From IMG/VR virus record IMGVR_UViG_3300005530_000015, positions 1 to 42,246 of that record: DNA of 42,246 nt, one strand, 5' to 3'. Positions 1 to 42,246 of the stretch are shown in pieces. How positions within the stretch are numbered: the stretch's first letter is position 1; each line of letters opens with the position of its first letter. The notes beneath the pieces were generated by a model, which did no database searches, was not told the DNA's origin, and saw only the letters and a list, made by a program, of their open reading frames with translations. A program made the translations under genes and the position numbers. The stretch comes from a virus.

Positions 1-40
1 GAATCTGCCGGGGTAGACAACTCGATCGCAACAGCGACCG
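1..40. repeat. Terminal direct repeat, left copy (circular junction)
   Basis: These 40 bases are identical to the last 40 of the window (42207-42246). A reading frame that starts at 41787 continues in the same phase through the repeat into position 1. The simplest reading is that the molecule was assembled as a circle with a short overlap left at the ends, rather than that the virion has 40-bp terminal repeats. Confidence 0.95.
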
Positions 41-801
41 GGGCAGTCGCTACCGGGCTATGGCATCAATATGCGCTCGTTCGAACCGGCACCTCTACAG
101 GGGGGATTTACAGAGACGGACTGCCGCTCAGTACAACAGGATCTCTCGGCAACTGCGCCTCCTCTACCTCCCCTCTGCAGATTGGTCAGTATAGTGGCGG
201 TACGGACCGGGTTTCCGGCTACATGGATGATATTGGCATCTGGGACAGAGCGCTGTCGGCGGCAGAAATAGCAGAATACTATGCCCGCGCGCGCCAGGGT
301 TATGTGGGATTGGTGAACCGATGGCCGGTGCGCGTGATGGAAGGCATATCGATTTTGCCGATCACGCCGGCAGGGATTGGTTCCGCGGAACAGTGGGGGG
401 CTCCATCGTTTTCCGTCGGGGCGGTAACGATCTCGCCATATGGTGTCGAATCGTCGGAGCGGTGGGGGGCGCCGATCGTCGTTCCCGGCTCGGCTGTAAT
501 CGCACCCGCGGCTATTGTTTCGGCGGAGCAATGGGGGCAGGCGCAAATCGTACCCGGTCCGGTCTACATATCACCCGCTGGGATCGGCTCCGGTGAGCAG
601 TGGGGGGAGCCGGTCTTTGCGCCCAACGGGGTCGCGATATTTGCGGCCGGGATCGTGTCGGGAGAGCGATGGGGGTCACCTCACGTCGGCACGGCCCATA
701 CGACGATCGTTTTGCTTCCGACATCGGTAAAACTTGGGAGCGATGGTCGCACTTCCTTGGATCTCGGCAACACAGGCAAGACAACGGTAGTTCTGCAATA
801 G
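1..801 (+). CDS. LamG-domain tail protein, C-terminal part (continues from 41787)
   Basis: Open from the first base in frame 1 to TAG at 799-801. It is the downstream 266 residues of the gene that starts at 41787, giving about 406 residues in all. The first ~95 residues complete a LamG/concanavalin-like fold and end in the typical IWDRALSAAEIAEYY strand-helix. Then follow five tandem repeats of about 23 residues with core S.E(Q/R)WG.P....G...I.P.GI (about 340-690), a repeat type seen in phage tail and minor structural proteins. The likely role is carbohydrate or surface binding by a tail-tip or side fibre. The gene lies at the end of the tail cluster, and a fragment of a second LamG copy follows directly. 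Confidence 0.85.
   Translation, partial: ESAGVDNSIATATGAVATGLWHQYALVRTGTSTGGIYRDGLPLSTTGSLGNCASSTSPLQIGQYSGGTDRVSGYMDDIGIWDRALSAAEIAEYYARARQGYVGLVNRWPVRVMEGISILPITPAGIGSAEQWGAPSFSVGAVTISPYGVESSERWGAPIVVPGSAVIAPAAIVSAEQWGQAQIVPGPVYISPAGIGSGEQWGEPVFAPNGVAIFAAGIVSGERWGSPHVGTAHTTIVLLPTSVKLGSDGRTSLDLGNTGKTTVVLQ
340..690 (+). repeat. Five tandem ~23-residue protein repeats
   Basis: Repeats within the LamG tail protein, with EQWG/ERWG motifs about 69 bases apart near 388, 457, 526, 592 and 661. The nucleotide sequence has diverged between units while the E-Q/R-W-G-x-P core is kept, so the repeat is conserved as protein. It probably forms a beta-rich stalk or adhesive segment. Confidence 0.75.
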
Positions 802-809
802 GAGGCAGC

Positions 810-935
810 ATGGAAGACGTGATCATCTGGGATCGAGCATTGTCGGCAGAAGAGATCCTGGAACTTTACAATCAGTCGCAGGAGGTAACGCGTGGCAAAT
901 CCATACTACGAACTGACGCAGAACGATATTCCTGA
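810..935 (+). pseudogene. Remnant of a second LamG domain (41 codons)
   Basis: An ATG at 810 is preceded by a good AGGAGG site 4 bases upstream and opens a 41-residue frame. Its first half, MEDVIIWDRALSAEEILELY, closely matches the closing strand-helix of the LamG domain just upstream (MDDIGIWDRALSAAEIAEYY). The rest is not recognisable and runs into the next gene. It looks like the tail end of a duplicated or replaced LamG gene left by recombination. It could still be translated, but 41 residues cannot form the fold. Confidence 0.55.
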
Positions 936-1227
936 TCCGCTCACCGCTACCCTGTACGATGCGTCCGACGCGGTCGTGGACCTGACGGCCGCCACATCCA
1001 TCACATTCCATCTGGATAACAACCGCACCGGGCCGGTCACGCTGGCGGGCGCCGCTTCGGTCGTCGATGCGGCGGCAGGCAAGGTGCAGTACGCATGGGA
1101 TGCCAACGACACGAAGGTGGTCGGCTACTACACCGGAGAGTTCCAGGTCAATTTCTCCGGTGGCAAAATCATCACCTTCCCGACGGATCCGAAGATATTA
1201 ATTCAGATCACGAGGGAGATTGGATAG
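892..1227 (+). CDS. BppU-like baseplate/tail accessory protein
   Basis: GTG start with GGAGG 5-6 bases upstream; 111 residues. The layout resembles the short N-terminal domain of BppU-type phage baseplate proteins: an opening PDPLTATLYDASDAVVDL strand, a middle VVDAAAGKVQYAWDANDT segment, and a closing GEFQVNFSGGKIITFP strand. Such domains form small all-beta modules that attach receptor-binding parts to the tail tip. It follows the LamG tail protein and precedes the membrane/lysis genes, which fits. It overlaps the LamG remnant by 44 bases. The family call is from memory of the motif pattern. Confidence 0.7.
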   Translation: MANPYYELTQNDIPDPLTATLYDASDAVVDLTAATSITFHLDNNRTGPVTLAGAASVVDAAAGKVQYAWDANDTKVVGYYTGEFQVNFSGGKIITFPTDPKILIQITREIG

Positions 1228-1232
1228 AAAAA

Positions 1233-1712
1233 ATGGATCGACTGAAACGAGCGCAGGTATATCTGCGCGACGGCAAGGTATGGGATTGGGTGCTGGCCAT
1301 GTTCTCGGTTATCGCGGGGGCAGAGTTGGCGATTGTCGGGCACGTCTCTCCCGCTATCGGGATGGCGGCGAGCCTGCGGGAGATCAGCTCGATGCCGATC
1401 TACACGCACGGGATATTGCTCGCGCTGGTAGGGATGGGATTGAGCTACGCGACAGGGAGACAATGGACTTCGGCGCGCGCTGTTCTCCTGCTGTTCCTGC
1501 TCAATTTCTATCTGTTTGCGAGCATCTCCGGGGCGGTGGCAGGGCAGCATTTTACGGCGGTGCTATGTGGGATGATGGCAGGGGGATCGACGTGGCGAAT
1601 GCTGGCGCTCACGTGGGGAGGTGGCTGGAATGGCGTTGGACGCGACGGTGGTGGCGGAGGCGTCCGTCGTGGCAACGGCCTTCGCCGCCTACCTGGGCTT
1701 TTTAGGGGTTAG
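1233..1712 (+). CDS. Multi-pass membrane protein, holin-like
   Basis: 159 residues from ATG 1233. After a charged N-terminus (MDRLKRAQVYLRDGK) there are three to four hydrophobic helices: about 18-38, 58-78 and 85-125. The C-terminus is glycine- and arginine-rich. It belongs to no family I can name. Size, topology and position, a few genes before the endolysin, suggest a holin or antiholin, but a second holin candidate lies at 2293. The last 83 bases overlap the next gene in another frame, so the final ~28 residues may carry little information. The ribosome site is weak. Confidence 0.6.
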   Translation: MDRLKRAQVYLRDGKVWDWVLAMFSVIAGAELAIVGHVSPAIGMAASLREISSMPIYTHGILLALVGMGLSYATGRQWTSARAVLLLFLLNFYLFASISGAVAGQHFTAVLCGMMAGGSTWRMLALTWGGGWNGVGRDGGGGGVRRGNGLRRLPGLFRG

Positions 1713-1956
1713 GCGGGGCAGCCAGGAGACAACGACCAAGGACCGGCTGATTGCGGAGGAGAAGCGGTACGACGAGTGCGACAAGGCGCGACGGGAAGAC
1801 GCGGAGAAGCACGCGTCCGCAATGGATAATCTTCGAGTGGTGATCGACGCCTTGAGAGCGGACAGAGATAAAGAGCGGCAGAGGGCCGACATGTTGGCGG
1901 TGGAGCTGGCGACGGAAAGATCGCGGAGAGAACGGATGCAGGGGAAGCATCCTTGA
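1630..1956 (+). CDS. Membrane-anchored coiled-coil protein (spanin- or XhlA-like)
   Basis: 108 residues from ATG 1630, chosen because GGGGAGG ends 8 bases upstream; GTG 1621 is an alternative. An N-terminal hydrophobic helix (about 5-28) is followed by a highly charged helix of ~80 residues rich in R, E, K, D and Q with heptad character. This one-helix-plus-coiled-coil plan is that of i-spanins (Rz) and of haemolysin XhlA-type lysis proteins. It sits in the lysis cassette between a membrane protein and the endolysin. No lipoprotein o-spanin partner was seen, so the spanin reading is not proven. Confidence 0.6.
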   Translation: MALDATVVAEASVVATAFAAYLGFLGVRRGSQETTTKDRLIAEEKRYDECDKARREDAEKHASAMDNLRVVIDALRADRDKERQRADMLAVELATERSRRERMQGKHP

Positions 1957-2002
1957 CATACTACTGTAGGGAACCGGGCGGAACCGGAAAGGTGATGGAG
2001 AC

Positions 2003-2293
2003 ATGGCGGGAAATGGTTTGAGCGGGATTCTGGGCGGCGCGCTCTCCGGGTTCAAGAAGGGTCTGGCGTATGATGCCGCCTTCCTGCGCGCGTTCGTCTG
2101 GGCGATTGAACAGGGCGAGGAGGATGCGGCCGGCGAGCTGGTGGAGATTGCGAAGGCCAACGCTGCCGAGATGGTCGATGAGACCGGCAACGTGTTGCCC
2201 CATGTCGTCGAAGCGCTGCTGGAGGGGCATGATCCGTTCACGGGATCTCGCCATCTCTTCCAAGCATGGCAGCAGAAATGGGGAGTGCATTGA
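2003..2293 (+). CDS. Small hypothetical protein of the lysis region
   Basis: 96 residues from ATG 2003 with a GGTGATGGAG ribosome site. It has a glycine-rich start, then mostly amphipathic helices with many acidic residues (QGEEDAAGELVEIAKANAAEMVDE). No membrane helix and no recognised domain. Its stop TGA overlaps the next start as TGATG, so it is probably translationally coupled to the holin-like gene. Function unknown. Confidence 0.6.
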   Translation: MAGNGLSGILGGALSGFKKGLAYDAAFLRAFVWAIEQGEEDAAGELVEIAKANAAEMVDETGNVLPHVVEALLEGHDPFTGSRHLFQAWQQKWGVH

Positions 2294-2598
2294 TGGAGCC
2301 TAAAACCATTACGATAAAGGTGCCTGCGTTCCTTTCGCGTCCGTTCGGGCGCAACTGGATCACAACCCTGATGGGCATCATCATGTTTACTGTGGCGGAG
2401 ATCCTGCAGAATCAAGCGACGATCCAAAAGCTGATGCCTAACAAGTACGCCTCGACGCTCGCACAGGTCTTCCTGATTGCGGGCCTCATCAAGAGCATCG
2501 CGACGAAAGATGCGGGGCGCAAGACAGCGGACGTGCCGGCGTCATCGGTCATCATTAATCCGACAGATCCTCTTCCGCCGGTAGGAGGTGCGTCTTGA
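2293..2598 (+). CDS. Holin-like small membrane protein
   Basis: 101 residues from ATG 2293, favoured over an upstream in-frame ATG because GGGGAG lies 7 bases before it and it forms TGATG with the previous stop. Two hydrophobic helices are visible, about 24-41 (WITTLMGIIMFTVAEIL) and about 57-72 (LAQVFLIAGLIKSI), separated by a short polar turn. The C-terminus is polar and proline-rich. Two helices, about 100 residues and a 4-base overlap with the endolysin start are typical of class II holins, which let endolysin out through the membrane. I cannot tie it to a named family. Confidence 0.65.
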   Translation: MEPKTITIKVPAFLSRPFGRNWITTLMGIIMFTVAEILQNQATIQKLMPNKYASTLAQVFLIAGLIKSIATKDAGRKTADVPASSVIINPTDPLPPVGGAS

Positions 2599-3056
2599 GC
2601 AACGTCCCAGCGCTCTCGCTCGGATTGATGCACGTCCTGCTGAACAAGTTGGCGGCGCGGCGCGTGCCCTACGTGTGGGGAGGGAAATCGCCGTCGCTCG
2701 GATGCGACAGCAACGAGATCACCGGACTCGACTGCTCGGGCCTGTCTCGATGGATGGCGTACCGGGCGACGGATGGCGCACTCACGATACCGGAAGGCTC
2801 TGAAAATCAGCACCAGTGGTGTATCGATCACGGGCTTCCGAAGGCGGATTACCATGGCATCGGAGAGCATGGGGCAGGACGGCTATTCATCTGTTTCGAA
2901 GATCCGACACCGACGGGTCACGTCTGGTTCGTGGATGGAACGACCAAAGGTACCCTGGAAAGCTATGGCCACCATGGCCCAGGCTCCAGGCCGTACGATC
3001 TCGACATGTTCTTCCGGATCGTTGATGCATGTTTCGAGATCCCTTGCAAGCCGTGA
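2595..3056 (+). CDS. NlpC/P60-type cell-wall endopeptidase (endolysin)
   Basis: 153 residues from TTG 2595, with GGAGG 7 bases upstream and a 4-base overlap with the holin-like gene. The NlpC/P60 cysteine peptidase signature is clear: VPYVWGG near 24-30, then GLDCSGLSRWM with the nucleophile Cys near 45, and the catalytic His in TGHVWFVDG near 113. These enzymes cut stem peptides of peptidoglycan, commonly the gamma-D-Glu to diamino acid bond. No separate wall-binding domain is present. No export signal is seen, so release would depend on the holin. A strong terminator follows. Confidence 0.85.
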   Translation: MSNVPALSLGLMHVLLNKLAARRVPYVWGGKSPSLGCDSNEITGLDCSGLSRWMAYRATDGALTIPEGSENQHQWCIDHGLPKADYHGIGEHGAGRLFICFEDPTPTGHVWFVDGTTKGTLESYGHHGPGSRPYDLDMFFRIVDACFEIPCKP

Positions 3057-3090
3057 GGTATACTGGCGTTGGAGTTCGTCACTGCAACAA

Positions 3091-3122
3091 AGGGCCGGGA
3101 GCATCGCGCTCCCGGCCCTTTT
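3091..3122 (+). terminator. Intrinsic terminator after the endolysin gene
   Basis: A perfect 11-bp GC-rich stem (3091-3101 with 3109-3119) has a 7-base loop and is followed by TTTT. It ends the late rightward operon. It lies against the stop of the convergent minus-strand gene at 3123 and may work in both directions, as the other side reads TTTG. Confidence 0.9.
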
Positions 3123-3527
3123 CTATGCAGCCCTGTTCAGCGATAGCTCATAGAGCATCACATCCTGCCCGTCCACGATCGCGCAAACGTAGATGCTTCC
3201 CTGTGTGTTGCGGTAGAGGTCAAACTGCTCTGCCGCCCACTGCTCTGCCCGCCAACGCTCCGGGAACCTCTTGCGGACATCGGGCACCTGCTCAGCCAGG
3301 CTGTCTATTTCGACGATCCATTCGTCCGCCCTGTCGATGTCGATGATGCGGCGGAGGCTCTTCGACAGGTCGATCAGTCCGCCCTGTGTCAGGTGGTCAA
3401 CCTGATCGGCTAAGAGGGTGACGGTTTTGCGGACCGTCGGCTTCTCTGGGTCTAGGGGTTTCCTCCCTCCCCCCGGCCCACGAGTAAGACCAGGGGGAGG
3501 GCTTTTGCGCTTGCGATCAGTAGACAT
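3123..3527 (-). CDS. Ribbon-helix-helix-like regulator, second gene of a two-gene operon
   Basis: 134 residues from ATG 3527. A basic, proline/glycine-rich start is followed near residues 31-50 by VRKTVTLLADQVDHLTQ and then SLRRIIDI. This strand-helix-helix order resembles Arc/MetJ-type ribbon-helix-helix DNA-binding domains. The C-terminal half is Trp/Arg/Glu-rich and ends in a beta-like IYVCAIVDGQDVMLYEL. It starts 11 bases before the end of the upstream gene, so the two are coupled. A perfect 11-bp inverted repeat over the operon promoter is a plausible binding site. It may be a lysogeny-expressed regulator or the antitoxin-like half of a pair. The family call is tentative. Confidence 0.6.
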   Translation of the reverse strand: MSTDRKRKSPPPGLTRGPGGGRKPLDPEKPTVRKTVTLLADQVDHLTQGGLIDLSKSLRRIIDIDRADEWIVEIDSLAEQVPDVRKRFPERWRAEQWAAEQFDLYRNTQGSIYVCAIVDGQDVMLYELSLNRAA

Positions 3528-3771
3528 AGATGCGCACCCGGTGGTTCGTAGTCGGCTTAACCTCGAATGGCAGGCCGACCTCAATGCAGTTTTTCAGTTT
3601 CTCCAACTGTGCGGGACTTACGTCTACCGGGATTGGGCGACCCAGCACGCCATCAGGCTGAAAGCCACTGTTAAACGAAATTGCGTATCCATCCTCTGCA
3701 GGGTCTTTCATGTAGAGCCATGCGTCAAACATATTAGACCCGGTTGACTTGCGTGCATCTTCGATCATCAT
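3517..3771 (-). CDS. Small hypothetical protein, first gene of the RHH operon
   Basis: 84 residues starting MMIEDARKS, with AAAGGAG 9 bases upstream of the first ATG. It has mixed alpha/beta character, with two short segments that look like strands (DGYAISFNSGF and HRVRIYVY). No domain recognised. Read from its own promoter with palindromic operator (3846-3882) and overlapping the RHH-like gene, it probably works with that protein. A toxin, a partner subunit or a lysogenic conversion factor are all possible. Sequence alone does not choose. Confidence 0.6.
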   Translation of the reverse strand: MMIEDARKSTGSNMFDAWLYMKDPAEDGYAISFNSGFQPDGVLGRPIPVDVSPAQLEKLKNCIEVGLPFEVKPTTNHRVRIYVY

Positions 3772-3845
3772 TGAGATAGTCTCCTTTGCGCTTTAGGACC
3801 GCCCGTCCATTCCGCATCGGTTCGATTAAAGGGTAGTTCGTTCTT

Positions 3846-3882
3846 ACACTCTTATTGTATCATATTAAATAAGAGTGTGCAA
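3846..3882 (-). promoter_or_regulatory. Promoter and palindromic operator of the two-gene minus-strand operon
   Basis: On the minus strand, TTGCAC (3882-3877) and TACAAT (3859-3854) are 17 bases apart, with TGA before the -10 (extended -10). A perfect 11-bp inverted repeat, ACACTCTTATT (3846-3856) and AATAAGAGTGT (3868-3878), with an 11-bp spacer covers most of the promoter including the -10. A protein bound there would block polymerase, which suggests autoregulation by the RHH-like product. Confidence 0.75.
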
Positions 3883-3925
3883 CCTCAAACATGTAGACAG
3901 GTGAAGTATTTTTCGAAAATAATTC

Positions 3926-3949
3926 GAGCCGGGGATGTTCTCCCGGCTC
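3926..3949 (-). terminator. Probable terminator of the integrase gene
   Basis: GAGCCGGG (3926-3933) pairs with CCCGGCTC (3942-3949) around an 8-base loop. On the minus strand it is followed by the T-rich GAATTATTTTCG. It lies 17 bases past the integrase stop. The near-palindromic A/T-rich TTTTTCGAAAA just beyond (about 3908-3920) could be part of attP, but nothing proves it. Confidence 0.55.
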
Positions 3950-3965
3950 TGCAAATCAAAACTCT

Positions 3966-5009
3966 CTACTCCCGACGAAACACTGCTATCCTTCGTCGTT
4001 GCCGAGCGAGATCCTCCACCGATGGAACCGGCGCGGCAGGCGGTGGAACAGGCGTAGGGATGGCGGGCGGCGTCGGACCTGCGGCACGTCCGAACAACGC
4101 GGCCTTGTCGTCACTCACGGGTCGGTTGGTCACCAGGTATTTCATGGTCGTCTGCGGGTGGACGTGGCGCATCTGCGCTTGCACGGTCTTGATGTCGGCT
4201 CCGTTCTCAATCCCCCGCATGGCGAACGCATGGCGGCAGCAATGAGGCGTAATCCCCTTTCCGTCCAGACCGGCAGCCTTCAGGACATTCTCAAAAATCC
4301 TACTGACACCATGTTCTCCGAGCGGCGCCTTGACGCTATAGACCAACAGAATGTCTCCAGGGTAGGACGGGCGCTGCTTGAGGTAGGCGCGGATCACCGG
4401 CCAGAACTCCGCAGGCGGCGTAACGTATCCCTCGTGTCCACCTTTCCCGAACCGAACGAAGATCCGACGCGTCTCTGCGTCGATGTCCTGGATCCTGAGG
4501 TCGTAAATCTCCTTGCGCCGCAGTCCACAGAAAATCAACAAGTACATGACTGTCCGGATCACGTGGCGCTTGTGGCCTTGCGCACTCACATTGCCACAGA
4601 CATGCATGGTTTCGACGGCCGTCAACATTTTGTCGAGGTCGGCCTCCGGAGGCGCAACCCTGGCGCTGGGATCGCACTCGGGCAGCTCTACCCCTGCGGT
4701 AAAATCACTGACGATCCAGCGCTTCAGCATCAAGTACTTCGCCCAGCTCCTGCACGCAGCTCGCACCTGGAGCGCCTTCTTCGGCACCCTGGCGCACACG
4801 CTGTCGTAGAACCTGCCGAACACGATATCCGACAGATCCGTCACCATCGCACCGCAGGCGTGTCCCACCTGTTCAATCGCATTAAGGTTGATCCAGCGGA
4901 TAAATTCGCGAATGAGGGTCACATAACTTCTCAACGTTGTCTCGGTGGCCAGCTTTTTCAAACCCTTTTGATAGTACTCATACTCAACTACGAGCTGTTC
5001 CAGCTTCAT
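3966..5009 (-). CDS. int: Tyrosine-family site-specific integrase
   Basis: 347 residues from ATG 5009, with GGAGA 8 bases upstream; the frame stays open to 5111 but without a better start. An N-terminal SAM-like core-binding domain (about 1-110) is followed by the catalytic domain. Catalytic residues are visible: Arg in CGLRRKEIYDL, Lys in FGKGGHEGY, HxxR in HCCRHAF, a second His in QMRHVHPQTT and the nucleophile Tyr in TTMKYLV. A proline-rich tail follows. It would integrate and excise the phage between attP and a host attB. It lies between the lysis end and the repressor, the usual lysogeny position. No excisionase was recognised. Confidence 0.92.
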   Translation of the reverse strand: MKLEQLVVEYEYYQKGLKKLATETTLRSYVTLIREFIRWINLNAIEQVGHACGAMVTDLSDIVFGRFYDSVCARVPKKALQVRAACRSWAKYLMLKRWIVSDFTAGVELPECDPSARVAPPEADLDKMLTAVETMHVCGNVSAQGHKRHVIRTVMYLLIFCGLRRKEIYDLRIQDIDAETRRIFVRFGKGGHEGYVTPPAEFWPVIRAYLKQRPSYPGDILLVYSVKAPLGEHGVSRIFENVLKAAGLDGKGITPHCCRHAFAMRGIENGADIKTVQAQMRHVHPQTTMKYLVTNRPVSDDKAALFGRAAGPTPPAIPTPVPPPAAPVPSVEDLARQRRRIAVFRRE

Positions 5010-5467
5010 TACTGATCTCTCCGATTTATTGCGTAGAACCACGTTATTTGATCCCTCGCGAAAAGTGCGAAGGCGAGAAGGGGAGTCCATAGGGGTGATT
5101 CTACCTTTCAAAAAATGAGTTTGTTAGCACATATGTCCACTGGAATACAAAATGCCACACGATTATAAAGCGCCCTGTCATTAGGCTGTGTTATTTGCAA
5201 CAATAGAAACATAGAAAGTTAATGATGGCCCGTTTCAGCGAACAAGATAGGAGTTGATGGATTAAGATTGAGCAAATATGATATAACGGCACGGAATGAA
5301 TAGGGGATGCTTCACGGAAGCGAGGAGGCATTTAGTTTTGCGGGCTGGTTTCCAGGTCTGTCGGGCCGCCCTCGGCATGATCCTCTTAGAAATCGGTTCA
5401 TTTTCTCCGAGATTGCGGGCGTACAAGGATATAACGACACACCATTTGCGCCAAAATAAAAGGCGTC
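5010..5467. other. Non-coding stretch between integrase and repressor
   Basis: 458 bases without a convincing gene. A 62-codon plus-strand frame (5296-5484) has no ribosome site and is Arg/Leu-rich, so it is probably chance. On the integrase side a hairpin CTCGC/GCGAG (about 5058-5078) lies in what would be the integrase leader. The middle is unusually A/T-rich for this genome. This is a natural place for attP or an excision control site, but no repeat pair proves it. Confidence 0.4.
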
Positions 5468-5815
5468 TTACGCGGATGCCATGACAGATGCGGTCGTCTC
5501 AATCAGGTGGCGAACCATCGATCGGTATTCGTTTCGCCGGTGCGCCGGAACTCTCTGCTCTTCCAGGGCGATCACTTTCGCCAACTCATCATCTCGGTCG
5601 AGAGAATCATACCCAGCGGCAGCTAAAACGATGTCCAGAGGCATATCCAGCGCCTTCGCGATCTTCGCACATGTTGAGCGCTTTCGTTGGGAAAGGTTTA
5701 GTTCGTTCTCCCATTCCGACCATGCCGGTTGAGTGACCCCTGCCAGCTCTGCCGCTTCTCCGATTTTGAGCCCCTTGTCAAGCCTCCACCTCTTCAGGGA
5801 GATTGGAAAACTCAT
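5468..5815 (-). CDS. XRE-family repressor (CI-like)
   Basis: 115 residues from ATG 5815. The upstream in-frame GTG at 5827 is rejected because it lies within the ribosome site GGAGGTGAT. The N-terminal helix-turn-helix is clear: LKRWRLDKGLKIGEAAELAGVTQ, then WSEWENE. The C-terminal half is helical and charged, with no peptidase-like LexA/CI cleavage domain. It is transcribed away from the Cro-like gene from a promoter in the shared control region, and is probably the lysogeny repressor. With no self-cleavage domain, induction would need another route, such as an antirepressor or protease. Confidence 0.8.
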   Translation of the reverse strand: MSFPISLKRWRLDKGLKIGEAAELAGVTQPAWSEWENELNLSQRKRSTCAKIAKALDMPLDIVLAAAGYDSLDRDDELAKVIALEEQRVPAHRRNEYRSMVRHLIETTASVMASA

Positions 5816-5850
5816 ACTCCTAATCACCTCCTCGCCATATAACTTACCTC

Positions 5851-5879
5851 ATTATAACCCAAAGCTTATATTTATGCAA
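5851..5879 (-). promoter_or_regulatory. Repressor promoter (leftward)
   Basis: On the minus strand TTGCAT (5879-5874) and TATAAT (5856-5851) are separated by 17 bases. The predicted start near 5844 leaves a leader of about 30 bases with a strong ribosome site for the repressor. A half-match to the operator motif (5837-5852, right half ACCTCAT) overlaps the -10 and might give autoregulation. Confidence 0.75.
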
Positions 5880-5919
5880 TATGCCCGTAGTATGATATTT
5901 TCCACACCCTTCGATATTT

Positions 5920-5955
5920 ATAAGCCACACCTGTTTTATATATTGCACACCTTAT
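5920..5955 (+). promoter_or_regulatory. Paired operators O1 and O2 in the switch region
   Basis: Two 16-base sites, 5920-5935 (ATAAGCC-AC-ACCTGTT) and 5940-5955 (ATATTGC-AC-ACCTTAT), lie exactly 20 bases apart and fit a palindrome ATAAGGT-NN-ACCTTAT. O2 covers the -35 of the rightward promoter. The same motif occurs twice, again 20 bases apart, at the early promoter. Two helical turns between sites suggests cooperative binding by the XRE proteins. Confidence 0.65.
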
Positions 5956-5971
5956 AAATTTCTGCTATAAT
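5943..5971 (+). promoter_or_regulatory. Rightward switch promoter (leaderless cro-like transcript)
   Basis: TTGCAC (5943-5948) and TATAAT (5966-5971) are 17 bases apart, with TG one base before the -10. The expected start, about 7 bases after the -10, falls on the ATG at 5978, so the message would have essentially no leader. No other ribosome site is available. Confidence 0.75.
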
Positions 5972-5977
5972 GAGGGC

Positions 5978-6250
5978 ATGGAAACTTCATTGCAACCCAC
6001 CGGCGCGCCGGAACAAATCCATGCAGACAGGACAAACCTGAACCGCATCCGCAAGGAGAAGGGCATTTCGCAGGTGCAACTCGCCGCGTCTGTCGGCGTT
6101 ACCCAGGCGTCTATCAGCATGGCCGCGCGCGATCCGCAGATATTAAGCTTCAAGAACTGGGAGAAGATTGCGACCGCGCTCGGCGTGCAGGTCTCCGACC
6201 TACTCCCTTCCGGCACCACGTTCACCGTCTCCAATAAAGTGACGGTATGA
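5978..6250 (+). CDS. XRE-family Cro-like regulator
   Basis: 90 residues. A polar 20-residue start precedes an XRE helix-turn-helix: LNRIRKEKGISQVQLAASVG, then VTQASISMAARDP. It ends with a short hydrophobic tail. It is divergent from the repressor gene and read from a promoter overlapped by operator O2, the arrangement expected of a Cro-type regulator of the lytic decision. The start codon coincides with the predicted transcription start. Which XRE protein favours lysis is inferred from layout only. Confidence 0.8.
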   Translation: METSLQPTGAPEQIHADRTNLNRIRKEKGISQVQLAASVGVTQASISMAARDPQILSFKNWEKIATALGVQVSDLLPSGTTFTVSNKVTV

Positions 6251-6254
6251 GGCA

Positions 6255-6779
6255 TCACTTCAGATATTCAGTCGGAAGGTATGCCTCTTTCCCTTTGTGC
6301 GGGCCGTCAAGGATGCGGACTTGCGTAACGCCTCCCCACTGATTTTCTATCACGCGCGCCTTCGTCTGGTCGTGAACAAAGATACCTTGGCCGGAGTATA
6401 CGACCTTATCGTAGCCCTCCTTGTCGTGAGCGGCAGCATATTTGCTGGATTCGTCCAGTGCCGCCTTCGAAAGAAAGACGATCGTTTCAGGCGTGCCGCC
6501 GGCGTCAATGTGGACTTCAGATCCGAGATCAAGGATAGGCCTACTTTCGCGGTAAGGGGCCGATTCACCTTTGTTATTCTTGGCTCCAAGTCCGAAAATG
6601 CACATACAGACGACCAAGCAAAGCGCAATGAAAGCGAGCCATCCTCCAAGCGATGAAGGTTTTGTCAGTGCGGCCGCATCTGCCGACTGCTTTTCCATTT
6701 CAATCTGATGGCGCGCTTCGATGCGGGCTTTCTCTTCCTGGTAAATCCGTTCCCGCTCTTCGGGCGTAAGTTCTGGCAA
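6255..6779 (-). CDS. Single-pass membrane protein with SH3-like outer part (moron candidate)
   Basis: 174 residues from TTG 6779, with AGGAGG 8 bases upstream. An N-terminal charged coiled-coil (about 1-40) is cytoplasmic by charge. One strong membrane helix follows at about 45-68. The C-terminal ~100 residues look like small SH3b-type beta domains (VHIDAGGTPETIVFL, GIFVHDQTKARVIENQWGG, EAYLPTEYLK). It faces left inside the rightward early region, convergent with the Cro-like gene. This placement is typical of morons expressed in lysogens, such as superinfection exclusion proteins. Function is inferred from position and topology only. Confidence 0.65.
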   Translation of the reverse strand: MPELTPEERERIYQEEKARIEARHQIEMEKQSADAAALTKPSSLGGWLAFIALCLVVCMCIFGLGAKNNKGESAPYRESRPILDLGSEVHIDAGGTPETIVFLSKAALDESSKYAAAHDKEGYDKVVYSGQGIFVHDQTKARVIENQWGGVTQVRILDGPHKGKEAYLPTEYLK

Positions 6780-6863
6780 CGTTGCACCTCCTGTGTAAAG
6801 TTGACTCCACTATACCCATTCGGGCGATCGAAGAAAAGAAAATATCAGGTTCTGCCGAAAAAC

Positions 6864-6899
6864 ATAAGATACACCTTGACAATATAAGGTAGACCTGAT
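6864..6899 (+). promoter_or_regulatory. Paired operators E1 and E2 at the early promoter
   Basis: E1 (6864-6879, ATAAGAT-AC-ACCTTGA) and E2 (6884-6899, ATAAGGT-AG-ACCTGAT) are 20 bases apart and match the O1/O2 motif of the switch. E1 overlaps the -35 and E2 fills the spacer to the -10. Repressor bound here would silence the early operon. Confidence 0.7.
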
Positions 6900-6904
6900 A
6901 TAAT
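6876..6904 (+). promoter_or_regulatory. Main early promoter, full consensus
   Basis: TTGACA (6876-6881), 17-base spacer, TATAAT (6899-6904): both boxes perfect, with an added TG for an extended -10. It is the strongest promoter seen here and heads the long rightward early operon from about 6911. Operators E1 and E2 overlie it. Confidence 0.9.
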
Positions 6905-6938
6905 ACAGTATCACACCGATCGAACGGGGATATTCAAG

Positions 6939-7109
6939 ATGGTCCGAAGGTCTATCGCACTGCTCGCCTGGAAGCTGATCTGCTTCAACCGCTCTTCGAA
7001 GGGGCTTCCGGCTCCGCAGGCTGACGGTTTCACTGTGACCCAGATCAACATGGCGACCGGCACATGTTGGCCGACCGCTCTCTCTCTGCCGAAGAGCACG
7101 AGCGCCTGA
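6939..7109 (+). CDS. Small early ORF, unknown
   Basis: 56 codons from ATG 6939, the first ATG after the early promoter (leader about 28 bases, weak GGGGA at distance 10). The product starts MVRRSIALLAWKLICF and has no recognised domain. The second half overlaps another short frame (7064-7162) that looks better coded, so this could be a decayed gene or one with a frameshift near 7020-7060. Confidence 0.4.
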   Translation: MVRRSIALLAWKLICFNRSSKGLPAPQADGFTVTQINMATGTCWPTALSLPKSTSA

Positions 7110-7162
7110 AAGATCTTATGTCAGACATCTACGTTCAGCGCCGAAGCCCGGAGGGCAAATAG
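7064..7162 (+). CDS. Very short early ORF, unknown
   Basis: 32 codons from ATG 7064. The product is polar and helical, with SLSAEEHERLKDLMSDIYVQ in the middle. The stop TAG touches the ATG of the next gene at 7163, an operon-like junction. The frame is open upstream only to 7025 and has no ribosome site, so it may be the end of a gene whose start lies in the 6939 frame. Confidence 0.35.
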   Translation: MLADRSLSAEEHERLKDLMSDIYVQRRSPEGK

Positions 7163-7705
7163 ATGCAGACGCTCGAAAACGAAATTGGAACCCAGGTTCA
7201 GATTCCCGCAGGCGTTTCCGCCATGCTGGACCGCGCGGCGGAACTCTACCAGGAGGCTTATTGGCTGCAAGTCACCGGACCCGCCACCGTCCTGATGCAC
7301 AAAGCGCCGACGCGTCCCGGTCGCTACCCTGGACAGCCGTACCGCCTGGATCTCGCGGCTTGGACCTGCGACTGCGAGAGTTTCACCGGACCGAAGCCCT
7401 ACCGCCTGAACACGGGGCGGCGGACCTGCAAGCACCTGGAGGGCTTCCATCATCTCGCCGCGACCCTAGCCGCCAACAAGATGATGGAGTTCGAAGCGAT
7501 GGCGGTGCAACTCAACGGGACGGCGAGCAATCGGGAGCGCCGGGACATCCACATGGGCGCGACGCTGGAAGGGGCGTATGGAGAAGATCCGGCCCGTCGG
7601 CAGGCGGATGTGGCGCGTAAGACGGCGATGCAGTTGCGCACGATGATGGAGCGGTTTCCGCAGGCACGAGGGCGGCGCGCGGGTGAGAGGAGGGAGGCGG
7701 CGTGA
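7163..7705 (+). CDS. SWIM zinc-finger protein
   Basis: 180 residues. Near residues 68-97 the pattern CDCESF...RRTCKHLEGFHH gives CxC followed by CxH about 20 residues later, the SWIM zinc-finger signature. Before it lies a beta-rich stretch (YRLDLAAWTC) also usual in SWIM proteins; after it comes a basic helical tail. SWIM domains bind DNA or protein partners and occur in recombination-related proteins and in phage early regions. The exact role here is unknown. It overlaps the next gene by 4 bases. Confidence 0.75.
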   Translation: MQTLENEIGTQVQIPAGVSAMLDRAAELYQEAYWLQVTGPATVLMHKAPTRPGRYPGQPYRLDLAAWTCDCESFTGPKPYRLNTGRRTCKHLEGFHHLAATLAANKMMEFEAMAVQLNGTASNRERRDIHMGATLEGAYGEDPARRQADVARKTAMQLRTMMERFPQARGRRAGERREAA

Positions 7706-7896
7706 AAGCGATCTCCAAGCACATCCTTCTGCACTACGCGCTCGCTATGGCCGATTGGCTCCTGCATCACGATACCTGCGAGAAGTGTGAGCAACTCGGA
7801 TGCTGTGACCGGGGCCGGGAGTTGCGGAAATGCGCGATGAGTGCCGCTCGGATGTCTCGGGAGAACGCGGGCAAGAAGGTAAAGGCGTCCGGATGA
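7702..7896 (+). CDS. Small cysteine-rich protein
   Basis: 64 residues from GTG 7702 with a GGAGG site upstream. CEKC...CC and a later Cys form a possible metal site (DTCEKCEQLGCCDRG, near 25-37). It is basic at the C-terminus. It overlaps both neighbours by 4 bases, so it is part of a tightly coupled early operon. No family recognised. Confidence 0.6.
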   Translation: MKAISKHILLHYALAMADWLLHHDTCEKCEQLGCCDRGRELRKCAMSAARMSRENAGKKVKASG

Positions 7897-8183
7897 GAAG
7901 CCGCTACACTCGCGCAAACCTCAAGGCGCTCTGCCTGGACCTCACACAGGTCCTCCGGGACGTGGAGAGTGCAGGAATGCCTGCCTACAATCTCCCGATG
8001 GTGCCGCGCGGTTCCGAGATCCGGTTCAAGGTGGAGGCGGCCATCCAGAAGGCCGAAAGCATTGTGGGGGGGGGTAACTCCCAAGGCCGAAACAACAAAA
8101 GACCCCTCCGCTTAGGAAAGGGCCTTCTATCGGCGGGAAGCGCGCTAACGCTTCGGTATCCGCCTGGAGATCAATCGAAATGA
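7893..8183 (+). CDS. Small hypothetical protein with a 9-G tract near the end
   Basis: 96 codons from ATG 7893, overlapping the previous stop. The first ~57 residues look genuine and helical (RANLKALCLDLTQVLRDVES). A run of nine G bases (8066-8074) follows. In the deposited frame the rest is basic and shadow-like. With one G fewer the frame would end at TAG 8113-8115 after VTPKAETTKDPSA, just before what looks like an intergenic hairpin leader. The true stop is therefore in doubt. Function unknown. Confidence 0.5.
   Translation: MRSRYTRANLKALCLDLTQVLRDVESAGMPAYNLPMVPRGSEIRFKVEAAIQKAESIVGGGNSQGRNNKRPLRLGKGLLSAGSALTLRYPPGDQSK
8132..8179 (+). promoter_or_regulatory. Hairpin leader upstream of the DnaJ-type zinc protein
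   Basis: GGCGG-GAAGCG (8132-8142), loop CGCTAA, CGCTTC (8149-8154), then CCGCC (8160-8164): a two-part stem. It is followed by GGAGATCAATCGAA just before the ATG at 8180. The apical GCG-CGCTAA-CGC and the TCAATCGAAA string recur before the helicase gene at 12421-12464, and GGAGATCAATC also before 11295. Confidence 0.5.
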
Positions 8184-8719
8184 CCAACGAAATTATACCA
8201 CAACTTTTGCGGCCCGTCACACTCGCGACGCTTCCGGCAGGGCATGTCCTGTGCCCTAAGTGCGAGGGGCGGCGACATCAGGATGATCCGCAACGCGTCT
8301 ATGTCGATCCTCCGCTCTGTATGGCTTGCAGGGGCACCGGGACGCTCAAATGGGAAGGCGCACCTGTCGTCAACATCTGCTCCTCGTCCTTCGTGGCGGC
8401 GTGCAACCTGCGCGTTATGGGCGGGGATGTCACGGCACTGGACGCACTGGAGACGGTGAGCACCCTTCTCGAAAAGGTCAAGCCCCAGACTTGTTCGATG
8501 TGCCAGGGCGAAGGCTCCCTTGTCGATCCCTTCGAAGATGCCGAGGTTCGGGAAACGTGCCGATACTGCAATGGTGCCGGAAAGCGGACATCGGTCTTTC
8601 TTGAGGGCGATGTGACGATGCTGTTTGCCCAGATCAAAGACCTCGCTGTTGACCTGCGCGCTGCCTTGAACGAAACGAAGGGAACCTCGAATGAACCGAC
8701 CGCCGGACAAGCCGACTGA
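8180..8719 (+). CDS. DnaJ-type zinc-finger protein without J domain
   Basis: 179 residues. Four CxxCxGxG-like motifs: CPKCEGRR near 25, CMACRGTG near 47, CSMCQGEG near 108 and CRYCNGAG near 130. They are arranged as two pairs, as in the cysteine-rich domain of DnaJ, which binds two zinc ions and unfolded protein. There is no J domain or chaperone C-terminus. Such stand-alone modules occur in phage early regions with unknown partners. The ribosome site GGAG sits in a conserved leader. Confidence 0.7.
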   Translation: MTNEIIPQLLRPVTLATLPAGHVLCPKCEGRRHQDDPQRVYVDPPLCMACRGTGTLKWEGAPVVNICSSSFVAACNLRVMGGDVTALDALETVSTLLEKVKPQTCSMCQGEGSLVDPFEDAEVRETCRYCNGAGKRTSVFLEGDVTMLFAQIKDLAVDLRAALNETKGTSNEPTAGQAD

Positions 8720-8894
8720 CGAGGAGGTCGAGGCGCAACTGGAGGCGGTCGGCAAGGCGGCGATCCAGAAGCTGCGCGAAACGCACAGGATGAGACGAGG
8801 TCTTAGCGGATTTCTTTTCCCCGGCGGGCATCCCGGCCCGGTGGCGGAGCGATGGTTCAGATGCATGGTCAACTACACCAGGAGGGATGACTGA
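8691..8894 (+). CDS. Small hypothetical protein
   Basis: 67 residues from ATG 8691 with AAGGGA 7 bases upstream, overlapping the previous gene by 29 bases. An acidic helical half (TDEEVEAQLEAVGKAAIQKL) is followed by a basic, Gly/Pro-containing half. No domain recognised. It belongs to the coupled early operon. Confidence 0.5.
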   Translation: MNRPPDKPTDEEVEAQLEAVGKAAIQKLRETHRMRRGLSGFLFPGGHPGPVAERWFRCMVNYTRRDD

Positions 8895-8895
8895 A

Positions 8896-9273
8896 ATGAT
8901 CGATATCGAGAATGATACCAGGACATGCAGGGTTTGTCGCAACGTGGTCAGGTTCGGACAGAAGTGCTCTTGCGAAATCACACAGGCGAACCATCTGGCG
9001 GTCGTGCGGGATGCGCGGAATATTGCGGCACTTGGGCAGCAGGACACCGGGCAGCACCTCCACGTGGAGCAGTATTGGCAGGAGAGCGACACGCAGGACG
9101 CACCGGTTCCGCTTCCCTCCCTCGGCATCAACTGGGGCAATACCCTAATGGTCGTGGCGACCTGCATGTTCCTGGCGCTCTTGCTGGGGCGGTGTTTCGA
9201 TGGGCTGATGAAGTGGGGCAGCCAGGTCAATACGACCTCCACCGACATTGAGAGGATTGAGCGCAGTCGTTAG
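8896..9273 (+). CDS. Zinc-ribbon plus membrane-helix protein
   Basis: 125 residues from ATG 8896, preferred over ATG 8887 because GGAGGG at 8881-8886 is then 9 bases away. N-terminal CRVCRN...CSC is a small metal-binding knuckle (about 11-26). A polar middle region leads to one strong membrane helix (about 91-112, LMVVATCMFLALLLG). The C-terminus is short and charged. It is an inner-membrane protein with a cytoplasmic zinc site by charge. Role unknown. Confidence 0.6.
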   Translation: MIDIENDTRTCRVCRNVVRFGQKCSCEITQANHLAVVRDARNIAALGQQDTGQHLHVEQYWQESDTQDAPVPLPSLGINWGNTLMVVATCMFLALLLGRCFDGLMKWGSQVNTTSTDIERIERSR

Positions 9274-9285
9274 GTTGTGTGCGGT

Positions 9286-9358
9286 TCCCCTGTAGCTTAA
9301 TTGGGAGAGCGCGCCGGCGGATGCTGGCGAGGTGCAGGTTCGATGCCTGCCGGGGGCA
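9286..9358 (+). tRNA. tRNA-like element, atypical anticodon arm
   Basis: A cloverleaf can be drawn. Acceptor TCCCCTG pairs with CGGGGGC, with only the first pair mismatched. U8-A9 is followed by D stem GCTT/GAGC with loop AATTGGGA, and T stem GCAGG/CCTGC with loop TTCGATG. The anticodon stem CGCCG/TGGCG (9312-9316 with 9325-9329) encloses an 8-base loop GCGGATGC that lacks U33, and the variable loop has 4 bases. No CCA is encoded. The D and T arms are canonical, so it derives from a tRNA, but decoding looks impaired. It may be a decayed tRNA or a tRNA mimic. Confidence 0.5.
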
Positions 9359-9572
9359 TCCCTGATTGACCACGTACGAGGGACTAAATCGAACGCTGGT
9401 GACAGCCGGGAGAGACCGGCATTCTTAATCTACGAAAGGAGAGAGCCTCCATGAAGTAGACAGCGATATTTAGGAGTGAGGAGAGCTGGCCTCAAGCCGG
9501 CCCTTCCTCCCGGTTCCTCAAGGGGGATCGAGAGGAGGGAATAGCCCTCCATTTCAAAGGCGGAGAGCCAAT
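9359..9572 (+). promoter_or_regulatory. Structured non-coding leader (214 bases)
   Basis: No gene. It contains a minimal ATG-AAG-TAG frame with GGAGAG before it, a hairpin GGAGGG-AATAG-CCCTCC (9534-9550) and the 17-base motif GGGGATCGAGAGGAGGG (9523-9539). That motif recurs with one change at 9888-9904. It precedes the coiled-coil gene at 9573. Confidence 0.45.
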
Positions 9573-9809
9573 ATGAAAGTCATCGTGATCGGCAGCGGGC
9601 GGAAGAAGATCCGCAAAATTAAAACGCTGCTGCGCAAGATCCAGGAGTTAGAAAAAGTGAACGCACAACTTCAGGCAAAGTACGACAAGACCAATCAGGA
9701 CCTCGATGCGCTGATTGCACAGCAGGCAACCTCCGATCAGGCGGTCGGTGAAGCCTTCGACTCGCTGGACGCCAAGATCACCGGCGCACTCAATCAGCCC
9801 GCTCCTTAG
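9573..9809 (+). CDS. Small coiled-coil protein
   Basis: 78 residues with GGAGAG 5 bases upstream. A short basic start (MKVIVIGSGRKKIRKI) is followed by a long heptad-like helix (about 18-52, rich in L, Q, E and K) and an acidic end. It stands alone between two structured non-coding leaders. No family recognised. It could be a small DNA- or RNA-binding dimer, given the basic N-terminus. Confidence 0.6.
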   Translation: MKVIVIGSGRKKIRKIKTLLRKIQELEKVNAQLQAKYDKTNQDLDALIAQQATSDQAVGEAFDSLDAKITGALNQPAP

Positions 9810-10071
9810 ATAAGCAGGACCGGACCGGACCGGCGGCAGGATGTCTTGCGGGCATCCTGCCACCCTGCTCCCAGTCTCTTGTTCGCAGGGGATTGAGAGG
9901 AGGGCAAAACCAAGGCGTAAGCCTGCTCTCCAGGCGCTCTGGCAAAGCGTCGTTTGCACTGCGACATGACGTTTGGTGATACTCGCGCGACCCGCCACCA
10001 TGCGCGCAGCCCGGCAGGAGTTGTTCGGTCTCCCTTTTCACCCTGCCGGGATCTTTTCCTGAAAGGAAACT
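9810..10071 (+). promoter_or_regulatory. Structured non-coding leader of recT (262 bases)
   Basis: No gene. It has triple tandem ACCGG, then a perfect 9-bp hairpin GGCAGGATG/CATCCTGCC (9835-9843 with 9853-9861), the second copy of the GGGGATTGAGAGGAGGG motif (9888-9904), and a perfect 9-bp pairing CCCGGCAGG/CCTGCCGGG (10010-10018 with 10042-10050) followed by ATCTTTTCCT. The last resembles an attenuator 20 bases before the recT start. Confidence 0.5.
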
Positions 10072-11229
10072 ATGAACATGTCCACACAACAGATGACCAG
10101 GACGGGTCAGAGTCAGGGCAGCGCACTCGCCAACAAAGCGGCAAAGCCTTCTCTCGAACAGCTCTTCGCAGCGCGTGGCGCGGAACTCGCAGAAGTTGCC
10201 GCACAGGGAATATCTGTTCAGCGCCTCTACAGAACCATGATGCTCTGCGTGCAGAAGACGCCGGCAATCGCGGCATGTACCGCCGAAAGCCTATATCGAT
10301 GCATGATGGATGCCGCGGAGGTCGGGCTGGAGCCTGGCGGCGCCCTTGGCCTCGCGTACCTCATCCCCTACAACGACACAAAGACGGGGGAGAAGCGATG
10401 CGAGTATCAGATCGGCTACCGGGGCTATATCGAATTGGCTCGTAGGTCCGGTGTCGTCTCGCACGTCCATCCGGTCGCTGTCTACAAAGACGATGTGTTT
10501 GAGTACGAAATGGGCCTCAATCCGATCCTGAAACACAAGCCTGGTCTCGGTCTTCGGCAGGCAAAAGATTTAACCCATGTCTACGCTATCGCTCATTTCA
10601 AGGACGGTCCCGCGCAGTTTGACGTGATGACGCGGGGGGAGATTGAAGCGATTAAGGCGCGGAGTAAGACAGCAGGTTCCGGTCCCTGGGTCACGGACTA
10701 CGCAGAGATGGCGAAGAAGACGGTCTTGCGGCGCATCTGCAAGATCCTTCCCCGATCCATCGCTGTCAAGGAGAACATCTCCGTTGCGGCAGACGGGCGC
10801 GTGCATCGGATTGATCCCGTCGGTGTCAGTGTGCCGATTGAGGTGGCGTTTCAGCCCGACATGATCGACGATGAGTTCGAGCCCGCGCAGGCTTCGCCCG
10901 CTCCTGCTCGAAATGCCGCTCCGAAAGGACCGACCCCAGCGGAGATTAAAGCGGCGGAAGAGGCGCGGATCTGTGTCGCCCTTGCGGTTGAGGCCTCTCG
11001 GATCTGGAGCATGGACGGATATGATCTCACCCCTGAACTGGCGAGCAAGATCCTGGACAGCCCTGTCACCGACGTGGCGGCCGACTGGGAAGTGTGGAGT
11101 GTCCGCGACTTCGTGCGCATCCTCTGCTACGCGATGCACCAGGGCCGGATCATCCCTCTGACCGAAGACATTCCCGCGCCGGACGCCATCCTCACGGAAG
11201 CCCAGCATTTCGGCATCAAGGCTGAATAA
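10072..11229 (+). CDS. recT: RecT-family single-strand annealing protein
   Basis: 385 residues from ATG 10072 with AAAGGA 4 bases upstream; ATG 10078 is also possible. The RecT core is plain: SLYRCMMDAAEVGLEPG, LAYLIPYND, YQIGYRGYIELARRSG and WVTDYAEMAKKTVLRRICK. RecT anneals complementary single strands and promotes recombination or recircularisation of phage DNA. The ~115 residues after about 270 form an extra Ala/Pro-rich linker and helical tail beyond the usual RecT length. No RecE/lambda-exo gene lies next to it. The VRR-NUC protein at 16772 is the only nearby nuclease. Confidence 0.9.
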   Translation: MNMSTQQMTRTGQSQGSALANKAAKPSLEQLFAARGAELAEVAAQGISVQRLYRTMMLCVQKTPAIAACTAESLYRCMMDAAEVGLEPGGALGLAYLIPYNDTKTGEKRCEYQIGYRGYIELARRSGVVSHVHPVAVYKDDVFEYEMGLNPILKHKPGLGLRQAKDLTHVYAIAHFKDGPAQFDVMTRGEIEAIKARSKTAGSGPWVTDYAEMAKKTVLRRICKILPRSIAVKENISVAADGRVHRIDPVGVSVPIEVAFQPDMIDDEFEPAQASPAPARNAAPKGPTPAEIKAAEEARICVALAVEASRIWSMDGYDLTPELASKILDSPVTDVAADWEVWSVRDFVRILCYAMHQGRIIPLTEDIPAPDAILTEAQHFGIKAE

Positions 11230-11242
11230 CCCTCATCACTCT

Positions 11243-11268
11243 CGGGAGGGTTTGCAGCACGGCCCTCC
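11243..11268 (+). promoter_or_regulatory. Intergenic hairpin between recT and the next gene
   Basis: GGGAGGG and CCCTCCC pair perfectly (7 bp) around a 12-base loop, not followed by a T run. It is more likely an mRNA stability or processing element than a terminator. GGAGATCAATC then leads into the next start, as at 8166. Confidence 0.5.
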
Positions 11269-11294
11269 CTCTCACCTATGGAGATCAATCAAAA

Positions 11295-11588
11295 ATGAAA
11301 CTTGCAGATGTGCTTCGCGCCTGTCGTCAAGGCAGCGCTGAGCGCGAAGCCAACGAAGCCCTGGCAGATGCCGGGCGCGCCGTCCTGGACACTTCCAAGT
11401 CGGCCACAGTGACGATCACCCTGACCTTTATCCCAATGGGCGGTAACCGGATCAAGATTTCGGACAAGATCAGCACGAAGAAGCCGGAACTCACGAAAGA
11501 AGATACCCTGTTCTTCCTGACCGAAGACGGCCTCGTCACTCGCAAGGATCCGCGTCAGATGACGCTTGAGGAGCTGCAGACGCTATGA
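11295..11588 (+). CDS. Conserved small phage protein next to DUF2303 gene
   Basis: 97 residues with GGAG 11-12 bases upstream of the ATG. A helical start (DVLRACRQGSAEREANEALADA) is followed by strands (SATVTITLTFIPMGGNRIKI) and a C-terminal TEDGLVTRKDPRQMTLEEL. Proteins with this layout are often found beside DUF2303/YfdQ genes in phages, but the function is unknown to me. It is coupled to the next gene by ATGA. Confidence 0.6.
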   Translation: MKLADVLRACRQGSAEREANEALADAGRAVLDTSKSATVTITLTFIPMGGNRIKISDKISTKKPELTKEDTLFFLTEDGLVTRKDPRQMTLEELQTL

Positions 11589-12400
11589 ACAAAGGACAAG
11601 AAGGCAAGACAGAATACGATGCCGCGTTTGAGGCTGGAGTTGCCGCAGGTAAGCCCAACACCGACATCTTTGCGCCGTTCTCCATCGTTCCCACCGGCTG
11701 CCATGTCGAGCCTCTTGAGCGATATATGGAGCGTCCGGTTCGTCGGCGTGCGGATGCTGTCTTCTCCACTGTCGAGAGTTTTACTCGCTATTTCAAGGAG
11801 TTCGCCAACGCGAATAGTCAGATCTTTGCGGATCCTTCCGGGCAGATCATTCGGGCGATCCTCGACTACCACAATGCTATCCCGGACCGTCCGTCGTGGT
11901 GTACCGATAAGGCAAGCCTACGATTCTCTCTTTCGCTTCAATGGCAAACCTGGAAGGCAAACCACAACCGCGCGCTCTCACAGGTCCATTTCGCCGAATT
12001 CCTCGAAGACAACTCCGTGGACATCGTAGAACCCGACGGCGCCGCTGTGCTGGAATGCGCGATGAACCTGGAGGCGAAGAAGACCGTTCGGTTCAAATCG
12101 GCGGTCAACCTGGACAACGGCGCCGCACAGTTCACGTTCGAAGAGGCCGTCGAGGGCAAGGGCAAGGGACTGCTGACAGTGCCGACCCGCTTCACCCTGG
12201 CGATCCCGATCTTTGAGGGCGGCGAGCCTGTCCAGATCCCGGCGCGTCTCCGCTACCGGATCAAAGATGACGTCCTGACCTTCACCTACCTGATGGACCG
12301 GCCGGAACGCCTATTGAAGTCGGCGTTCGACACGGTTCTTGAGCAGATCGAAGAGGCGACCTCCGTCAAGCCTTTCCTCGGATCTGTCTCCACGTCCTGA
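11585..12400 (+). CDS. DUF2303 (YfdQ-like) protein
   Basis: 271 residues. It matches the DUF2303/YfdQ pattern as I know it: an opening region ending in the Arg-rich RRRADAVFSTVESFTRYFKE, then ADPSGQIIRAILDYH, WQTWKANHNRALSQVHFAEF and a C-terminal beta-rich domain with FTYLMDRPERLLKSAFD. This family is common in temperate phages near RecT or other recombination genes. Biochemical function is not established. It directly follows RecT and its small neighbour here. Confidence 0.75.
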   Translation: MNKGQEGKTEYDAAFEAGVAAGKPNTDIFAPFSIVPTGCHVEPLERYMERPVRRRADAVFSTVESFTRYFKEFANANSQIFADPSGQIIRAILDYHNAIPDRPSWCTDKASLRFSLSLQWQTWKANHNRALSQVHFAEFLEDNSVDIVEPDGAAVLECAMNLEAKKTVRFKSAVNLDNGAAQFTFEEAVEGKGKGLLTVPTRFTLAIPIFEGGEPVQIPARLRYRIKDDVLTFTYLMDRPERLLKSAFDTVLEQIEEATSVKPFLGSVSTS

Positions 12401-12405
12401 CACAT

Positions 12406-12464
12406 CACCGGGGAGGATCGGCGCGCTAACGCTCTCCTCCCTCACCACTCAATCGAAACTGACC
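12406..12464 (+). promoter_or_regulatory. Hairpin leader before the helicase-methyltransferase gene
   Basis: GGGAGGA pairs with TCCTCCC around an inner GCG-CGCTAA-CGC (GCGCGCTAACGCT at 12421-12433). It is followed by TCAATCGAAACTGACC (12449-12464), which copies the 8171 leader with an extra C that turns its ATG into CTG. The true ATG follows at 12488. Confidence 0.45.
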
Positions 12465-12487
12465 ACAACTAGACCAAAGGTACCACG

Positions 12488-15103
12488 ATGCCAGACATTC
12501 GGGACACATCAACCTATACAGATTTCTTGCGAGCCAAGGCGGTGATTGCGCCGGCGCGCGGACTGTCCTGCGATCCAAAAGATATCCATCCAATCCTTTT
12601 TCCGCATCAGCGCGATATCGCGTGCTGGGCTGTTCAGAAGGGCAGGGCGGCGATCTTCGCGGCGTTCGGCCTGGGCAAGACACTGATCCAGTGCGAGGTG
12701 CAGCGCCAACTGTCCGCGCAGGCCGGCGGCCGTCATCTGATCGTCGCGCCTCTCGGGGTCCGGCAGGAGTTCCGACGCGATGCTCAACTGCTCGGGATGG
12801 AATACAAGTTCGTCCGGCGGACCGAAGAGGTCGTCGGTGGTGGCTTCTATCTTACAAACTACGAGAGCGTGCGAGATCACAAACTCGACATGTCCCCCTT
12901 CACCTCGATCAGCCTGGACGAAGCGAGCTGTCTCCGCTCTTATGGAAGTGACACCTACCAGGAGTTTATGACGCTCTGTGCAGGCATCCCGTACCGCTTT
13001 GTGGCGACTGCCACACCTTCGCCGAACCGCTATAAAGAGTTGCTGCACTACGCGGCGTTCTTGGGCATCATGGACAGCGGGCAGGGGTTAACGAGATTTT
13101 TCCAGAGGGACAGCACGAAGGCCAACAATTTGACCTTGTACCCTCATATGGAAGAGGAATTTTTCGCATTCTTGCACTCGTGGGCGATCTTTCTTCAGCG
13201 GCCGTCCGACCTGGGATACAGCGATGAGGGCTATAACCTGCCCGAACTCAAGGTCCACTACCACGAGATCCCGACACCGAAACTGGGAGGAGATTTCGAG
13301 CGCGATGGTCAGGGGCAGTTGCTGCAGGATGCGGCACTCGGATTGCCGCAGGCGGCGCGCGAGAAGAAGTTGAGCATTGACGGGCGCGTCGCTGAAATGC
13401 TGGAGATCATAAAGGAAGATCAGTATTGCCGCATATGCAACGGTGTCGGCGATAGGTCCGATGGATCGCGATGCTATACCTGCGATGGGGGCGGGATTTC
13501 CGATGATCCTTCCATCTGGATTCTTTGGCATGACCTTGAAGCGGAGCGACACGCTATCCAAGGCGCCCTCCCAGACGCGTGTTCGGTTTACGGAACGCTT
13601 GACCTCGAAGAGCGAGAGCGGCGCATCATTGCCTTTTCAAATGGTGAAGAGCGCTTCCTCTCCACAAAGCCGGAGATCTCAGGATCCGGCTGTAACTTCC
13701 AACGTCATTGCCACAAAGCCATTTTCCTCGGGATCGGCTACCAGTTCAATGATTTCATCCAATCGGTCCACCGCATCCAGCGTTTCGGCCAGAAGTGTCC
13801 CGTCGAGATCCATCTGATTTACACGGAAACAGAGCGCGAAGTACTGAAAACGCTGCAGCGCAAGTGGGCAGAGCATGACGCCTTGACCGCGCGGATGGCG
13901 ATCCTGATCCGGCAACACGGTCTTAGCTCGACCGGCCTGGAGCAGTCGCTCGGGCGGAAGATCGGCATCAACCGCCATCTCGTCTGTGGCGAGCGCTACG
14001 AGGTCGCACACAACGACTGCGTGGAAGAGACGCGTCTGATGACCGATGCTTCGGTGCAGATGATCCTGACCTCAATACCGTTCGGCAACCACTACGAGTA
14101 CAGCGAGAGCTTCAACGACTTCGGCCACAACAGCGACAACACGGCGTTCTTCCGGCAGATGGACTACCTCTCCCCGGAACTCCTGCGCGTGCTGGAACCG
14201 GGCCGGATCTTCGCCTGCCATGTGAAGGACAGGATCCAATTCGGCAACGTCACGGGGATGGGCAGACCGACGGTAGAGCCGTTCCACGCAGAGTGCATTG
14301 CCCACTATCGCCGACATGGTTTTGCGTACCTCGGCATGATTACGGTGGTGACCGACGTGGTTCGGGAAAATAACCAGACCTACCGGCTGGGCTATTCGGA
14401 GATGTGCAAGGACGGTTCAAAAATGGGCGTAGGATCTCCAGAATACGTTTTGCTGTTCTGCCGGCTCCCCTCCGACACCTCGAAAGGCTATGCCGATCGG
14501 CCAGTGACCAAAAGCAAGGAAGAGTACAGCCTGGCCAGATGGCAGGTCGATGCCGCGGCGTTCTGGCGCAGCTCTGGTGACCGTTTCCTGACGGCAGAGG
14601 AGTTGCGTGGACTTCCGACCGGCGCGATGGTCAAGGCGTTCACGGCGCGGACCCTGGAAACCATCTACGACCATGAGGCGCATGTCAAGATCGGTGATGA
14701 GTTGGGCGATGCGCTCCCTCGAACGTTCTCCGCGATCTCGCCGGGCAGCGCGGATCCGGATGTCTGGCACGACATCAATCGCATGCTGACGCTGAATTCC
14801 GAACAGACGCGGAAGAATTTGGTCAACCATATTTGCCCTCTTCAAATCGATATCGTCCGCCGGCTGATTGATCGGTACAGCAATACCGGTGATGTCATTT
14901 TCGATCCATTCGCGGGGCTGGGCACGGTTCCGGCAACGGCCGTCCGGATGGGGCGGCGCGGCAAGGGCAGTGAGTTGAATGCGGAGTATTTCAAGGACAG
15001 CCTCCGCTACCTGGAGGCGGCGGAGATCGAGGCGAAGGCGCCCACCTTATTTGACGATCTGTTCGGCGAGACGGAAGCGGAAGCGGGCGAGGTGGTGGCA
15101 TGA
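12488..15103 (+). CDS. SF2/SNF2-type helicase fused to a beta-class DNA methyltransferase
   Basis: 871 residues. Helicase half: Walker A GLGKT (61-65), motif II DEAS (144-147), motif III TATPSPN (174-180) and motif VI HRIQRFGQ (428-435). Between the lobes sits an insert with two CxxC knuckles (C314/C317, C329/C332). Methyltransferase half: motif IV TSIPFGNHYEYS (528-539) precedes motif I DPFAGLGT (806-813), the beta-class order. SIPF replaces the usual PPY/PPF but, as I recall, is normal in this phage subfamily. It probably methylates an exocyclic amino group (N6-A or N4-C), perhaps coupled to translocation. It heads a run of modification- and replication-like genes. Confidence 0.85.
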   Translation: MPDIRDTSTYTDFLRAKAVIAPARGLSCDPKDIHPILFPHQRDIACWAVQKGRAAIFAAFGLGKTLIQCEVQRQLSAQAGGRHLIVAPLGVRQEFRRDAQLLGMEYKFVRRTEEVVGGGFYLTNYESVRDHKLDMSPFTSISLDEASCLRSYGSDTYQEFMTLCAGIPYRFVATATPSPNRYKELLHYAAFLGIMDSGQGLTRFFQRDSTKANNLTLYPHMEEEFFAFLHSWAIFLQRPSDLGYSDEGYNLPELKVHYHEIPTPKLGGDFERDGQGQLLQDAALGLPQAAREKKLSIDGRVAEMLEIIKEDQYCRICNGVGDRSDGSRCYTCDGGGISDDPSIWILWHDLEAERHAIQGALPDACSVYGTLDLEERERRIIAFSNGEERFLSTKPEISGSGCNFQRHCHKAIFLGIGYQFNDFIQSVHRIQRFGQKCPVEIHLIYTETEREVLKTLQRKWAEHDALTARMAILIRQHGLSSTGLEQSLGRKIGINRHLVCGERYEVAHNDCVEETRLMTDASVQMILTSIPFGNHYEYSESFNDFGHNSDNTAFFRQMDYLSPELLRVLEPGRIFACHVKDRIQFGNVTGMGRPTVEPFHAECIAHYRRHGFAYLGMITVVTDVVRENNQTYRLGYSEMCKDGSKMGVGSPEYVLLFCRLPSDTSKGYADRPVTKSKEEYSLARWQVDAAAFWRSSGDRFLTAEELRGLPTGAMVKAFTARTLETIYDHEAHVKIGDELGDALPRTFSAISPGSADPDVWHDINRMLTLNSEQTRKNLVNHICPLQIDIVRRLIDRYSNTGDVIFDPFAGLGTVPATAVRMGRRGKGSELNAEYFKDSLRYLEAAEIEAKAPTLFDDLFGETEAEAGEVVA

Positions 15104-15558
15104 AAGTCCTAACACTCACACAACCTTGGGCTTCCCTCGTCGCCAATGGATCGAAGAAGATCGAAACTCGATCATGGCGCACCAACTATCGCGGTCCGAT
15201 TGCCATTCACGCTGCGAAGGGTTTTCCGAAATGGGCGCAGGATGAATGCGCGCTTCCCGCTTTTCGTGATGCTATATGGCCGTTGACAGTCTCCATGTTG
15301 CCGACAGGCGTCATTCTCTGCACAACCACCCTGATAGACTGCAAGGCAATGGGAAACGAAGACGCCGACCCACACTTCGACGATGATACCCTGTTTGACA
15401 TCGGCTGGGGCTTAACTCCTTCAGAAAGGCGTTTCGGCAACTATGAAGACGGACGTTTCGCCTGGATACTCTCTGATATAAATGTGCTTGCAGAGCCGAT
15501 CTCGGCGAAGGGCGCGCTTGGACTGTGGGAATTCCCAATATCGGAGGTGGCGGCATGA
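15100..15558 (+). CDS. ASCH-domain protein
   Basis: 152 residues overlapping the methyltransferase stop by 4 bases. The start MKVLTLTQPWASLVANGSKK, then IETRSW, then RGPIAIHAAKG, is the standard ASCH opening. It continues with GVILCTTTLIDC and ends in a strand with WILSDINVL. ASCH is a small PUA-like beta barrel that binds nucleic acid; some members are N4-acetylcytidine amidohydrolases. Placement between a DNA methyltransferase and a PP-loop protein suggests a role in nucleic-acid modification, but this is context only. Confidence 0.8.
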   Translation: MKVLTLTQPWASLVANGSKKIETRSWRTNYRGPIAIHAAKGFPKWAQDECALPAFRDAIWPLTVSMLPTGVILCTTTLIDCKAMGNEDADPHFDDDTLFDIGWGLTPSERRFGNYEDGRFAWILSDINVLAEPISAKGALGLWEFPISEVAA

Positions 15559-16775
15559 TCCGACGAGATCAGATTTCCATGCTGACCGATGAGCCGCTCT
15601 CCCTCCGACAGGCGATGGAGTTGACGGCCGACAGCATCAACGCGTACGGTCCCCGGTTTCGCCATTGGGCCGTCGCTTACTCCGGAGGTAAGGACAGCAG
15701 TGCGATGGCCACCGTACTCGCTCACATCATCGATCTCGGGTTGATCCGTCGGCCGGAGAGCCTTACCTACCTCTACGCCGACACCCGGATGGAGCTTCCC
15801 CCACTCCAGGCCGGCGCCATGAACCTCCTGGCGGAGATGCGCGACCGTGGTTTCAAAACCGAAGTCGTTCTCCCTCCAATGGAGGACCGCTTCATGGTCT
15901 ACATGCTGGGGAAGGGCGTTCCTCCTCCCAAAAACCGCTTTCGGTGGTGTACCGGGCAACTGAAGGTCGAGCCGATGGAGCGCGCACTCGTGCAACTCCG
16001 CGACCTGGCCCAAGAGAAGATCCTGATGATGACCGGCGTCCGCGTCGGCGAGAGCGCCGCGAGGGATGCGCGCATTGCCCTCTCATGCGGCAAGGATGGG
16101 GCGGAATGCGGGCAGGGATGGTTCCAAGAGACGATACCGGCATCAATCGCCGACACTCTCGCACCGGTTCTGCACTGGCGCGTCTGCCACATATGGGACT
16201 GGCTTGCCGGATCGGAAGGCAATCCGTTCAAAACCGGATCCATCGCGGATGTCTACGGGATGGACAACGAGGGCAGCAGGCAGGAGATCGGAGCGCGCAC
16301 CGGATGTGTCGGATGCAACCTGGCCTCAAAGGACGTGGCGCTCGACCGCGTAATTGCGCGAGAGAAATGGGCGTACCTCGCACCGCTCAAAGGGCTTAAA
16401 CCGATCTACGCCAAGTTGAAAGAGCCTCACAATCGTCTTCGAAAGTTCATGGAGCGGAACGAAGATGATGAACTCTCCAGCAATCCGTTCCGCATGGGAC
16501 CGTTGACGATGGCGGCGCGAGAATGGGCATTGTCTGAGATCCTGAAGATCCAAGACGAGGTAAACGCCGGAGCAGTCCGGCAAGGCCAGCCGGAATACTG
16601 GCTGATCGACGAGGAGGAGTTGGCTGTCATCCGCCAAATGATCGCCGATAATACATGGCCGCAGCGCTGGGACGGGACAGAGATCACCGGAGACGCCCTG
16701 ATCCCAGTGGAAGGCACTGATGACCTGATCGAGATCACGCGGCAGGGCGGCAGGCAGGCGGTGATGTTCTCATGA
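15555..16775 (+). CDS. PAPS-reductase/DndC-like PP-loop protein
   Basis: 406 residues from ATG 15555, with GGAGG 7 bases upstream and ATGA overlap. The PP-loop SGGKDSS (43-49) binds and splits ATP. RWCTGQLK (C132), GVRVGES (161-167), the Cys pair C178/C185 and GCVGCNLASKD (C251/C254) match the DndC/PAPS-reductase group, where cysteines hold a metal or Fe-S site. DndC acts in DNA phosphorothioation; other members reduce PAPS. No DndA, B, D or E homologue is present. A phage-specific modification or a sulfur/nucleotide-activation step is possible. Confidence 0.8.
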   Translation: MIRRDQISMLTDEPLSLRQAMELTADSINAYGPRFRHWAVAYSGGKDSSAMATVLAHIIDLGLIRRPESLTYLYADTRMELPPLQAGAMNLLAEMRDRGFKTEVVLPPMEDRFMVYMLGKGVPPPKNRFRWCTGQLKVEPMERALVQLRDLAQEKILMMTGVRVGESAARDARIALSCGKDGAECGQGWFQETIPASIADTLAPVLHWRVCHIWDWLAGSEGNPFKTGSIADVYGMDNEGSRQEIGARTGCVGCNLASKDVALDRVIAREKWAYLAPLKGLKPIYAKLKEPHNRLRKFMERNEDDELSSNPFRMGPLTMAAREWALSEILKIQDEVNAGAVRQGQPEYWLIDEEELAVIRQMIADNTWPQRWDGTEITGDALIPVEGTDDLIEITRQGGRQAVMFS

Positions 16776-17275
16776 CCCAGACCACCACCAAAACCTGCCC
16801 GACTTGCGGGAACGATACCCTTCGACCTGGCATCTGCGAGGGTCGGAAGGTTATCGCCTGTTGTTGCGGCTTTATGGCGCCGGTCCTGATCTCTGATGCC
16901 GCAACCTCGGCCCTCAAGCTCCCTGGCCTGGACCGGGGCAAGCAGAGCCGCCAGATCGACCAACTCGAAACCGATCGGCAGCGCTACATCGTCGCGGCTC
17001 TCCAGCGGGAAGGCTGCACCGTCATGGAAATCGGGAAGTTCAATGCGCACCTCTCCGGCACGACCGAAGGCTGTCCGGATGTGTTCTTCACGAAACCCGC
17101 ATGGTCGATGCTCTGGCAGCCCCTGGAGATCAAGCGGCGCAAGGGACGGGCAAGGATCGAGCAGCAGCGACTGATCGACATCGGGGTCAGTGTCCGGGTC
17201 GAAACCGCAGGCGAGGCGCTCGCTATCATGCGTCAGGTTGACGAACGAATGAAAACAATCTTGAGGAGTGCCTGA
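16772..17275 (+). CDS. VRR-NUC-type nuclease with zinc ribbon
   Basis: 167 residues. An N-terminal CPTCGN...ACCCGF ribbon (about 9-33) is followed by a linker and helix. The nuclease core has GCPDVFF near 110, then PLEIKRRKGR near 124 and a following Gln (RIEQQRL). This PD-(D/E)xK arrangement with GRxxxEQ is that of VRR-NUC proteins. These act on branched or single/double-strand DNA junctions. It may resolve replication or recombination intermediates, or act with RecT in place of a dedicated exonuclease. Confidence 0.75.
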   Translation: MTQTTTKTCPTCGNDTLRPGICEGRKVIACCCGFMAPVLISDAATSALKLPGLDRGKQSRQIDQLETDRQRYIVAALQREGCTVMEIGKFNAHLSGTTEGCPDVFFTKPAWSMLWQPLEIKRRKGRARIEQQRLIDIGVSVRVETAGEALAIMRQVDERMKTILRSA

Positions 17276-18315
17276 TGGCGCGTATCCGCACAATCAAACC
17301 GGAGTTCTGGTCAGACGCGACAATCTCCGAACTGTCGATCTTTACCACCCTGTTCTATATCGGGTTGTGGAACTTCGCCGATGATGCCGGGAGAGGCCGG
17401 GCCAGGTCGAAGGAGCTGAACGGCCTGCTCTTCGGCGGTCGGGACAACATCGACGAAAGCCAGATCGAGGCGGCGCTCCAGGAGCTGTCCGACTGTGGCC
17501 GGATCGTCCTCTACGTGGTCGACGGGATACGACTGTTTCAGATCCTGAAGTGGGCACAGCATCAGAAAATCGACAAGCCGACAGGCAGCCGTTTCCCCGC
17601 GCCAGAAGGCTTCCACGAGGCAAAAGTAAAGCCTACGGGAGACCTTCCAGACACTTCGACGAATGTTCGTCGAGAACTCCCCGAAGCCTCCACGACGCCT
17701 AGCGGTACGGAAGGCGGAATCTGGAAGGCGGAAGGCGGAAGCGGGAATTTGGAAATGGGAAGGCGGAAGGCGGAAGGCGGAGCAGGGGAAGAGGGACCGG
17801 GAGAAACCACCGCGACGACACCGAGCGATCCCGAGGAGGCTTCCGCCCCGCCCGCCTCCGCCTTTTTGGAGCAAGCTCCTGATCCGCCCGCCTCAATGCA
17901 TTCGAAGCCAGAGCAACCTCTTGCCGAACGGGTCATCACGGTCAGCCTTGCCCCGGAGAAGTGGGAGGACCTGCTCAAAACTCGCGGCACTGGACCGGGC
18001 AAGGAGTTTTGGCGGCGGCACGAGATCTGGGACGGCCTGGAGGTGCTCTCCGAACGCAAGGAGCCTCCCCGAGATGTGGCAGCCGTCCTGCACACGTCGA
18101 TCCTGCCAGAGATTAGGGCCGGAACGAAGAAACCTGCCCGGTTGACGATCAATGCGCCTCCGCCGGCGCCGGTCGTGAGCGATGCAGAACGAGAGCGACT
18201 TATCGCGGAAAGCCCTGGCAGATCGCAGTATCTCCGGGAGAAAGCCGCGCAGTTTGAAGCCCAGCGGGCAGAAGAGGCCAGGAGAGCCAATGCAGAAGCA
18301 ATCAGTGCGCAGTGA
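17275..18315 (+). CDS. Phage replication protein with winged-helix N-terminus
   Basis: 346 residues. The N-terminal ~110 residues (MARIRTIKPEFWSD, LFYIGLWNFADDAGRGR, IVLYVVDGIRLFQILKWAQH, HQKIDKPTGSR) match the N-terminal domain common in phage replication/DnaD-like and O-like proteins that bind origin DNA. A long disordered linker carries a GGCGGAA simple repeat (residues about 145-172). The C-terminus holds a small helical domain (about 215-285) and an Ala/Glu-rich tail. It probably initiates phage replication by binding an origin and loading host helicase. No helicase loader was recognised next to it. Confidence 0.7.
   Translation: MARIRTIKPEFWSDATISELSIFTTLFYIGLWNFADDAGRGRARSKELNGLLFGGRDNIDESQIEAALQELSDCGRIVLYVVDGIRLFQILKWAQHQKIDKPTGSRFPAPEGFHEAKVKPTGDLPDTSTNVRRELPEASTTPSGTEGGIWKAEGGSGNLEMGRRKAEGGAGEEGPGETTATTPSDPEEASAPPASAFLEQAPDPPASMHSKPEQPLAERVITVSLAPEKWEDLLKTRGTGPGKEFWRRHEIWDGLEVLSERKEPPRDVAAVLHTSILPEIRAGTKKPARLTINAPPPAPVVSDAERERLIAESPGRSQYLREKAAQFEAQRAEEARRANAEAISAQ
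17709..17789 (+). repeat. GGCGGAA simple repeat inside the replication gene
   Basis: Irregular tandem units of GGAAGGCGGAA lie in the linker of the replication protein and encode Lys/Ala/Glu/Gly-rich residues. The repeat differs in texture from the flanking code and looks like a host-style dispersed repeat that entered or expanded in a tolerant linker. Confidence 0.65.
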
Positions 18316-18943
18316 TCGTCCGGATCCGAGTGAGATTCCGGCGCTTGTCAGCCTCCGCGAGGGAGCAGAGCGCAGCCTGGAGCGCGGCGAGATGCTCACA
18401 GACCTCCAGGGGAAAGCGTTTTTCGAGTTCGAGGTCTGCATTGCCGCCAAGAAGGCGGGCAAGGGTTTGCCGCCCTCCACTCTCCCAGTCGTCTGGGATG
18501 ACGGGCAGTGGTGGTTTCCGGTTGACAGCAAGAACGACCGGGCCGAAACGACTTCGAAGCCAATCCCGCAGTTCCTGTTCTGGTGCGAGATGATGGACCG
18601 GAACCGGACATGGGTGCAGGTCCTGGGCACCGAAGACGCCATCGCCATCGCCATGATGCTTCAGCATCCGAAGAGCCGGGAAACCTGCCTCCGCGCACTC
18701 GGAGTGCTGGCAAGGGACGAAGCCGCAGACACCGGCGTGGAAGAGGTACAGCGGGCATTCAGCAAGGCCAGGAGACACATGCGGGGCAATCTGTTGCCGA
18801 TGTTTGGCGGCAGTGCGAGCGTCCCGACACTGGGATCAGGGATGACCGAGCCGCCGGAGTTGTTCCAGGCCGAAGTCAGGCGCATCGCAGAGAAGAAGGG
18901 GATCGACGTAGACAGTGAATTCTTTGCAGGAGCGACGAAATGA
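18290..18943 (+). CDS. Hypothetical early protein
   Basis: 217 residues from ATG 18290, with AGGAGAG just upstream; it overlaps the replication gene by 26 bases. A basic start is followed by a helical segment (LVSLREGAERSLERGEMLTD), a Trp-rich strand region (VVWDDGQWWFPV) and a long helical C-terminal half (AIAIAMMLQHPKSRETCLRAL). No family recognised. The position after the replication initiator would suit a helicase-loader partner, but no Walker motif is present. Confidence 0.55.
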   Translation: MQKQSVRSDRPDPSEIPALVSLREGAERSLERGEMLTDLQGKAFFEFEVCIAAKKAGKGLPPSTLPVVWDDGQWWFPVDSKNDRAETTSKPIPQFLFWCEMMDRNRTWVQVLGTEDAIAIAMMLQHPKSRETCLRALGVLARDEAADTGVEEVQRAFSKARRHMRGNLLPMFGGSASVPTLGSGMTEPPELFQAEVRRIAEKKGIDVDSEFFAGATK

Positions 18944-19212
18944 AGCGCGGGATAGGAGTGCTCGCTTTTGGAGATCCGTCCTGCAAGATCATGCTCGTGC
19001 AGTGCCTCTGCGGGATGAGGTTTTACCCGACGGAGCAATCTGACTTTGAAACGTTCAACGCTCATATTGAGCAATGCCTTGAACAGGCGAAAGGGAACTC
19101 GAATGGAGACGAGAGAACCGAAAGAAAGGCCGATTTTGTTCAGCGGGCCGAACTCCGATCCGGATCACTTCTGTATCCACGCAGCGACCAACGTCAACGG
19201 CGAGCGCGTTGA
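18940..19212 (+). CDS. Small zinc-finger-like protein
   Basis: 90 residues, overlapping the previous stop by 4 bases. The first 50 residues contain CLCGMRF...HIEQC, a C-x-C...H-x3-C pattern that suggests a small zinc knuckle. The last ~36 residues overlap the next gene in another frame and read like its shadow (Arg- and Ser-rich). The functional part is probably the N-terminal half. Function unknown. Confidence 0.5.
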   Translation: MKRGIGVLAFGDPSCKIMLVQCLCGMRFYPTEQSDFETFNAHIEQCLEQAKGNSNGDERTERKADFVQRAELRSGSLLYPRSDQRQRRAR

Positions 19213-20275
19213 CAAGTGGATACCCTGTCCCTACGGCAAAAAGGGAGATCGACTGTGGGTACGGGAGACATGGTACGACAACCTGATCCGGGACGAGGGA
19301 GATTATCGCCTTGTTGACGAGCACGGTTCTGCGCTTGTGGTCTATCGTGCCGACGGTGAGTTCTACGATCAGTTTGAGGAGGTCGAAGGCGATCCGAAGT
19401 GGCGACCGTCGATCTTCATGCCGCGATGGGCAAGCCGGATTCTGCTGGAAGTCGTCTCTGTGCGTGTGGAACGGTTGCAGGAGATCACCCCCGCCGATGC
19501 GATGGCCGAAGGATGTCCGCATCCTCCTGACGGATACTGGACCGAACAGGATGCAGTTTCGTGGTACGGAAATCTTTGGGACATCATCAACGGGCGAGGT
19601 GCCTGGTGCTCGAATCCCTGGGTCTGGGTGATCGAGTTCAAGCGGGGAGAGTTACTGATGGGCGGTGAAACCAGACTGCCACGCGAGCAGGTTCTGCCGA
19701 TCGCACTCTCGCTCTACCGCGCACTGGAGCCTGCCTGCGACAAGATCTGCATAGCCGGCAGTCTGCGCCGTGAGGAACCGACTGTCGGTGATATCGAGAT
19801 CGTAGCGGTGCCTAAACATCTGCTGCATCTCAATCTGCTGGATGAGTTGGAGCCGGAAGCGGAGCCTTCCCAACTCCTGACCATCCTGCGCGGACTGATC
19901 TGCGACGGTGTTCTCGTCTGGCCAGAGAAGAACAAAGCGAACGGTCCCAGTTTAAAGCGTTTGACGGTCGTGGAATTGGGCATTCCGATCGAGATCTACC
20001 TCTGTGATGAATACGAGTACGGTTACATCACGATGATCCGCACAGGACCTGCCGATTTCGCGGAAGCGATGGTGACCGAATGGACCTATGGCGGACTGAA
20101 GATGCCGACACTCGACTGCAAAGGTGGTGCGAAGCGGTTGGTCAATGGCAAGTGGCAGAAGCTGGACTTGCCGAACGAGAAGGCAGTGTTTGACGCATGG
20201 GGATTGCCGGTTCTGCATCCAAGAGAGCGCGATGCGGCAGGCGTTGAGAAACTAAGGGGGATGGTGAAGCGATGA
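19103..20275 (+). CDS. Fusion of ASCH-like domain and Pol-beta-type nucleotidyltransferase
   Basis: 390 residues from ATG 19103 (AAGGGA 7 bases upstream). Residues ~1-180 resemble a phage ASCH-like protein: KERPILFSGP, then CPYGKKGDRLWVRETW, RPSIFMPRWASRI and VWVIEFKR. A usual segment after the first motif seems replaced. From residue 186 (ATG 19658) begins a family X polymerase-like palm: AGSLRREEPTVGDIEIVAVP with the DxE pair, then IPIEIYLCDE and FAEAMVTEWTYGG. The two parts are normally separate genes. Here they join in frame at a spot that still carries GGGGAG and ATG 8 bases later. Confidence 0.75.
   Translation: METREPKERPILFSGPNSDPDHFCIHAATNVNGERVDKWIPCPYGKKGDRLWVRETWYDNLIRDEGDYRLVDEHGSALVVYRADGEFYDQFEEVEGDPKWRPSIFMPRWASRILLEVVSVRVERLQEITPADAMAEGCPHPPDGYWTEQDAVSWYGNLWDIINGRGAWCSNPWVWVIEFKRGELLMGGETRLPREQVLPIALSLYRALEPACDKICIAGSLRREEPTVGDIEIVAVPKHLLHLNLLDELEPEAEPSQLLTILRGLICDGVLVWPEKNKANGPSLKRLTVVELGIPIEIYLCDEYEYGYITMIRTGPADFAEAMVTEWTYGGLKMPTLDCKGGAKRLVNGKWQKLDLPNEKAVFDAWGLPVLHPRERDAAGVEKLRGMVKR
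19644..19660 (+). promoter_or_regulatory. Internal ribosome site and start within the fusion gene
   Basis: GGGGAG (19644-19649), 8 bases, then ATG (19658-19660) in frame with the fusion. The ATG is part of TGATG, whose TGA is out of frame here. This is a typical stop-start junction made silent, so the nucleotidyltransferase may also be made alone. Confidence 0.6.
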
Positions 20276-20475
20276 GGATACATCAATACCAAATGAAAGC
20301 GGCGGCGCATTTTCTATACCAGACCGCAGAGGCTTTTGAGAAACTTCAAGAGCACATGAGGGGGTGCAAGGAGTGTCCGATCTGTTTCTGCTCTCAAGGT
20401 CGCGTTTTGTTTATGGACGTGGAGAAGAAGAACAAGGAGGCACTCGCCTATGCTAGAGGCGACAGGCCGAAATGA
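20272..20475 (+). CDS. Small cysteine-rich helical protein
   Basis: 67 residues, starting inside the previous stop (ATGA). A helical start (QMKAAAHFLYQTAEAFEKLQ) is followed by CKECPICFCSQG with four cysteines in 8 residues, a likely metal site. It is one of several small zinc-type proteins at the end of the early operon. No family recognised. Confidence 0.55.
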   Translation: MRIHQYQMKAAAHFLYQTAEAFEKLQEHMRGCKECPICFCSQGRVLFMDVEKKNKEALAYARGDRPK

Positions 20476-20735
20476 CCAATCCGGCAGGCAACGAAGCGAG
20501 GTGTGAGTGTGGCGCAATCCTCGCCACACCCTCGGTCACGCCTGCCAGTCTCATCGTCACGAACCGTCTGCATAAGCAGTCCATTCAGTTGACTGCATCC
20601 TGCTTGTCGATCCGGGGGCGATGTCCAGGATGCTCGAAGCTCCACACGTTGTCGTACCCGGTGATGGCGGCGGAGAAGAAGCCGGCGAAGATCCGGAAGG
20701 TGGTCGGTATCATCGGGCAGCTTTCGCTTTTTTGA
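20472..20735 (+). CDS. Zinc-ribbon protein, last early gene, directly before the late promoter
   Basis: 87 residues, overlapping its neighbour by 4 bases. CECG near 11 and CPGC near 51, 40 residues apart, form a probable zinc ribbon; a basic segment (KKPAKIRKVVG) follows. It ends 6 bases before the -35 box of the late promoter element at 20742. Lambda Q, a zinc-binding antiterminator, occupies this map position next to its target promoter, so this is the best placed candidate for a late activator. That role is inference from position. Confidence 0.55.
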   Translation: MTNPAGNEARCECGAILATPSVTPASLIVTNRLHKQSIQLTASCLSIRGRCPGCSKLHTLSYPVMAAEKKPAKIRKVVGIIGQLSLF

Positions 20736-20741
20736 CCGCTA

Positions 20742-20770
20742 TTGCGAACTAATCGCCTGTGTGGTATACT
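20742..20770 (+). promoter_or_regulatory. Late promoter A (before terminase)
   Basis: TTGCGA (20742-20747), 17 bases, TATACT (20765-20770), with TG one base before the -10. It is followed by the conserved leader CAACTACATATT...CGGTCTGATAATCCCG and a terminator 33 bases after the -10. The same layout is found at 33523. Confidence 0.75.
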
Positions 20771-20803
20771 TCTCCCAACTACATATTTCGACGGTCTGAT
20801 AAT

Positions 20804-20856
20804 CCCGTCCTCGTGAGTGCCGGCAACGGCATTCTGAGGGCGGGTTTTTGTGTTTT
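20804..20856 (+). terminator. Leader terminator A
   Basis: CCCGTCCTC (20804-20812) pairs over 9 bp with GAGGGCGGG (20836-20844). An inner stem GTGCCG/CGGCAT is capped by a GCAA tetraloop. TTTTTGTGTTTTT follows. It also stands between the early operon and terminase, so it insulates late genes unless read through. Confidence 0.8.
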
Positions 20857-20879
20857 TGGTTCGATGGAGTTGGCAAAAG

Positions 20880-21485
20880 TTGGCAAGATTGGCCGAATGG
20901 AAATGGTCTACCGCAAAAGATGAGGCCGCTGTTAATGTGGCAGACGACCGATTGACAGACGAGGAGATCGCCACAAAAGCAGGGGTTTCGAGAGAGACGT
21001 TGCGCAAGTGGAAAGATGTTCCCGAATTCAAGGATCGTGTCCAAAAACACGTAGACGCCTTTCGCGCAAAGATCCTGACCAAGGGGATAGCAGACAAGAC
21101 ACGCCGGATTGAGCGACTGAACCGGGACTGGAACAAACTCCAGCAGGTGATTGACGCCAGGGCCGAACATGCGATCGAGTTCTACGAAAAGCACGAGCGC
21201 GAAGAAGCCCCTGGGATGCTGACCGGAACGATGGTCAAGGATGTCAAAAGCGTCGGCAAGGGCGAAGATTTTCAGATCATTGAGGTGTTCGCAGTCGATA
21301 CGGCAACGCTGTCGGAGTTGCGCAACCTTGAGATGCAGGCGGCCAAAGAACTCGGACAGTTGACGGAGAAGCACGAAGTTGATGTCCGCGATCGAGGTAT
21401 CGCAGAGACGCTTGACAGCAAGTTGGCTAGCCTCGCTGCCAAGCTCGCAGCGGGAACAGTTCCTCCAGAGCCTGACCAGGGATGA
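20880..21485 (+). CDS. terS: Terminase small subunit
   Basis: About 201 residues from TTG 20880 with GGAG 10 bases upstream. An in-frame GTG at 20850 is possible but lies within the terminator's T tract. The N-terminal helix-turn-helix is clear (RLTDEEIATKAGVSRETLRK). A long helical middle region then suits oligomerisation, and there is an Ala/Leu-rich C-terminus. It recognises phage DNA (cos/pac) and feeds it to the large subunit. It overlaps terL by about 100 bases and is the first gene after late promoter A. Confidence 0.75.
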   Translation: MARLAEWKWSTAKDEAAVNVADDRLTDEEIATKAGVSRETLRKWKDVPEFKDRVQKHVDAFRAKILTKGIADKTRRIERLNRDWNKLQQVIDARAEHAIEFYEKHEREEAPGMLTGTMVKDVKSVGKGEDFQIIEVFAVDTATLSELRNLEMQAAKELGQLTEKHEVDVRDRGIAETLDSKLASLAAKLAAGTVPPEPDQG

Positions 21486-22779
21486 GAAGGAAGAACTCTT
21501 CTACAACTGGCAGTTTTGGGCACGGGACAATCAGCTTGAACCGGATCCGTTCCGAGATCACAAGCGCTCGATTTGGATGGCGATGGCCGGGCGTGGCTTT
21601 GGTAAAACTCGCGTCGGTTCGGAAGTTGTTCGGGCGCGTGTGCAGTCCGGTGAGTGGGGACGCATCCATCTGATCGGGCAGACGGCCGCCGATGCCAGAG
21701 ACGTGATGGTAGAGGGGGACAGTGGGATCCTGGCCTGCTCGCCGCCGTGGTTTTATCCGAAGTATGAGCCGTCGAAGCGTCGGTTGACATGGCCGAACGG
21801 GGCGGTCGCGACAACATTCTCGGGAGACGAGCCCGATCAGTTGCGCGGACCGCAGGCGCATGGCGTATGGGCCGATGAGTTGGCGAAGTGGAAGTATCCA
21901 CAACTCTCCTGGGACAACATGGAGTTCGGGCTTCGACTGGGAGACTACCCGCAGTGTGTGGTGACCACGACGCCGCGGCCAGTTCCAATCATCAAGATGC
22001 TGGTGAAAGATCCCGGCTGCATCGTTACCCTCGGGAAGACGAAAGACAACTTTGAAAACCTAGCGCAGTCGTTTATCGACCGTGTGGTTCGGAAGTACGA
22101 GGGAACGCGATTAGGCCGGCAAGAGCTGGACGCCGAGATTCTGGATGACAACCCCGGCGCGCTCTGGACGCGGGCAAACATCGAAAAGAACCGGGTCAGA
22201 GAGGCGCCGATCCTCTCCTGCATCGTCGTCGCGGTAGACCCGCAGGCCGCTGATCCAAACGATAAGGACAAGGAGAGCGGAACCGACGAGGAGAAGGCGG
22301 CAGAGACCGGCATCATCGTCGGAGGCATCACCGAAGGATCTGATCCTCATGGGTACGTTCTGGCGGACTGCACGGTATCCGGATCGCCGAACGAGTGGGG
22401 AACGGCCGTCGTGGACGCTTACAAGAAGTGGGAAGCGAACCTGATCGTCGCAGAGGCCAACAACGGCGGCGCCATGGTGGGGTTTGTGATTGGAACTGTG
22501 GCGAGGGGCGGCGGCGAGCGGGTTCCGGTGATCCTGGTACACGCGAGCCGGGGGAAGCAGACGCGAGCAGAGCCGGTCTCCGCACTCTACGAGCAGAACA
22601 AGGTGCATCACGTGGGATGCTTCCCGGAACTCGAAGATCAGATGTGCGAATGGGTGCCGGGGATGAAGTCTCCTGACCGGATGGACGCTCTGGTATGGCT
22701 GTTTACGAAGCTTTTGGTGAAGGTGCGCAAAGAGCGCAAGCATGATGGGTGGAGAGGTCAATCCGGTGGCTATGCCTAG
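21379..22779 (+). CDS. terL: Terminase large subunit
   Basis: 466 residues; TTG 21379 or ATG 21382 can serve as start. ATPase: Walker A AGRGFGKTR near residue 70, Walker B VWADELAKW near 165, and a TTTPRP coupling motif near 195. The nuclease half has the acidic residues in AVDPQA (near 280), IVAEANNGGA (near 355) and SPDRMDALVW (near 440). It cuts concatemers and drives DNA into the prohead as a motor. I cannot tell cos from pac packaging by eye. Confidence 0.92.
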   Translation: MMSAIEVSQRRLTASWLASLPSSQREQFLQSLTRDEKEELFYNWQFWARDNQLEPDPFRDHKRSIWMAMAGRGFGKTRVGSEVVRARVQSGEWGRIHLIGQTAADARDVMVEGDSGILACSPPWFYPKYEPSKRRLTWPNGAVATTFSGDEPDQLRGPQAHGVWADELAKWKYPQLSWDNMEFGLRLGDYPQCVVTTTPRPVPIIKMLVKDPGCIVTLGKTKDNFENLAQSFIDRVVRKYEGTRLGRQELDAEILDDNPGALWTRANIEKNRVREAPILSCIVVAVDPQAADPNDKDKESGTDEEKAAETGIIVGGITEGSDPHGYVLADCTVSGSPNEWGTAVVDAYKKWEANLIVAEANNGGAMVGFVIGTVARGGGERVPVILVHASRGKQTRAEPVSALYEQNKVHHVGCFPELEDQMCEWVPGMKSPDRMDALVWLFTKLLVKVRKERKHDGWRGQSGGYA

Positions 22780-24445
22780 CGCGACACAACCTGCTGAATC
22801 CAATGAGGCGCGGCGCAAGCGGATTGCCCAGGCGCTGCTCGGTACGCAAGCACTGCCCGCCGGCCATAGCCTCATTGCAGGGCAGAGCGCGGAGGCGACG
22901 GCTTATCACCTACTGAACCCCTATCCGTGGTGGCACTTCAAGGAGTGGAAGATCGACGAGCGCGGGCCTTATCCGAGGTGCGTGCCGTTCGGGAAGTCGA
23001 TCGTGATCCGGTCGGCGCGATGGCTGTTCGGGAAGCCGATCCAGCTCAACTGCGCGGACAATCCGGATCTGCAAACCTTCTTTCGCAACGCCTGGACCGA
23101 GAACCGGATGCGCTCCAGGATGCGCGCGGCCGCAGAGAAGGGCGGGATACAGGGCGGCATCGTCCTGAAGTTTTCGTATGACGCGACCGCGATGGACCGG
23201 AAGCTACGGTTTCAGATCCTCTCTTCGGTCGATGAGTGCCGGCTGTTTTATGACCCGCACGACCGGGAATGCCTCCTGATGGCCAGGGTGCAGTATCCCT
23301 ATCTGGACAACGTGAGCGGCAAGTGGATGATGTACCGGGAGGAGTGGACGGATCAGACGTTCCGCAAGTACAAACCGGTGGAAGCCATTACGATTGATCA
23401 GAATGTCAACGGGTTCAAATACCCGACCATGATGGTGGTGGTGGCGGACGGGAAAGAACAACCGGACCTGTACGGCAAGTGGGAAGTTGAGCGCGAAGAG
23501 GCCAATCCGTTCGGCCTGATCCCGCTCCAGCCGATCCGCAATATTGATGTGGATGATGTCTACGGTGTCGGCGACCTGTGGGGCCTGTATCGTGTCTGGG
23601 ACCGCGTGAACCTGACGTATCACCTGATGGACAAGAGCAACCAGTTCGACAGCGAGCCTAACCTGATCTATCAGGACCTGGAAGTCCCGCAGAGCGAGGC
23701 GGACAAACCCCTTGCGCCTGGCCAAGGACTAAGCCTAAAGAGCGATCTCGACGACGAAGATAATCCGGTGAAGACCGGGAAGGCGTACCTACTCGAATCC
23801 AAGGGCAACCTACGCCCGGCCATGATGGAGTATGCGAAAGACTTTCGGCAGCAGATCCTCGTGGCAGCCTCTTCCGTGGATGTCGATCAGGCGGACTTCA
23901 CGAACAAAGGGAACCTGACGGAAGCGGTGATGCTGCAGCTCTACGGGCCGCTGATCGAGATCACGGACGAGAAGCGGGAAAACTACGGGGAGAACGGTAT
24001 CTGTCAGTTCCTCGAAAAGTGTGCGTTGGGGCTCCAGAACCTGACGAACGGCCCGACCATCGGGAAGATCGCGGAGATCAGCACGGTTAAGGCGGACAAC
24101 GAAGAGACGTACGACATGCAGATCGTCTGGCCGCCGTACTTCCAACTCTCGCAGGACGAGATGGCCGCCGTCGTAGGGCGGACGCAAGAGGAGGAGATCG
24201 CCGGCTACCTCACTCGCGAGCGCGCCGTCAAGCGCATCGCAAAGCTGGAGGGCGTGGACGATATCGAGGCACTGGAGACGGAACTGGAGGCAGAGGCGAA
24301 ACAGAAAGCCGCTGATGCCCTGGCAATTGTGAAGGCGAGCGCTACCGCGACCGATCCGAAGGCAGCGCCGGGAGTTGATCCGGTCCAAGCGGCGAGCCAA
24401 CAGATCCGGACGCTTCGAAGTCTTGGAGGACCTGACAGCAAATGA
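22766..24445 (+). CDS. Portal protein
   Basis: About 559 residues. GTG 22766 is chosen because GGAGAGG ends 8 bases upstream; ATG 22742 and 22772 are alternatives. The long alpha/beta protein has features of phage portals: HLLNPYPWWHFKEW, PFGKSIVIRSARWLFGKPI, PFGLIPLQPIRNID, SDLWGLYRVWD-like and LAASSVD-like segments, and an acidic helical C-terminus (EALETELEAEAKQKAADAL). It forms the dodecameric DNA channel at one capsid vertex. It follows terL and precedes the Mu-F-like head protein, the standard order. Confidence 0.85.
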   Translation: MAMPSATQPAESNEARRKRIAQALLGTQALPAGHSLIAGQSAEATAYHLLNPYPWWHFKEWKIDERGPYPRCVPFGKSIVIRSARWLFGKPIQLNCADNPDLQTFFRNAWTENRMRSRMRAAAEKGGIQGGIVLKFSYDATAMDRKLRFQILSSVDECRLFYDPHDRECLLMARVQYPYLDNVSGKWMMYREEWTDQTFRKYKPVEAITIDQNVNGFKYPTMMVVVADGKEQPDLYGKWEVEREEANPFGLIPLQPIRNIDVDDVYGVGDLWGLYRVWDRVNLTYHLMDKSNQFDSEPNLIYQDLEVPQSEADKPLAPGQGLSLKSDLDDEDNPVKTGKAYLLESKGNLRPAMMEYAKDFRQQILVAASSVDVDQADFTNKGNLTEAVMLQLYGPLIEITDEKRENYGENGICQFLEKCALGLQNLTNGPTIGKIAEISTVKADNEETYDMQIVWPPYFQLSQDEMAAVVGRTQEEEIAGYLTRERAVKRIAKLEGVDDIEALETELEAEAKQKAADALAIVKASATATDPKAAPGVDPVQAASQQIRTLRSLGGPDSK

Positions 24446-24639
24446 ACGAGCCTTTTCTTGGTATGTTCGGAACACCGGTCAATCAGGTTAATAGCCGATG
24501 GTTTCCCTCCGGAGTGAAGGCTGTTCGCATAGGCAATGAGGTATTTGCAACCGGTACCGGTGTCGCCAGGATCAAGCGCAGGTTCGGGGCGAAGGCTGAA
24601 ACACCTCGACTTCGGAAGAAGCGGCAACGGCGACAGTGA
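24442..24639 (+). CDS. Small basic protein between portal and head protein
   Basis: 65 residues with ATGA overlap at the start and a 4-base overlap at the end. The N-terminal half is neutral; the last 20 residues are strongly basic (KRRFG..., RLRKKRQRRQ). No family recognised. The tight junctions with both structural neighbours argue that it is translated. Confidence 0.5.
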   Translation: MNEPFLGMFGTPVNQVNSRWFPSGVKAVRIGNEVFATGTGVARIKRRFGAKAETPRLRKKRQRRQ

Positions 24640-25601
24640 CACCTGCGCAGATCTTCTTCGCCATCGTGCAGGAGAGCCGCAAGCGTCAGTTTGAGCACGA
24701 CAGAGACGCGGTGCGCGCCCTGGAAGCTCTCCTGACAGAGACGGCGGCGGAGTTACGGCGGAAGCTGGTTTCGGTGCCGACAGGACTACGGAAAGAGCGG
24801 TATCGGCGCGATCTGCTCGCATCCGTGGAGACGACACTCGACACCTTCCGAGATCAGTACAAGTCGCAACTGGATCATGGCATCGTGGAGAGCGCGCGCA
24901 TCGCCGTCCAGAGGGAAGCCGACATCGTGGAGCATCTTGTACAGAACCGCGAGGGACTGACGATGGAGCAGTTGAGCGCGGCGATTATCCAACGGGCGGC
25001 GCCGATCGTGGTACCGGGAGTGCAGTTCGGAAACGTGCCGCAGGAGGTCTTGGAAAGGCTTTATGTCCGCACCTACCGGGATGGCCTGAACCTCTCGCAG
25101 AGGCTCTACAATCTCGACAGAGAGGCGCGGAGTGCGTTGCAGGAGATCGTAGCGAAGGGGATTGCGACTGGCCAGAGCGCGAAGGACATGGCGAAGGCGA
25201 TGATACCGCAGTTGGAGCAGTCCGGTGTCGATAATGTGCGGTACAAGGCGATGCGGATCGCACGCACTGAGATCAGCCTGGCGTATCGCGAGGGACACGT
25301 CGCCAGCGCGACGGATCAGGCCGGAAACCTGCATCCGTGGATCTCGGCGATTGGATGGAGGCTTTCGCCGGCGCATCCCCGCACGGACATCTGCGATATC
25401 TGGGCGAGCGACGACAGCGATGGATTGGGCGAGGGGAATTACGAACCGTCGAACGTTCCGCCCGGCCACCCGAACTGCATGTGTTTTACAGTTTCAATCC
25501 TGGCCAGTATGCCGGAAGAACAGTTCGTTTCGATGGTGCCGGATCCGGAGAATGTTCCGCCCGGTCAGTTGAAATACTACGGTTTTGATGTGGAGGAGTG
25601 A
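24636..25601 (+). CDS. Mu gpF-like minor head/morphogenesis protein
   Basis: 321 residues from GTG 24636. A helical N-terminal half is followed by the Mu-F/SPP1 gp7 domain: AMRIARTEISLAYREGH near 210, WRLSPAHPRTDICD near 250 and the closing VPPGHPNCMCFT near 285. These proteins bind the portal and enter the head in a few copies. The Cys/His residues of the closing motif may hold a metal. The order portal - F-like - scaffold - capsid is typical. Confidence 0.88.
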   Translation: MTPAQIFFAIVQESRKRQFEHDRDAVRALEALLTETAAELRRKLVSVPTGLRKERYRRDLLASVETTLDTFRDQYKSQLDHGIVESARIAVQREADIVEHLVQNREGLTMEQLSAAIIQRAAPIVVPGVQFGNVPQEVLERLYVRTYRDGLNLSQRLYNLDREARSALQEIVAKGIATGQSAKDMAKAMIPQLEQSGVDNVRYKAMRIARTEISLAYREGHVASATDQAGNLHPWISAIGWRLSPAHPRTDICDIWASDDSDGLGEGNYEPSNVPPGHPNCMCFTVSILASMPEEQFVSMVPDPENVPPGQLKYYGFDVEE

Positions 25602-25602
25602 G

Positions 25603-25860
25603 ATGGAAGGACCGACTGTCGGCCGCATTGTTCACTATGTCGCGTATGGCACTCCGGGAGGAGAATACGCAGCAGGGGCACATAGGGCAGCTATTATCAC
25701 AGAAACGAAGCTAGATCAATCCCCGATCGACGGTTCTGTAGTGAATTACTGCAAACTTTGCATTTTCAATCCTACCGGGATGTTTTTCAGTGATTGGCTG
25801 GAGATGGATATAAGCGAAAAACCGTCTCCAGGCACATGGCATTGGCCCGAAAGAGCCTGA
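25603..25860 (+). CDS. Conserved small phage head-region protein
   Basis: 85 residues from ATG 25603 with GGAGGAG 5-6 bases upstream. It is a mostly beta protein: GRIVHYVAYGTPGGEYAAG at the start, AAIIT, FNPTGMFF in the middle and PGTWHWPER at the end. This pattern is frequent in actinobacterial and firmicute phages. Function is not established. It may be a virion accessory protein, since it sits between the head protein and scaffold. Confidence 0.7.
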   Translation: MEGPTVGRIVHYVAYGTPGGEYAAGAHRAAIITETKLDQSPIDGSVVNYCKLCIFNPTGMFFSDWLEMDISEKPSPGTWHWPERA

Positions 25861-25923
25861 ATTTGTTCCGACAGGTTGCCCGCCATCCTGAACCAATAGC
25901 GGAGACTGTTTGAGGAGTTTGAG

Positions 25924-26499
25924 ATGCCCGAAGATCCTATCACGCCGCCCGCAGGCGATCCCAATGCGGAGAGTAGCATCGTGAAGCAGCTTCGTGAGCG
26001 CGGGGATGCTGAAAAGCGCCGTGCCGACGAACTGGCGCAGAAGCTCCAGGATCAGGAGCGCGCAAAGCTCGAAGAGAACGATCGCCTGAAGTTGGAGTTA
26101 CAGGACCGGGACAAGAAATTGGCCGAGGTCGGACAGCGCGCCGCGAAGGTCGATCAGTACGAGACGGCTTTCCAGACGCTCTACACGCAAGAGTTGGCAG
26201 CGGTGCCGGAAGCGGCGCGCGCATCGGTCGAGCGGTTGAGCAAATCGGGCGACTGGAACGAGAGGCTGGAAGCCCTGCGGGATGCGCGGGGACTGTTGGC
26301 ACCTACGGCGCCGACGCCTCCGGTCGCTGGGACTGTAACGCAGCCGACGGGCAGCGCGCCTCCGACGCCTCCGGGCACGGGCGCGCAACCTGCGAAACCT
26401 CTGACGCCGGAGGAACTTCGCAGCACGGGGTTTGGATCGATAGTTCGGGAGCGTGGATTGCGGCCCATGCCCGATGGTAAGAAAGATGCCGCGCAGTAA
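25924..26499 (+). CDS. Head scaffolding protein
   Basis: 191 residues with GAGGAG upstream. Residues ~15-75 form a charged coiled coil (KRRADELAQKLQDQERAKLE and on), then a helical part, a Pro/Thr-rich linker (about 125-158) and a short conserved end (PEELRSTGFGSIVRERG). Coiled coil plus disorder just upstream of the capsid gene is typical of scaffolding proteins, which template prohead assembly and leave before packaging. Confidence 0.8.
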   Translation: MPEDPITPPAGDPNAESSIVKQLRERGDAEKRRADELAQKLQDQERAKLEENDRLKLELQDRDKKLAEVGQRAAKVDQYETAFQTLYTQELAAVPEAARASVERLSKSGDWNERLEALRDARGLLAPTAPTPPVAGTVTQPTGSAPPTPPGTGAQPAKPLTPEELRSTGFGSIVRERGLRPMPDGKKDAAQ

Positions 26500-26503
26500 T
26501 TGA

Positions 26504-26521
26504 CCCGCGTACGTTCGCGGG
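26504..26521 (+). promoter_or_regulatory. Short hairpin between scaffold and capsid genes
   Basis: CCCGCG and CGCGGG pair perfectly around TACGTT, 12 bases before the capsid start and just ahead of its GAGGAG ribosome site. There is no T run. It may protect or process capsid mRNA. Confidence 0.4.
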
Positions 26522-26533
26522 CGAGGAGAAGAC

Positions 26534-27547
26534 ATGGCAGACGCTAAGAGTTATACGCTCGCGGACTACGCGCTCAATAGCAATGATCCGTTGGTTCAGC
26601 GGATCTCCTATTCGCTGATTATGAACGGGATGGCGCTTCAGGACGTCCCGATGCAGAACTACCAGAGCCTGAAGGCGAACGGTGTCCGGTTCCAGGGAGA
26701 CAATCTCCCGACGGTCGGATGGCGCAACCTAAACGAAGACCCAGCGACCACCAAGGGCACGCCGACTCCCTTCGAAGAGCAGGCGTACACGATGTCCAAC
26801 AACATCGACATCGACAGCAAGCTCCTCCGGGATGTGAACAGCATCCAGGATCCCTTTGCCCAGCAGCTCAATGCCTATCTTAAGGCGGCGAGTTACGACT
26901 TCAACGATAAGTTCATCAACAACAATCACAAGAGCGGCGATCAGAAGGCGTTCGATGGGTTGCGCGAGCGCCTGGACAACACGGCGTACCGGAACGAAAC
27001 CGAGATGAAGATCGACTGCGGCGGGGTAGACCTCTCGCAGAGCGGCATGACTGCGGCGACCGCGAACAACTTCCTCGAATATCTCGACCAGGCGCTCTCC
27101 TATATGGGAGACGTGGACGGGAACAACGTGGTGATTTACGGGAACGACCTGATGAGCCGAAGGATCCCGCGCGCTATCCGCCTTCTCGGCGCCGGTGCCG
27201 GTTTCGACATGACGCAGGACGCTTTCGGGCGGCGCGTGTCGATGTTCCGGAACGCCCGGATCGTGGATATCGGGCGCAAGCAGGATCAGTCCACCCGGAT
27301 CATCACGAATACGGAGACGGCGGCCGGGGCGAACGGCTCCAGTACCATGACCTCCCTCTACTTCGTGAAGTACGGGATGGAGGATGCGTTCAAGGGCTGG
27401 CAGTTCGATACCCTGGAGAGTTCGATCATCGGGCCATTCCTGTTGCAGAATGGCGTGCAGCAGCGCCTGACGATCGACTGGACCGTCGGCCTCTTCCAGG
27501 AGAATACCCGTGCCATTGCCCGCCTCTATGACATCAAAGTCTCGTAG
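26534..27547 (+). CDS. Major capsid protein (HK97 fold type)
   Basis: 337 residues with GAGGAG upstream. An N-terminal arm is followed by an E-loop-like stretch (LPTVGWRNLNEDPATTKGT), a long helical spine (DPFAQQLNAYLKAASYDFND), and A- and P-domain sequence (NVVIYGNDLMSRRIPRAI, MTSLYFVKYGMEDAFKGWQ). Size, position after scaffold and order of elements fit HK97-type capsid proteins that self-assemble into the icosahedral head. No protease gene is present, so maturation probably lacks a dedicated phage protease. Confidence 0.88.
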   Translation: MADAKSYTLADYALNSNDPLVQRISYSLIMNGMALQDVPMQNYQSLKANGVRFQGDNLPTVGWRNLNEDPATTKGTPTPFEEQAYTMSNNIDIDSKLLRDVNSIQDPFAQQLNAYLKAASYDFNDKFINNNHKSGDQKAFDGLRERLDNTAYRNETEMKIDCGGVDLSQSGMTAATANNFLEYLDQALSYMGDVDGNNVVIYGNDLMSRRIPRAIRLLGAGAGFDMTQDAFGRRVSMFRNARIVDIGRKQDQSTRIITNTETAAGANGSSTMTSLYFVKYGMEDAFKGWQFDTLESSIIGPFLLQNGVQQRLTIDWTVGLFQENTRAIARLYDIKVS

Positions 27548-27567
27548 TCGCCCTGCATCGTAACGCT

Positions 27568-27591
27568 CGGAGGGAGACCTATCTCCCTCCG
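27568..27591 (+). promoter_or_regulatory. Strong hairpin after the capsid gene
   Basis: A perfect 10-bp stem CGGAGGGAGA/TCTCCCTCCG with a 4-base loop, not followed by T. It is probably an mRNA 3' stabiliser or partial brake between the abundant capsid message and the genes downstream. Confidence 0.55.
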
Positions 27592-27604
27592 GAGAGGAAA
27601 CATT

Positions 27605-27973
27605 ATGTACGATACCCTACTGGTTACCCAGGCCTCGCAGACGGTGACGAACAGCGCGACCGGCACGGCCCTCGATCTCAAGACCGGAACACCGAAGCGC
27701 GGACTGAAGATGCGGTTTGTCTTTACGGCCGTCTCCAACGCCTCCGGCAGCGCGACCATCACGCCGATCGTCGAGCACTCCGACGATAACTCGACATGGA
27801 CCACGCACACGACCGGCAGCGCCATCACGACCACAACAACCAACACGCCGACAGAGCAGTTCCTGCCGGTGACTACCGACAAGCGGTATGTCCGAGGATC
27901 GGTGACGTTCTCGGCTACGACCGGAACCCCGACCTGTACGTACCATGCGGAACTCGGGAACGCAAGCCCGTAA
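27605..27973 (+). CDS. Capsid decoration/stabilising protein
   Basis: 122 residues with GGAGAGGAAA upstream. All-beta and Thr/Ser-rich: YDTLLVTQASQTVTNSATGT, LKTGTPKRGLKMRFVFTAVS, VEHSDDNSTW and KRYVRGSVTFSATTG. Proteins of this type after the capsid gene resemble Bbp16-like capsid-stabilising proteins. It probably coats the head surface. Followed by its own hairpin, as the capsid gene is. Confidence 0.65.
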   Translation: MYDTLLVTQASQTVTNSATGTALDLKTGTPKRGLKMRFVFTAVSNASGSATITPIVEHSDDNSTWTTHTTGSAITTTTTNTPTEQFLPVTTDKRYVRGSVTFSATTGTPTCTYHAELGNASP

Positions 27974-27987
27974 GCCCTCCCGCGACC

Positions 27988-28014
27988 GGCAGGGCCGACC
28001 TCACCGGCCCTGCC
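27988..28014 (+). promoter_or_regulatory. Strong hairpin after the decoration gene
   Basis: GGCAGGGCCG and CGGCCCTGCC pair over 10 bp (27988-27997 with 28005-28014) around 7 bases, without a T run. It is the second such element in the head operon. Confidence 0.55.
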
Positions 28015-28030
28015 GACGAAGGATTGACAG

Positions 28031-28711
28031 ATGCCGCCTCCGGACTATACAACATGGCCGACCGAAACGGATGTGATCGAGCGATGCACCAGCGCGGGCA
28101 TCACGCCTCGCATCCTGTCTGTCGTCACATCAGCTCTCAATGGCGTCATCCGCCAGGTAGCGCAGAAGACACGGCGGCAGTTCGTGGCGGGCGAGAGTGG
28201 GGAGATCCGGTATTACGACGGTTCCGGTGGCGTGGAACTGCAGATTGCCGACGAGATCGTTACGCTGGAACGGGTGCAGATCCTGGGGTACGTTGGCATC
28301 AACGGCGCTATTCCCGTGACTGCGCCGGTCCTGATCCAGGAGCAGACGCTGCCTTACACGCGCATCCTTCTCTACCGGGGAAGCGCGCCGATCTACGCGG
28401 GCATTTACCTCGACCGATGGCCGCAGGGCTTCAGCAATATCGAGGTGACGGGGAAGTTTGGCTATGCCGCGACGGTCCCGGAGGATCTCTGGGAAGCGGT
28501 CGCGCGCGAAACTGCGGCAATGATGATCGATGAGGCGCAGAACAGCCCGCGCGGTGTCATCGTGGAAAAGCGAGAGGGCGACAACGCTACAAAGTGGGAA
28601 GGCGCGACGAAATTCGCGGATGCCTCCCATAAGAAGTTTCGGGCGATCGTCAAGCAATACGCGCGTCCCTCTGGGCAGCATTTCCGACGCACGAAAGCCC
28701 CGATGATATGA
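28031..28711 (+). CDS. Head-tail connector (adaptor) protein
   Basis: 226 residues with AAGGA upstream. Helical start (WPTETDVIERCTSAGI, LNGVIRQVAQKTRRQF), a beta section with RYYDGSGGVELQIADEIVTL, and a helical end (LWEAVARETAAMMIDEAQ). This is the pattern of gp6/gp15-type adaptors that dock under the portal. It lies between the capsid genes and the closure and terminator genes. Exact family not certain. Confidence 0.7.
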   Translation: MPPPDYTTWPTETDVIERCTSAGITPRILSVVTSALNGVIRQVAQKTRRQFVAGESGEIRYYDGSGGVELQIADEIVTLERVQILGYVGINGAIPVTAPVLIQEQTLPYTRILLYRGSAPIYAGIYLDRWPQGFSNIEVTGKFGYAATVPEDLWEAVARETAAMMIDEAQNSPRGVIVEKREGDNATKWEGATKFADASHKKFRAIVKQYARPSGQHFRRTKAPMI

Positions 28712-29106
28712 GGTACGAACCGAAGGAGGTCATCCTCACGAAAGACGAACTCACGGCACTCTGTTGGGAGTGGCAGGAGACGCTTCGCCTTCAGGAGTGG
28801 ATTATCGCCTTGTCGGTTTGCAGGGCGAGAGATATGGGGGATAGCCGACAAGGTGAATGCGCCTGGGTCATCTCCAAGAAGGAGGCTTGTATCTCTATTT
28901 TGGACGCGATCGACTTTCCGCCTGGCCACATCCATGCGCAGGACATGGAGAAAACTCTTGTCCATGAGCTTCTTCACCTGCATTTCGCGCCGTTCGTTTC
29001 GGATGACGACTACATCGACAGGGCGCACGAACAGGCCATCGACCTGATAGCATCCGGACTTGTCGCAACGAAGCGCGGGAGGGCAGCCGTTGAGCCTGAC
29101 GCCTGA
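28708..29106 (+). CDS. Putative zinc metallopeptidase-like protein
   Basis: 132 residues, ATGA overlap with the adaptor gene. It has MEKTLVHELLHLHF near 88-101 with a later Glu (HEQAID), the HExxH pattern of zincins. The first half has a strand-rich region (CAWVISKKEACISILD). Small HExxH proteins occur now and then among phage structural genes, with unknown substrates. It could process a virion protein or act on host factors. The overlap with both neighbours shows it is translated with the connector genes. Confidence 0.6.
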   Translation: MRYEPKEVILTKDELTALCWEWQETLRLQEWIIALSVCRARDMGDSRQGECAWVISKKEACISILDAIDFPPGHIHAQDMEKTLVHELLHLHFAPFVSDDDYIDRAHEQAIDLIASGLVATKRGRAAVEPDA

Positions 29107-29464
29107 AACAGTCACAATACAGGTTTCTGCTGTTGTCGGGGATGGGTCCGGCGGCAAGGTGACCACATGGACGAATGTCACAGCAGGCGCTCCCTCGGGA
29201 GGATGGCAGGCGAGCCGAAACTTCTACCGTCGCACGTCGCAGCAGTTGATCGACGAGGGCACGCACGCAGCCCAAGGGCCAGGCGTGACGGTCAAGACGA
29301 AATGCTATTTCACGTTCCAGGGGCCTCCAGAGAGCGCGCAGGCGTTCCCGTTGCTCATCCGGGACAAGAACAGGATCATTGGGGGTGATGGGATTGCCTA
29401 TCGCATTCTGCACATCCGGCAGTACGATGAGAGCCTGCAGGTGGACTGTGAGGCGTTTGACTGA
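29090..29464 (+). CDS. Head closure/joining protein
   Basis: 124 residues from TTG 29090, with GGGAGGG 5-6 bases upstream. An all-beta small protein: VTIQVSAVVGDGSGGKVTTW, KTKCYFTFQGP and AYRILHIRQYDESLQVDCEA. This matches the stopper/head-closure class (SPP1 gp16/HK97 gp7-like), usually ~110 residues, found between adaptor and gp10-like genes. It overlaps the previous gene by 17 bases and touches the next. Confidence 0.65.
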   Translation: MSLTPETVTIQVSAVVGDGSGGKVTTWTNVTAGAPSGGWQASRNFYRRTSQQLIDEGTHAAQGPGVTVKTKCYFTFQGPPESAQAFPLLIRDKNRIIGGDGIAYRILHIRQYDESLQVDCEAFD

Positions 29465-29820
29465 TGGCCGATGTCCAGGGCTTGCGAGAAGCCCAGCAGA
29501 AGTTGGAGGCGTACGCGGCAGGGCTGAAGAGCGGCGCCATCCTCGCGGCTCATGAGATCGCCGTCCTGCTGGAAGGGTACGCGAAGGCGCATCATCCATG
29601 GACACCGCGCACCGGCAACACGACCAACAGTATCCGCGGGACGGTTGTCGAGGCGAGTGATGAGATCATTCGTGTTGTCCTGTCGGCGGGCATGGATTAC
29701 GATGTGTTCCTTGAACTCGCGCATGAGGGCAAGTGGGCGTGGCTCTGGCCGGCGATCGTCGCCTGTAAAGACCAGATCAAGGCGATCCTGCGGAAGAGAC
29801 TGGGAGCGGTCAGGGTATGA
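29464..29820 (+). CDS. HK97 gp10-like tail completion protein
   Basis: 118 residues. A helical start (LREAQQKLEAYAAGL) is followed by HHPWTPRTGNTTNSIRG and then strands with MDYDVFLELAHEGKWAWLWP. The 'PxRTGxxxxSI...Y....E.G....PAI' pattern is that of HK97 gp10/SPP1 gp16.1-type tail completion proteins. These act at the top of the tail. Its position between closure and terminator fits. Confidence 0.78.
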   Translation: MADVQGLREAQQKLEAYAAGLKSGAILAAHEIAVLLEGYAKAHHPWTPRTGNTTNSIRGTVVEASDEIIRVVLSAGMDYDVFLELAHEGKWAWLWPAIVACKDQIKAILRKRLGAVRV

Positions 29821-30308
29821 GTACGGCACTCACGACAGCGATATACCGACGATTGGCCGGGCTGGAGACGATGACGGGGGAAGGACTGGCGGCACAGGTG
29901 GCGCTTGCAGCTCTGCTCGGAACCGATCCGGACACGTCGGAGCCGTCGGTCCACAAGGGCAACAAGTCGATGATCGTGACTTACCCGGCGATCACATTCC
30001 GACAGAATGCCGGGATGGTCAAGACCGAATTCAAAGACACGGCGATCGACGATCCTGTTTACGACTTTGAGATCTGGAACAGCACGCAGAGCGCGACACT
30101 GATCAGCGACATCTACAAGCATGTGGAGCACCTGCTTGATGAGCGGTTCAGCATGTCGCTCGGTATCCCGCCGCTATCGGTCGATGGGAATGTCGGGCAG
30201 GTTTACTATGCCAGGGCATTTGTCCCCCTGATCGACGATCTATACGACAAGGATTTGCGTTCGTGGTTCGGCCTGTGCCGGATGCGGTTTGTTGAGGCGC
30301 GTTTCTAG
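29817..30308 (+). CDS. Tail terminator-like protein
   Basis: 163 residues, overlapping its neighbour by 4 bases. Helical start with TAIYRRLAGLETMTGEGLAA, then strands ITFRQNAGM, PVYDFEIWNSTQSATLIS, a helix (DIYKHVEHLLDERF) and a closing strand. The pattern resembles DUF3168/tail-terminator proteins that cap the tail tube before it joins the head. It precedes the tail-tube gene, as expected. Confidence 0.65.
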   Translation: MSTALTTAIYRRLAGLETMTGEGLAAQVALAALLGTDPDTSEPSVHKGNKSMIVTYPAITFRQNAGMVKTEFKDTAIDDPVYDFEIWNSTQSATLISDIYKHVEHLLDERFSMSLGIPPLSVDGNVGQVYYARAFVPLIDDLYDKDLRSWFGLCRMRFVEARF

Positions 30309-30344
30309 GGCAGTCTGCCCATTCACCCACAGAAGGAGGTCCCT

Positions 30345-30863
30345 ATGGGACAGACAGCGATAGGAAATCAGGATATCAAGTTCGCGAAGGGCTATCTCTT
30401 CGGTACAGAGCCGGGGGGATTAGCCGACGACGTGCCGTTCGGGGAACTCCAGGAGATCACCGTCAAGTTCACCCAGTCGCTTAAGGAGATGATGGGGCCG
30501 GAGTCTCTCGTTGCGGTGGCCGTCGGAGTGAGCGAGAAGAAGGTCACGGTCACGGCGAAGTTCGGCAAGATCCGTGCGCGTCAGTTCAACATGTTCGCCG
30601 GCGGCGCGGCCCCGACGAACTCCGGAGGTTTCACGACCACGAACTTCGGGGTCAACGATCAGCCCCGTCAGTTCAACCTGCATCTGCTCTCGCCGTTCGA
30701 CGGCAGCGACGTGGAACTCAAGATCTACGGCTGCATCTCGACCGACTTCTCCCTGCCGTTCAAACTCAATGACTTCGTTATCCCGGATTTCACGGCCAAC
30801 GCCTACGGCGATGGCACGAATATCATGACGTTCATTTCGCCCGGAAACCAGACCACCAGCTAG
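30345..30863 (+). CDS. Major tail (tube) protein
   Basis: 172 residues with a near-perfect AGAAGGAGGT ribosome site, so it is strongly translated. A beta-rich protein: FGTEPGGLADDVPFGELQEI, VTVTAKFGKIRARQFNMFAGG and LHLLSPFDGSDVELKIYGC. Expression signal, size and place before the chaperones and tape measure identify it as the tube subunit. The glycosyltransferase directly downstream may act on it. Confidence 0.8.
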   Translation: MGQTAIGNQDIKFAKGYLFGTEPGGLADDVPFGELQEITVKFTQSLKEMMGPESLVAVAVGVSEKKVTVTAKFGKIRARQFNMFAGGAAPTNSGGFTTTNFGVNDQPRQFNLHLLSPFDGSDVELKIYGCISTDFSLPFKLNDFVIPDFTANAYGDGTNIMTFISPGNQTTS

Positions 30864-30888
30864 GCTTCGGCCCTGCTGCACCGCCTTC

Positions 30889-30931
30889 CGGCGTCCCTGT
30901 GTCTCCATCACGGGCGGCGCCGGAAGATCCC
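30889..30931 (+). promoter_or_regulatory. Hairpin between tail tube and glycosyltransferase genes
   Basis: CTTCCGGCG and CGCCGGAAG pair perfectly over 9 bp around a 25-base loop. No T run follows. It could lower transcription or translation of the glycosyltransferase compared with the abundant tube protein. Confidence 0.5.
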
Positions 30932-30962
30932 CTTCGATCTGTTATGGAGGCAGAGAGAAACC

Positions 30963-32885
30963 ATGAAAACCCTTCGTATTGTTGCCCCATTCCACAACGT
31001 TTCCGGCTATGCGAAAGCCGCACGTGGACTGCTTGCCGCGGCTCTCCTTGCTGGCTATACCGTTGAAGCCGTTGAGAGCGAGACCACTGACTTTGTGACC
31101 GTGCCGATCGACGGATCTCCCGTCAAGACGCGCGGTCCTCGATTTCCGAACAAGCCCATTCCCGACTGCCAGCGCGCCGAACTAGAAGCCGCCCTGCGAA
31201 CGAAGGTTGACGATAATGCGCCGACCATCCTGATGGGCAATCCCAGCATGATGGCGGACTATCCGGAGTACTGTTCCGGCCCCAGGGTCGGCTACACGAT
31301 GCTGGAGAGCGACACGCTGCAGCCCCAATGGGCGCAGGCCTGCCGGAACGTCGATCTGATGCTCGCGCCGTCGAGGTGGTGCGTCGATACCATTCAGCGC
31401 GCTGTCCCCGATGTGCCGGTCAAACTGCTGCCAATCTGTGTCGATGAGCGCCTGTGGTCTCCCGAGGGACCGAAGCGTGAGATGCCGAAGGATACGCCTC
31501 CGTTCCTGTCCCTGTCGATCTTCTCGACATGCGAGCGCAAGGGATGGCGCAAGACGATCCAGGCGTTCGCGGAGGAGTTTCGCGGGGAGAATGTTGGACT
31601 CGTGCTGAAGCCGACGCGTGCGGCAGAGGTCGAAGAGTTGGCCGAGTGGGTTCGGTCGATGGGTGCGTGGATCTATATCGTGAAAGGGGAACTAACCGAT
31701 GAGAGTATGGCTGAGCTTTATCGCGCTTGTGATGTGTATTGCAGCCCTTCTGCGGAGGGGTTCGGTGTTCCACTCGCGGAGGCTGCCCTCTGTGGTCTTC
31801 CCTCAATCGCACTGGCCGCCGGGGGAGCTTCGGATATTGTCTCGAACGGCAACGGCTATCCTGTCCCGGTGGAATGGGAACCGTGCGTCGGACAGCTACC
31901 GCAGATATATCCATCTTCGCACAAATGGCCGACCTGTACCGTTGACGACCTAAAGGCGGCGATGCGGCGGGCGTTTAAGAACGACATGAACGGACATGTT
32001 CAGCGGGGCGTGAACGCAACGTCGGACGCTATACAGGAATTCAGCCGGGCGGCAATCGCTGTCCGGCTGGCAGAATTGAGCATGGAAGACCTATGGCCGA
32101 AGCCTCTCCCGGAAGCGCGGAGTCGCAAGAAAATCCCGCCGTTCGTCGCAGTCATCACAACCCATAACAACCGGGAGAGCACGAACCGGACCGTGCAGTC
32201 CCTGCTCTGCTCCGTCTCACCTCCCCGCATGATCGTCATTGCCGACGACGGTAGCGACGATGATACGCAAGAATGGGCCGATGCCATGGGCCTTTTCTTT
32301 GTGAAGTGCAACACCGGGGGAAACGTCAGCACGAACCGGCAGAAGGCCGTCGATGCACTGAAACGACAGTTCACCTTCCCGGGCGATCCGGCGATCTGCT
32401 TCTTCGATAACGATGTTGAGATCCTGCCAGGATTCTGGCCGAAGATGTCGGAGATCCTGCACACGCACTCCAGGATCGGCATCCTCGCACCTCGCAAGGT
32501 GTACGGCAACGATACGCAGGCGGCATCCTCCCTCCTCTCTGTGTCGGTCGCAGAGACCGTGCAGAACATCGGGAACCGTCTGTACTTCAACTGCGGGAGC
32601 TTCCCGCTTCACCTGGAGCGGCCCCTCGTCTACCCTGACTATGTGGAGAGCGCCTGCATGGTGGTGCGTCCGGAGGTGTGGCGATCCTGCGAGTGGGATG
32701 GGCAGTTCCCGATCTTCTACGAGGATGTAGACTACTGTTTCCAGGCGCGGGCGGCAGGCTGGGAGGTCTGCGCGACCAATGCCGCTACCGTCATTCACCA
32801 CGCGCACACGACGTCCAATACGCGCGCCGAGCAGTCGGATCTGAACCGGCGCAAATTCATGATGAAATGGAAGGAACGGATATGA
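30963..32885 (+). CDS. Two-domain glycosyltransferase (GT4 + GT2) in the tail operon
   Basis: 640 residues. The first ~370 form a GT-B/GT4 enzyme: a Gly-rich start (APFHNVSGYAKAARGLLAAA), KLLPICVDERLW, FSTCERKGWRKTIQAF and the E-x7-E motif EGFGVPLAE near 263. From about 390 comes a GT-A/GT2 domain: VAVITTHNN, IVIADDGSDDDT, a metal-binding FFDNDVE, and FPIFYEDVDYCFQARAAGW near the end. Both act on nucleotide sugars. Encoded between the tail tube and the chaperones, it probably glycosylates a tail or capsid protein. It ends with a 4-base overlap with the chaperone gene, so it is integral to the operon. Confidence 0.85.
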   Translation: MKTLRIVAPFHNVSGYAKAARGLLAAALLAGYTVEAVESETTDFVTVPIDGSPVKTRGPRFPNKPIPDCQRAELEAALRTKVDDNAPTILMGNPSMMADYPEYCSGPRVGYTMLESDTLQPQWAQACRNVDLMLAPSRWCVDTIQRAVPDVPVKLLPICVDERLWSPEGPKREMPKDTPPFLSLSIFSTCERKGWRKTIQAFAEEFRGENVGLVLKPTRAAEVEELAEWVRSMGAWIYIVKGELTDESMAELYRACDVYCSPSAEGFGVPLAEAALCGLPSIALAAGGASDIVSNGNGYPVPVEWEPCVGQLPQIYPSSHKWPTCTVDDLKAAMRRAFKNDMNGHVQRGVNATSDAIQEFSRAAIAVRLAELSMEDLWPKPLPEARSRKKIPPFVAVITTHNNRESTNRTVQSLLCSVSPPRMIVIADDGSDDDTQEWADAMGLFFVKCNTGGNVSTNRQKAVDALKRQFTFPGDPAICFFDNDVEILPGFWPKMSEILHTHSRIGILAPRKVYGNDTQAASSLLSVSVAETVQNIGNRLYFNCGSFPLHLERPLVYPDYVESACMVVRPEVWRSCEWDGQFPIFYEDVDYCFQARAAGWEVCATNAATVIHHAHTTSNTRAEQSDLNRRKFMMKWKERI

Positions 32886-33376
32886 CGACAGAGCAGAACG
32901 AGAGATCGATCAAAGACCTCATGCGAGAGAAGCCGGACGCCTACAACTTCGATGACATTACCGAGGCGGTGCCAGGCAAATCGTCGGCGGGCACTTCCGC
33001 AACTCTGACGCAGGTTTTGGGCGGGTTTGAATTCTTCGCGCGTGATCCTGTCACGGGGCTGTCGTTCTATGGCCGAAAGCCGAAGGTTTACTACCTCAAG
33101 CGACTGATCGACCTGATAAATACGCCTATCGTATCTGATCCAGAAGACACCGTAGCGATGATGAACGCGGTATTCGACCGGAGTTGCGAGGTTGCCGCGC
33201 TGCTCCTGTATGTCCAGATAAATGAATTTCCAGCATACGGAGCGAAGGCGGGCGACGGTTGGCGACCGGCAACCGTTGAAGAGGTCGGAAAAGCGTTCGA
33301 TCTCAAGGAGTTGTCGGACGCGCGGGACAAGTTCAGCGGCCTCGCCGTTGCGGAGACGACCGAGGGAAACGCATAG
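32882..33376 (+). CDS. Tail assembly chaperone, upstream (G-like) frame
   Basis: 164 residues from ATG 32882, overlapping the glycosyltransferase stop, with GGAAGGA upstream. Helical, acidic protein (NERSIKDLMREKPDAYNFDD, MNAVFDRSCEVAALLLYVQ, TVEEVGKAFDLKEL). Close to its stop it carries the slippery heptamer GGGAAAC (33364-33370). By analogy with lambda G/GT it coats the tape measure protein before tube polymerisation. Confidence 0.8.
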   Translation: MTTEQNERSIKDLMREKPDAYNFDDITEAVPGKSSAGTSATLTQVLGGFEFFARDPVTGLSFYGRKPKVYYLKRLIDLINTPIVSDPEDTVAMMNAVFDRSCEVAALLLYVQINEFPAYGAKAGDGWRPATVEEVGKAFDLKELSDARDKFSGLAVAETTEGNA

Positions 33377-33519
33377 ATCCACCCGACTACGGAGAGGTGT
33401 TCTGCGTTCTGGCAGAGCGTTTCGGGTGGACATTCGATGTGATCGGCGACATGACGATGGACCAGTTGGAGGCGGCGCTCGCTTATTGCGGCAAGCATCC
33501 TCCGGTCAGGCTGTTCTGA
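33370..33519 (+). CDS. Tail assembly chaperone, T-like extension made by -1 frameshift
   Basis: A 49-codon segment with no start codon of its own, reached by a -1 slip at G-GGA-AAC (33364-33370). It would give a product of about 212 residues in place of 164. The added part reads YGEVFCVLAERFGWTFDVIG, then DMTMDQLEAAL and PPVRLF, a compact helical segment typical of the second chaperone frame. Its TGA is 3 bases before late promoter B. The slip motif fits the X-XXY-YYZ rule exactly. Confidence 0.85.
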   Translation, partial: RIDPPDYGEVFCVLAERFGWTFDVIGDMTMDQLEAALAYCGKHPPVRLF

Positions 33520-33522
33520 CGG

Positions 33523-33552
33523 TTGATGGATTGCTCGGTTTTATGATATACT
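33523..33552 (+). promoter_or_regulatory. Late promoter B (before tape measure)
   Basis: TTGATG (33523-33528), 18 bases, TATACT (33547-33552), with TG one base before the -10. The leader CAACCACATATT...CGGTCCGACTATCCCG that follows copies the leader of promoter A, and a terminator starts 32 bases after the -10. Confidence 0.75.
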
Positions 33553-33584
33553 GAAATCAACCACATATTCAGCGGTCCGACTAT

Positions 33585-33633
33585 CCCGCTCTCACCATGC
33601 TCAAAAGGCACGGAGAGGGCGGGTTTTGTGTTT
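33585..33633 (+). terminator. Leader terminator B
   Basis: CCCGCTCTC (33585-33593) and GAGGGCGGG (33615-33623) form a 9-bp stem whose 3' arm is identical to that of terminator A; a short TGC/GCA inner pairing and TTTTGTGTTT follow. The tape measure ribosome site GGAGG (33634-33638) starts directly after it. Confidence 0.75.
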
Positions 33634-33644
33634 GGAGGTCTTGC

Positions 33645-36641
33645 GTGTCAGACGTCTCGATCGGAACAGTCAGCAGCGAGGTAAGGCTCAACCTAACCAA
33701 ACTGGAAGGGGATGTCAGCGAAGCGAAAGCGGCGCTGGCGTCTCTTGCCGCCTCCCTCGTCGGCGCTGTCGAGACGTTCTCTGCGAAGATGGCGCAGGAT
33801 GCGTCTGCGGCGGTCGCACGGGAAGAGCGGGCAGCACAGGCGGCTATCCAGCGGGCAGCACAGCAGGCGGAGGCACAACAGAAGCGGTCTCTTGCGGCGG
33901 CACAGCAGATCGGCGGCCAGTTGCAGATGATGGGGACTGTCGCGGTCGGCGCGCTTGGGATGGCTGTCAAAACAGGGGCGGACTTCGAGCAGAAACTCGT
34001 CACGGTCGCGAACAATACAACCATGACGACCGCCGACATCAAGGCGATGGAAGAGGCGGTCAAGAGCCTGGGCAGGGAGAGTGGCGCGGACCTCGGGCAG
34101 TTGGCCGAAGGCTTCATGCACGCCTCGAACTTCGGCTTCGATGCTGCAGAATCGACTATGATCCTGACGGAGGCGATGAGGTCTGCCGTCTCGACCGGGG
34201 GCGATGTCGGGAAGACGACCGAGATCCTCGCCAACGTCATGCATGAGTTTTCGATCAAGAGCGGGGATGCAGGCAAGGCCATGAACGTCCTGCACCTCGC
34301 GGCCGCGCAGGGCAATGCCACTCTTGAGCAGTTCGTCGATGCGGGCGGGCCTGCGTTTGCGATGGCGGCGAACCTCGGTGTCGGCATGACCGAGACGGCG
34401 GCGGCCATGTCTGCTCTGACGAAACACGGGTTTACCGCGGCAGAGGCAGCGACGCAGGTCCGGAACATCCTGGCGCATATCGCGGAGCCTGCATCGAAGA
34501 CGAAGGACCTCCTGGAGCAGCTCTCCAAGACGACCGGCGTTGACCTCGTGCGTGATTTCTCCCTTGCCGGTCTCCAGGGCAAGGGGATGGCGGGCATCCT
34601 GGACGACATCAAGCTGGCGGCAGAGAAAGCGCACATATCCACCGAAGACCTGATGATGAAGTTGGTTCCGGCTATGCGCGGCGGCATCGGCGCGATGGCG
34701 TTGGCAGGCACGGCGGCAAGCGATTTCAAGCAGGAACTCAAGAGCCTGTCGGATGCGATGGCCGGAACGGTTGATCCCACCACGGCGGCATTCGCCCGCC
34801 AGCAGGACACCCTGACCGCGCAAACCAACAAGGCGCGGAACGAACTCACGTTGATGGCATCGGATATTCAGAAGGCGCTTCTGCCCGCCATTCGTCCGAT
34901 GATCCAGGCGATCCGGGACGGCGCGGAATGGTTCTCGAAGCTCTCCCCGCAGGCGAAGTCGGCGGCGGTCCAGTTGGCAGCGTTCGCGGGCGCCGCGGCT
35001 CTTGTGACCGGCACGGTGCTGAAAACCATTACGGCCGTCGCGGAACTCAAGGCAGCGCTATCGGCTTTGTCCCTAATGAAAGTCAGCCTTCCCAGCGTCG
35101 GAGGTCTGGCGGCTGGCGGGCTAGGCGGCATCGGACTGGCCGGAGCTGGTTTGTTGGCAGCAGGGGGCGGTCTCGGCTATCTCATGAACCGCACGGTCTG
35201 GAGCGGCGTCGAGGAGGCGCAAAACAGAGCATTCGCGCAGGACAGGCACGCGCAGGAACAGACCTCTGCCTGGCGCACGCAGCGCGCGGCATTCCTGGCG
35301 AAAGACATCGCTGGGCTGAAGGCTTCCCTCAAAGACTACGAGGGGGTGCCGTCAAAGCTCGCGGACATCAATAAGCGCCTGGCGCAAGAGACTGCGGAGA
35401 TGCGGGCGGTCTTCGGAGACGACGGCGGGAACTCCTCCGGATCAGGGAAGAAGGGCGGCGGGCACAAGACTGTCGATCAGTTTCTCGCGTCTGCGGGCGG
35501 CGGTGGAGGTGCGGGCGGCAAGGGTGGAGGCGGGAGCGATGCGAAAGAGGCGATCCAGGAGGTTCAGGACGCGCTCTATAAGCTGACGCACTCCGACTAC
35601 GAGGTGCGGATGCGAGAGGCGTGGAAGGACCTGAACGAGGAGATCCGCAAGGGTGTCCCTGCTCTCCTGGCGCGACAGCTCTACACCCGACAGCTTGCCG
35701 ACATTGAGAAGGATCAGGCTGCAGATCGCGCCAAGATGGGCGGGACGATGGCGCAGGCTGTTCGGAACATGCAGGCGCAGGACGCGGCCAACGCCAAGCG
35801 GGAGAACGACGAGATCACGGCCTCGATACGGGCAGTGGTCGATGCGTACACGGCTGAGGCGGCGGAACTCGAAAGCGTGAAGCAGGCGACCGACGAGGCC
35901 GACAGGGCCGCGCAGCAGATGTTCGACAATCAGATTGCCGACATGTTGAGACTGATGGAGGCGCAGCGCCTTGAGGCGGAAGCAACCGCGCAGTACTGGA
36001 AAGACGTGCAGGACGAGCAGGAGGCGACTTTCCGGGCGAGGATCGAGCAGAGTGCGATCGCGGCGAAGGCGGAGCAGGACGAGCGAGATCAGACGGAGCA
36101 GTACCATAAAGACAACCCGGACATCGGCAAGAAACCTCAAACTCAATTACAGAAGGTGCTGCGGCAGATGGGCGGCGATATACAGAGCATCCTGGGAGGC
36201 GCGTTCGAGAAGGTCTTCCTGGGAGATACCAAAAACCTGCTCGGGGATCTGTTGAAATCCTTTGAACAGATGCTCGCCAAGATGGTGGCGGATGCGGTGG
36301 CGGCCGGGATTGTGCGGAGCCTGTTCGGCGGCGGGAACTTCGTCACAGGCTTCATGGGCAGCCTGTTGGGAGGCTTCGACGATGCGGGAAACGACCGGAC
36401 GGCGCGCCATTGGGGCTTCGATTTCGCCTCGATGTTTACCCAGGGCATGAGCGACCATTCCACCAGCAGGATGGCGGCGGCCGCGCCTGGAGGCTCCAGC
36501 GGGGGTGATACCCATGTCCACATCAATATCCAAGGGCCTGTCGTGCGGCATGATCTGGACATCCGGGACCTGTCGCGGCAGGTGGCGCGAGAGGTGCAAA
36601 ACGGACTGCGGGCGCGGCCAGGGACGGGAGCGCGGGCATGA
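33645..36641 (+). CDS. Tail tape measure protein
   Basis: 998 residues from GTG 33645, with GGAGG 6 bases upstream; the open frame runs back to an ATG at 33597 inside the terminator, which is rejected. A coiled-coil start is followed by a TP901-type tape measure domain (about 85-400: VKTGADFEQKLVTVANN, LAEGFMHASNFGFDAAEST, LHLAAAQGNATLEQFVDAGG). Hydrophobic glycine-rich helices lie at about 455-520, then long helical repeats and a Gly-rich C-terminus (SMFTQGMSDHSTSRMAAAAP). It fixes tail length and helps DNA cross the membrane. Read from its own leader element as well as from upstream. Confidence 0.92.
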   Translation: MSDVSIGTVSSEVRLNLTKLEGDVSEAKAALASLAASLVGAVETFSAKMAQDASAAVAREERAAQAAIQRAAQQAEAQQKRSLAAAQQIGGQLQMMGTVAVGALGMAVKTGADFEQKLVTVANNTTMTTADIKAMEEAVKSLGRESGADLGQLAEGFMHASNFGFDAAESTMILTEAMRSAVSTGGDVGKTTEILANVMHEFSIKSGDAGKAMNVLHLAAAQGNATLEQFVDAGGPAFAMAANLGVGMTETAAAMSALTKHGFTAAEAATQVRNILAHIAEPASKTKDLLEQLSKTTGVDLVRDFSLAGLQGKGMAGILDDIKLAAEKAHISTEDLMMKLVPAMRGGIGAMALAGTAASDFKQELKSLSDAMAGTVDPTTAAFARQQDTLTAQTNKARNELTLMASDIQKALLPAIRPMIQAIRDGAEWFSKLSPQAKSAAVQLAAFAGAAALVTGTVLKTITAVAELKAALSALSLMKVSLPSVGGLAAGGLGGIGLAGAGLLAAGGGLGYLMNRTVWSGVEEAQNRAFAQDRHAQEQTSAWRTQRAAFLAKDIAGLKASLKDYEGVPSKLADINKRLAQETAEMRAVFGDDGGNSSGSGKKGGGHKTVDQFLASAGGGGGAGGKGGGGSDAKEAIQEVQDALYKLTHSDYEVRMREAWKDLNEEIRKGVPALLARQLYTRQLADIEKDQAADRAKMGGTMAQAVRNMQAQDAANAKRENDEITASIRAVVDAYTAEAAELESVKQATDEADRAAQQMFDNQIADMLRLMEAQRLEAEATAQYWKDVQDEQEATFRARIEQSAIAAKAEQDERDQTEQYHKDNPDIGKKPQTQLQKVLRQMGGDIQSILGGAFEKVFLGDTKNLLGDLLKSFEQMLAKMVADAVAAGIVRSLFGGGNFVTGFMGSLLGGFDDAGNDRTARHWGFDFASMFTQGMSDHSTSRMAAAAPGGSSGGDTHVHINIQGPVVRHDLDIRDLSRQVAREVQNGLRARPGTGARA

Positions 36642-37378
36642 CCTACCAGTTGAAATATGGATCATACACCTTCCCGCGCGGCATGTATCCGTCCGACAAC
36701 AACGTGCCTTCCACAGTCCCGCAGAGCAAGCATCCGCGTCTTGATGGCGGGCGCATCCTGACGCCTACGCTCGGCCTGAAACTTATCACAGTCAAAGGCG
36801 GGATCGTCGCGCCGGCGGGCACGTCGGCGCGCACGATCGTGGATGGCATGAAAGCGGCGGTTCTCCAGGGGCCTGCGAACCTGACGTTTCAATCAGACCG
36901 ATATTGGCGGAACGTTGTCTGCCGGGACTTCAAGGACGGGCATCCTGGCACGCACTACGACCGGATAGACGATATTGAGATCGACCTCATCACCGGCGAT
37001 CCGTTTCAGTACGAGACGGCGACGCAGACGCTTGCACTGACGCCTTCCAGCACAACAGTGAGCGGGACGGCGACGGCAGCAGGCAACGCCTACAGCAAGC
37101 CGGTGATCAGCTTCACGGCGGCGAGCACGAACCTGAACCTGTCCTGCTATAACGACACGACCGCGGAGAGTTTTACGCTGGTCGGCACAGTGGTGAGTGG
37201 GGATGTCGTGATTGTCGATTGCCTGAACGAGACGGTGACGATTGCCGGGGTCGATAAGATGAGCTTCTTTGAGGGCACGTTTCCCCGGCTGTCGGTCGGC
37301 GGGAATATAATCCGGGCGACCTATTTGAGCAGCGCTCTTTCGGCCATCTCGGTCGCTTGGGCGAACAGGTGGTATTGA
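36638..37378 (+). CDS. Distal tail protein (Dit-like)
   Basis: 246 residues with ATGA overlap. It starts with strands (YQLKYGSYTFPRGMYPSD), continues with a DRYWRNVVCRDFKDGHPGTH segment and ends in a beta-sandwich-like half (PVISFTAASTNLNLSCYN, VVSGDVVIVDCLNETVTIAG). This N-terminal ring domain plus C-terminal galectin-like half is the plan of Dit proteins, which form the hub ring below the tube. Gene order tape measure - Dit - hub supports it. Confidence 0.75.
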   Translation: MTYQLKYGSYTFPRGMYPSDNNVPSTVPQSKHPRLDGGRILTPTLGLKLITVKGGIVAPAGTSARTIVDGMKAAVLQGPANLTFQSDRYWRNVVCRDFKDGHPGTHYDRIDDIEIDLITGDPFQYETATQTLALTPSSTTVSGTATAAGNAYSKPVISFTAASTNLNLSCYNDTTAESFTLVGTVVSGDVVIVDCLNETVTIAGVDKMSFFEGTFPRLSVGGNIIRATYLSSALSAISVAWANRWY

Positions 37379-37379
37379 T

Positions 37380-40193
37380 ATGCCGACCTTAGGATCGCCG
37401 GGACCGCTGACGGCATATGACAACATGGTCCTGGCAGAGACGGGATTGATCCATTACTACCCGTTGAATGAGACGGCAGGGACGACCGCTTACGATGCGA
37501 TCGGTGGGGTGAATGGGACATGCACAGGCGTGACATTCGCGCAGTCTGGGCATGTAACGGATGGATCGACCTGCGCAGCGTTTTCGGGCAGCAGCAGCGG
37601 GATCACCTTCGGAAGCCCTTTCGCCCTTGGTACTGGCGGCGTCTTTACGGTGGAGTTCTGGTTTAAGTATTCGGCACTGACGAACTTCCAGGCGTTCTAC
37701 CAAAACGGGATCGACACCCATGGCAACAGCGCCTGGTTGAACGGCACGGATCTGGCGCTGTCGATCGACAACAACTCGAATTATTCGACGGGGATTACGG
37801 CCTCTACATCCGCCTGGCATCTGTGCCATTGCATCTATACCGGGACGCGACGGCAGATGTACATCGATGGTGTAATGGTGCTGGATGGGGCGCTTTCAAC
37901 ACCGAGCGCGCCCACGACGAGCAACTATTTCGGGCGGTTTGCAAATACCGGGGACGGACCATCGTTTGCAGGATCGGCCCAGAAGGTCGCCTATTACAAT
38001 GTCGCACTCTCGCCCTCCTCCATCGCTGCGCACTACGCAATGACACCTCCGCCTCCTGTTGTCCCGGTGGTGTCGGAAATGGATATCCGGTTCTACGGCG
38101 CCGACGGCCTGCGGAAGCTCTTGCCCTCGGATTGGATAGAATCTCTCGACTTCGAAATCATCGAGCAGGGCGGGTATGGACAGGGTTCTTTGAAGGTGCA
38201 GGAGGTCTACGCCGGCGGCTTCCAGACCTTCGAGGTGGAGCGGATCGACGTGCGGCTCTGGGGGCAATTGCTTTACCGGGGTTTCGTGCGGATCAGTCAG
38301 AGCGAGACGACCGGGGAGGATCAGACGGACAGCCCGACACTTTACGGGCTGATGGAGATCTTGAGCGGATACCTCGTGCGTAGACGCTTCGCGTATGCCA
38401 GACCGGTCGACCCGGGCGTGCTGTTTGTCGATATGGTGTATGAGTACGTCAAGCGGTCCGGACGGCTGGCCAATATCATCGTAGACGTGTCGGGAGTATC
38501 GGGTCTCTCGCTCCTGATCCAGCAGTTCGATGCGACTGGCAAGACATTCACGCAGGCGATGAACGATCTGTGCGATCTGTTTCCGCAGAAGCTGATCTGG
38601 GGGATCGATGTCGATGGCGCGACACAGGACCGGATCTACCTACGGCCGCGCTCAGCAACGACGAAATACAAGTTCGCGATTGGCAACAACGTCAAGGCGC
38701 TGATGTATCCCAGAGATGCGACCCAGATCGTCAACACCCTGCTCATCACCGGCGCGCCGTTGGACGGATCCGGATACCCGCCGAACCTCTGCCCGAACGG
38801 GAGTTTCGAGGATACGCTCATTCCCGGAGAGTACACTTCGAACCTGTTGACCAATGGCGATTTTGAGCACGGATCCGGAGGGACGCGGCCTGACAATACC
38901 TGGCAGTGCGTCGGAGACCCGTCGTTGGATGCGGCGTTCGGCCGGTCAGGAACGGCGGCGATCCTGGATAACAATCCCTCGCACGAAGCGATCTATGAGG
39001 ATGTCGCGGTGGTCGATGGCCTGCCGGTCCATGCGACCTGCTGGGCCATGGTGATTGCGGGGGAGAGTTGGAGTTTCCGGCTTGTCCTGACCTACTACGA
39101 CAGCGGCGGGAGTGTGCTCGACACGGTGACGGGGCCGTGGGAGACGCCGACGGCAGACAATGTGTATCGGCACTATCAGTTGGATTGGACACCGACGAGC
39201 GCGACAGGCGCGGTGAAACTCCGCTATTACCTGGAACTCGATCCGGCCAACAGCGGCGCGCACGGGCTGAATATCGACGACTGTTCGGTGTGGATCGATC
39301 AGGTCGCGGCGGCGAGTTGGGCGCAGGGGACGAACAGCGGGGCGCATTTCACAACGCTCGATTGGGCGAACAGCGACAACAGCCTGGAGCCTTACGACGG
39401 CGGCACGATGGTGAAGGCGCAGGCGAGCATCACGGGCGGCGCGGGCAGTTACGCGGAGATTGCAACGACGCAGGCGGCGCGGATCAGCGTGCACGAGAAC
39501 CGGGTCTACTATGTTTCGGCCTGGATCTGGGTTCCGGCATCCTCTACGGTCGAGGTGAAGATCGGGGGGAAGGTGTGGAGCGGAGGAACGCTGTCGGCAA
39601 CACTGGTAGGCTCTCTGCAGTCGCTGACAACGCCGGGGTGGAACCTGATCTCCTACATCATCACGACTGGGGGCGGGAACGATGGCCTGGACGTGATTAT
39701 CAGGCTGTTCAACGGTACGGCCTGCTATATCGATGCCGTGAGCGTGTTTGAGAACAACCTGCCGGACATCAACCATCAGGAAATCTACTATCCAGGGTCA
39801 CAGTTTACGGCCGTCCGGAGTGTGGACGATTACAGCGGGTTTATCAACCTGGATGCGGCGGCGAGCATCACGAACTGGGGACCGAGGGAAGCGACGGTCT
39901 CGAATGACAATATTCTGACGATCGCGGACCTGGATGCGTTCTGCATCCTGTACTTCAACGCTCATGCGATCTCGTTGGTGAATGCGGGGCTGACGATCTT
40001 CGGGCCGACGTCTCCGGTTTTTCTGGACGGGCTTGTCCAGATCGTGAATTTGCAGAGCGCGCCTCCTCCGCTTTTCGCTTCGAACGTGCGGTACCGGATC
40101 GACCAGGGCGGCATTGAAATGACGATAGACCTCAACAACAGACAGCCGGATCTCGCTCTGCTTTTGAGGGAGATACAGGAAGGGAAACGATAG
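37380..40193 (+). CDS. Tail hub/tip protein with LamG and carbohydrate-binding insertions
   Basis: 937 residues. An N-terminal LamG domain (about 15-220; LIHYYPLNETAGTTAYDAIG and FTVEFWFKY) is followed by a Tal/gp27-like hub part (about 225-445; SQSETTGEDQTDSPTLYGLM, FTQAMNDLCDLFPQKLIWGI). Two CBM4/9-like modules follow (opening NLCPNGSFE and NLLTNGDFEHGSG near 460-490, then ASWAQGTNSGAHF near 640). The hub fold resumes at about 795 to the end. Inserted sugar-binding domains suggest adsorption to, or degradation of, a surface polysaccharide, but no catalytic motif was recognised. Confidence 0.8.
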   Translation: MPTLGSPGPLTAYDNMVLAETGLIHYYPLNETAGTTAYDAIGGVNGTCTGVTFAQSGHVTDGSTCAAFSGSSSGITFGSPFALGTGGVFTVEFWFKYSALTNFQAFYQNGIDTHGNSAWLNGTDLALSIDNNSNYSTGITASTSAWHLCHCIYTGTRRQMYIDGVMVLDGALSTPSAPTTSNYFGRFANTGDGPSFAGSAQKVAYYNVALSPSSIAAHYAMTPPPPVVPVVSEMDIRFYGADGLRKLLPSDWIESLDFEIIEQGGYGQGSLKVQEVYAGGFQTFEVERIDVRLWGQLLYRGFVRISQSETTGEDQTDSPTLYGLMEILSGYLVRRRFAYARPVDPGVLFVDMVYEYVKRSGRLANIIVDVSGVSGLSLLIQQFDATGKTFTQAMNDLCDLFPQKLIWGIDVDGATQDRIYLRPRSATTKYKFAIGNNVKALMYPRDATQIVNTLLITGAPLDGSGYPPNLCPNGSFEDTLIPGEYTSNLLTNGDFEHGSGGTRPDNTWQCVGDPSLDAAFGRSGTAAILDNNPSHEAIYEDVAVVDGLPVHATCWAMVIAGESWSFRLVLTYYDSGGSVLDTVTGPWETPTADNVYRHYQLDWTPTSATGAVKLRYYLELDPANSGAHGLNIDDCSVWIDQVAAASWAQGTNSGAHFTTLDWANSDNSLEPYDGGTMVKAQASITGGAGSYAEIATTQAARISVHENRVYYVSAWIWVPASSTVEVKIGGKVWSGGTLSATLVGSLQSLTTPGWNLISYIITTGGGNDGLDVIIRLFNGTACYIDAVSVFENNLPDINHQEIYYPGSQFTAVRSVDDYSGFINLDAAASITNWGPREATVSNDNILTIADLDAFCILYFNAHAISLVNAGLTIFGPTSPVFLDGLVQIVNLQSAPPPLFASNVRYRIDQGGIEMTIDLNNRQPDLALLLREIQEGKR

Positions 40194-40804
40194 TGCCCAA
40201 CACTCTCTATACAAAGGCGCGGGAAGCCTTCGCGAATGCGGCGATCAACTGGCCGAGCGACACGATTAAGGCGGCGCTCGTCAGTAGTGCCTACTCGCCG
40301 AACGTTTCGACAGATCAATACTGGAGTTCAGTGGTCGCGAACGTCATCGGCACGCCACAGGCCCTGACAAGCAAAACCAATACTGGCGGCGTCTTGGATG
40401 CGGCAGATCCCACCTTTACGGCAGTCCCTTCCATCGCAACCTATGTGGTGCTCTATAAGGACACCGGAACGAACTCCACGTCTCCCCTGATCGGCATAAT
40501 CGACGGGAAAGTATCCGTCACCGCGGCGGCACTGGCGAACACCTCGGCGACCACCATCGCGATCGATCCTCTCACGGCGGCGCTGGCAGTCGGCTCAACG
40601 GTCCTGTTCGGATCGGTCACGGCGACCCTGACGGTAGCGGCTGCGGTCGGAGATCGCACGTTAACGGTATCGGCGCTCTCCGGATCGGTTCCGCAGGGGA
40701 CCGTCGGCACATCATCGGCCCAGGGCGGACTGCCTACGACGACGACCGGCGCGGACATCACGGTCACCTGGGACAATGGCGCGAATAAAATCTTCAAGCT
40801 TTAG
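40193..40804 (+). CDS. Tail accessory protein
   Basis: 203 residues from GTG 40193, overlapping the hub stop by one base. The opening LYTKAREAFANAAINWPSDT, then IKAALVSSAYSPN, is common among phage tail genes of this map position. The rest is Thr/Ala-rich and beta-like, ending in TTGADITVTWDNGANKIF. It probably belongs to the tail tip or a fibre. Function unknown. Confidence 0.65.
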   Translation: MPNTLYTKAREAFANAAINWPSDTIKAALVSSAYSPNVSTDQYWSSVVANVIGTPQALTSKTNTGGVLDAADPTFTAVPSIATYVVLYKDTGTNSTSPLIGIIDGKVSVTAAALANTSATTIAIDPLTAALAVGSTVLFGSVTATLTVAAAVGDRTLTVSALSGSVPQGTVGTSSAQGGLPTTTTGADITVTWDNGANKIFKL

Positions 40805-40814
40805 GGAGGGCAGT

Positions 40815-41324
40815 ATGGATTACGAAGCGCTCAAAAACGAGATCGAAATCGATCCGGAAGGCATGGGGTACGCGGAACTCGTAAAGAAGGGATCGGACCA
40901 GGGGATTGCGGATCTCCTGAATTCTCCGAATTCCGGCCGGGTCAATAAAGGCGTCATCCTGGCGAAAGACTTCTTCTATGACTTCGGGTTCATTATCATG
41001 CGCATCCCGTTTGTGCCCGACGCCGCGGCACGTAGCGCCTTCGAGTGGGCAGTCAACGTGGCGGACAAAGCCGGACGGATCAATTTGGCGGCACCAGAGA
41101 TTGACGGCGATCTTACCGTTGACCCTCCTGTCATCGGATTTCGTCAGCAGGCAGCAGATGCCGGTTTGTGCACAGACGAGAAGTGGGAAGACGCGGCAAC
41201 CCGTCCCGCAAGCCGCGCCGAGATGTTGCCTGGAGTGGGCGTGGAGGTCACCGCGACGGACGTTTCGAAGGCTCTGGGGCATTACGGCCTTCACAAGATG
41301 GCAGATCCGGAAGAGGCTAAATAA
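40815..41324 (+). CDS. Conserved tail-region protein
   Basis: 169 residues from ATG 40815 with GGGAGGG 5 bases upstream. It starts DYEALKNEIEIDPEGMGYAE, a motif seen in small proteins of many phage tail regions, followed by a helical domain (SAFEWAVNVADKAGRINLA). The end is helical and polar. I do not know its function. It may be a cytoplasmic assembly factor, as it does not look fibrous like its neighbours. Confidence 0.6.
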   Translation: MDYEALKNEIEIDPEGMGYAELVKKGSDQGIADLLNSPNSGRVNKGVILAKDFFYDFGFIIMRIPFVPDAAARSAFEWAVNVADKAGRINLAAPEIDGDLTVDPPVIGFRQQAADAGLCTDEKWEDAATRPASRAEMLPGVGVEVTATDVSKALGHYGLHKMADPEEAK

Positions 41325-41777
41325 ATGTCTACAAATCAAACCTGGACACCTCTGGGGCCTACCGTCGATGTCATCACCAACACGGAGCTTTCAGCCCTTG
41401 CCAATAACACGACAGTCACAGGGGCGACGCCTTATGACAATAGTGCGGGAAACCTGTATGCCGAGTTGACCCTGACCATCACGATGAATATCGCGGCGAC
41501 GGCCGGCACAGGCTTTCTGGTATGGGTCCACCGGTCTTACGACGGTACGAATTTCGAGAGCATAACTGCGGTCTTCTTTGCGATCAAGCCCGCGAACTAT
41601 TCGTTCGGAGCGCCGACCAATACCACGCAAATCACCCTGACCCATTTGATTCAACTGTCTCCGGGGAAAACGAAATACTCCATCCAGAACAACGGAACCG
41701 GACAAGCAACAAAGACTGACACAACATCGGCGGGCAGTAAGTTAACAATTACGCCTGTGGGCCTCCAATCGGCTTAA
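41325..41777 (+). CDS. Beta-rich virion accessory protein
   Basis: 150 residues with its ATG directly after the previous stop. Thr/Asn-rich, all-beta character: LTITMNIAATAGTGFLVWVH, SYDGTNFESITAVFFAI and TQITLTHLIQLSPGKTKYS. The composition is like that of the decoration protein at 27605, though not clearly homologous by eye. It probably decorates the tail tip or binds the following LamG protein. Confidence 0.55.
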   Translation: MSTNQTWTPLGPTVDVITNTELSALANNTTVTGATPYDNSAGNLYAELTLTITMNIAATAGTGFLVWVHRSYDGTNFESITAVFFAIKPANYSFGAPTNTTQITLTHLIQLSPGKTKYSIQNNGTGQATKTDTTSAGSKLTITPVGLQSA

Positions 41778-41786
41778 GGGGGCGCC

Positions 41787-42246
41787 ATGTTTCCCAGTTT
41801 TGAAACGGCGATGCCCGTCGATGAGTTCAACCCGGTCAATCGGGATCACCCCTTAACACGGGGGAGACGATTGTGGCTGATGACCCTCCCGCACCTTGCC
41901 GCAGGAACCAAATGGTATGACCTGATCGGTCCGAATGTGGGGACGTTAAACAACTTCGGCGCTATGGAGTGGGGCAATAACGGCAGGCAGGGAGGTTTCG
42001 GGGACCTCGGTTTTGCGAATGGCCAGTATGTCGATTGCGGGAATACGGATACCAGCCTGAATTTCACCGGCGGCAACTTTACCGTGATGTTTTTCGCAAG
42101 GTTCACGTCCCTGGCAAGCTCTCCGGTCCCGATCAACCGTGGGACCTATCAAACGAATGGGTGGTATGTCTTCATTTCCACGGCAGGGCAGCTTTACCTA
42201 CAGTGCGAATCTGCCGGGGTAGACAACTCGATCGCAACAGCGACCG
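41787..42246 (+). CDS. LamG-domain tail protein, N-terminal part (continues at position 1)
   Basis: Starts at ATG 41787 with GGGGG about 4 bases upstream and stays open to the end of the window. After 140 codons it enters the 40-base terminal repeat in the same phase as the frame at position 1. Features of the LamG start are DLIGPNVGTLNNFGAMEWGN and YVDCGNTDTSLNFTGGNFTV. The full protein has about 406 residues: LamG domain plus five WG repeats. Confidence 0.85.
   Translation, partial: MFPSFETAMPVDEFNPVNRDHPLTRGRRLWLMTLPHLAAGTKWYDLIGPNVGTLNNFGAMEWGNNGRQGGFGDLGFANGQYVDCGNTDTSLNFTGGNFTVMFFARFTSLASSPVPINRGTYQTNGWYVFISTAGQLYLQCESAGVDNSIATAT
42207..42246. repeat. Terminal direct repeat, right copy (circular junction)
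   Basis: Exact copy of bases 1-40. It closes the circle and restores the LamG gene. Confidence 0.95.

Follow-up and report, generated by a model that had tools for sequence, protein, structure and literature searches.

The DNA phosphorothioation enzyme DndC, in which Cys146, Cys280 and Cys283 are the 4Fe-4S ligands (PMC12193691), is the nearest described relative of the protein considered here. PAPS-reductase-like proteins, namely BrxP of BREX type 4 and SspD of the Ssp system, are likewise used in DNA phosphorothioation (PMC12839542), and tRNA is thiolated by PP-loop enzymes in which three cysteines hold a 4Fe-4S cluster (discussed in PMC9239217). Among phages, a two-step hypermodification has been described in which the C5-MTase CmoX and then the AMP-forming ligase CmoY act on phage DNA (PMC12783734). 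Phage "PAPS reductase" genes are usually classed as sulfur-metabolism helpers. For the branch of PP-loop proteins described below, the arrangement of the cysteines, the proximity to methyltransferases and a link to cyanobacterial dnd genes argue for a DNA-modifying enzyme.

The window, i.e., the whole stretch of DNA analysed, comprises 42,246 nucleotides of the record IMGVR_UViG_3300005530_000015 and belongs to a temperate siphophage. Open reading frames and start codons confirm what a first-pass annotation had seen between 12488 and 17275: four consecutive genes with a 4-bp overlap at all three junctions (Table 1). The row is located in a recombination/replication module, with RecT, phrog_204 and DUF2303 genes upstream, and the overlapping arrangement extends into the replication initiation gene at 17275, so that the four genes are not its end. 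Moreover, the overlaps say little about a shared function, because four other junctions in the window (11585, 28708, 29817 and 36638) overlap by the same 4 bp.

Table 1. Features of the four-gene row and its surroundings (positions in the window)
Feature	Coordinates	Strand	Remarks
RecT annealing protein, phrog_204 protein, DUF2303 protein	10072..12400	+	upstream of the four-gene row
SNF2/SF2-type helicase fused to beta-class amino-DNA-methyltransferase (phrog_16)	12488..15103	+	871 aa
CxxC...CxxC insert in helicase (CRIC...CYTC)	13427..13483	+	residues 314-332; motif comparison with homologues
ASCH-domain protein (phrog_3193)	15100..15558	+	152 aa; 4-bp overlap with both flanking genes
DndC-related PP-loop ATP-pyrophosphatase, phage type (phrog_12882)	15555..16775	+	406 aa; ATG within ATGA overlap
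Small protein with N-terminal CxxC and C-terminal VRR-NUC-like signature	16772..17275	+	167 aa
Replication initiation protein (phrog_2149)	17275..18315	+	overlaps the VRR-like gene by 1 bp

The first gene of the row codes for a member of the helicase-methylase family phrog_16 (5e-115), with helicase and beta-class MTase in a single chain; its MTase domain matches PF01555 (7.7e-15), and the motifs FGLGKT, LDEAS, HRIQRFGQ, SIPF and DPFAGLG can be recognized. Motif IV (S-I-P-F, 529-532) precedes motif I (DPFAGLG, around residue 806), which is the beta order and bears out the methyltransferase class assigned at first pass. The zinc insert noted then is also seen, as CRIC...CYTC, and occurs only in this phage among 91 homologues. 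The ASCH assignment of the second gene product stands as well, with PF04266 matched at 1.3e-6 and 29.4 bits against a gathering cut-off of 21.2, and phrog_3193 at 1.1e-40. For the last protein, previously read as a PD-(D/E)xK nuclease of the VRR-NUC type, the outcome is mixed: a G-PD...ExK...EQQ nuclease signature is visible and an hhalign comparison with VRR-NUC proteins of phages returns a probability of 65% (E 6e-5), but no Pfam family, VRR-NUC PF08774 included, is matched even at E<=10. An AF2 model from one sequence was too poor to use (pLDDT 39.5), and a search of the phage collection, an IMG/VR pattern scan, 30 PP-loop contigs and 12 genomes returned no relatives, a weak negative obtained without a positive control. 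This protein is probably a recombination/replication nuclease; its identity as a VRR-NUC nuclease is plausible, not established.

The third gene encodes the PP-loop protein, which matches the phrog_12882 profile over its full length (7.9e-137, residues 13-381) and PF01507 above threshold (4.8e-7, 30.4 bits, cut-off 22.5), and which attains 121.3 bits with the DndC model TIGR03183, below the curated cut-off of 290.4. It displays the motifs SGGKDS, RWCT..K, GVRxGES (the GVRxxES originally reported), ECGQGW, HWRxC and RTGCxxC, and the catalytic motifs are all strictly conserved in its family, the hosts of which span many phyla. The DndC-type cysteines earlier ascribed to it hold for three of five positions: C132, C251 and C254 are the equivalents of DndC Cys146, Cys280 and Cys283 and thus the presumed 4Fe-4S cysteines, whereas the DndC-specific Cys262 and Cys273, found in Salmonella DndC and, as 260/271, in cyanobacterial DndC, are absent from the phage family. 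Three other cysteines, C178, C185 and C211, are conserved in that family, which forms a clade separate from DndC. Thus, at the level of sequence, the protein is not DndC but is related to it, in keeping with the initial suggestion that its chemistry may depart from that of DndC; the partners then reported missing are indeed so, with no homologue of DndA, B, D or E within the window. In its predicted fold it resembles APS reductase, CysD and LarE, the closest solved fold being that of an APS reductase. The fold search also matched 9kpv ("enzyme", 2025), and with true DndC sequences it found no solved relative.

The PP-loop clade further includes a cyanobacterial chromosomal branch, of which 22 of 26 loci carry TIGR04096, DndE or DndD. 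In 17 of the 26 the TIGR04096 gene is the divergent upstream neighbour of the PP-loop gene, and two further cyanobacterial genomes keep this pair with no detectable DndE. TIGR04096 is present in 18/18 cyanobacterial PP-loop genomes searched versus 75/244 across the phylum, an enrichment confounded by relatedness, the PP-loop carriers being one clade. The family is a putative methyltransferase only, with no Pfam methyltransferase match; the loci suggest a concrete partner for this uncharacterised protein of dnd islands.

In viral loci, the PP-loop gene adjoins a DNA methyltransferase in 17 of 60 cases, where a gene picked at random from each locus would be expected to do so in 4.9, a 3.5-fold excess equalled in none of 20,000 simulations; after thinning to 70% identity the count is 13 of 41 against 3.4 expected. 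These methyltransferases are of unrelated types (C5, helicase-linked N4/N6, D12, Dam and MT-A70) and lie upstream or downstream, and isolated phages show the same pattern. Thermus phage Tsatsa has a distant PP-loop relative with no methyltransferase annotated nearby. RecT loci were set aside as a background control (n=16, too few to weigh). A Glu/Asp variant in the catalytic motif of the C5-MTases was rejected as a marker of the partnership, since it is also found without a PP-loop gene. The adjacency might reflect no more than the way early phage genes are shuffled as modules, without any functional tie: 43 of the 60 loci lack an immediate neighbour from the three methyltransferase types profiled, and helicase-methylase loci without the PP-loop protein also often have a C5-MTase close by (19/80). 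The 3.5-fold excess described above speaks against such shuffling, as does the separate putative methyltransferase neighbour in cyanobacteria with its conserved divergent orientation, and we regard it as rather unlikely. The first-pass annotation had gone further and treated all four genes as a single modification or restriction cassette with a joint job. Besides the shared overlaps, which recur elsewhere in the phage, this can draw on a few loci with ASCH near the helicase-methylase (L146-L152, L224). However, a helicase-MTase lies within 6 kb of the PP-loop gene in 18/62 loci, ASCH and Pfam VRR_NUC are occasional companions (7/50 and 5/50 PP-loop contigs, respectively), and the quartet is never together in any of the PP-loop relatives retrieved; the idea is largely refuted and highly improbable. 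The four-gene row is real, yet it is not a conserved unit; the recurring unit is the PP-loop gene plus a methyltransferase of varying type, with the ASCH and VRR-NUC-like genes being neighbours from the replication/recombination module rather than fixed partners. What endures of the original suggestion is that the neighbourhood of the PP-loop gene itself points to DNA modification.

As to chemistry, the PHROGs and GenBank annotations would have the PP-loop protein be an auxiliary metabolic PAPS/APS reductase for sulfur assimilation, as the PF01507 match and the nearest solved relative of the predicted fold might suggest. Nevertheless, it lacks the CysH-type C-terminal catalytic cysteine (ECGxH), its last cysteine being residue 254 of 406 and its ECGQGW internal, its match to DndC (TIGR03183, 121 bits) is far better, and the methyltransferase neighbours and dnd-island members fit poorly with assimilation, making such a role very unlikely. 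Thiolation of RNA (host or phage tRNA), as by TtcA/TtuA, would accord with the three-cysteine cluster of tRNA-thiolating PP-loop enzymes (PMC9239217), with the LarE-like matches of the predicted fold and with the capacity of ASCH domains to bind modified RNA; but no tRNA-modification partner recurs beside the PP-loop gene, which is instead flanked by genes for DNA methyltransferases or, among cyanobacteria, by dnd genes, and we deem RNA a quite unlikely target. A role in countering host phosphorothioate systems, whether as a DndC-like decoy blocking host DndCDE or as an enzyme imitating its mark, could be entertained given that DndC is the closest functional relative and that the cyanobacterial copies beside dnd genes could be immunity or regulatory genes. 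The strict conservation of the catalytic motifs is unlike a decoy and the hosts come from many phyla, which renders it improbable.

We therefore lean, tentatively and at somewhat below even chances, toward the PP-loop protein being a phage DNA thiolation enzyme that uses host-supplied sulfur and acts with or beside a modular methyltransferase, camouflaging phage DNA. As such a sulfurtransferase, it would most likely adenylate an oxygen on DNA, which would then most likely be swapped for sulfur delivered through the 4Fe-4S cluster of the three conserved cysteines; we infer a host cysteine desulfurase as the sulfur source. The partner methyltransferase, in this phage the helicase-methyltransferase, would vary between phages and may provide target recognition or a second mark, and the protective outcome would be concealment from restriction. 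Against the thiolation reading, DndC acts on DNA only with DndD/DndE, both missing from the window, and early phage regions are rich in methyltransferases anyway. The 43 loci with no profiled methyltransferase next door, the Tsatsa locus, the merely putative methyltransferase status of TIGR04096 and the relatedness of the cyanobacterial carriers also count against it. On the whole, a PP-loop/methyltransferase pair in phages that was domesticated beside cyanobacterial dnd genes suggests a sulfur-containing DNA modification. An unlikely extension would be an undescribed two-enzyme hypermodification, in which a methyltransferase of any class and a DndC-related sulfurtransferase install a sulfur-containing mark without DndD/E, with cyanobacteria having captured the latter from phages and placed it beside phosphorothioation islands with TIGR04096. 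If DNA thiolation is indeed its function, phages would count sulfur-bearing DNA among their means of camouflage, and research would gain a minimal thiolating enzyme that does without the large DndD/E apparatus.

Set beside known systems, the locus parallels CmoX/CmoY in that a phage DNA methyltransferase is paired with an enzyme that uses ATP and forms AMP (PMC12783734), although CmoY is an asparagine-synthetase-type ligase, unlike the PP-loop protein. CmoX-type carboxymethylation was considered and rejected: the Cx-SAM synthase CmoA scored above cut-off in 0/29 viral contigs with PP-loop and C5-MTase genes (the window lying outside this set), and SP[DE]C, not SPPC, is what most of the large C5-MTases close to the PP-loop gene carry. 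The helicase-methyltransferase shares its whole architecture with the phrog_16 helicase/methylases of, e.g., mycobacteriophages and Arthrobacter phages, a type with DNA matches in 162 phages, and differs by its extra CxxC...CxxC insert. The PP-loop protein is a direct member of phrog_12882, the name of which ('phosphoadenosine phosphosulfate reductase') implies a role in sulfur assimilation that the evidence does not support. With BrxP and SspD it shares the PP-loop superfamily and weak similarity (45 and 43 bits). It differs from DndC in its separate clade, in having C178/C185/C211 and not Cys262/Cys273, and in standing without DndD/E, yet it has in common with DndC the SGGKDS, RWCT..K and G(V/S)R..ES motifs and the three 4Fe-4S cysteines.

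The window, a viral record of 42,246 bp, reads as a temperate siphophage, since an integrase, RecT, replication initiation protein, large terminase, portal, major head protein, tape measure and Dit were found. The four genes that the first-pass annotation had joined into one modification or restriction cassette lie where it placed them, and the three junctions between them all have an overlap of exactly 4 bp. Such overlaps, which had been taken to suggest a joint function, recur elsewhere in the window, and the row runs on into the replication initiation gene; the overlap is thus an ordinary style of this phage and not the sign of a special unit. Nor do relatives support a joint unit: in a neighborhood set of 74 IMG/VR loci with the PP-loop gene (63 non-redundant, counting the window), the 6-kb surroundings of the gene include a helicase-methylase in 18/62 and ASCH in 3/62, and across whole contigs ASCH is present in 7/50 and VRR_NUC in 5/50. 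Two side features were noted in the window: an ARAGORN tRNA call with an anticodon of two bases only, probably degenerate or false, and a 640-aa protein between the head and tail genes with GT1-type and GT2-type glycosyltransferase domains, which may add sugars to proteins of the virion or to modified DNA.

Coordinates of the features discussed (L018 and L008 are phage loci)
Feature	Position
Helicase-methyltransferase	12488-15103 (+)
Cysteine insert of the helicase	13427-13483
ASCH protein	15100-15558 (+)
PP-loop protein	15555-16775 (+)
VRR-NUC-like protein	16772-17275 (+)
Overlap into replication initiation gene	17275
Further 4-bp overlaps	11585, 28708, 29817, 36638
tRNA call	9285-9361
phrog_874/polymerase beta-like ORF	19046-20275
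Glycosyltransferase-domain protein	30963-32885
C5-methyltransferases with SPEC/SPDC-type motif (among others)	L018:4319-5965; L008:2633-4585

The recurrent partner of the PP-loop gene is a methyltransferase. With genes called by a home-made caller, 17/60 loci have a methyltransferase of the C5, helicase-linked or D12 type directly adjoining the PP-loop gene, and a gene drawn at random from the rest of these loci would be expected to have one in 4.9; thinning to 70% identity gives 13/41 against 3.4, and 0 of 20,000 simulations attained the observed value. The methyltransferases concerned are mutually unrelated and lie on either side. Within 6 kb, a C5-cytosine methyltransferase occurs in 29/62 loci, as against 19/80 helicase-methylase and 1/16 RecT control loci. 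Among isolates, Rhizobium phage RHph_N28_2 has two methyltransferases downstream, phiC725A a C5 and an adenine methyltransferase downstream, Dobby a C5 methyltransferase upstream and Microcystis phage Mae-JY29 a methylase downstream; the locus of Thermus phage Tsatsa shows no such pairing. DUF5131 (PF07505), a radical-SAM-like family, is a possible additional partner, being near the gene in 16/62 loci (e.g., L011, L036, L048, L054 and L064) versus 4/80 helicase-methylase loci. Large phage C5-cytosine methyltransferases were seen to carry SPEC or SPDC (also SLEC) instead of the usual PPC/PCQ catalytic motif, a variant that also occurs outside PP-loop loci.

The PP-loop protein (phrog_12882) is not DndC, scoring 121 bits against a DndC model with a cut-off of 290. 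In DndC, the 4Fe-4S cluster has been assigned to Cys146, Cys280 and Cys283, and Cys262 and Cys273 are conserved but missing from APS reductase (PMC12193691); the cysteines of the Salmonella DndC sequence are precisely these five and Cys82. The DndC-type cysteines ascribed to the phage protein are borne out for the cluster residues, whose equivalents in the family are C132, C251 and C254, but not for Cys262 and Cys273, which are absent, while C178, C185 and C211 are additional. Part of the conservation of C132 and C185 follows from the way the loci were fetched, by peptide patterns including ECGQGW and RWCT; C178, C211, C251 and C254 lie outside these patterns, and all six are kept in isolate phages found by tblastn, the distant Tsatsa included. 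Phage-type proteins stand apart from DndC in the tree with full support, the DndC and Tsatsa branches being long. The AF2 model (mean pLDDT 82.9; C178/C185 loop poorly modelled) matches the fold of APS reductase, CysD and LarE.

A scan of one genome per species yielded 80 PP-loop loci, of which the 26 cyanobacterial proteins form one clade amid phage sequences (SH-aLRT 95). TIGR04096, an uncharacterised dnd-island family labelled as a putative methyltransferase, is the divergent upstream neighbor in 17/26 of these loci (826 bits in L181), and it is present in 18/18 cyanobacterial PP-loop genomes searched versus 75/244 cyanobacteria, including 4/4 of the sampled genomes with a phage-type protein above 500 bits (4/244); the remaining hits in that sample score under 160 bits and appear to be DndC proper. 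DndE accompanies 17/26 and DndD 14/26 loci, with at least one of TIGR04096, DndE or DndD in 22/26; all of these counts are inflated by relatedness. One locus (L183) has a true DndC (677 bits) besides the phage-type protein and another (L192) a cysteine desulfurase immediately upstream of the PP-loop gene; hence the phage-type protein accompanies DndC and is no replacement for it. The pair with TIGR04096 looks tighter than the connection to dnd, since two of those four sampled genomes, G065 and G114, keep the two genes divergently adjacent with DndE undetected. As Pfam searches found no methyltransferase domain in TIGR04096, that activity is a curator's label. Gammaproteobacterial Endozoicomonas (L225, genome G054) has both the PP-loop protein and TIGR04096, on separate contigs.

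The first protein of the row is a phage helicase/methylase (phrog_16, 5e-115), and the fusion read from the sequence stands, with helicase motifs present and the methyltransferase in beta order. It carries S-I-P-F as motif IV, and in most of 91 homologues this motif reads S-I-P-F or S-V-P-F, versus the textbook SPP[FYW]. Nearly all of them lack its cysteine insert (CRICNGVG...CYTCDGGG), which is peculiar to this phage and looks like one half of a DnaJ-type zinc domain (E 0.045 to DnaJ_CXXCXGXG). The second protein is ASCH. Database searches with the fourth gave no match; its core resembles VRR-NUC nucleases (hhalign against phage VRR-NUC proteins, probability 65%, E 6e-5), which would fit a recombination or replication nuclease beside the replication gene. 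A further ORF joins an N-terminal phrog_874 part, by eye an ASCH-like KTQTRR-type phage family, to weak C-terminal DNA polymerase beta palm/thumb matches (E 0.0065, 0.0082), a possible fusion in which an X-family nucleotidyltransferase follows a reader of modified bases.

The proteins belong to known families. Phage PAPS-reductase homologues have been noted with their function left open (PMC11437467), and prophage DndC or SspD calls by PADLOC are said to need verification (PMC12429752); no paper on the PP-loop/methyltransferase or cyanobacterial TIGR04096 pairing was found in a limited selection of the literature. Beyond the observed family, motifs, cysteine pattern and pairing of the PP-loop protein, a mechanism may be proposed in which ATP would activate an oxygen of its substrate, presumably DNA, for exchange with sulfur from a host cysteine desulfurase passed on by the Fe-S cluster; the methyltransferase might provide specificity or a second mark, and phage DNA would be protected. 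CmoX/CmoY-type chemistry is unlikely in these phages, because CmoA was not found on the PP-loop contigs searched. The CmoX/CmoY system, wherein a methyltransferase is followed by an ATP-using, AMP-forming enzyme acting on phage DNA (PMC12783734), is a precedent for the pairing of two such enzymes.
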